DNA of 29,927 bases from a virus (IMGVR_UViG_3300044634_000537:1-29927); one strand, 5' to 3'. Positions 1 to 29,927 are shown, counted from the stretch's first letter. Notes: generated by a model not told the origin, from the letters alone. Translations and numbers: made by a program.

Positions 1-16
1 AATTTTTCTTTGCCAT
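1..16 (-). CDS. start of a further late gene (partial)
   Basis: An ATG on the minus strand at position 16 is preceded, seven bases upstream, by the strong ribosome binding site AAGGAG. Only five codons (MAKKN) lie inside the window, so the product cannot be named. It continues the leftward late operon, 15 bases after the stop of the preceding gene. Confidence 0.55.
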
Positions 17-31
17 GATCGGCTCCTTAAA

Positions 32-550
32 TCAGCACTTGCCTTTTGACATGCCGCCGTTTTTCATGCCCAGAGGTTTAGAGCCAGACATTTTGACCGT
101 AGTACCTTTGGAGATACCGCTCTTTTGAATAGCGTGCTCGCCTTTACCTTTGTTGCCGCCGGAAGGAACTGCGCCCATCTTGGCCTTAGTGATAGCACCG
201 CCGCCAGCCATTTTCTTCATGCCAGCTTCCTTCATTTCGTGTTTAACCATAGACTTGGGTGCGCCTTTGGATTTCATGAAGGACACTTCTTTTTTGACCA
301 TTGCTTTAGATTCTTTCATCTCGCCACCCTTTTTAAAAAGTTCAGCCTTACCTTGATTGGTTTTTGGCCTGTTTACCACTTGACGGTCAGCCCGGGTTGA
401 AACCGATCTGTCCTTCCCGAATTTCATACCCTTACTTGCTTCGCTGAAGTCCTTGCCTACGGCTTTAGGTACTTTAACTTTCTTTGCAAATGCTGGGTTA
501 TGGGCCACAGCATCCATGAATTTCTTTTGTTTTTCACTCGTTGCTGGCAT
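32..550 (-). CDS. Lys/Met/Gly-rich basic phage protein, unknown function
   Basis: The 172-residue product is very basic and rich in Lys, Met, Gly and Ser. Its C-terminal half has low-complexity KMAGGG- and GGMSKGK-like stretches, which suggests a disordered nucleic-acid- or virion-associated protein. The start MPATSEKQ at 550 is preferred over an upstream in-frame Met at 661, because it sits in the usual short overlap (17 bp) with the holin-like gene. The N-terminus resembles short phage proteins beginning MPA-S-QQ-FM (DUF3008-like), but I would not assign that family firmly. It is probably a late gene by position; its function is not known. Confidence 0.7.
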   Translation of the reverse strand: MPATSEKQKKFMDAVAHNPAFAKKVKVPKAVGKDFSEASKGMKFGKDRSVSTRADRQVVNRPKTNQGKAELFKKGGEMKESKAMVKKEVSFMKSKGAPKSMVKHEMKEAGMKKMAGGGAITKAKMGAVPSGGNKGKGEHAIQKSGISKGTTVKMSGSKPLGMKNGGMSKGKC

Positions 551-734
551 CTTCGTCTTTCTTGCGGTTAACAAGTTTCTGCACAGTGTCAGTTTCGTAG
601 ATACGAATAGCGACCCAAATAATACTGAGAACCGCAGATACGGCAGGTAAGAATTCCACAAGAGTTCCTATGACGGTGAGGATAGAAGCACCGTCAATCA
701 TGTGCTTAACAGTTTCTTGATCTTGTTGGTTCAT
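534..734 (-). CDS. putative class II holin-like small membrane protein
   Basis: The product has 66 residues. A charged N-terminus is followed by a long hydrophobic segment (about residues 14-45, with short breaks that allow one long or two close membrane helices) and a Lys/Arg/Asp-rich C-terminal tail. Size, topology and position among late genes fit podoviral class II holins, which time host lysis by permeabilising the inner membrane. No endolysin or spanin is visible next to it, so the lysis role is inference. The start overlaps the stop of the upstream gene by four bases (ATGA). Confidence 0.6.
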   Translation of the reverse strand: MNQQDQETVKHMIDGASILTVIGTLVEFLPAVSAVLSIIWVAIRIYETDTVQKLVNRKKDEDASNE

Positions 735-1054
735 ACAAACCTACCCCTCGTTTTGCCTTGGGTGGCGCAGCCGTCAGCCTGTGTTACGTATCCACCATCA
801 GCGCAGTTCCAAGCTCTCAAGGACTTGTTAATCCTCGAATCCGGATCGCGTGCGGTCTCGGCGCTCGTAAGTTTCGCTTTCATCCCCTTCATACGGGCGC
901 AAAAAGAGTCTCGCCTGCTGCCGCCCTCGGGTTGAGGACGCTTCAACCCCGGCTTCCCGGGATTTGCTGCGTTGTAGGAAGCCCGACCTTTGGCGTTCAA
1001 ACCGCCCTTCTCGGACTTCCCTTCTTTGCGTTGCCATGCTGGTGACTTAGCCAT
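731..1054 (-). CDS. DUF6321-like conserved phage protein
   Basis: The 107-residue basic protein opens with the PAWQRKEGK...GGLNAKGRASYN pattern typical of the phage family I know as DUF6321. A PxGGSRRDSFCARMKGMK block and an SLRAWNC segment follow. The C-terminal part (CADGGYV...DGCATQGKTRGRFV) resembles another short motif often encoded as a separate phage protein, so this may be a natural fusion. Function is unknown, and its place among late genes suggests a virion or assembly role. It overlaps the preceding gene by eight bases and the following one by four. Confidence 0.7.
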   Translation of the reverse strand: MAKSPAWQRKEGKSEKGGLNAKGRASYNAANPGKPGLKRPQPEGGSRRDSFCARMKGMKAKLTSAETARDPDSRINKSLRAWNCADGGYVTQADGCATQGKTRGRFV

Positions 1055-1520
1055 AGAAAATTGTGCAATGAATATCCGCCGCCAAAAACACGCGAATGCC
1101 TTGATTCGCCAAAATACCTTCCCCGGGAATCACCATCGTAAACGCCGTAGCGTTTGAGGCGTCAGCCTGAAGCAACATCTTGTTGTACACAGTCACGTTA
1201 CCGCTTGCTGCGCCGCTGTTTGCTACAGTTACCGTGAAGACGTTGGAGTTTGTCACGGTCACTTGGTATGGGTTATCCGTCAAATCCCAGTCCAAGTACA
1301 CCCATTGGCCTGTAGACAAACCGTGGTCTGTTGCGGTCACAGTTGCGGTGGTTGTGGCGCGTGTGTATGTACCGGCTATCGAGGTATTCTCAACAAAAGC
1401 TGAATAACCCGTAGCACCGCTGAAAGGAAATATTACAGCCCCCTTCAAACGAGTTCGGTACGGAACCATCAGGCCAGAAGTAGCCGCATGTTGCGACTTA
1501 ACATCATATTGCATCGTCAT
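1047..1520 (-). CDS. beta-rich phage structural protein
   Basis: The 157-residue protein is dominated by alternating Thr/Val/Ala stretches that predict beta strands, with aromatic-Gly turns and few charges. This composition is typical of phage decoration, neck or appendage proteins. The start at 1520 has a GGAG ribosome binding site eight bases upstream; a second Met two codons later is less likely. Its start overlaps the end of the preceding small coiled-coil gene by 17 bases. I cannot assign a specific virion position. Confidence 0.7.
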   Translation of the reverse strand: MTMQYDVKSQHAATSGLMVPYRTRLKGAVIFPFSGATGYSAFVENTSIAGTYTRATTTATVTATDHGLSTGQWVYLDWDLTDNPYQVTVTNSNVFTVTVANSGAASGNVTVYNKMLLQADASNATAFTMVIPGEGILANQGIRVFLAADIHCTIFYG

Positions 1521-1674
1521 TTTGTTGCTCCGGTTCTGGTGCTTCTAGCCTGTTTATGAGCATCTTGTACGCTTGGATCGTGGCCTGAGCCTGAATTAAA
1601 AAGGCGTTTGCCTTATTTGCCTCAGTCTCTAGGCTACGAATCTCAGACTCCAAGAATTCCTTGGTGATCTGCAT
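1504..1674 (-). CDS. small coiled-coil phage protein
   Basis: The 56-residue, mostly helical protein starts MQITKEFLESEIRSLE and keeps a heptad-like pattern through about residue 43, then ends in an acidic Pro/Glu/Gln tail. The start at 1674 is chosen because it lies just after the stop of the upstream gene (1676); a longer frame would run far into that gene. Short coiled-coil proteins of this type often sit between phage structural genes. Function is unknown. Confidence 0.65.
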   Translation of the reverse strand: MQITKEFLESEIRSLETEANKANAFLIQAQATIQAYKMLINRLEAPEPEQQNDDAI

Positions 1675-1675
1675 A

Positions 1676-2248
1676 TTAAGCCGCGCTAGAACACATGATG
1701 AAATAGGGCGTACCGTCTGATGCCACAACTCTCAAAGTCTTGGCAACGGTGGCAGTGCTTGTTACAAACAAAGCTGCGGGGATGTTGAACAAGTTTGCAA
1801 CAGTGCCTGTGCCGCTGTTTGTGAAGCGGATGAACGAAGCATTTGTCCAAGTGCCGCCAGAAGCAAAGTCAGAATCAGCTTGGATAGCTGCAATTGTGCC
1901 GCCGGGGTTGGTAGAAGAACCACCCAGAGTGGCGCGAAGAGCGTTACCCGCACCAGAAATAGTGCCAGAACCGTTGATGCTCAAGCTAACGTGAGCGCCG
2001 TTGACAGTACCGCCAGTAGCTGCGCCAGCACCTGTGACTCGCGTCAGTGCGCGAATGGTTTCGCCAGAGCCGGTAGAAGTAAATTCCAAGCGGCCATAAG
2101 ACAACCGTGTATCGCCAGTAGCGGCAGAAGTTGTAGCGTATGACTCGGATATATTGCCAGCGGCAGTCTCAACGATAGGACTGGAAGCTGTTCCGGAGAT
2201 AAAGCCATTTTGTGATATGACTGGGCCGGAGAACGTGGTATTTGCCAT
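1676..2248 (-). CDS. Gly/Ser/Thr-rich virion appendage or decoration protein
   Basis: The 190-residue protein begins MANTTFSGPVISQNGF, a type of opening common in phage surface-exposed structural proteins. It continues with repetitive Gly, Ser, Thr and Ala beta-prone sequence, for example GTVNGAHVSLSINGSGTI. It has almost no Lys or Glu. A ribosome binding site (AAGGAAC) lies upstream. It is the first gene after the terminator behind the major capsid gene, so it probably needs its own promoter or read-through. A head fibre or decoration role is inferred from composition and context. Confidence 0.7.
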   Translation of the reverse strand: MANTTFSGPVISQNGFISGTASSPIVETAAGNISESYATTSAATGDTRLSYGRLEFTSTGSGETIRALTRVTGAGAATGGTVNGAHVSLSINGSGTISGAGNALRATLGGSSTNPGGTIAAIQADSDFASGGTWTNASFIRFTNSGTGTVANLFNIPAALFVTSTATVAKTLRVVASDGTPYFIMCSSAA

Positions 2249-2259
2249 GATTGTTCCTT

Positions 2260-2315
2260 ACATGCAAGTGAGGGTGTTCTGTCTGCATGTCGTCAGCCGG
2301 GACTGTCAGAACACC
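2260..2315. repeat. interleaved short inverted repeats
   Basis: Two inverted repeats interlock in the gap between the capsid terminator and the next late gene. ACATGCA at 2260-2266 pairs with TGCATGT at 2284-2290, and GGTGTTCTG at 2273-2281 pairs with CAGAACACC at 2307-2315. They cannot all pair at once, so in RNA they could form alternative folds in the leader of the 2248 gene. Confidence 0.45.
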
Positions 2316-2336
2316 GGATAACCCCGGAATGTGTTC

Positions 2337-2365
2337 AATATACACCAAAAGAAAAAGGGGCACAA
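2337..2365 (-). promoter_or_regulatory. possible late promoter overlapping the terminator
   Basis: On the minus strand TTGTGC (2365-2360) is separated by 17 bases from TATATT (2342-2337). The same -35-like hexamer and spacing occur at the possible late promoter near 10840-10868. It would re-initiate transcription for the appendage genes after the capsid terminator. The call rests on pattern only. Confidence 0.4.
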
Positions 2366-2374
2366 GGCCCCTTT
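2347..2374 (-). terminator. rho-independent terminator after the major capsid gene
   Basis: Read on the minus strand, the perfect 8-bp stem AAAGGGGC / GCCCCTTT (2374-2367 with 2361-2354) with a five-base loop is followed by a T-rich run. It starts 10 bases after the capsid stop codon. It would limit transcription from the highly expressed capsid genes into the downstream genes. Confidence 0.75.
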
Positions 2375-2383
2375 CTCGGTTTA

Positions 2384-3295
2384 TCAGGACGAACCTGAAG
2401 AACCCCACATACCCAATGGGTCAGACCAGCCGAAGCTGTAACGCTCACGGGCCTTGTAACGGACGTTGCCGGTATCGAAGTCGCCGTCCATGCTGTTAGA
2501 CAGCGGGGTGCGGACGAAGTGCTTCAGACCGTTAGGTACGTCTGTTGTCAGGAACCAAGCGTTGGTGTCTGTCAAGAAGTGATTGACAGCGTAACCTTCG
2601 GGGATTGCGCCCATCTGTTTGATAGCGTTGATGTCGTTATCAGCAGTGGAAACACGCAGTTCAGTGTCAAGCAAACGCTTGGCAACGAACATGAGTGCTG
2701 GAGGCACAATCATTTTCTTGGGCTTAGCGGCGATCAACAAGCCACGCTCATCAGTCCAAGCGGCGATTTGAATAACGGCGGCTTCCAAAGAAGTCTCGTT
2801 CAAATCAACTTGGGTGGTGGGGGTGTTGCTGTTGGTTCCGCCAGAGATCAAGGGGTGGCTTGCGTTGAACAAGGACACGCCGTCGCCACCGGGGTAGCTA
2901 TTGCTAAAGCCATTGTTCAGGACGGCAGCAGCCTTGACCTGTTTGGTGTATGCCATAGCACGAGCCAATGACTTGGTGTAACGAGCAGACAAGCTGTCGT
3001 ACAAGTTATCTTCAATCGCTTCTTCAGTGATTGAGAAACCCAAGGCGATGGTTTCGTGTGTATAGCGGGTTGACCATGCTTCTTGTGCATTGTCGTAAGC
3101 GATGGCAGAACCTTCGTTCTTGACAGGTGCGGCAGAGAAGCCGGACAGTTTGGTTTCTTCTTCGAAGGAACGCTCAGAGCTCTCAGTTTCGTAGATCTCT
3201 TTGTGTTCTTCGCCGTAGCGAGCGTACTCCATACCGAACAAAGCGTTCAAACCGGGGAGCAACTCTTTCAGCAGTTGTGCGCGTGAAATAGCCAT
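2384..3295 (-). CDS. major capsid protein, Mu gpT-like HK97 fold
   Basis: The 303-residue protein resembles the Mu gpT-type major head proteins. It has an N-terminal helix around GLNALFGMEYARY, an acidic FEEETKLSGF segment, the AWSTRYTHETIALGFSITEEAIEDNLYD block, the FNASHPLISGG loop and a C-terminal VRYKARERYSFGWSDP. These features fit the HK97-like fold that forms the icosahedral shell. Its place after scaffold and decoration genes, the strong AGGAG ribosome binding site and the terminator right behind it all fit a highly expressed shell protein. The length is usual for the family. Assignment is by recognised pattern. Confidence 0.88.
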   Translation of the reverse strand: MAISRAQLLKELLPGLNALFGMEYARYGEEHKEIYETESSERSFEEETKLSGFSAAPVKNEGSAIAYDNAQEAWSTRYTHETIALGFSITEEAIEDNLYDSLSARYTKSLARAMAYTKQVKAAAVLNNGFSNSYPGGDGVSLFNASHPLISGGTNSNTPTTQVDLNETSLEAAVIQIAAWTDERGLLIAAKPKKMIVPPALMFVAKRLLDTELRVSTADNDINAIKQMGAIPEGYAVNHFLTDTNAWFLTTDVPNGLKHFVRTPLSNSMDGDFDTGNVRYKARERYSFGWSDPLGMWGSSGSS

Positions 3296-3310
3296 GATTT
3301 AGCTCCTTGA

Positions 3311-3967
3311 TTAAACGCCAGAAGCGATAGTGGTTGTGTGAATCTCAAAGTTCCAACGAACGATGATCTCGGGGAACACGATGTTGCCAGAACCGTTGAC
3401 ATAAGATGTCTCGGGCACAACGTCAACGACGTTCAAGGGCAGTGTTCCTGTGGTTGCAGATGATGCAACAGCTACACGGCTATCGCCAGTAGTTGTCAAA
3501 CCAGTGTTCTGCACCAATGCTACGTTAGTGCCAATAACGGCAAATTGCGTAGTGCTGGAAGGCAACAAGCCAGAAGTAGCATCATCGGCAGTAGCGCCAG
3601 TGGCAATCACAGCTTTGAACAGGGTGTCAGGGTCATTACACACGTAAGCGGTAATAACTGTACCTGTTGGGGCAGTAGTGTTTGCTGGGAAGTACTGAGC
3701 GAAAATAGTCTGACCTTGCGCGTTAACGTAAGAACAGCCCAAGAAAACGCCCATGATCTGTGAAGTTGTCACAGTTGCGCGAGCGGTGGTGATGGCGGAT
3801 TTGATAATCGTGCCATCGTTAATCATCTCGACGGGGTCACCGTAGAAGATGCTTGTGTTGTACGCCGAAGCAATCCGGTACTGGCGAGTAGCGCCCGCGA
3901 AGGGTGTACCACCGTACAGATTGAGCGGCTTCAGCCCGTAAGGGGCATTTACCGTTGGATAAGCCAT
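3311..3967 (-). CDS. capsid-associated structural (decoration-like) protein
   Basis: The 218-residue protein begins MAYPTVNAPYGLKPLNLYGG, an opening I recognise from structural proteins encoded next to the capsid gene in many aquatic phages. The rest is a Thr/Ala/Val-rich beta protein ending in a VVPETSYVNGSGNIVFPEIIVRW-type strand region. It has few charged residues and an AGGAG ribosome binding site. It lies 15 bases upstream of the major capsid gene, so the two are co-transcribed. A decoration or capsid-stabilising role is likely but not proven. Confidence 0.75.
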   Translation of the reverse strand: MAYPTVNAPYGLKPLNLYGGTPFAGATRQYRIASAYNTSIFYGDPVEMINDGTIIKSAITTARATVTTSQIMGVFLGCSYVNAQGQTIFAQYFPANTTAPTGTVITAYVCNDPDTLFKAVIATGATADDATSGLLPSSTTQFAVIGTNVALVQNTGLTTTGDSRVAVASSATTGTLPLNVVDVVPETSYVNGSGNIVFPEIIVRWNFEIHTTTIASGV

Positions 3968-3985
3968 TTGAAAGACTCCTAAAAA

Positions 3986-4450
3986 TTAAGAACCAGAACC
4001 GAACGAAACCTTAGATTTCTTATCGACGATCATCGCCATATTAGACCTAGAGTCTTGTTCACGAAGGAAATTGTTGTCCACCGAGTCCATTTGAGATTGG
4101 TTCAAGTTCGCAAAGTGTTGCGCACGTTGTTCCATAAACTCTTTTGGAATACGACAGAGCAACAGCCCGCCGATTTCGATACCGCCTCTAAAGCGGCCGT
4201 CAACGGCAGCGTGCATCATGAGTTCAGGATAGTCTTCTGCTTTGCAGGGTTCGTATCCTTCTCGTAACTTAGAAGAGATATTGCTAGGATCAGCAACACC
4301 CATAGTGCTCAATCGAACATACCGATGCTTCCAGCCGGGACGCTCATCTGGCATTGGAAGAGCTTCGGGGGCCTGCCAAGACGAAGGTCTATAAGTAGTT
4401 GCCCGTGATTCCAAGCCGCGATCCGAACGGTTTTGTTTTGCTTCAGTCAT
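3986..4450 (-). CDS. conserved virion-region protein, unknown function
   Basis: The 154-residue hydrophilic protein has a recognisable phage-conserved core: GWKHRYVRLSTMGVADPSN, then LREGYEPCKAEDYPEL, then EIGGLLLCRIPKEFMEQR. It is always met between scaffold and capsid genes in the phages I recall. It carries no catalytic motif that I can see. Spacing of only two bases to the scaffold-like gene indicates tight co-expression. It may be a minor head or assembly factor. Confidence 0.65.
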   Translation of the reverse strand: MTEAKQNRSDRGLESRATTYRPSSWQAPEALPMPDERPGWKHRYVRLSTMGVADPSNISSKLREGYEPCKAEDYPELMMHAAVDGRFRGGIEIGGLLLCRIPKEFMEQRAQHFANLNQSQMDSVDNNFLREQDSRSNMAMIVDKKSKVSFGSGS

Positions 4451-4452
4451 GA

Positions 4453-5448
4453 TTAAACACCTTTTCTAAGTAAAGCAGCCTGTCTTGCATATTCTTCAAT
4501 TGGCACCCCAAGGCGACGCGCTTGCGCGGCTTCTGATGCTTTCAGTCGAATACGATTTGGCGGAGTACTCCGTGTAGCCGGGGCTACAGGCGAAGTAATT
4601 CTTGTTGCACGGCGCGGGGTTTCATCATCCTCGTCAACCGGTTCTGATGTCCTTTTCTTAGGAGGCGGATCATCATCCTCGTAGCTCTGATCACTTTCAA
4701 AGTGCTCAGGAAATCGTTTGCGCATCGTTTTGTCGATGGTTTTGAAGTACTCTTCAGTACCTACATAGTCCGGACCATACTCTTTCTGTAACTTCCTGTC
4801 AATACCCATTGCGGCCATTGTCATTTCGTCATCCCGACCCCACCAGTCGCTGTTGTTTTCCACCCAACGTTGGGTACGGGGGCTAACTTTCTGGCGTTCT
4901 GGTTCAGCGGGCTGATACTCACGTTCTTCAACCTCAAGGGGTTTCATACCAGATGCTTTGTCCATACGCAAAGTAGCTTGGGCAATTTCTGCTTGGGCTT
5001 CTGCTAGGGCGTCCACGTCTGCCAGTTCGTATGCTTCTTTGTACTTTTTCTTGGCGGCTTCCAGTTGGAGCTGTGCGCCCGACTGAGACTGTTCAATTAG
5101 TACTTTACTTCCATTAGAAAGCTGTTGTTGAAGCCGTTTGTTCTCTTCAATGATCTGGCGTGCATAGGCTTCAGTGGCCTCGCGCTCGCGCAGTGCTTGT
5201 TCTTTGGCGCGTCGCTCATCGTGATAACCACGGGTGAACTTCTTGATCCGCTTCTGAACTTTCTCGTCGTAGGTAGCCAACTCATCGTCGGATACATCCT
5301 CGACAGGTTCTTTCATAGGCTTGCGACCACGATCTTCGGCGGGGGTGTCGTCCTCAATCTCGATCTCAAGTTTGTCCTCTTCAGCAGCAGCTTTCTTGGC
5401 TTCTAGCTCGTCGGGAAACTCATAAGTCTCATCAAATTTTGTTGCCAT
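4453..5448 (-). CDS. putative capsid scaffolding protein
   Basis: The 331-residue protein is highly charged. An acidic N-terminal third (EIEIEDD, VEDVSDDE) leads into a long predicted coiled coil (about residues 70-180, with REREATEAYARQIIEENK), then a basic Pro/Arg-rich C-terminal region. Acidic, helical proteins encoded just before the capsid genes are typically scaffolds that guide procapsid assembly and then leave. The C-terminal basic helix (RLKASEAAQARRLGV) could be the shell-binding end. No protease motif is evident. Start at 5448 is supported by an AAGGAG site. Confidence 0.75.
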   Translation of the reverse strand: MATKFDETYEFPDELEAKKAAAEEDKLEIEIEDDTPAEDRGRKPMKEPVEDVSDDELATYDEKVQKRIKKFTRGYHDERRAKEQALREREATEAYARQIIEENKRLQQQLSNGSKVLIEQSQSGAQLQLEAAKKKYKEAYELADVDALAEAQAEIAQATLRMDKASGMKPLEVEEREYQPAEPERQKVSPRTQRWVENNSDWWGRDDEMTMAAMGIDRKLQKEYGPDYVGTEEYFKTIDKTMRKRFPEHFESDQSYEDDDPPPKKRTSEPVDEDDETPRRATRITSPVAPATRSTPPNRIRLKASEAAQARRLGVPIEEYARQAALLRKGV

Positions 5449-5458
5449 GTGTTACTCC

Positions 5459-5869
5459 TTATGCAGCACGCGTGATACCACGGGGGTCCTCCACAACCGC
5501 TTCCACGCTGTCATCGTTGATGATGCGGAACTCACGGCCATGAATCTTCAGGCGAGTGCCTGAATTGGGGCGGACGATGATGAAATCACCTTCCTTACAG
5601 CTCGGTCCACTTGGGAACCGGGTAGTGTCTTTGTAAGCATCGGGGCCAAGCTTTATAACGAACAGTACTGGGGTCAGTACTTCCTCGTAGTGCATGGTTT
5701 TTGAGTCTTTGAGTAGACCAACTTCGCTGTCTGCGTACTCTTCCATAGCTTCTGGAACAACACACAACAGACGGAAAGTCTTGGGATCAGGCAATTGTTT
5801 GGCTTTTTCTTCGGCGCTTTTGTTCAAAATGCCGGTCAGATCAACCGCAGCAACGTCAAATTCAGTCAT
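5459..5869 (-). CDS. GroES-like co-chaperonin
   Basis: The 136-residue protein has a C-terminal half that matches the GroES beta-barrel pattern. A conserved VLFVIKLGPDAYKD segment is followed by FPSGPSCKEGDFIIVRPN (barrel strand and turn), KIHGREFRIINDD and the closing VEAVVEDPRG strand. The middle segment around DSKTMHYEEVL would be the mobile loop that contacts GroEL. The start at 5869 has GGAG seven bases upstream and overlaps the previous gene by eight bases; an upstream Met at 5902 lacks such support. Phage co-chaperonins such as T4 gp31 replace host GroES so that GroEL can fold the capsid protein. Its place among capsid genes fits that role. Confidence 0.75.
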   Translation of the reverse strand: MTEFDVAAVDLTGILNKSAEEKAKQLPDPKTFRLLCVVPEAMEEYADSEVGLLKDSKTMHYEEVLTPVLFVIKLGPDAYKDTTRFPSGPSCKEGDFIIVRPNSGTRLKIHGREFRIINDDSVEAVVEDPRGITRAA

Positions 5870-6059
5870 CAGCTTTCTCCATTTTTTGCACAAGGTCTTC
5901 AATGATGTTCTCTGCGTAGTTCAAACCTTGGATAACTCCGCAGACTCTTCGGTACTCTTCAATGTGATCACAGCGCCCAGCCGCTACAAAAGCTTCTCGC
6001 TCTTGTTTCAGCTTGCGGATTTCGTTAAAAATTGGACCAAGTAGTTTGTACTCGTTCAC
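5862..6059 (-). CDS. small helical coiled-coil protein with GTG start
   Basis: The 65-residue, mostly helical protein (NEIRKLKQEREAFVAAG and AENIIEDLVQKMEKADD) has no recognised family. The start is GTG at 6059. It overlaps the portal stop codon (GTGA) and has a strong AGGAG inside the end of the portal gene. That arrangement points to translation coupled to the portal. Short coiled-coil proteins at this position are common in phage head operons. Confidence 0.7.
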   Translation of the reverse strand: MNEYKLLGPIFNEIRKLKQEREAFVAAGRCDHIEEYRRVCGVIQGLNYAENIIEDLVQKMEKADD

Positions 6060-8545
6060 TTATTCTCCTTCTTGTTGCTAGGCTGGTTTCGTTGCGCTGC
6101 CCGTTGCGCGTTTTGCATGGCCATTTGAGCGCGGTGTTTTGCAGCGTCTATGCCCATACGAACTCCTTCCATCTCCATCTGTTTGGAGAGCTTGTCTTTT
6201 GCAGCGGCTGTGGAGGCTCCCACCTGCATGGCCGCGATTTCTTTTTGCGCCGCGATGCGGGCCTCTTCGACACGAATTTGGTCTGCTTTGGCAGCAGCTT
6301 CCATCGCTTGCTTCTGCTGCTTGAGCTGCAAGTCTTGTTGTTTGAGCTGAAGCTCTTGCATCTGCATCTGGACAATTGGGTCCTGCATCTGCTGCTGAGC
6401 TTGTTGTTGCGCAGCTTGTTGTTGAGCTTGCTGAGTCAACTGCTGTGACGCTTGGGCAGTCATCATGGCAATCTGATCGGCCATGTTTGGAGGAACCTGC
6501 TTGTTCTGCTCTTCATTGGGCAGCGGCATACCAATGGCCATCTCCACCTGCTTGCGGTACTCAAACGCAATGTGCTCGTTGATGTGAGCCATAGCTGCGG
6601 CCATGATCGCTTGTGCTTGCGGGTTCATCTGCATCATCTGCTGAATCTTCGGATTCTGAATAGCGGCCATGTGCGCTTGAATATGCGCCTCGTGGTTTTG
6701 TTCGATGAACGCCTTAACCGGCTTCATGATCAGCAGGTTCTGATTCTCCTGCACTGGGTCAGTCGGCACTTGGTCGTCTTCCACCGGTACAAGTTTGTTG
6801 GCATTCTTGATACCCAGCACTTCAATCATTTGGCGGTGCAACAGCGGTAAGTTGTACAACTGCGGCGCACTTTGAGCCAACTGCAAGACCGCTTGATACT
6901 GCACAATCTTCTGCGCCATCGTCGCAGCGTTGGGATCACTGACTGGAATTACATCTGTGCTGTCGTAGTCCGACTTCTTGGCCTTACGACCTGCGTCTTC
7001 TGGCTCGTAGTCATACTCCTCGGGCGTATAGTCGGCGATGATGACCTTGAGCAGACGAAACTCCTGCTTCATGGTGTAGTGCAGACGGGCTTGGACCGCT
7101 GTCATCACCTTGAGAGTACGCTCCAACAGAGCCAGAGTTGTACCCACAGGAGCTTGGCTCGACATATCGGACACGTTCATATCGCCACTTGAGGCAAACG
7201 CACGGCCCTCTTGGACGATATTCTGGAACAAAGCAAAGAGAACCTGACTTGGTTCCTTGTACGGCAGAGGCAGAATGTTGTCCCGGATTGAGCCGCTTGG
7301 GACGTCTACATCTCGGAACTCTCCGGGCTGGATAGGTGTATCGTCACCTTTGATGCGGAGACCACGAGATTTGAGACCCCCGGGTAAGTTCGAAAGTGTT
7401 CCTGCATCCACGAGTTGACGGATGAGCATCGTCGCGCTCTTCGCGTACCCGCCGATAAGGTGGATAAGGCCGTAACCATAGAAGCCAAAACCGGGGATGT
7501 ATTGGTAGTGAACAAAATGCTGTCGTTTAGTGTGTAGTTCGTCATCTTCGTACCAATTCCTCCGTATGGCTAAAACTTTGCGGGTTCCTTTTTCCACAGT
7601 CACAACATAAGGTAAGGCAATCCCAGTCTCCTTACCCTTCTTGTCTTTATGCTCGTACCCGGGCAAGTCCAAGTCAACGTGCATCTCAAGAATACGGAAG
7701 CGGTCATCGTTCAAGGCCGACATGCCTTGTTCTTCGGCCTTCTGCTTCTCAATATCATCCAGCTCGTAGCCGGGTTCGCCCAGCTCCACATCACTGTAGA
7801 ACCCAGCTTCTTGTAACTTGCGCACCTCGTTTTCAGTCTTACGCATGACGTGCGTGACCCGCTCGGCTGTCTCCAAATCTCTCGCGCCGTATGGAACTAC
7901 GATGTCTTCAGCGGGGATGAACACCGCCATCTGCCGACCCTTACTGGGGTCGTAGTACACCTTTTTGAACGCTGAGCCCGCCAACGGGAGTGACCACAAC
8001 ATCTTCTCGTGCTCTGGCCGGTACTCAGTCATCACTTCAGTGAGCTGATAGTTCATGTCCTCGCGCACGCGGGCAGCAGCCTCTTCACGTAACAAGTCAA
8101 TCGCCCCAACAATCTGAGTCTTCACAGGCCCCATAGCAGGGAATGTTTCCATCATTGCCTCAGACTGAAAACGCACGACTGATTCTGTAAGCATGGGATG
8201 AAACACGCCACAAGCCCCTTGCCACGGCTCAGTGCGGTCTTCATACTGCAAGCCCAACAGTTTCAGGCCATCAACATAAGTTTTGATCCACTCCTTGCGG
8301 TCTTGGGTGTCTTTATCAAAATCTTCTATCAACTCTTGGCCAAGAGTATCCAAGTCACCGTCATCCATGAAGTTCGCAAGATTGGCATCAAAGTCCTTGG
8401 CCGTCTCTTTCTCAGGCTTCAAGTCAATCTCAATGTCCCCCAGACCAATACTTACCTCGTCTGGGTTCTCAATTTCAATTTCAATATCGGGCTCTTCGAG
8501 CATGGTGATGCCTTGAGGTGCTTGATAAAGTGCTTTGTCTAACAT
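6056..8545 (-). CDS. portal protein, P22-like
   Basis: The 829-residue protein shows conserved portal blocks: WIKTYVDGLKLLGL, EPWQGACGVFHPML, YQLTEVMTEYRPEHEKML, GSAFKKVYYDP and the VPYGARDLETAERVTH region. A long Gln- and Met-rich helical C-terminus (about residues 640-800) is compatible with the extended barrel of P22-type portals. The portal dodecamer forms the DNA entry vertex and nucleates head assembly. It follows the terminase with nine bases between. An AAGGA site supports the first Met at 8545, and an internal Met 14 codons later has no good site. The length is at the upper end for the family because of the Gln-rich tail. Confidence 0.9.
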   Translation of the reverse strand: MLDKALYQAPQGITMLEEPDIEIEIENPDEVSIGLGDIEIDLKPEKETAKDFDANLANFMDDGDLDTLGQELIEDFDKDTQDRKEWIKTYVDGLKLLGLQYEDRTEPWQGACGVFHPMLTESVVRFQSEAMMETFPAMGPVKTQIVGAIDLLREEAAARVREDMNYQLTEVMTEYRPEHEKMLWSLPLAGSAFKKVYYDPSKGRQMAVFIPAEDIVVPYGARDLETAERVTHVMRKTENEVRKLQEAGFYSDVELGEPGYELDDIEKQKAEEQGMSALNDDRFRILEMHVDLDLPGYEHKDKKGKETGIALPYVVTVEKGTRKVLAIRRNWYEDDELHTKRQHFVHYQYIPGFGFYGYGLIHLIGGYAKSATMLIRQLVDAGTLSNLPGGLKSRGLRIKGDDTPIQPGEFRDVDVPSGSIRDNILPLPYKEPSQVLFALFQNIVQEGRAFASSGDMNVSDMSSQAPVGTTLALLERTLKVMTAVQARLHYTMKQEFRLLKVIIADYTPEEYDYEPEDAGRKAKKSDYDSTDVIPVSDPNAATMAQKIVQYQAVLQLAQSAPQLYNLPLLHRQMIEVLGIKNANKLVPVEDDQVPTDPVQENQNLLIMKPVKAFIEQNHEAHIQAHMAAIQNPKIQQMMQMNPQAQAIMAAAMAHINEHIAFEYRKQVEMAIGMPLPNEEQNKQVPPNMADQIAMMTAQASQQLTQQAQQQAAQQQAQQQMQDPIVQMQMQELQLKQQDLQLKQQKQAMEAAAKADQIRVEEARIAAQKEIAAMQVGASTAAAKDKLSKQMEMEGVRMGIDAAKHRAQMAMQNAQRAAQRNQPSNKKENK

Positions 8546-8554
8546 GATGTGTCC

Positions 8555-10069
8555 TTACACTGTGTAGAACCGCTCTTTTTTGCGGCTCCTGAAATACGTT
8601 GTTTCTTCTGGTTCATCCGTTGGCAAACGTAAGAACCCGCCTTGCCTAAACCTCATGAGGGCCAGAGTTGTCGCGTCAACCAAGTCGTCATGCTCGCCAG
8701 ATGGGAACTCTGCAATCTCATCGACTAGCTCTTCGGCCCACCGCGTGCGCGGAACCCATACCTTGCCCGACGCAATTATGTCCGAGACTGAGTTCAGGCG
8801 GGCAATTTTGTCCTGACCCTTACTAGGCGTGTACTCCTGCACAGGGATCCCCATCGCCCGTAAGTCGTAGATCAGTGGCGCACCAGACGCCTTCTTCTCA
8901 ATCAAAACCCCGTCCGGCTCATACTCTCGGTACTCCTCCAGCACGTCCTTCTTCAGGTCTGGGTATTCAACCCGCTTCTTATAAGTATTCAACAAGATGA
9001 TATTCGGCGCTCCGTGATCTTCGTCAAAGTTGAAGATACCCCACGTCGTTCCTGCGGAATAGTCAGCCCGATTGTTCTTCTCAAACGCCGTATCCCACGT
9101 CTGTAAGATGTACTCACACACAGGTGGCCGTTCTGCCTCCCACCACTTCCACCAATCCCTCTTTACAATGGCCGACTCGTTACCCACAGGGTTCTGCTGG
9201 TACTGCGCCTGCCACTTACTGTTGGGTAATTCCTCGCGGAGAGCTTCCAACTCTTCAAGCGACCAAAACTCTGGCCATAGGGGTTTACCCGAGGGCATGA
9301 TGGCCGGGAATTCAATGACTTCCCACTGCTCACCGCCCCTTTGGGCCGCAGCTTTGAGCACCTGACCAGTCAAATCCCGCATAGCCCAGCGTGTCATCAC
9401 GATCACAATTGCCCCGCCGGGCTGCAAACGCTGGCGGGGGCCTGACGTGTACCACTCCGTGACCTTGTCGAACACATCTGGGTTGCTCGCGGCGAGCGCG
9501 GCCTCCTGTTCAGAGTGGGGGTCGTCAATAATCAACAGGTCAGCACCCTTTCCGGTGACTGTACCGCCCACACCAATCGCAAAATAGTCGCCATTTTTAC
9601 TGGTATTCCACCGCCCAGCAGCTTTTGAGTCCGCTCTAAGCTCCAAATTGGGGAAAAGTTCCTTATAAGTGTCCAAATCGACCAGATTTCGCACCTTTCG
9701 ACCGAACCCAACCGCCAATTCAGCAGTATTTGAGCTCTGAATGACCTTTTTGTTGGGGTATTTACCTAGAAACCAAGCTGGAAGGAGGTAAGAAGCGAAC
9801 TCAGACTTAGTATGGCGGGGTGGCATGTTGATAATCAGGCGTTTACATTCGCCATTCACCACCCGCTCAAACGCTCTTGCCATAATTTTGTGGTGACGCC
9901 CGCTTATGAACTCCGGCCACACCTTGTTTACGAATCCCATGAACGTATTCTGGGCGATTTGTTTTTCGTACAGCTCGTCCCGCACATTCAAATCTGCAAG
10001 GATTAGCTTTTTCTGATCATCTGATAGTTTTCCAAGGTTGGCCAGCAGAGTTTTCATCTCTGCGTCCAT
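8555..10069 (-). CDS. terL: terminase large subunit (packaging ATPase/nuclease)
   Basis: The 504-residue protein carries the two TerL modules. In the ATPase there is a Walker A variant PPRHTKS (about 83-89), a Walker B DLLIIDDP (about 177-184) and a coupling-type MTRW segment (about 225). In the RNase H-like nuclease the acidic residues fall in WDTAF (about 326), VLIEKK (about 391) and HDDLVDA (about 461). It cuts concatemeric DNA and drives it through the portal. Start choice is uncertain because no candidate has a clear ribosome binding site. I chose MDAEMK at 10069, 11 bases after the small terminase stop; a Met four codons later is an alternative. Confidence 0.92.
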   Translation of the reverse strand: MDAEMKTLLANLGKLSDDQKKLILADLNVRDELYEKQIAQNTFMGFVNKVWPEFISGRHHKIMARAFERVVNGECKRLIINMPPRHTKSEFASYLLPAWFLGKYPNKKVIQSSNTAELAVGFGRKVRNLVDLDTYKELFPNLELRADSKAAGRWNTSKNGDYFAIGVGGTVTGKGADLLIIDDPHSEQEAALAASNPDVFDKVTEWYTSGPRQRLQPGGAIVIVMTRWAMRDLTGQVLKAAAQRGGEQWEVIEFPAIMPSGKPLWPEFWSLEELEALREELPNSKWQAQYQQNPVGNESAIVKRDWWKWWEAERPPVCEYILQTWDTAFEKNNRADYSAGTTWGIFNFDEDHGAPNIILLNTYKKRVEYPDLKKDVLEEYREYEPDGVLIEKKASGAPLIYDLRAMGIPVQEYTPSKGQDKIARLNSVSDIIASGKVWVPRTRWAEELVDEIAEFPSGEHDDLVDATTLALMRFRQGGFLRLPTDEPEETTYFRSRKKERFYTV

Positions 10070-10079
10070 TGGGGCAGAC

Positions 10080-10790
10080 TCAATTCTGCGCATCTTCATC
10101 CTCAACGGGCGGCTCGGGCTGCACCTCTTCAACCATTTCTAGCTCTTCGGCGGGGCCAAACTCTTTGTCCAGATCAATGTCGATGGGGGTCACATCGGTA
10201 ACCCCTTGCGCCAGCAACATCTTGCGCACCTTATCCTTGATCGCCTGATCCAAGTCAGTCACGTTGTTGTACGTAACAGTGATCTCGGTCTTCTCGGAGA
10301 AGAGGCCCACGTCGCTGATCTTGCCCAGCATCTCCGCTGCCTTGATCTCGATCCGTGGGTCACCGCATGACGCTAGGTCCAGTAGTTTGTTAGTGACTAC
10401 TAACCTAAGCTCGGCGGCATCTGCAACGATTGGGTTGTTGTACTCCCGCAGCATCGTACCGATTCGTTCGGCAACGGGAAGGTTGTACATCAGGGCGGGC
10501 GTTTTACTTGGAGCGGGCTCAGCGTTCGGGTCTTTGCGTGGACGACCTCGGCCCCGCTTAGGAAGCATGGCTTCTTCGTACTGTTGCTTAGCTAGTTCCG
10601 AAAAGTCTTTGAATACGTTCTCAGCTTTGAGTTGCGCTTCAGGATCATCCTCTACTTGCGCACCCAGTCCCTTGAGGACTTCAGCAGTGTTTGCCGCGAT
10701 CTGCATGTTTTCGCGGAGCGTCCCGCCCGCTTCCGGTTCTAAGCTGTCCGGAAACGGAACTGTGTTGTCAGGCGTCAAATGCACTGTCAT
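10080..10790 (-). CDS. terS: terminase small subunit
   Basis: The 236-residue protein has an AT-hook-like RGRGRPRKDPN (about 79-89) and a helical block ADAAELRLVVTNKLLDLASCGDPRIEIKAAEMLGKIS, split by short turns. A VGLFSEKTEITVTYNN segment is typical of small terminases in aquatic phages, and the C-terminus is acidic. The small subunit recognises the packaging site and regulates the large subunit. It is the first gene of the leftward operon. The start at 10790 (MTVHLTPD) was preferred over Met codons at 10862 and 10889, because the upstream residues look unconserved and overlap the promoter-like region. Confidence 0.75.
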   Translation of the reverse strand: MTVHLTPDNTVPFPDSLEPEAGGTLRENMQIAANTAEVLKGLGAQVEDDPEAQLKAENVFKDFSELAKQQYEEAMLPKRGRGRPRKDPNAEPAPSKTPALMYNLPVAERIGTMLREYNNPIVADAAELRLVVTNKLLDLASCGDPRIEIKAAEMLGKISDVGLFSEKTEITVTYNNVTDLDQAIKDKVRKMLLAQGVTDVTPIDIDLDKEFGPAEELEMVEEVQPEPPVEDEDAQN

Positions 10791-10839
10791 GTGTTCAAGG
10801 GCACTCCGTAAAGAGGATGCGCGAATGTAACAGAAAAAA

Positions 10840-10868
10840 TCTATACATGACAAGCCCGTCATGCACAA
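10840..10868 (-). promoter_or_regulatory. possible late promoter for the packaging/capsid operon
   Basis: On the minus strand TTGTGC (10868-10863), a 17-base spacer and TATAGA (10845-10840) lie about 50 bases before the small terminase start. The -35-like hexamer equals that of the candidate at 2337-2365. It is weak against the sigma-70 consensus, so an activator may be needed. Confidence 0.4.
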
Positions 10869-10892
10869 AATATGGCGTTTTCTATACATGAC
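10840..10892. repeat. 12-bp direct repeat at the late promoter
   Basis: TCTATACATGAC occurs at 10840-10851 and again at 10881-10892, with 41 bases between starts (close to four helical turns). The first copy covers the -10-like element. The pair could be a regulator-binding site. Confidence 0.55.
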
Positions 10893-11100
10893 CTGCTTTG
10901 GGTCCCCTTGACGGGGGGTGTTTCTGGTGGAGTGCTACCGGCAGAACCCCAAAATTTTTATACCCCCCTCCCCCCTGTTTTTAAATTTTGCTCACCGGGT
11001 GTGCAAAACACTGTGTATGTATGTGGGGTCCCCCTTAATGAAATTTGGGGTGGTGGGGGGTCGTGGAGTTCTCCACCCAGGATTTAAGAAGGGGTATGGC

Positions 11101-11154
11101 CGGAGAAAGCGTCGCGATTTTCTACCACCTAGTCGGAGGAAGAGACGCGATTTT
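11101..11154. repeat. imperfect 21-bp direct repeat, 33-bp period
   Basis: The 21-base segments 11101-11121 and 11134-11154 agree at 18 positions, both beginning CGGAG and ending CGCGATTTT. They begin 33 bases apart, about three helical turns, in the non-coding divergent region. Confidence 0.5.
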
Positions 11155-11308
11155 TTTAGGCTTCTGCGTCTGGCTGGCGGGCGTGGATCGTACATTGCGG
11201 GCTTTATCTTTCCTTGCATTGCGTCGTTACCCTGTGTGCGGTTTTCCCCTAAGTTTTGCCAGTTTGATATAGTTACTACATGGACAGAGGGGTGATGCCC
11301 GCTGTGCT

Positions 11309-11338
11309 GAATGAAGGGACATTCCTGTCCCTTTGTTC
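11309..11338. repeat. 30-bp variant of the palindrome family
   Basis: The two 13-base arms (left GAATGAAGGGACA, right TGTCCCTTTGTTC) flank a four-base centre. The ends GAA...GTTC and inner ACA...TGT match the 29-bp family found further right, but the CCGACA block is GGGACA and the spacer is one base longer. It ends 36 bases before the start at 11375, and a small CGGGC/GCCCG hairpin follows it directly. Confidence 0.55.
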
Positions 11339-11374
11339 GGGCGTTTTGCCCGACCTTTACTTGGAGAATACATC

Positions 11375-12145
11375 ATGGCAAACAAAGCCACTCAAGCGGT
11401 TACTGCGCCCGCACAAAGCGCAGTTGGTTCCGTGGTCGAGTCGATCTGCGGCCGTTCCTTGGTCGAAGCACAATCCTCTCTTGAGGAAATCTTTGGTAAT
11501 GCGGCTGACGCTGAAAAGCTGATGTCGCGTGGTCAAGACGCGCGCGATGCGGCTGATGCCCTGCTGTTGGATTGGCTGTGCCAGTGGGAAACAGTAGACG
11601 GCAAGTTCGTCAAAATGCGTCGCGCCAAGTGCGACATCAAGGGCGAGCCCGTCTTGAAGGATGGCAAGCCGATCATGGCGTTCGTGCCTATCTCTTACCC
11701 TGAGTACCTTCAGGTTCGGACATGGGGCGTGGCCAAGTACTTTGACTGCGGCGCGGCATCTACTGATGCGGCTGACAAGCAATTCGAGCGGCAAGTCAAT
11801 AGACTGGTCGGGCTTGGTTTCGAGCGGCCTCGTTCTAAGTCGGTCGATGCTGAGCGCATGGCGGCTAAGCGTGCGGCTGATGCGGCTAAGTTCGCGGACA
11901 AGGGCGATGGCGAGTTGGCCGACCTGAAAGCCGAGCTGGTCGCAAAGGGCGATGTCAAGTCGATGCGCGAGGCCACGGCCATTGCGAAAGAAATCGAGCG
12001 CAGGGAAAAGCCCGAGCTAGAACAGTTGCAGGCTGACATCAAAGTCATCCATGAGGCCTTGCGCAAGCGTGCGGCTGAGTGGGCAAAAGCCGGTTCGGTC
12101 GAAAGCCTCGCGCGTTTGACTGCGGCCTCTTTGGCCTTGGGCTAA
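11375..12145 (+). CDS. hypothetical Ala-rich helical protein
   Basis: I do not recognise the family of this 256-residue protein. The N-terminal part has a short mixed region around WLCQWETVDGKFVKMRR and SYPEYLQVRTWGVAKYF. The second half (about 140-256) is almost entirely charged helix rich in Ala, Lys, Glu and Asp, such as ERMAAKRAADAAKFA, suggesting a coiled coil. The start at 11375 has TTGGAG eight bases upstream. It is the first rightward gene after the divergent region and has higher GC, with more GCG/GGC codons, than the replication genes. With the next two genes it may form an accessory cassette ending in terminators. Confidence 0.75.
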   Translation: MANKATQAVTAPAQSAVGSVVESICGRSLVEAQSSLEEIFGNAADAEKLMSRGQDARDAADALLLDWLCQWETVDGKFVKMRRAKCDIKGEPVLKDGKPIMAFVPISYPEYLQVRTWGVAKYFDCGAASTDAADKQFERQVNRLVGLGFERPRSKSVDAERMAAKRAADAAKFADKGDGELADLKAELVAKGDVKSMREATAIAKEIERREKPELEQLQADIKVIHEALRKRAAEWAKAGSVESLARLTAASLALG

Positions 12146-12148
12146 CCC

Positions 12149-12346
12149 ATGAGCGGGCGCGACATTCATGCCGTGCCCGCCTACGGGCGGGACTATAAAT
12201 CTGCGGCCGCTGTTAAGGCGGACTGGCAAGCGGGCAAGGATTTCCGCTGTGCCGTTTCGGGTCAATACTTGAGCGTTCGGGATGCCGTGCCCGCTCAGGT
12301 CTGGATTCGCTACGCCAAGCTTTCCAAGCTTGTGCGCGTTCATTAA
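12149..12346 (+). CDS. hypothetical small protein
   Basis: The 65-residue basic protein (MSGRDIHAVPAYGRDY...YAKLSKLVRVH) has no family I recognise. It follows the 256-residue gene by three bases, so translation is probably coupled. The rho-independent terminator begins seven bases after its stop, and codon use matches the gene before it. The AGKDFRCAVSGQYLSVRDA segment might form a small beta unit. Confidence 0.65.
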   Translation: MSGRDIHAVPAYGRDYKSAAAVKADWQAGKDFRCAVSGQYLSVRDAVPAQVWIRYAKLSKLVRVH

Positions 12347-12353
12347 CCTTCAC

Positions 12354-12373
12354 GCCCCTTCGGGGGCTTTTTT
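12354..12373 (+). terminator. rho-independent terminator with TTCG loop
   Basis: A GCCCC/GGGGC stem (12354-12358 with 12363-12367) closes a stable TTCG tetraloop and is followed by six T residues. It ends the transcript of the two preceding genes. Confidence 0.85.
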
Positions 12374-12385
12374 CTGGAGTTTTCC

Positions 12386-12556
12386 ATGCGTACATTTTTG
12401 TCTTGGGTTGGGTTTGCGTCTTTGCTGATGGCCATCGTGTCGATTGGTTGCGGGCTTTTCGGGCTCATTGGCGCGGTCGAGATGCTGGTCTTTGTGATAA
12501 CTTTTATTGGGCTTCATGTCCTGATTCTTTGGGAATTGGAATACACACCTGACTAA
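12386..12556 (+). CDS. small two-helix membrane protein
   Basis: A 56-residue protein starts at an ATG with CTGGAG seven bases upstream. Nearly the whole chain is hydrophobic: one helix covers about residues 5-30 (SLLMAIVSIGCGLFGLIGA) and a second about residues 32-50 (EMLVFVITFIGLHVLILW). It ends in the acidic ELEYTPD tail. It sits alone between two TTCG-loop terminators, which suggests separate control, perhaps read-through of the first. Holin-, antiholin- or exclusion-like functions are possible, but nothing in the sequence decides. Confidence 0.7.
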   Translation: MRTFLSWVGFASLLMAIVSIGCGLFGLIGAVEMLVFVITFIGLHVLILWELEYTPD

Positions 12557-12561
12557 CCTTT

Positions 12562-12587
12562 GGGGGCTTCGGCCCCCGATTTTTTTT
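12562..12587 (+). terminator. strong rho-independent terminator with TTCG loop
   Basis: A perfect GGGGGC/GCCCCC stem (12562-12567 with 12572-12577) with a TTCG loop is followed by GA and eight T residues. It lies six bases after the stop of the small membrane gene. Confidence 0.9.
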
Positions 12588-12634
12588 GGCCTGCGCGACG
12601 GCGCGGCCCGCCCTGATGCCAGTCACTTGGTGGT

Positions 12635-12974
12635 AGTAACGCGGTAGCTCTGTTCTTTAGAATAGATTGTGGCAGTAACGCGGTAGCCTTGGCGAGCGCG
12701 GCTGGCTTGGCGGTGAGTCGCCCGCCCCGCCCGTATCGCTAGATACCAGTCACAGGTAGGAACGGGGTAGCCTTGCATTGCGGGCAAAGCGAACAAAGCG
12801 ACACATTGTCGGTTTGTTCATTACTTTTAGTTATGACGCAGACCGCTTGGCCCGCCCACCAAGTGCAAAGCGGGCGTCGCTTATACCGCATTGCACGGCT
12901 TGGTTTATCATTCCAGCGGGCATTGCCCCTCCAAACGCATACTTTAATCTTCATTAACCCAGTAACGCCGTAGT
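12635..12974 (+). repeat. four copies of a 14-bp iteron-like repeat
   Basis: AGTAACGCGGTAGC occurs exactly at 12635-12648 and 12674-12687. Related units lie at 12758-12771 (AGGAACGGGGTAGC) and 12961-12974 (AGTAACGCCGTAGT). The first and third are also preceded by CCAGTCAC, so the full unit may be longer. All four share orientation. Confidence 0.65.
12791..12819. repeat. 29-bp palindrome, copy 1
   Basis: Thirteen-base arms GAACAAAGCGACA and TGTCGGTTTGTTC flank a three-base centre; one arm position (8/22) does not pair. This is the only family member without a start codon nearby: the next gene begins 557 bases later. It lies between the third and fourth 14-bp repeats. Confidence 0.85.
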
Positions 12975-13121
12975 TTCCACCCCGTAGCAACTACATCTTA
13001 TACCGTATATCGTTACTAACTATATCCTATCCGACCCCTCCCGCAAGGCGGCGCTAGTGCGCAAGCCCCGAATTTCCTAGGTTTCTCTATAATAATAAAA
13101 TAATTTAATATAATATATAAG

Positions 13122-13258
13122 ACGTTGTTCCTGAAATGGGCATAGTATAAAGCGGGTCTAGGAATCTCCCCTCCAAACATAGAAAAAGTTGAGAATAGCG
13201 TGTTTCACCTCTCGCCCTCTTTCTCCCGTTCTCACTATCTCAATTTCAGGAACAACGT
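13122..13258. repeat. 16-bp perfect inverted repeat, 105-bp loop
   Basis: ACGTTGTTCCTGAAAT (13122-13137) is exactly repeated in inverse orientation at 13243-13258. The 105 bases between arms hold no gene. The left arm directly follows the AT-rich tract. It could be an origin structure, the ends of a small lost element or a long-stem RNA. Confidence 0.7.
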
Positions 13259-13298
13259 TTTATACCCTTTATCTTATCCCGATAAACCCTTACCCCTA

Positions 13299-13326
13299 TT
13301 GACAGCCACGCCAAATATAATAGAAT
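13299..13326 (+). promoter_or_regulatory. possible sigma-70 promoter for the HNH-like gene
   Basis: TTGACA (13299-13304) is followed after 16 bases by TAGAAT (13321-13326). It lies about 50 bases before the start at 13377. The perfect TATAAT next to it is only 11 bases from the -35, so the first pairing is preferred. Confidence 0.5.
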
Positions 13327-13376
13327 TACCACGGATATATGGTATACGGTGTAAAACTCTCAAAAAGGAAATTTCC

Positions 13377-14039
13377 ATGCCCCGCCCTCAAAAGTACCTC
13401 AACGCTGACAACCTCTTGGACAACTGCGAGGTCAAGAACCTTTGCTATGTCTGGCCTAAGTCATCCTGTTCTCTGCCCATGCTCTCCCCTCATTCGCCCC
13501 TGACATACAAGTTCAACACAAACGCTGTCTTGCGTATCCTGTTCACGATCTGCCGCTTCCCGCCCGCTGGCCCACGCTTGATGAACATGTGCGGTACGAA
13601 GTGGTGCGTCAATCCGTACCACCATTGCGAGTCCAAGATGTACAGGGTCAAGCGGTTTGCGTCAGGCTTCCCCAACGATCTGTTGCCCGAGCAAGAATCC
13701 ACCCGCCACCTGATCGCCCCGCCCGATGACGAGTTGATCGACATGCGCCCCAAAGACCCGCGCCATATCAAGATACTGATGGACAGTGCATCCCTCGCGG
13801 GCTACGACACCGATGGAATCCTCAAAACCAAGGGATTCGCTATTCCCAAGAATAAGCGCGACCTACCCACGGCTACGGAAGGCAAGCCCGTGCTCAAGAT
13901 CAAACTGCGGGATGAGCCGAAACCAGTCACCCAAGAGGTGAAGGATGAGGGGCCGTCATGGGACGAGATCGAATTTGGGTTGGACCAAATGATCGACCAC
14001 ATCTCCGCGCAACGCAAAGCTAAGTCAGAACGAAACTAG
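13377..14039 (+). CDS. HNH/His-Me finger-like protein of unknown role
   Basis: The 220-residue protein has a motif reminiscent of zinc-bound HNH or His-Me finger nucleases at about residues 72-83: CGTKWCVNPYHH, comparable to the CxxxxCVNPxHL segment of such enzymes. The preceding region around RILFTICRFPPAGPRLMNM would carry the first strand. The C-terminal half (about 110-220) is charged and without a known domain. The start is set by AAAAAGGAAA before ATG at 13377. The gene sits between the possible origin and the MoxR module. A nuclease acting in replication or packaging is one option, but catalytic residues cannot be assigned with certainty. Confidence 0.6.
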   Translation: MPRPQKYLNADNLLDNCEVKNLCYVWPKSSCSLPMLSPHSPLTYKFNTNAVLRILFTICRFPPAGPRLMNMCGTKWCVNPYHHCESKMYRVKRFASGFPNDLLPEQESTRHLIAPPDDELIDMRPKDPRHIKILMDSASLAGYDTDGILKTKGFAIPKNKRDLPTATEGKPVLKIKLRDEPKPVTQEVKDEGPSWDEIEFGLDQMIDHISAQRKAKSERN

Positions 14040-14079
14040 CGGGCATGGGAACTTCATGTTTAAAACACGAACGACCCCC

Positions 14080-14108
14080 TTGACAAATGAGTTATTTTGT
14101 GGTACAAT
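14080..14108 (+). promoter_or_regulatory. consensus sigma-70 promoter of the MoxR/VWA segment
   Basis: TTGACA (14080-14085), a 17-base spacer and TACAAT (14103-14108) form a near-perfect host promoter. It is about 140 bases upstream of the first gene of the segment. Strong early transcription by host polymerase is expected unless repressed. Confidence 0.85.
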
Positions 14109-14126
14109 GTATCTTTAGATACATTG
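14105..14126. promoter_or_regulatory. operator-like palindrome over the promoter start site
   Basis: CAATGTATC and GATACATTG form nine-base arms around TTTA. The palindrome overlaps the -10 hexamer and covers the expected transcription start, the usual place for a repressor operator. It is unrelated in sequence to the 29-bp palindrome family. Confidence 0.7.
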
Positions 14127-14187
14127 GTGAGTGATGACGACGACACCACATCTAAAAGCCGCAGGTGTGCGAAAGCGCACCGATGCT

Positions 14188-14216
14188 GAACATTCCGACA
14201 TCATGTCGGTTTGTTC
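14188..14216. repeat. 29-bp palindrome, copy 2
   Basis: Arms GAACATTCCGACA and TGTCGGTTTGTTC flank TCA, with arm mismatches at positions 6 and 7. It lies in the leader between the promoter at 14080 and the first gene, and ends 31 bases before the ATG at 14248. Confidence 0.9.
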
Positions 14217-14247
14217 GGCGATTCAAAGTCCTTTATTGGAGATCATT

Positions 14248-14472
14248 ATGAAGATAGCAACTGACAACATGACTGACCTGTCATGCACCAACGAGAAACT
14301 GATCGAGGTCCACAGGGCCATGCGCGATGTCGCACAGCTTTGGGTGTCGGGCCTTGTTACTGACAAGGAAGTCGCTGACAGCTTTGCCAGCGTGTCCGTG
14401 TTGTTCGCCCACTACCAACGCCTTGGCTTGACCAGCGGCTTGATCGACCCCAACACCGGTCTTCGTTACTAA
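14248..14472 (+). CDS. hypothetical small helical protein
   Basis: The 74-residue protein (MKIATDNMTDLSCTNEK...GLIDPNTGLRY) is mainly helical, with a hydrophobic middle (VAQLWVSGLVTDKEVADSFASVSVLFAHY). No family is recognised. The ATG at 14248 is preferred over in-frame starts from 14131, since it has TTGGAG upstream and leaves the palindrome in the leader. Its stop overlaps the next start (TAATG). It is the first gene of the segment. Confidence 0.7.
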   Translation: MKIATDNMTDLSCTNEKLIEVHRAMRDVAQLWVSGLVTDKEVADSFASVSVLFAHYQRLGLTSGLIDPNTGLRY

Positions 14473-14756
14473 TGCTATATCCCATTTCTACAGAATTGGA
14501 TGACGATCAACGACAGGGTTGTGATCGTTTCGAATGGATGTCGTGCACCCATTGTGGGGACGATGTCCATGCACAACGCTGGGCTCTTGGCTACAGGTTG
14601 TGTTTACATTGCGGGCAAGACGCCGCAATCTCTGACCGCGCATCTTGGTGTGTGGTGCAGACATACGGCAAGGGGCCGTACATGCTCGTTACACCAGAAG
14701 CCGCGCCGCAGGTTCTGATGGACACGAATCAGAAAAACACCCGCTCATCGAACTAA
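14472..14756 (+). CDS. zinc-ribbon protein, unknown function
   Basis: The 94-residue protein has two CxxC knuckles, CTHC (about 25-28) and CLHC (about 44-47), separated by 15 residues around WALGYR. This is the layout of a small zinc ribbon, as seen in DNA- or RNA-binding and protein-interaction modules. The C-terminal part contains a YGKGPYMLVTP segment. It starts one base inside the stop of the preceding gene. Its own stop codon lies within the left arm of the next 29-bp palindrome. I recall similar proteins in aquatic phages, with no known function. Confidence 0.7.
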   Translation: MLYPISTELDDDQRQGCDRFEWMSCTHCGDDVHAQRWALGYRLCLHCGQDAAISDRASWCVVQTYGKGPYMLVTPEAAPQVLMDTNQKNTRSSN

Positions 14757-14778
14757 CCGACATGGTGTCGGTATGTTC
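14750..14778. repeat. 29-bp palindrome, copy 3
   Basis: Arms GAACTAACCGACA and TGTCGGTATGTTC flank TGG, with mismatches at positions 5 and 6. The TAA stop of the zinc-ribbon gene is formed by the variable bases of the left arm. It ends 29 bases before the ATPase start. Confidence 0.9.
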
Positions 14779-14807
14779 TTGTAAATCTTTCTTATCAAGG
14801 AAATCAA

Positions 14808-15887
14808 ATGTCAAACGAGATCAACTTCATGCGCAGACTCAACTTCACCGAGACTGTTGACCTGCTTCTTAACGCGGGTCCTAACGCAGTGCACCTTACT
14901 GGCGAACCCGGTGTTGGCAAGACTGCCATTCAGGACACAATCGTTGAGCGCACAGGCTACCGCAAGGTGTACATCGACGGACCAAACACCGATGTCGGCC
15001 AGTCTGGTATGCCAATCCCCAACCACGCGACTCGCACCTTGGACTTCTACCCAACCGATTACTACGGCTTGCACCTTGACGAACCGCAAGTCATCATGAT
15101 CGACGAGTGGACAAAGACCGAGGACTACACGCGTAACACGCTACACCCCCTGTTGCATGAGCGCAGACTAGGTACTTACAAACTGCACCCCGAGACTATC
15201 GTCTTCACGACGGGCAATATGGACAGTGATGGCGTGGGCGACCACACCAAGGCTCACACCCGTAGCCGTCAGACCGAGATCAACTACTTCAAGCCAACGG
15301 CTGAAGAGTGGTTGCGTTGGGCGGCGAACAACGATGTAGCACCTGAGATGCAAGCGTGGGTCAAGGAATACCCGCACTGCATGGCGTCCTACTTGGATGG
15401 CGGGCAGAAAGAGAACCCATACATCTTCAACCCCACCGATGCGTCACAGAAGGCGTACTTCTGCCCCCGCACTGCGTACAAGGCCTCGCATTGGATTACT
15501 GTGCGTCAAAACATCACAGAGAATGCGTTGATCGCGGCACTTGATGGCACTATCGGGCGGGCGGCGTCGCGTGATTTGCAAGCGTACATCTCGCTCGCAG
15601 ATCAGCTGCCGATGACTGATTCCATTCTTGCCAACCCTGAGTCTGCGCTTGTCCCCACCAGCCCAGCGGCTCAATGTATCTTGGCGTTCAAGGCTGTGTC
15701 TGTGTCTACCCGTGAGACATTCGCCACATGGATGCGCTACATCAAGCGGCTGCCCAAAGAAACTCAGGCTGTCTTCATCAACAGCATCCTCGAGATTCCC
15801 ACAAAGAAAGCATGGGTCATGTCTCATCCCGCCTTTGTTACATGGGCGCGTGAGAATCAGTACATGTTTGCCGGATTGAAAGGTTGA
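14808..15887 (+). CDS. MoxR-type AAA+ ATPase
   Basis: The 359-residue protein carries Walker A GEPGVGKT (32-39), Walker B VIMIDE (95-100) and a sensor 1 TTGN (134-137), followed by an SRQTE segment that may supply arginine contacts. The domain order and size fit MoxR/CobS-type AAA+ proteins, which use ATP to remodel partners and act with VWA proteins. A VWA/metallopeptidase gene follows 0.8 kb downstream, and a DUF3150-like gene lies beyond it, supporting a joint complex. The region after about residue 220 has no known domain. The start at 14808 has AAGG upstream. The target is unknown. Confidence 0.85.
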   Translation: MSNEINFMRRLNFTETVDLLLNAGPNAVHLTGEPGVGKTAIQDTIVERTGYRKVYIDGPNTDVGQSGMPIPNHATRTLDFYPTDYYGLHLDEPQVIMIDEWTKTEDYTRNTLHPLLHERRLGTYKLHPETIVFTTGNMDSDGVGDHTKAHTRSRQTEINYFKPTAEEWLRWAANNDVAPEMQAWVKEYPHCMASYLDGGQKENPYIFNPTDASQKAYFCPRTAYKASHWITVRQNITENALIAALDGTIGRAASRDLQAYISLADQLPMTDSILANPESALVPTSPAAQCILAFKAVSVSTRETFATWMRYIKRLPKETQAVFINSILEIPTKKAWVMSHPAFVTWARENQYMFAGLKG

Positions 15888-15889
15888 GC

Positions 15890-15982
15890 ATGAACGACAA
15901 AACTTTCAACGCTATGTTGTACACGTTGGTGGTGATCGGTTTGGTCATCGTCGGGCTAGATGTTTTTTACTGGAGACCATGA
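15890..15982 (+). CDS. 30-residue single-helix membrane peptide
   Basis: The short frame reads MNDKTFNAM, then a hydrophobic helix (LYTLVVIGLVIVGLDVFYW) and ends RP. It starts two bases after the ATPase stop, and its end overlaps the next start. A membrane micropeptide is plausible because the frame is conserved in spacing with its neighbours, but its size makes it uncertain. Confidence 0.5.
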   Translation: MNDKTFNAMLYTLVVIGLVIVGLDVFYWRP

Positions 15983-16140
15983 ACATGACACCAGCAGAGC
16001 TTTACGATGCGCTCGACAAAGCGGGCGCGGACTACGAGATTGTCCAAATCTTTGATGGTGTGCGCATCATCAGTGTGCAGGTAAACGACGAACAAAACGA
16101 CACGGTGTCGGAATGTTCACCAACAACAGGAGAGAAATAA
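15979..16140 (+). CDS. small protein whose 3' end contains a palindrome
   Basis: The 53-residue acidic protein begins MNMTPAELYDALDKAGADYE and contains a hydrophobic strand (IVQIFDGVRIISVQV). The last third of the gene (NDEQNDTVSECS) is encoded by the 29-bp palindrome itself, so DNA constraint may dictate that peptide. It overlaps the previous stop by four bases, and its own stop overlaps the next start (TAATG). No family is recognised. Confidence 0.6.
   Translation: MNMTPAELYDALDKAGADYEIVQIFDGVRIISVQVNDEQNDTVSECSPTTGEK
16090..16118. repeat. 29-bp palindrome, copy 4
   Basis: Arms GAACAAAACGACA and TGTCGGAATGTTC flank CGG, with mismatches at positions 6-8. It lies inside the coding end of the small gene 15979-16140 and ends 21 bases before the next ATG. 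Confidence 0.9.
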
Positions 16141-16385
16141 TGATTACGAATATCACTGAAGCAAAGATCGTATGGCGTGGCATGGTCGCCACATACAAGC
16201 GTATGCAAGACCATACCCACAAGCTGATCTACAACAAGAAAGCCACAGCGGGCGAGGTGTTGGAGTCTCGCGGTTTGACATTGCAAGCCACAACAATCAT
16301 GGCTCGCATGGCCAAGCAGTTGGATGCTCAGTTCCCTGAGTATGAGTTTGATATGGAAGGTAAATCTGTGAGGGTTAAACGATGA
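16140..16385 (+). CDS. hypothetical small protein
   Basis: The 81-residue basic helical protein (MITNITEAKIVWRGMVATYK...YEFDMEGKSVRVKR) has no family I recognise. AGGAGAGAAATA precedes its ATG; the same leader of 15 bases recurs before the gene at 25070. The start overlaps the upstream stop and its own stop overlaps the next start (ATGA), so translation is coupled on both sides. Confidence 0.7.
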   Translation: MITNITEAKIVWRGMVATYKRMQDHTHKLIYNKKATAGEVLESRGLTLQATTIMARMAKQLDAQFPEYEFDMEGKSVRVKR

Positions 16386-16525
16386 CGCATGAACAGATCA
16401 TTGCGAGTATTTACGATCACGGCATGAAGCTGGCCGAGCTTCTCAGGAAGCTAGGCAAAGACGAGGAAGCCCACTACCTTGAGTTGTGGGTGTTGGAAGT
16501 TAAAGCAAATGGAGATGTCAAATGA
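16382..16525 (+). CDS. 47-residue hypothetical protein
   Basis: The acidic helical peptide begins MTHEQIIASIYDHGMKLAELL and ends in VLEVKANGDVK. It is defined mainly by ATGA overlaps with both neighbours, which leave no other frame open across this stretch. Function is unknown. Confidence 0.6.
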   Translation: MTHEQIIASIYDHGMKLAELLRKLGKDEEAHYLELWVLEVKANGDVK

Positions 16526-16707
16526 TTGAAGTATCAATCACAGAAATAATTTTGTTTTGTTGGGCGGTATTGGCGACAGCCTTTGCCCTTAAATACAAAC
16601 AACAAGAGTATGGGGCCAAGATTTTTATCAAGGCCCTAATGGAGGATGACAAGATGCGCGACGCCCTCGTCGCGGATTTCAAAGCACACATGAAGGAGAC
16701 ATCATGA
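16522..16707 (+). CDS. small membrane-anchored protein
   Basis: The 61-residue protein has one N-terminal membrane helix (ITEIILFCWAVLATAFAL, about 6-23) followed by a charged helical tail (YGAKIFIKALMEDDKMRDALVADFKAHM). It has ATGA overlaps on both sides. GGAG lies upstream, in the end of the preceding gene. It directly precedes the VWA gene, so it might anchor that module to the membrane, which is a guess. Confidence 0.65.
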   Translation: MIEVSITEIILFCWAVLATAFALKYKQQEYGAKIFIKALMEDDKMRDALVADFKAHMKETS

Positions 16708-17996
16708 GTATTGCAGTTGTCAGAAGTAAATTGCCAGCCGAGAAACGAATCGAGCTGGTTCATGTGAGCCTGATGCGAGAGAAGTCGTTTGCCTTCTTCG
16801 CGGGCTTGTTCATGGTCGGGTCTACCACAGTAACCGATCAGAAGATCACAGCGGGCACGAACGGCAGGGACGCTGTGTATGGCAGAGAATTCGTTGACTC
16901 TTTGACTGACAAAGAGCTGGCGTTTCTCATCATGCACGAGAACATGCACAAGTGTTACCGACACCTGACCACATGGAAAGCATTGGATGCTATTGACCGC
17001 AGACTTACGAATGCGGCGTGTGACTTTGTCATCAACATACAGTTGTATGACATGGACCCAGAAGAAAAATTCATAGCCTTTCCCCGTTCTAAAGAAACAG
17101 GTGAGCGTGAGGGTCTCTTCGACGAGGCGTATCGTGGCATGGACACCAAGCAGGTCTTCGACATCCTCTTGAAGAAAAAGAAAGAAGGATGCGATGGTGA
17201 TGGTCCGCCCATTGATGGTTCGGGTCGTGGTCCAAAGCGTGACGGGCAAGACGGAACAAAAGGACAAGATGTCGATTTGTTCGGTGAGGGCGATGTCGGT
17301 TTCGACAACCACGATTGGGATGGCGCACAAGCCTTGAGCGAGGAAGAGAAGAAGCAACTCGATCAGGAAGTCGAGCAAGCTATTCGTCAGGGCGGTATCT
17401 ATGCGGGCAAGTTTGGCGGCAAGACACCACGCGAGATTGGCGAGCTACTCAATCCCAAGGTCAGTTGGAAAGATGTACTCCAACGCTTCGCCCGTTCTCA
17501 CATCAAGGACAGAGACTCAATCTCTTGGCGCAAGGCGCATCGCAACTTCCTTTGGCAGGATGTGATATTGCCTAGCATCATCGGCAAGCGAGTGAAGTAC
17601 TTGGTTTTGGCGATGGACACATCTGGTTCTGTGGAAGGGCCGTTACTCACAGAGTTTCTCTCTGAGATGAACGGGCTTGTCAAGAGCATGGGCATAGACC
17701 GACTAGACATCGTGTATTGGGACGCTGAAATTCAAGCGCACGAAATCTTTACTGGTGGTGTGAAAGACATCGTGCATCGCACCAACCCCAAGGGTGGTGG
17801 CGGCACAAACCCAGATGTTGTGGTTGACCTGATGGTAGAGAAGCAGTTGAAGCCTGATGCGCTGATCATGTTGAGTGATGGCTACATGCACACCAACAAG
17901 AGCAAGTGGGCGGCTGTTACTGCGCCTACCTTGTGGTGCATCATCGGTAACGACAGCTACGAGGTCCCCAATGGACAGAAGCTTGTTGTTATATGA
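16704..17996 (+). CDS. DUF2201-like metallopeptidase/VWA domain protein
   Basis: The 430-residue protein has two domains. The N-terminal part carries the zinc-peptidase motif HENMH (78-82) and a downstream NAACDFVIN segment whose Asp107 could be the third ligand, as in DUF2201 N-terminal domains. An acidic, Gly-rich linker (about 160-210) follows. The C-terminal VWA domain has the MIDAS motif DTSGS (305-309), the Thr in GGGGTNP (about 368) and the Asp in LSDG (about 392). Such proteins pair with MoxR ATPases, and one is encoded upstream. Proteolytic or chaperone action on a target is inferred. The gene contains a degenerate palindrome copy within the linker. Confidence 0.85.
   Translation: MSIAVVRSKLPAEKRIELVHVSLMREKSFAFFAGLFMVGSTTVTDQKITAGTNGRDAVYGREFVDSLTDKELAFLIMHENMHKCYRHLTTWKALDAIDRRLTNAACDFVINIQLYDMDPEEKFIAFPRSKETGEREGLFDEAYRGMDTKQVFDILLKKKKEGCDGDGPPIDGSGRGPKRDGQDGTKGQDVDLFGEGDVGFDNHDWDGAQALSEEEKKQLDQEVEQAIRQGGIYAGKFGGKTPREIGELLNPKVSWKDVLQRFARSHIKDRDSISWRKAHRNFLWQDVILPSIIGKRVKYLVLAMDTSGSVEGPLLTEFLSEMNGLVKSMGIDRLDIVYWDAEIQAHEIFTGGVKDIVHRTNPKGGGGTNPDVVVDLMVEKQLKPDALIMLSDGYMHTNKSKWAAVTAPTLWCIIGNDSYEVPNGQKLVVI
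17254..17282. repeat. 29-bp palindrome, intragenic copy 7
   Basis: Arms GAACAAAAGGACA and TGTCGATTTGTTC flank AGA. It matches the family consensus at about 25 of 29 positions, with the conserved ends and inner ACA...TGT kept. It lies inside the Gly/Asp-rich linker of the VWA protein and is the only copy well within a large gene. Confidence 0.7.
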
Positions 17997-18411
17997 CGAC
18001 GACCCGCATGTCGAGTGTGGGGAGTGGTATCACATTGCTGAGCACCATGTCCCCATGCTTGTCAAGGGTGAGGTGAGGTTCCTCCATGACCATGTCTACT
18101 TCTATGTTCGCGTCAACCCAGCGGGCTTGAAGTTGATGATGGACATAGATGGCGATGCTCTCTTCCACCCGACAGAGATTCATCATCTTGGTTTGCGAGC
18201 GGCGATAACCAATGCTCGCTTAACGGATGATGATCTCGTTACAGTCGCTGGGCTCGAAGAGTTTCGGTGGTTCTTAGCCAAGCGACCCATACATACATAC
18301 GACAAGTATGTAATGTCGTTTATCACGGAGGGCATGGCCTGCATTGTGACTTGTCACGAAGACAGCCCTTTATTTTCTTGGTTCCTTGTATTAGGAGGTA
18401 CAAATGGATGA
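17971..18411 (+). CDS. hypothetical protein overlapping the VWA gene
   Basis: The 146-residue protein begins MDRSLLLYDDDPHVECGEWYHIAEHHVPM and is an alpha/beta-like soluble sequence with several His and Asp residues. No known domain is evident. The ATG at 17971 has GAGG seven bases upstream and overlaps the VWA gene by 26 bases; a longer frame from 17875 lies wholly in VWA sequence and is unlikely. Its stop overlaps the next start by eight bases, with the AGGAGG site of the next gene in its coding end. Confidence 0.7.
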   Translation: MDRSLLLYDDDPHVECGEWYHIAEHHVPMLVKGEVRFLHDHVYFYVRVNPAGLKLMMDIDGDALFHPTEIHHLGLRAAITNARLTDDDLVTVAGLEEFRWFLAKRPIHTYDKYVMSFITEGMACIVTCHEDSPLFSWFLVLGGTNG

Positions 18412-18658
18412 TCAGGTAATTCTCTTTATTGGAGATAAGAGGTTCTTGTTGAGCATGGATGAAGCCTTGAGTATTTCAAGGGTGCTGTGCGGTGCGTCAC
18501 GCATACACAACGCATGGATTCAAGGACAGGACTCAAACAAGTGCAACGCAATAGGTGACCCCGACCCACAGGCGGCGACCATCGCGCCTATATCGGGTGT
18601 ACTGCAACTTGAGATCGACAGCAACATGAAGATTCTTGCGGAGAAAAACAAGCGATGA
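18404..18658 (+). CDS. hypothetical small protein
   Basis: The 84-residue protein starts MDDQVILFIGDKRFLLSMDEALSI after a perfect AGGAGG site, so it is probably well translated. It has a beta hairpin-like N-terminus and a Pro/Ala-rich middle (GDPDPQAATIAPI). No family is recognised. ATGA couples it to the following ribbon-helix-helix gene. Confidence 0.7.
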   Translation: MDDQVILFIGDKRFLLSMDEALSISRVLCGASRIHNAWIQGQDSNKCNAIGDPDPQAATIAPISGVLQLEIDSNMKILAEKNKR

Positions 18659-18816
18659 CTAACTCAAAAACTGGGTACTCAGTGACCCTTAACAAAGAAA
18701 CCTTTGATCTCTTACAAGTCGTGAGAGGCCAACTCATTGGTGCAATGGGCTTCGAGCCCACAAACGGACAGGTGGTTCGCCACCTTATTTCTCTCTTTAT
18801 TGAAAGGAAAGCGTGA
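18655..18816 (+). CDS. putative ribbon-helix-helix DNA-binding protein
   Basis: The 53-residue protein fits the Arc/MetJ-type fold. A short strand (GYSVTLN, about 7-13) is followed by helix A (ETFDLLQVVRGQLIGAMG), a turn with Pro-Thr-Asn, and helix B (GQVVRHLISLFIERK). Such proteins dimerise through the strand, which inserts in the DNA major groove, and often bind palindromic operators. It overlaps both neighbours (ATGA and TGATG). Its location inside the palindrome-containing segment makes it a candidate binder of those sites. The fold call is by pattern only. Confidence 0.55.
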   Translation: MTNSKTGYSVTLNKETFDLLQVVRGQLIGAMGFEPTNGQVVRHLISLFIERKA

Positions 18817-19871
18817 TGGGATACGCAAGTTATTACAGCAACTACAACACAGCGGGCGTGGTGATGCGTCAGTCGTTCGCTGAGTATGTTGCGAAGTTCA
18901 AGAACACCAAGCCGATCAACAGCAAGCAGTCAAACTATGCTGTGCCACTTGGTAGTCGCAAGCATTGGAACATGGCGAGCATCTCCATGCCTGATGACGA
19001 CACGGTCTGTCTGAATTACTACAAGCACCCGCTTGTGGTTTGGAAGTCGGACGACACATTCACGATTCATTCTCCCGTGTACTACTCTGCGTATGTGCCC
19101 AACAACATCCAGCAATTTGTTCCGATGGGGATTGGCTTCAGTTGGGACAAGGGCCGATTGTTGGTGACCAGCAACATGGGCGAGAAGTCTTACATATTGC
19201 GAGCGGGCGAGACGATCAAGTTTAGAAAGACGGGTGATTCTTTCGAGATGATTGATGTTCTCGTGGAGTACGCTATCCGAAAGATTCGCGGGTCGGAGAA
19301 GAAGTATCTCAAACTGTGCGAGCCGTTCCTTGAATGGGTTGATCTGGTGCAGTCCATTGCGCCCGAGACCAATGACCAAGCCGTTAAGGAAGTCGAATCG
19401 TCCAAGGGTATCTTGTTCAAAGCGGTTGGTTTGATGGACGAGGATGAATATGAAGCGTTCACGAAGACCAAAGCTTGGAGTGAATCGCCAAACAGATGGG
19501 ACATCAACCACAGCAGACAGCACTTTCCTCATGGCGGTAGCGCAAACTGGCGTGGTGCGAGACACAACGGATTCGACAGAAACGGATGCGCTAAGTTGTA
19601 CGAGTGGGTCACAGGCCCGCTAAGCGACAACTGGGTACATGCGTTGAATGTACTCAAACATCATGAAGCAGAGCGCAAACACTATCGGGTTGCAGACAAG
19701 CACTGGGGTGTTAATTTTGTACTGAATCGTGAGAAAGCCGTGAAGTATCTCGGTGACATTGCGCTGTTCTTGCACTTTGATGACTGCTTTAGGAAAGTCC
19801 CTTTAGCCGTGGGCGAAGTGCCAACCAAACAGAACTCTGAGTTTCTAACGGAACTCGGACCTGTGCTTTGA
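18816..19871 (+). CDS. conserved hypothetical phage protein
   Basis: The 351-residue protein (MGYASYYSNYNTAGVVM...) is a large soluble sequence rich in aromatic residues. Its first half looks beta-rich (YAVPLGSRKHWNMASISM and VPMGIGFSWDKGRLLVTS). A helical section around EYAIRKIRGSEKKYLKLCEPFLEW and a His/Trp-rich C-terminal half follow. No known domain is recognised. ATG at 18816 is chosen; a GTG one codon earlier is possible. Its TGA stop overlaps the first bases of the next palindrome. Context suggests it belongs with the MoxR/VWA genes. Confidence 0.7.
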   Translation: MGYASYYSNYNTAGVVMRQSFAEYVAKFKNTKPINSKQSNYAVPLGSRKHWNMASISMPDDDTVCLNYYKHPLVVWKSDDTFTIHSPVYYSAYVPNNIQQFVPMGIGFSWDKGRLLVTSNMGEKSYILRAGETIKFRKTGDSFEMIDVLVEYAIRKIRGSEKKYLKLCEPFLEWVDLVQSIAPETNDQAVKEVESSKGILFKAVGLMDEDEYEAFTKTKAWSESPNRWDINHSRQHFPHGGSANWRGARHNGFDRNGCAKLYEWVTGPLSDNWVHALNVLKHHEAERKHYRVADKHWGVNFVLNREKAVKYLGDIALFLHFDDCFRKVPLAVGEVPTKQNSEFLTELGPVL

Positions 19872-19898
19872 ACAAACCGACATGGTGTCGCTTTGTTC
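19870..19898. repeat. 29-bp palindrome, copy 5
   Basis: Arms GAACAAACCGACA and TGTCGCTTTGTTC flank TGG, with one unpaired position (8/22). The upstream gene stop overlaps its first two bases, and it ends 31 bases before the next ATG. Confidence 0.9.
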
Positions 19899-19929
19899 GT
19901 TTCTAAACCAACCTATCTTGGAGAGATAA

Positions 19930-20802
19930 ATGCAAACTTTTGAAACCCCATCCATATCGCTCGCTTCTATGGCGATGCTTGTTGAATTGCGTATCAGTAC
20001 ATGGACTGCTCGCAAGCGCGATAAGGAAACCACTGCGGACTTGAACACAGCCAAAGAAGCTGACCAAGACGCAAGCTCTGTCTACAAGTACCTCATGGCG
20101 GGCAGTGATCATCTCAGCAAAATAGAGAAGTATGCGGCGAAGTGCCGCGCGTGGAACGGCACACAGACTCTGCCGTGGATGAAAGGCATTGGCTTGTTGC
20201 CGATGGAGAACTTCTTTGCGTATCGTGAGCAACTCGGGACGATGGAAGCCAACTTCAACGCTTTAGTCGATGACTTCATACTAGCTTATCCGACGTTGGT
20301 TAGCGCCCAAGCCTTCAAGCTCGGCAAGTATTTCGACGCATCAGAGTTTCCTGATGTGGCGTCATTGCCCCGTCGCTTCAAGTTTGAGTACAACTTCCTT
20401 CCTGTTCCAGAGAAGGGTGACTTCCGTATCCAATGCGAGGACAAGGTGCGTCAAGACTTGGCCGAGCAGTACGACAAGATGTTCAACAACAAGATGAACG
20501 AGGCCATGCGTGACCCTTGGACACGACTGCACAAGATGCTGTCGAGAATGAGTGAAACGCTGACCGACAACGAGGACGGCAAGCGCAACATATTCAGAGA
20601 CAGTCTGGTCAACAACGCCTTGGAGTTGTGCGGTCTGTTATCTGTGCTGAATGTGATGAAAGACCCAGCGCTTGAAGAAGCTCGTCGTATGCTGGAGAAA
20701 GCGATCAACGGCATTGACCCCGAAGACCTACGCAAGATACCTAGCGCTCGCGCTGAGTTGAAGCATAGCGTCGATGACATCCTTAACAAATTTCAATGGT
20801 GA
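19930..20802 (+). CDS. DUF3150-like protein
   Basis: The 290-residue protein has an N-terminal segment like DUF3150 (LVELRISTWTARKRDKET, about 17-34), then a mostly helical body, with a motif around LPRRFKFEYNFLPVPEKGDFR (about 146-166, split by turns). DUF3150 proteins are often found next to CobS/MoxR-type ATPases and CobT-like VWA proteins, and both are encoded upstream here. A structural or adaptor role in that complex is a reasonable inference. The start at 19930 has TTGGAGAG upstream. The family call is moderate, based on remembered pattern. Confidence 0.6.
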   Translation: MQTFETPSISLASMAMLVELRISTWTARKRDKETTADLNTAKEADQDASSVYKYLMAGSDHLSKIEKYAAKCRAWNGTQTLPWMKGIGLLPMENFFAYREQLGTMEANFNALVDDFILAYPTLVSAQAFKLGKYFDASEFPDVASLPRRFKFEYNFLPVPEKGDFRIQCEDKVRQDLAEQYDKMFNNKMNEAMRDPWTRLHKMLSRMSETLTDNEDGKRNIFRDSLVNNALELCGLLSVLNVMKDPALEEARRMLEKAINGIDPEDLRKIPSARAELKHSVDDILNKFQW

Positions 20803-21680
20803 ACCGCATGACACAGTTTGCAAACATTCAATTACCTGACAACCGCATCCTTGACCCGATGCTTGATGAACTGGTGCGTAAGCTCGCGCTCGACAACTCG
20901 AACTGGATATTCTCTTGGAAGAGACACGACCAGTGGAATTACACCAACGCTATGGGCAACAAACGAAATGCCGACGGGGACTTAATCACCGCACCCGATG
21001 GCAAGCAGTTTCTCAGACGAGTCAATGTCATAGCGGGCGGGGAACAGCTTGGTAGTATCTCTGTGAGTCACAGGTACGGGCGCAAGAACACCGACACCTA
21101 TGACATCGAGTCGTGGCGCATTGAGAAACAGCGAGGCTCGCGACATGTTACAAGTACCGAGAAGCTTGATATTGCTGTCCGCAAGATCAAGAAGTTGTTT
21201 GTCAAGATGAACTACGACGAGATCATCAAAAAGGCAGACGATGAGGCGCGTAACGCCACCTACTATTCCTTGCGTGACTTGAAGGCTCCGATCAGTAGAT
21301 CAGCTATGATCAAAGATGAAGTGATGTTACAGAAGTATGTGTTCTGTGTAGTCCGGAACTTGCCCATACCTGACGGCATAAACAGGCCGGTCAGAGATAT
21401 CTTTGAGTCGCCCAAGTACGAGGAGCACATGGCTCAGTATGAGTTAGCGATGGAGATGGAGCAGCTTTTGGCCAACGACGGAATGACGACTGTGTGTATA
21501 CACAACGGGCTGTACTTGTACAAAGACAAGCAAACAGACAACATAGAAGTTATGGAGTTTGACCAACTGTCTGAGACATGGCAGAACCGCTTAGCTGTAC
21601 TACAGCTTATGCAAGACGGAGAGGTAGTGCGTGATGTAGGCTTTAGATACAACGACACTAATTTCCACATCGTCATATAA
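20796..21680 (+). CDS. conserved hypothetical phage protein
   Basis: The 294-residue protein begins MVNRMTQFANIQLPDNRILDPML. It mixes beta and helical segments, including SWKRHDQWNY and a KADDEARNATYYSLRDLK helix. No catalytic motif is visible. The start at 20796 overlaps the previous gene by seven bases, and an ATG at 20808 is the alternative; neither has a strong ribosome binding site. It is the last gene before the terminator at 21702 and probably part of the same functional group. Confidence 0.7.
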   Translation: MVNRMTQFANIQLPDNRILDPMLDELVRKLALDNSNWIFSWKRHDQWNYTNAMGNKRNADGDLITAPDGKQFLRRVNVIAGGEQLGSISVSHRYGRKNTDTYDIESWRIEKQRGSRHVTSTEKLDIAVRKIKKLFVKMNYDEIIKKADDEARNATYYSLRDLKAPISRSAMIKDEVMLQKYVFCVVRNLPIPDGINRPVRDIFESPKYEEHMAQYELAMEMEQLLANDGMTTVCIHNGLYLYKDKQTDNIEVMEFDQLSETWQNRLAVLQLMQDGEVVRDVGFRYNDTNFHIVI

Positions 21681-21701
21681 CTTAACAGCTACACCCTTTA
21701 C

Positions 21702-21728
21702 GACCCGCCTATGTGCGGGTCTTTTTTT
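21702..21728 (+). terminator. strong rho-independent terminator
   Basis: GACCCGC (21702-21708) and GCGGGTC (21715-21721) form a perfect seven-base stem with a CTATGT loop, followed by seven T residues. It ends the MoxR/VWA/DUF3150 transcript 21 bases after the last gene. Confidence 0.93.
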
Positions 21729-21732
21729 GCCT

Positions 21733-21761
21733 GAACAAACCGACACGATGTCGCTTTGTTC
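21733..21761. repeat. 29-bp palindrome, copy 6
   Basis: Arms GAACAAACCGACA and TGTCGCTTTGTTC flank CGA; the arms are identical to copy 5. It lies four bases after the terminator T-run and 31 bases upstream of the -35 hexamer of the next promoter, so here it acts outside the preceding transcript. Confidence 0.9.
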
Positions 21762-21792
21762 GGTGTATAGTGGATACCCCTACAAAAAAGAC

Positions 21793-21821
21793 TTGACAAA
21801 GTCTAAAGCCACCCCTATATT
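21793..21821 (+). promoter_or_regulatory. consensus sigma-70 promoter of the replication operon
   Basis: TTGACA (21793-21798), a 17-base spacer and TATATT (21816-21821) precede the nuclease-polymerase genes. The 13 bases TTGACAAAGTCTA and the block TAGAGGCCATA recur at the promoter near 29086. Confidence 0.85.
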
Positions 21822-21843
21822 AGAGGCCATACAGGAGAGAATA

Positions 21844-22188
21844 ATGGCCTTGACCCCAGAGAGAAAAGTAAAAAATCAATGCGTTGAAATACTGAAACAG
21901 CATGACGCATACTACTTCTTCCCAGCCTCAAACGGTTTAGGCCGTGCAGGTATACCAGACATCATAGTCTGCGCTCATGGCTACTTTGTAGCCATCGAAT
22001 GCAAAGCGGGCAAGGGAAAAACCACAGCCTTGCAAGATCGTGAACTCCAGCGTATTCGCGGCGCGGGAGGCGCGGCCCTTGTGATAAACGAGGGCAACCT
22101 TGATCATCTCAAGGACGTGATGATCGCGATTGACAGCGCGACTATTTTTCAAACTCTGAATGAGGTGTTCAAGAATGAAATTCACTGA
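21844..22188 (+). CDS. VRR-NUC domain nuclease
   Basis: The 114-residue protein is a stand-alone VRR-NUC (PD-(D/E)XK) nuclease. It has a helix (ERKVKNQCVEILKQHDAYYF) followed by GRAGIPDIIV (Asp39) and FVAIECKAGKGK (Glu52, Lys54). A Gln/Arg helix (QDRELQRIRGAGG) and a final strand ALVIN close the fold. Phage members process branched or flap DNA, acting like small Holliday-junction resolvases. It is first in the operon before the polymerase, as in other phages. ATG at 21844 has AGGAGAG upstream. Confidence 0.88.
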   Translation: MALTPERKVKNQCVEILKQHDAYYFFPASNGLGRAGIPDIIVCAHGYFVAIECKAGKGKTTALQDRELQRIRGAGGAALVINEGNLDHLKDVMIAIDSATIFQTLNEVFKNEIH

Positions 22189-22573
22189 GAAACTTCTGCG
22201 TTACCCACTGCCCGATCAACTTAAAGCCGTCCTTGAAAAGTTTGACGGAGAGTTTGATGCCAGTCACCTAAGAAAGCTGGATAGCCTTGCCGACTCGCGT
22301 GGCTTTTCGCGCTACGAACGCTACATGCTTCAACGAGCTTATCGCCGCGCCAAGCGGGATTTGGCTTTGAATGAAGCTATGGAGTTGGTGCTTAATCTCC
22401 AACCCCAACTTGGAGTTGTGATACAGCCAAAAGGAACGACAGGCATAACTACAGCAATGTGGAACGGCACAGTCCCATCCCAACAAAGTATGTACCAGCA
22501 ACAGATGAACGCCGTGGTCAATGAGGAATTGAACAAAGCTTTGCGCAATGTATTAATTGGGACGAGCCCTTGA
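22175..22573 (+). CDS. hypothetical protein upstream of DNA polymerase
   Basis: The 132-residue protein begins MKFTEKLLRYPLPDQLKAVLEKF. A helical, Arg/Tyr-rich block (RGFSRYERYMLQRAYRRAKRD) might bind nucleic acid, and a Gln-rich C-terminal part follows. No known domain is recognised. It starts within the end of the VRR-NUC gene, with GAGG eight bases upstream, and its stop overlaps the polymerase start. A replication accessory role is inferred from position only. Confidence 0.7.
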   Translation: MKFTEKLLRYPLPDQLKAVLEKFDGEFDASHLRKLDSLADSRGFSRYERYMLQRAYRRAKRDLALNEAMELVLNLQPQLGVVIQPKGTTGITTAMWNGTVPSQQSMYQQQMNAVVNEELNKALRNVLIGTSP

Positions 22574-24399
22574 TCACCATAGACTTTGAGACTTACTACG
22601 CCGCAGACTACAGCCTCTCAAAAATAACGACAGAGGAATATGTTCGCGACCCACAATTCCAAGTTGTGGGCGTGGCGGTCAAGGTGAACGATGCACCCGC
22701 TGAATGGTTCACGGGTGACATGGATGAGACCGCTGAATGGCTGGCGGGCTTTGATTGGGACAACCACTTCGTGTTAGCCCATAACGCTATGTTTGATGCG
22801 GCCATCCTGACATGGGTGTTTGGTCAGAAGCCCAAGGCATGGTTGGATACGCTGTCTATGGCTCGGGCTCTGCTGGGTACTCAGGTGGGCGGCAGTTTGG
22901 CCAAGCTGGTCGAACACTTTGGGTTGGGTGCAAAGGGCTTTGAAGTCAATGACGCTAAGGGATTGAGAAGAGAGGACTTTGGGGCACAACAGTTGGCGCA
23001 GTACGGTGAGTATTGCAAGAACGATGTGGAGTTGACCTACAAGCTATTTAAAGAACTCGATGCAACATTCCCGACCAAAGAGAAGCGACTCATAGATATC
23101 ACGATCAGGATGTTCAGCGACCCACTGCTGGAGCTTGATACGCAGAAATTGGAAGAGCATTTGTTAGCGGTCCGTGAGCGCAAGGACAAATTGTTTACTG
23201 ATTCTGGGATAACGAAAGAAGTTTTGAACAGCTCGGCCAAGTTTGCTGAACTGCTGAAATCATATGGCGTGAGGCCACCAATGAAGCCCAGCCCCGCAAA
23301 CCCAGACAAATTCATATATGCCTTTGCCAAGAGCGACAAGGACTTCTTGCATTTGTTGGGGCATCCGAACGAGGCAGTGCAAGCTATTGTGGCGGCGCGT
23401 ATTGGTGCGAAGTCAACGCTGGAAGAGACAAGGACAGAGCGGTTCATCGAGATATCACGCAGGGGGCACATCTGCGGGGCGCTTCATCGTCTCCCTATTC
23501 CTTTGAAATATTACGCCGCGCACACAGGGCGGTGGGGCGGGTCTGACAAGGTCAATCTGCAAAACCTTCCAAGCCGTGGCTCTGAGGGCGGCAAGCTCAA
23601 GCGCTGTATCGTTGCCCCAGCGGGCCATGTAATTATCGACTGCGACTCGTCCCAGATTGAAGCGCGTGTGTTGGCGTGGCTGGCGGGCGAGACGTACATC
23701 TTGGAGTTGTTCCGTAGAAAAGCCGACGTGTATAAGCACATGGCGTCCGCGATCTATGGGACTTTTGAGCATGAAGTTACTGCGGATCAGCGTTTTATTG
23801 GGAAAACAACCGTACTTGGCGCGGGGTACGGAATGGGCGCGGAGAAGTTTCAAGCTCAGTTGTCCAACATGGGCAAAGAGTTAGATATAGACACTTGCCG
23901 TTTCATCATCAAGCAGTACCGTGGTGTAAACCGCCGTATTGCAGAGTGGTGGAACCATTTGAACTTGGTGCTGACATCTATCGTGGCCAACAAGCCAGTG
24001 CAGGTGGATTCAGTTGGACTCATGGAAACTTCCCCGTTCACGGGAATCCCCCTACCCAATGGCCTGTACCTCAACTACCCTGAGTTGCGTCGAAACACCA
24101 ACGGCCAATTCACCTACGAAACACGCAATAAACCAAACAAGATATACGGCGGTAAGGTTGCCGAGAACCTGTGCCAAGCTGTTGCCCGTTGCATTATTGG
24201 TGAGCAGATCATTCAAATCGAAAAACGCTATCGAGTTGTGCTGACCGTGCATGACGCTGTGGCTTGCGTAGTACCAGAGAACGAGGCTGACGAAGCTCGG
24301 GCTTACATCGAAGCGTGTATGCGTACACCACCCCCTTGGGCTCTGACCTTGCCGCTTGATTGCGAGTCTGGGATGGCCCGCAACTATGGAGATTGTTAA
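22570..24399 (+). CDS. family A DNA polymerase with 3'-5' exonuclease
   Basis: The 609-residue protein replicates the phage genome. The exonuclease has DFE (5-7), HNAMFD (71-76) and YCKND (148-152). The polymerase domain has motif A DCDSSQIEAR (357-366, catalytic Asp359), motif B from Arg408 through Lys412 to YG (420-421), and motif C VHDA with His561-Asp562. There is no 5'-3' exonuclease domain, which is usual for phage enzymes. The start is TTG at 22570, overlapping the upstream stop (TTGA). No ATG stands before the first exonuclease motif, so the TTG is well supported. Low initiation from TTG may limit enzyme level. Confidence 0.95.
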   Translation: MITIDFETYYAADYSLSKITTEEYVRDPQFQVVGVAVKVNDAPAEWFTGDMDETAEWLAGFDWDNHFVLAHNAMFDAAILTWVFGQKPKAWLDTLSMARALLGTQVGGSLAKLVEHFGLGAKGFEVNDAKGLRREDFGAQQLAQYGEYCKNDVELTYKLFKELDATFPTKEKRLIDITIRMFSDPLLELDTQKLEEHLLAVRERKDKLFTDSGITKEVLNSSAKFAELLKSYGVRPPMKPSPANPDKFIYAFAKSDKDFLHLLGHPNEAVQAIVAARIGAKSTLEETRTERFIEISRRGHICGALHRLPIPLKYYAAHTGRWGGSDKVNLQNLPSRGSEGGKLKRCIVAPAGHVIIDCDSSQIEARVLAWLAGETYILELFRRKADVYKHMASAIYGTFEHEVTADQRFIGKTTVLGAGYGMGAEKFQAQLSNMGKELDIDTCRFIIKQYRGVNRRIAEWWNHLNLVLTSIVANKPVQVDSVGLMETSPFTGIPLPNGLYLNYPELRRNTNGQFTYETRNKPNKIYGGKVAENLCQAVARCIIGEQIIQIEKRYRVVLTVHDAVACVVPENEADEARAYIEACMRTPPPWALTLPLDCESGMARNYGDC

Positions 24400-25070
24400 T
24401 GGCAAAACCTATCACTTGGTCGTACAGCAGTTTGGCGTTGTACCAGCAGTGCCCCAAGAAGTATTACCACCTCAAGGTGGTGAAGGATATCAAAGAGCCG
24501 TTGAGCGAAGCTATTACTTTTGGTAATGAGATTCACAAGATCGCTGAAGAATACGTTAGTAAAGGTCGCCCCATTCCTGAGAAGTACAACCACATTGAGC
24601 CCGCCCTTAAGGTGCTGAAAGATATGCCCGGGGAGAAACTTTGTGAGAATAAGCTCGGCCTGACCGCTGATTTGAAACCATGCGGATTCTTCGACAAGAA
24701 CGTGTGGTGGCGCGGCGTTGCAGACATCATCATCTTGCAAGGCGACACCGCCCTGACTGTGGATTACAAGACGGGCAAGTCGAGCAAGTTTGCTGAACTC
24801 AAGCAACTGGAGATCGTGTCCCTTGCGATCTTCAAGCACTTCCCAGAAGTAAAGAAAGTCAAAGCGGGCTTGATGTTCCTGTTCGCTGATGACTTCGTAA
24901 AGACTGCTTATTTGGCTGAATCACAGAAAGAACTGTGGGGTAGCTGGATATCAGATGTTGGTCAACTTCAGGCTTCCGTAGAAAACGACATGTGGAACCC
25001 GAAGCCCAACTTTACCTGCCGTGGCTGGTGTCCAGTCACATCATGCGATCACAACCAAGGAGAGAAATAA
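24399..25070 (+). CDS. Cas4/RecB-like PD-(D/E)XK exonuclease with Cys cluster
   Basis: The 223-residue protein has the RecB-type nuclease pattern: SYSSLALYQQCPKKYY at the N-terminus, His46 in FGNEIHK, Asp109 in WRGVADII, Asp122-Tyr-Lys124 in VDYKTGK, and Gln136 with the following helix. Cys18 together with Cys207, Cys211 and Cys216 matches the one-plus-three cysteine layout that holds a 4Fe-4S cluster in Cas4 and AddB. It probably degrades or resects DNA ends during phage recombination or replication. There are no Cas genes nearby, so a CRISPR role is unlikely. The ATG overlaps the polymerase stop (TAATG) and has TGGAG upstream. Confidence 0.85.
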   Translation: MAKPITWSYSSLALYQQCPKKYYHLKVVKDIKEPLSEAITFGNEIHKIAEEYVSKGRPIPEKYNHIEPALKVLKDMPGEKLCENKLGLTADLKPCGFFDKNVWWRGVADIIILQGDTALTVDYKTGKSSKFAELKQLEIVSLAIFKHFPEVKKVKAGLMFLFADDFVKTAYLAESQKELWGSWISDVGQLQASVENDMWNPKPNFTCRGWCPVTSCDHNQGEK

Positions 25071-25510
25071 TGGCTAAAAAACTAAGCAGAGCAGAGAAGA
25101 TTCGTCGTCACCTCAAAGCGCACCCCGATATGGCATTGAAAGATGTGGCGGCGCAGTTTGGTACTACATATCAAGTTGTCTACATGATCAAGAGGAAGAT
25201 GCCGAGCAACCCAACACCCGCACCAGAAGCAGGGGACGGGTACGTGTATCGCTGGATTAATACAAATGCTCTTGACGAAGATGCACAAAACGCATTGGCG
25301 GCACAACTTACACAAGATGACCCCGTCAACCACCCATCCCACTACAAAGTGGGCGGTATCGAGACCATCGACTTCATCGAGGCCAAAGGTTTGGACTATC
25401 ACTTGGGTAATGCGGTTAAGTACATCACCCGAGCAGACTACAAAGAGAACAAAAAACAAGACCTAGAGAAAGCCGTTTGGTACATCAAACGCGCCATTTC
25501 AAAACTGTAA
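25070..25510 (+). CDS. HTH-DUF3310 fusion protein
   Basis: The 146-residue protein joins two domains. Residues about 5-42 (LSRAEKIRRHLKAHP...QVVYMIKRKM) look like a helix-turn-helix. Residues about 85-146 form a DUF3310 (SaV-like) domain: DDPVNHPSHYKVGGIE, then LDYHLGNAVKYITRA and a closing DLEKAVWYIKRAI helix. DUF3310 is related to T7 gp1.7, a nucleotide kinase. The fusion suggests a DNA-linked or self-regulating nucleotide-metabolism factor. It starts after the same AGGAGAGAAATA leader as the gene at 16140. Confidence 0.8.
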   Translation: MAKKLSRAEKIRRHLKAHPDMALKDVAAQFGTTYQVVYMIKRKMPSNPTPAPEAGDGYVYRWINTNALDEDAQNALAAQLTQDDPVNHPSHYKVGGIETIDFIEAKGLDYHLGNAVKYITRADYKENKKQDLEKAVWYIKRAISKL

Positions 25511-25520
25511 GGAAGTCACC

Positions 25521-25637
25521 ATGCTGGATGTAATGGCTTTGATTGCTGTGCTGTTTATTGGCCTTGGCCTTGGTGGTGTGGCCATAGCAGTGTTCTTATA
25601 TGCACTTGACTGGATGCAGAACGGAGGCAAGAAATGA
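25521..25637 (+). CDS. 38-residue membrane peptide
   Basis: The peptide MLDVMALIAVLF... is almost entirely one Gly/Ala-rich membrane helix (about 4-30), ending in DWMQNGGKK. AAGGAA precedes the ATG and the stop overlaps the next start (ATGA), which supports it being translated. Function is unknown. Confidence 0.6.
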   Translation: MLDVMALIAVLFIGLGLGGVAIAVFLYALDWMQNGGKK

Positions 25638-25864
25638 TTGACGTCCCAACAACACCGGAAGAAGATGAAGCGTTCAACGAGTTGGAACGCATCAGCAAAG
25701 TCAAACAAGAGATTGTCAAGATGACGCAAGACAGAGAGAAACTGCTGAACATGGACAGGAACAAAGTCATCGAAGAAGTGGCACAGCACATCGAGAAGAT
25801 GCAAGGGTTTGGTCAGGACACCATCAGTTCGTTTGCAATCTACATCAGGGGGCTGAAGAAATGA
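25634..25864 (+). CDS. small coiled-coil protein
   Basis: The 76-residue acidic protein is mostly helix (EEDEAFNELERISKVKQEI and KVIEEVAQHIEKMQGFG). No family is recognised. GGAGG lies upstream, and ATGA overlaps join it to both neighbours in a chain of tiny genes. Confidence 0.7.
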   Translation: MIDVPTTPEEDEAFNELERISKVKQEIVKMTQDREKLLNMDRNKVIEEVAQHIEKMQGFGQDTISSFAIYIRGLKK

Positions 25865-26097
25865 CCCCGCAGAGCTTTGACATTGACACTGCCAAAGAGA
25901 TTGTGGGGGATACACGCATGAGAACCATTGAAGCTAAGGCGCGACAAGATGCTGACAGTGGAATCATGGACAAGCCAGCAAGAGCAGAAGGTACTTACTG
26001 GGATGCTGTACGTTCAGACATGGAGTACATCGTGTACACAACAGCGCATCACAAAAGATTAGAAAGAATACAACGCATGAAGGAGCGGCAAGCATGA
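25861..26097 (+). CDS. hypothetical small protein
   Basis: The 78-residue protein (MTPQSFDIDTAKEIVGDTRM...) is charged and mainly helical, with a basic C-terminus (HKRLERIQRMKERQA). No domain is recognised. It is coupled by ATGA overlaps on both sides. Confidence 0.65.
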   Translation: MTPQSFDIDTAKEIVGDTRMRTIEAKARQDADSGIMDKPARAEGTYWDAVRSDMEYIVYTTAHHKRLERIQRMKERQA

Positions 26098-26306
26098 GCT
26101 GGAAAGATTCAACGCTCAAGTACATCAAGGAACTGATGAAGCCAAAGCCCATCAGTGAAATCATCGAGAAAGAAATGCGTGAGGCCGTCATTAAGAAGCT
26201 GGAAGCGGAGAGTGCTGTGGAGTATGCGGCGTCAATCGTCACCTACAACGTCGAGCGCATTGGCAGACTACAACGCAGACTTAAAGAACATCAGGAGGAA
26301 GAGTAG
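26094..26306 (+). CDS. small charged helical protein
   Basis: The 70-residue protein (MSWKDSTLKYIKELMKP...) carries long charged helices (EIIEKEMREAVIKKLEAESA and NVERIGRLQRRLKEHQ), likely a coiled coil. It overlaps the previous stop (ATGA) and ends two bases before the next gene. Function is unknown. Confidence 0.65.
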   Translation: MSWKDSTLKYIKELMKPKPISEIIEKEMREAVIKKLEAESAVEYAASIVTYNVERIGRLQRRLKEHQEEE

Positions 26307-26308
26307 GT

Positions 26309-26761
26309 ATGAGCACACCCCAAGAGTATTGGGACGCCTGCCTTATTAAGACATGGCGTAACGACGGCAATCTGTTGGACGCCTTCCAAATGTTCACCAG
26401 TGTTACTGGGAAGAAAACAAATGATGTTGATCCTCCTTTGTTACGCTTACCAAGTGCAGGCGTACCTTGGAAGCTTCCAGCAAGAGCTTACATGGCGGCG
26501 TATTTGGAGAAAATAAGTAATCGCCTGTGGGAACAGCCGCCCGAGAAAGATGTGTTGTTGCTGAAGAAGCTGCAAACATCCAAGTACACAACGACTACTC
26601 AAAACACCAACAACGACCTTGAACTGGCGGCTGAACGGCGATCACATAACTCAAACCGAAAGCGCAATGCAATGAGCGCCCTAAACAAAAGCAATCGCAA
26701 TCAAGCTACAGATTGGGGGGTGACCAAAGGCCCATCAAGAGTAAAAATGAAAAGGAGGTAG
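26309..26761 (+). CDS. hypothetical protein
   Basis: The 150-residue protein starts MSTPQEYWDACLIKTWRNDG. A compact N-terminal half has aromatic and Pro-rich turns, and the basic Asn/Arg/Lys-rich C-terminus (about 100-150) is likely disordered and could bind nucleic acid. An AGGAGG-containing segment at the end of the preceding gene serves as ribosome binding site. No family is recognised. Confidence 0.65.
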   Translation: MSTPQEYWDACLIKTWRNDGNLLDAFQMFTSVTGKKTNDVDPPLLRLPSAGVPWKLPARAYMAAYLEKISNRLWEQPPEKDVLLLKKLQTSKYTTTTQNTNNDLELAAERRSHNSNRKRNAMSALNKSNRNQATDWGVTKGPSRVKMKRR

Positions 26762-26765
26762 CTAT

Positions 26766-26978
26766 ATGATATTTGACCGACTTCTTGTCGCCGCCGTGTG
26801 CTGTTGGCTGGGCGTGACAGGTTTGTTTCCAGCTACAGCAGAACCAGTAAAGCCCCTGACCCCAGCGCAGTTGCAGATAAAAGCCAAGCAGAAGTCAATC
26901 AGCAACGTGTGCAAGGGTAAGAGAAAGAGTCAGACCGTGAAAGATTTGTGCAGAAGATGGGAGAACCAAAATGCTTGA
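26766..26978 (+). CDS. small exported protein with signal peptide
   Basis: The 70-residue protein has a classical signal sequence: a short start MIFDR, a hydrophobic core (LLVAAVCCWLGVTGLF) and a likely cleavage after PATA or TAEP (about 25-27). The mature part is basic, with two Cys residues (VCKGKR and LCRRW) that could form a disulfide bond in the periplasm. Preceded by AAAAGGAGG. Exported small phage proteins may act in lysis, superinfection exclusion or envelope change; the sequence does not say which. Confidence 0.7.
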   Translation: MIFDRLLVAAVCCWLGVTGLFPATAEPVKPLTPAQLQIKAKQKSISNVCKGKRKSQTVKDLCRRWENQNA

Positions 26979-27138
26979 GAAGATCAGAACATTCTTTGGG
27001 AAGGTGCGTGGGCAACACGCAGAGAAGCGAACCATAGTGGTTGAAGGCGACCTGTGGAGATGCACAGAGTGCAAAATGCTTTTTCTAAACCGCGTAGTGG
27101 GAGAACAACACCAATGCCTAGACCAAAAAGTGAGTTAA
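26971..27138 (+). CDS. small zinc-finger-like protein
   Basis: The 55-residue protein carries a possible zinc site: CTEC (31-34), then His47 and Cys49 in EQHQC. The N-terminal part is basic. The start at 26971 has GGGAG upstream and overlaps the preceding gene by eight bases. Such single-finger proteins are common in phage early operons and may bind DNA or RNA. No family is firmly recognised. Confidence 0.6.
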   Translation: MLEKIRTFFGKVRGQHAEKRTIVVEGDLWRCTECKMLFLNRVVGEQHQCLDQKVS

Positions 27139-27278
27139 CCAAGAACGGCAAAACCATAGGCGTTCGTTTAACTCCGAGTGAGTATGAGGAATACGTAAAA
27201 CTTGGCAAGAGCAAATGGGTGCGAAAGCTTTTACGAGAAAGCAGAAATAAGAAGGTACAAAATGACAGAACTAATTGA
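27114..27278 (+). CDS. putative ribbon-helix-helix protein
   Basis: The 54-residue basic protein has the pattern KTIGVRLTPSEYEEYVKLGKSKWVRKLLRES, written here as overlapping parts: strand TIGVRLT, helix A PSEYEEYVKLG, helix B SKWVRKLLRES. This matches small Arc/MetJ-type regulators. The start at 27114 is chosen so that the strand is near the N-terminus; it overlaps the upstream gene by 25 bases. It is a second candidate DNA-binding regulator in the window. Confidence 0.6.
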   Translation: MPRPKSELTKNGKTIGVRLTPSEYEEYVKLGKSKWVRKLLRESRNKKVQNDRTN

Positions 27279-27480
27279 TTACGCTCGCCCTTTGATGATG
27301 GCAGAGCGGGCGATGAAAACATCGCACGATTTGTTGCTACAAGAGGATTTCAATCCAGCGATAGATCAAATAAACTTGGCCATTGTGGAGCTTCGTATAG
27401 CTCGCGTTTCAATCATTCACATCATGGAGAAACAAAATGCCCTACGTGAACAAATCCAGACCCTACAAAAAAGAATATGA
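27262..27480 (+). CDS. small helical protein
   Basis: The 72-residue, nearly all-helical protein starts MTELIDYARPLMMAERAM, with AGAAGG eight bases upstream. Its regular hydrophobic spacing (AIDQINLAIVELRIARVSII) suggests a helical bundle or coiled coil. It overlaps the previous gene by 17 bases and the next by 44. No family is recognised. Confidence 0.65.
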   Translation: MTELIDYARPLMMAERAMKTSHDLLLQEDFNPAIDQINLAIVELRIARVSIIHIMEKQNALREQIQTLQKRI

Positions 27481-27691
27481 ACAGCAAAAGCAAAGAGGTG
27501 AGTTGCCTGACCGGATGGAGCGCCAACGAGCCCGAAGAAAACTTGACGCCAAGGGCGTTGACCGCAACGGAAAAGATGTTGCACACGTCAAAGCTTTATC
27601 TAAAGGCGGGTCAAACAAAGACGGAGTCAGACTCGAACCCCCCAGCAAAAATCGGTCGTTCAAACGAAACCCCGATTCATCAATGAAATAA
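27437..27691 (+). CDS. HNH-like small protein
   Basis: The 84-residue basic protein ends in a segment matching the phage HNH family: VAHVKALSKGGSN (about 48-60), then GVRLEPPSKNRSFKR. The His, the Asn of GGSN and the Asn of KNRS correspond to the HNH metal and catalytic positions, though the Asp before His is Ala here. The N-terminal part is a charged helix and the usual zinc Cys pairs are absent, so nuclease activity is uncertain. GGAGAAAC precedes the ATG. It overlaps the preceding gene by 44 bases. Confidence 0.65.
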   Translation: MPYVNKSRPYKKEYEQQKQRGELPDRMERQRARRKLDAKGVDRNGKDVAHVKALSKGGSNKDGVRLEPPSKNRSFKRNPDSSMK

Positions 27692-27694
27692 AAA

Positions 27695-29089
27695 ATGCAA
27701 GAATACACATGGCCGCGCCCTATGGGGTTTGAGCCTTTTGATCATCAGAGAGCAACAGCATCCTTCCTCGTGGCCAACCACCGCGCCTTTTGCTTCAACG
27801 AGCAGGGCACAGGTAAGACAGCCTCAGTGATTTGGGCCGCTGACCAACTAATGAATGCGGGTATTGTCAAACGTGTTTTGATTGTGTGCCCGTTATCAAT
27901 CATGCAGTCTGCATGGCAAGCTGACTTGTTCAAGTTTGCTGTGCACCGATCTGTAGATGTGGCGTATGGGGATGCCAAGAAGCGGGCGAAGATCATCAAG
28001 AGCAAAGCCCAGTTTGTAATCATCAACTACGACGGATTGACAACCATTGCAGACGAGTTGCTGAACAACGGTAGCTTTGATTTGATTGTCATCGACGAAG
28101 CCAACGCGTACAAGAACGTCCAGACCAAACGCTGGAAACTCATGAACAAATTGGTGAATTTGTCGTTTTCCCCATTGAACACCCGCTTGTGGTTATTGAC
28201 GGGCACACCTGCTTCTCAGTCTCCGCTTGATGCGTACGGGCTTGGCCGGTTGTGTGCCCCCCAGAGAGCACCAAGGTTCTTCGGTGACTACCGCGAGTCT
28301 GTCATGCAACAGATGAGCATGTACCGTTGGATTCCACGCCCACACGCAGAGCAGATCGTGTTTGACATGCTTCAGCCAGCGATCCGGTTTACCAAGGAAG
28401 AATGCCTTGATTTACCTGATGTCATTCACACCAGCCGCTACGCACCACTAACACCATCTCAGAGTAAGTATTACAAGATGCTCAAAGATCAGATGTTGCT
28501 TGAGGCGGCGGGCGAAGAAGTCAGTTCGGTCAATGCTGCGGCAAAGATGAACAAGCTGCTCCAGATTTCCTGCGGGGCGGTTTACAGCGACACGGGCGCA
28601 GTCGTTCAATTTGACGTGTCCAACCGGCTAAATGCTGTGAAAGAAGTGATTGAAGAGGCCAGCCATAAAGTTCTGGTGTTTGCCCCATTCAAACACACCA
28701 TAACATTACTGAGCGAGTACCTTACAAAGGAAGGTATTACTTGTGAAGTGATCAATGGCGATGTCCCCGTACAAGCGCGTACAAGGATATTCAAGAGCTT
28801 CCAAGAGTCAAAAGACCCAAGAGTGCTTGTGATACAGCCACAAGCGGCGGCACACGGGGTTACCCTGACGGCGGCAAATGTCGTGATCTGGTACGCTCCT
28901 GTCACGTCCACAGAGACGTATCTGCAAGCCAACGCCCGTATCAATCGCCCGGGCCAGCGCAACAACATGACCATAGTGCACATCGAAGGGAGCCCCATCG
29001 AGCGCAAGCTATACACCATGTTACAGAGCAACATAACGAACCACGAAAAAGTGGTCGATCTTTACAAAAAAGAATTGGCAGATACTTGA
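27695..29089 (+). CDS. SNF2-like superfamily 2 helicase
   Basis: The 464-residue protein has motif I GTGKT (38-42), motif II DEAN (134-137), motif III LLTGTPASQSP (about 168) and motif VI QANARINRPGQ (about 411-421). It also has a Q-motif-like FDHQRATASFL near the N-terminus. These mark a compact SNF2/RapA-type DNA translocase without accessory domains, common in phage replication operons. It probably remodels replication or recombination intermediates. The start lies three bases after the HNH-like gene and has no clear ribosome binding site, so coupling is likely. Its stop codon lies within the -35 of the next promoter. Confidence 0.9.
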   Translation: MQEYTWPRPMGFEPFDHQRATASFLVANHRAFCFNEQGTGKTASVIWAADQLMNAGIVKRVLIVCPLSIMQSAWQADLFKFAVHRSVDVAYGDAKKRAKIIKSKAQFVIINYDGLTTIADELLNNGSFDLIVIDEANAYKNVQTKRWKLMNKLVNLSFSPLNTRLWLLTGTPASQSPLDAYGLGRLCAPQRAPRFFGDYRESVMQQMSMYRWIPRPHAEQIVFDMLQPAIRFTKEECLDLPDVIHTSRYAPLTPSQSKYYKMLKDQMLLEAAGEEVSSVNAAAKMNKLLQISCGAVYSDTGAVVQFDVSNRLNAVKEVIEEASHKVLVFAPFKHTITLLSEYLTKEGITCEVINGDVPVQARTRIFKSFQESKDPRVLVIQPQAAAHGVTLTAANVVIWYAPVTSTETYLQANARINRPGQRNNMTIVHIEGSPIERKLYTMLQSNITNHEKVVDLYKKELADT

Positions 29090-29114
29090 CAAAGTCTAGT
29101 AGAGGCCATATAAT
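29086..29114 (+). promoter_or_regulatory. perfect consensus sigma-70 promoter
   Basis: TTGACA (29086-29091), a 17-base spacer and TATAAT (29109-29114) match the consensus at all twelve positions. The helicase TGA stop is embedded in the -35. It should drive strong transcription of the last two genes, if not repressed. Confidence 0.9.
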
Positions 29115-29143
29115 AAATCCCACAACAACTAAAGGAGCTTCAA

Positions 29144-29560
29144 ATGGAAGAGAGCGTAGCTACCACCGAATCAGTAGACGACTTGTCCGCTGAATATATT
29201 CGGGTGAGAACTGAGCGTGAACTACTCAAAGAAAAGTTTGATGATGCAGACAAAGTGTTTGCTGATCAACTTGCCGAAATAGAGTACAAGCTGATTCAGA
29301 TCATGAACAAGGCTGAGACAAGCAGCATGTCCACTGATCGGGCAATCATAATCAAGCGCGTATCCAGCCGATACAACCCAACAAATTGGGAAGCTGTGTA
29401 TCGTCTGGTTGATAAATACAAAGCGTACGGAGTGCTTCACAAACGCATCCACGATACCAACATGAAAGATTTTCTGGAAGAACATCCAGACGAGTACCCA
29501 GAGGGGCTCAACGTCGATAGCCGTTACGCTGTCACTGTAAAACGCAAACCCGCAATCTAA
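29144..29560 (+). CDS. conserved phage protein preceding a DNA-metabolism gene
   Basis: The 138-residue protein has an N-terminal coiled coil (about 15-55, ERELLKEKFDDADKVFADQL). A conserved C-terminal domain follows, with NPTNWEAVYRLVDKYKAYGVLHKR split around a turn, then NMKDFLEEHP and GLNVDSRYAVTVKR. I recognise the domain from many phages, where it sits near single-strand-binding-type genes, but its function is not known. AAAGGAG lies seven bases before the ATG, and the strong promoter at 29086 lies directly upstream, so high expression is expected. Confidence 0.75.
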   Translation: MEESVATTESVDDLSAEYIRVRTERELLKEKFDDADKVFADQLAEIEYKLIQIMNKAETSSMSTDRAIIIKRVSSRYNPTNWEAVYRLVDKYKAYGVLHKRIHDTNMKDFLEEHPDEYPEGLNVDSRYAVTVKRKPAI

Positions 29561-29569
29561 GGAAAGAAA

Positions 29570-29927
29570 ATGAGCAACATCACAACATTTAACGAGAACC
29601 TCCCTGCCCACCTGCAAAACGTAGAGTTGGACGACTTTACCAAAGCCTTCACTTCTTCTGGCGGTAGCGTCAAACGTATCACTCTGCGCGGGCGTGTCTT
29701 CCGTCTGGTTGACGGCGGCAAAGAGATCGCCAAGAACACTGACCCACACATGGACGTTGTGATTGTCAGCGGTAGCAAAAGCGTTCAGAAGTCATACTAT
29801 GCCGCCGAGTACAACTCCGAAGAGACCTCAATCCCTGATTGCTGGTCGAGCAATGGCGAACGCCCCGATGCAGATGTTGAGAACCCACAAGCGTCCATCT
29901 GTAAAGACTGCCCCCAAGCAATCAAAG
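29570..29927 (+). CDS. conserved phage protein, possibly ssDNA-binding (3' end outside window)
   Basis: Only the first 119 codons are present. The visible part has a beta-rich region (SVKRITLRGRVFRLVDGGKEI and MDVVIVSGSKSVQKSYYA, split by turns) and then CWSSNGERPD and CKDCPQ, with three Cys residues that could bind zinc. Similar proteins are widespread in phages next to replication genes, and a DNA-binding role has been suggested by context. AAGGAAAG precedes the ATG, and it is co-transcribed with the gene before it. Confidence 0.7.
   Translation, partial: MSNITTFNENLPAHLQNVELDDFTKAFTSSGGSVKRITLRGRVFRLVDGGKEIAKNTDPHMDVVIVSGSKSVQKSYYAAEYNSEETSIPDCWSSNGERPDADVENPQASICKDCPQAIK

Follow-up and report, generated by a model that had tools for sequence, protein, structure and literature searches.

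Dispersed 29-bp two-fold symmetric sites and a candidate regulator that diverges with their spelling in an uncultured clade of phages

The window, which is the whole stretch of DNA analysed here (an IMG/VR record of 29,927 bases), covers about one half of a genome some 60 kb long. Between the terminase operon and the VRR-NUC/polA operon it carries seven 29-bp sites (Table 1). The earlier note had described seven interrupted palindromes with invariant blocks, and exact matching found the blocks GAAC-N5-GACA-N3-TGTCG-N3-TGTTC in all of them at the positions given. Since a C precedes GACA in six of the seven copies, TGTCG is not fully mirrored. With a weight matrix built from the seven copies, the copies scored 38.7-46.1, whereas no other position of the window exceeded 6.3 and no shuffled window 7.1; the sites are real, exact and far above chance. 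The absence of copies from the left arm and after 21.8 kb also held for intact copies, and near-complete relatives (63.6 and 58 kb) also have the motif within about 10 kb only. We add a decayed eighth copy with its right half-site intact, for which orthologous intact copies exist 5' of the same gene in five relatives (L097, L102, L107, L109 and L110). That gene, at 11375-12145, is the first plus-strand gene adjoining the terminase operon, and its product is hereafter called the slot protein.

Several other features were observed in the same region. About 850 bp (12346-13200) contain no convincing gene and hold three 19-mers, GTGGTAGTAACGCGGTAGC (12630, 12669 and 12753), adjoining operator 1; this stretch is a possible replication origin. 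A 31-nt inverted repeat (13116-13146 and 13234-13264, 87% complementary) straddles the start of the 13200 ORF. A conserved 94-aa protein with a zinc ribbon like the DksA/TraR finger is encoded at 14472-14756 and was found in 44 MoxR loci and in G004.

Table 1. Putative operators and neighbouring features of the window
Feature	Coordinates	Strand	Remarks
Decayed operator AATGAAGGGACATTCCTGTCCCTTTGTTC	11310..11338	no strand	Right half-site intact; precedes ATG 11375
Candidate operator-binding protein	11375..12145	+	256 aa, new family (alignment A2); tracks spelling; AF2 pLDDT 87.4
Operator 1	12791..12819	no strand	Non-coding region
Sigma70-type promoter TTGACA-N17-TACAAT	14080..14108	+	Upstream of operator 2
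Operator 2	14188..14216	no strand	31 nt 5' of ATG 14248
Operator 3	14750..14778	no strand	29 nt 5' of MoxR/AAA_5 start (14808)
Operator 4	16090..16118	no strand	21 nt 5' of the start of a gene with its own SD
Operator 5	17254..17282	no strand	Within VWA (DUF2201) gene, codon phase 1; phase 0 in other lineages
Operator 6	19870..19898	no strand	31 nt 5' of DUF3150 gene start (19930)
Terminator-like hairpin and T run	21702..21728	+	Directly 5' of operator 7; read from sequence
Operator 7	21733..21761	no strand	Between terminator and polA-operon promoter
Promoter TTGACA-N17-TATATT, VRR-NUC/polA operon	21793..21821	+	3' of operator 7

When this genome and related phages were scanned for the motif, the sites recurred across a clade in several spellings. 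The window-type pattern was present in 20 viral contigs, all of which except G018 form one phage clade by shared proteins, with a TerL nearest to those of DSL-LC04 and HTVC027P. As read from these contigs, the operator set recurs in an uncultured clade of ~60-kb phages. The relatives keep the 13-3-13 architecture at the same gene boundaries, with a spelling that differs between genomes and is uniform within each. All 43 copies in six window-type genomes retained the G and C (G10 unchanged), whereas in four other genomes, whose loci had been fetched by protein and not by motif, all 22 copies read CAACA (CCAACA) in both arms where the window has CGACA (CCGACA). A de novo search for the shape only gave 13-3-13 families of 3-11 copies at matching gene boundaries in 47 of 48 MoxR loci (MoxR identity 69-100% in all but a fragment), spelled GAAC-CGACA, GAAC-CAACA, GAAC-CGAA(A/T), GGA(A/C)-TCGACA, GGAA-CCCTT and in other ways; families reached at most one copy in 30 Markov shuffles and two in the named relatives.

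The earlier note had proposed a dimeric protein without naming it, and the evidence indicates the gene at 11375-12145, which was present in all 36 MoxR loci that extend that far. Divergence of the slot protein correlated with motif distance when TerL distance was taken into account (partial Mantel 0.515, P = 0.0002). The best values among the 12 other families were 0.22 for DUF3150 and 0.18 for MoxR, and those of the genome neighbours of the slot gene (TerS and the 13200 gene) were negative. The HNH-like gene 13200, the zinc-ribbon gene 14472, MoxR, VWA, DUF3150, TerS and others were rejected as candidates, as they tracked the spelling weakly or not at all after TerL distance. Furthermore, only the slot protein, among 16 conserved families, has a homologue in the otherwise unrelated motif phage G018 (E = 4.9e-6), a 12.8-kb phage fragment that shares no other protein and carries four motif copies around this homologue. 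A second homologue was detected in G017 (E = 1.6e-7), both searches using a profile that excluded G017 and G018. No hit better than E = 7 was obtained in DSL-LC04, 023Pt_psg01 or HTVC027P. Correlation across related genomes is not the same as binding; the sequences tie the sites to this gene, and from this tie we infer that its product binds them physically.

The slot protein gave no significant match in Pfam, PHROG, PDB or BFVD and no match in 50,697 phage records, mycobacteriophages included. Its AF2 model is helical with a long C-terminal helix (pTM 0.60), fold searches with both slot-protein models returned no known fold, and its best PDB profile match was a weak one to a RepA winged-helix domain (E = 0.07). 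Class-2 slot proteins have S151 where 26 of the 28 others have R or K, and they also have R145 and Q150 in common; residues 145, 150 and 151 are located where a predicted helix ends and immediately after it. We predict that the region around 145-151 reads base 10.

Relatives that have MoxR and TerL and lack the 11375-12145 gene carry in its slot an unrelated protein of ~165 aa (alignment A3; profile comparison with the slot protein, probability 0.1), for which the model was poor (pLDDT 72.9). These loci have 8-16 TAACA-N1-2-TGTTA sites in the same block and no 29-bp sites, and TAACA-TGTTA sites numbered zero in every locus with the first slot protein. When TerL loci extending at least 3 kb past the slot were compared, 17 of the 19 that have the slot gene carried the 29-bp family, as against none of the 11 that encode the alternative protein (Fisher P = 1.4e-6); L202 and L207 were the two exceptions. 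The centre of the TAACA sites is one or two bases long, in agreement with the subfamily to which the second protein belongs, L178 being the only exception. Phages with the same genes that seemed to be without the motif thus have either re-spelled sites or, where the slot protein is a different one, a substitute set, suggesting that the slot can pass to an unrelated protein that brings operators of its own. This exclusive alternative set, the uniform spelling within each genome and the candidate regulator are new relative to the earlier note. In L202 (1690-4429), a remote slot-protein homologue occurs with four GGACATTCTGAGCATTGGTCATTTTGTC-like repeats; these may be yet another operator code, one whose centre is wider.

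The positions of the sites were compared with those of promoters. Near 271 sites in 41 loci there were 55 strong sigma70-type promoters, none of which overlapped a site, and their -10 elements fell in two zones, 21 to 100 bp before the start of a site or 60 to 99 bp after it; 174 of the 271 sites lie 10-49 nt before an SD-start. These positions and the lack of overlap are unsuited to promoter occlusion and suited to a roadblock against polymerase arriving from upstream, which they fit and do not prove. We propose that each of two identical subunits, or each of two pairs, would read one 13-bp half-site in the major groove at two blocks, GAAC and CGACA, which an A/T-rich spacer sets roughly one helical turn from each other; the three central bases would be free. 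Because the sites occupy gaps between early genes or positions shortly 5' of them, with a strong sigma70 promoter upstream or a terminator immediately before, the bound protein would most likely block elongation, stalling the host RNA polymerase as a stoperator-like roadblock. The early block would be shut down once enough protein had been made, the copy 5' of its own gene would provide autoregulation and the site behind the terminator would back the terminator up, with the protein and the operator spelling diversifying together.

We give a probability of about 0.65 to this reading, in which the sites are operators of the phage regulator encoded at 11375-12145, acting most likely as stoperator-like roadblocks in early-block shutdown and autoregulation. 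Against it stand the lack of a recognised DNA-binding fold in the slot protein, the fact that L202 and L207 have just a remote homologue and lack a 13-3-13 family, and the decay of the window's own autoregulatory copy. The same protein and sites might instead serve replication start, partition or packaging by coating or looping the 10-kb block, in the manner of Rep or ParB on dispersed sites. The RepA match and the long C-terminal helices of the model agree with such a role, as do the several placements of the sites relative to promoters and the non-coding stretch with its three 19-mers near operator 1. However, a purely structural role would not need so many sites shortly before an SD-start, and the sites are confined to one transcribed block, so we consider it unlikely.

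A host regulator that the phage borrows could also read the sites, as conserved phage operators can be host-derived. The re-spelling follows a phage gene, however, and a scan of one genome each from 84,980 species yielded only three exact matches, each at a near-perfect palindrome locus, which makes a host reader very unlikely. The bacterial matches, one of them near-perfect palindromes beside an integrase, were set aside as apparently unrelated. At L083:2505-2657, in a gammaproteobacterial MAG, three GCGACA-N3-TGTCGC-type palindromes ~62 bp apart adjoin a tyrosine integrase.

Among 62 non-redundant copies, all aligned to the direction of the genes, the two half-sites prefer the same GAAC-WWW-cCGACA and the three central bases are free. 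The earlier note held that changes in one arm are usually unmatched in the other, and the effect was stronger than claimed: matches between the arms at positions 5-9 were below chance (167 versus 186 +/- 6.3 expected, P = 0.0006). The deficit persisted with permutation within genomes (156 versus 179.5 +/- 5.7), and over 254 sites of all spellings the spacers matched 498 times against 582.6 +/- 11.2 expected. Orthologous sites are non-independent, which makes the P values too small, yet every class gave the same sign. Such a symmetric preference without pairing is the mark of a two-fold symmetric protein on DNA, and the concerted change to the same letter in both arms genome-wide supports this as well. 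The avoidance of full palindromes may reflect selection against hairpins or cruciforms. The copy within the VWA gene holds its position in codon phase 1 (GTKGQDVDLF) or phase 0 (EQSDGESDSS), depending on the lineage, showing that the DNA is selected and not the peptide, and operator 7, lying between a terminator and the polA-operon promoter, is in neither main transcript. Taken together, these sequence patterns give good support to the view that a two-fold symmetric protein recognises the DNA, which the earlier note had preferred over an RNA hairpin. None of the findings that the note had named as telling against its view was obtained. A hairpin in each leader, serving as a translational operator, RNase III site, nut-like site or N4-type hairpin promoter, would suit the 5-bp stem and 3-nt loop to which CGACA-N3-TGTCG could fold and the position of most sites shortly 5' of a start codon. 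It would also call for compensatory arm changes, of which there were none, matches being rarer than chance; preferences are palindrome-symmetric even at unpaired positions, and neither the two codon phases nor the copy behind a terminator and before a promoter is expected of it. We regard an RNA element as highly improbable.

The N4-like hairpin promoter had been considered because N4-like phages often carry MoxR/VWA relatives and because of the 5-bp stem with a triloop; it was rejected on the anti-covariation and on the lack of polymerase motifs. No T7-like virion RNA polymerase was found to be encoded, and T7-like motif B or C is absent from a 2335-aa protein that resembles the N4 vRNAP family in its N-terminal part only. 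This polyvalent protein (L048:1972-8979, G001) has LPD39, a DarB-like region and a metallopeptidase-like HEALHAA motif.

Finally, binding of the 29-bp sites by a 74-aa HTH_3 (Cro/CI-like) phage protein, which has a recognisable HTH and is conserved across the clade in nearly all these phages, is highly improbable, since its recognition helix is identical in G013 (class-1) and G024 (class-2), whose sites all differ, making it a very unlikely setter of the spelling; it also occurs in phages with TAACA sites and its partial Mantel value is 0.295 versus 0.466 for the slot protein. Across the -35 element and spacer, the strong promoters have TTGACA-N2-GTCTA in common (21793-21805 and 29086-29098), with one to three copies per relative and no difference between class-1 and class-2 genomes; this may be the site of the near-invariant HTH_3 protein.

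Our reading is thus of a new family of phage regulators whose operators diversify along with them and probably act as elongation roadblocks of the stoperator type, and the pattern points to an undescribed way of controlling early phage genes. More tentatively, and with considerable doubt, phages without a detected integrase may carry an immunity-like specificity system, in which regulator and dispersed operators form coupled, mutually exclusive codes, the whole set can be replaced by that of an unrelated regulator, and re-spelling is driven by selection against shut-off by a co-infecting relative. If the phages are strictly lytic, the question is why they carry immunity-like specificity groups. 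With dozens of orthologous regulators and an operator set for each, these phages provide a naturally occurring collection of protein-DNA codes. In one case the switch is cleanly confined to a single letter, CGACA becoming CAACA in each arm of all copies, and the residue changes specific to the class are few (R/K to S at 151 is one). Confirmed binding would establish a new DNA-binding protein family and would allow tests of the way in which a regulator changes in step with its full set of dispersed sites.

Among named phages, the closest by TerL (52-56% identity) are DSL-LC04, 023Pt_psg01 and Pelagibacter HTVC027P, which are without the slot protein and without a dispersed 13-3-13 family of at least three copies. 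Dispersed inverted-repeat operators in a phage early region are shared with phiC31, whose repressor acts at conserved inverted repeats (CIRs); phiC31 differs in being a temperate phage of Streptomyces with shorter repeats tied to early promoters. Among the papers found on dispersed phage operators, only the mycobacteriophage systems came out as close comparators. In cluster A mycobacteriophages (L5, Bxb1 and TipsytheTRex), dispersed sites occupy short intergenic gaps, the site motif and the repressor diverge together, and the stoperators have been proposed to be a roadblock to polymerase (PMC6550527, PMC9283540). Cluster A phages are temperate and have 20-30 asymmetric 13-bp sites, oriented with transcription and bound by a monomer, whereas the sites described here are two-fold symmetric with the same preference in both half-sites, 29 bp long (11-12 bp in the alternative set) and present in 3-16 copies in one 10-kb block. 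No tyrosine integrase was found in nine long contigs, and the slot protein has no detectable relative in the libraries searched, showing no homology to cluster A repressors in the phage records, Pfam or PHROGs. What the two systems have in common is many dispersed sites, mostly in short intergenic gaps, a single phage protein for which they are the apparent targets, and a motif that diverges together with that regulator.
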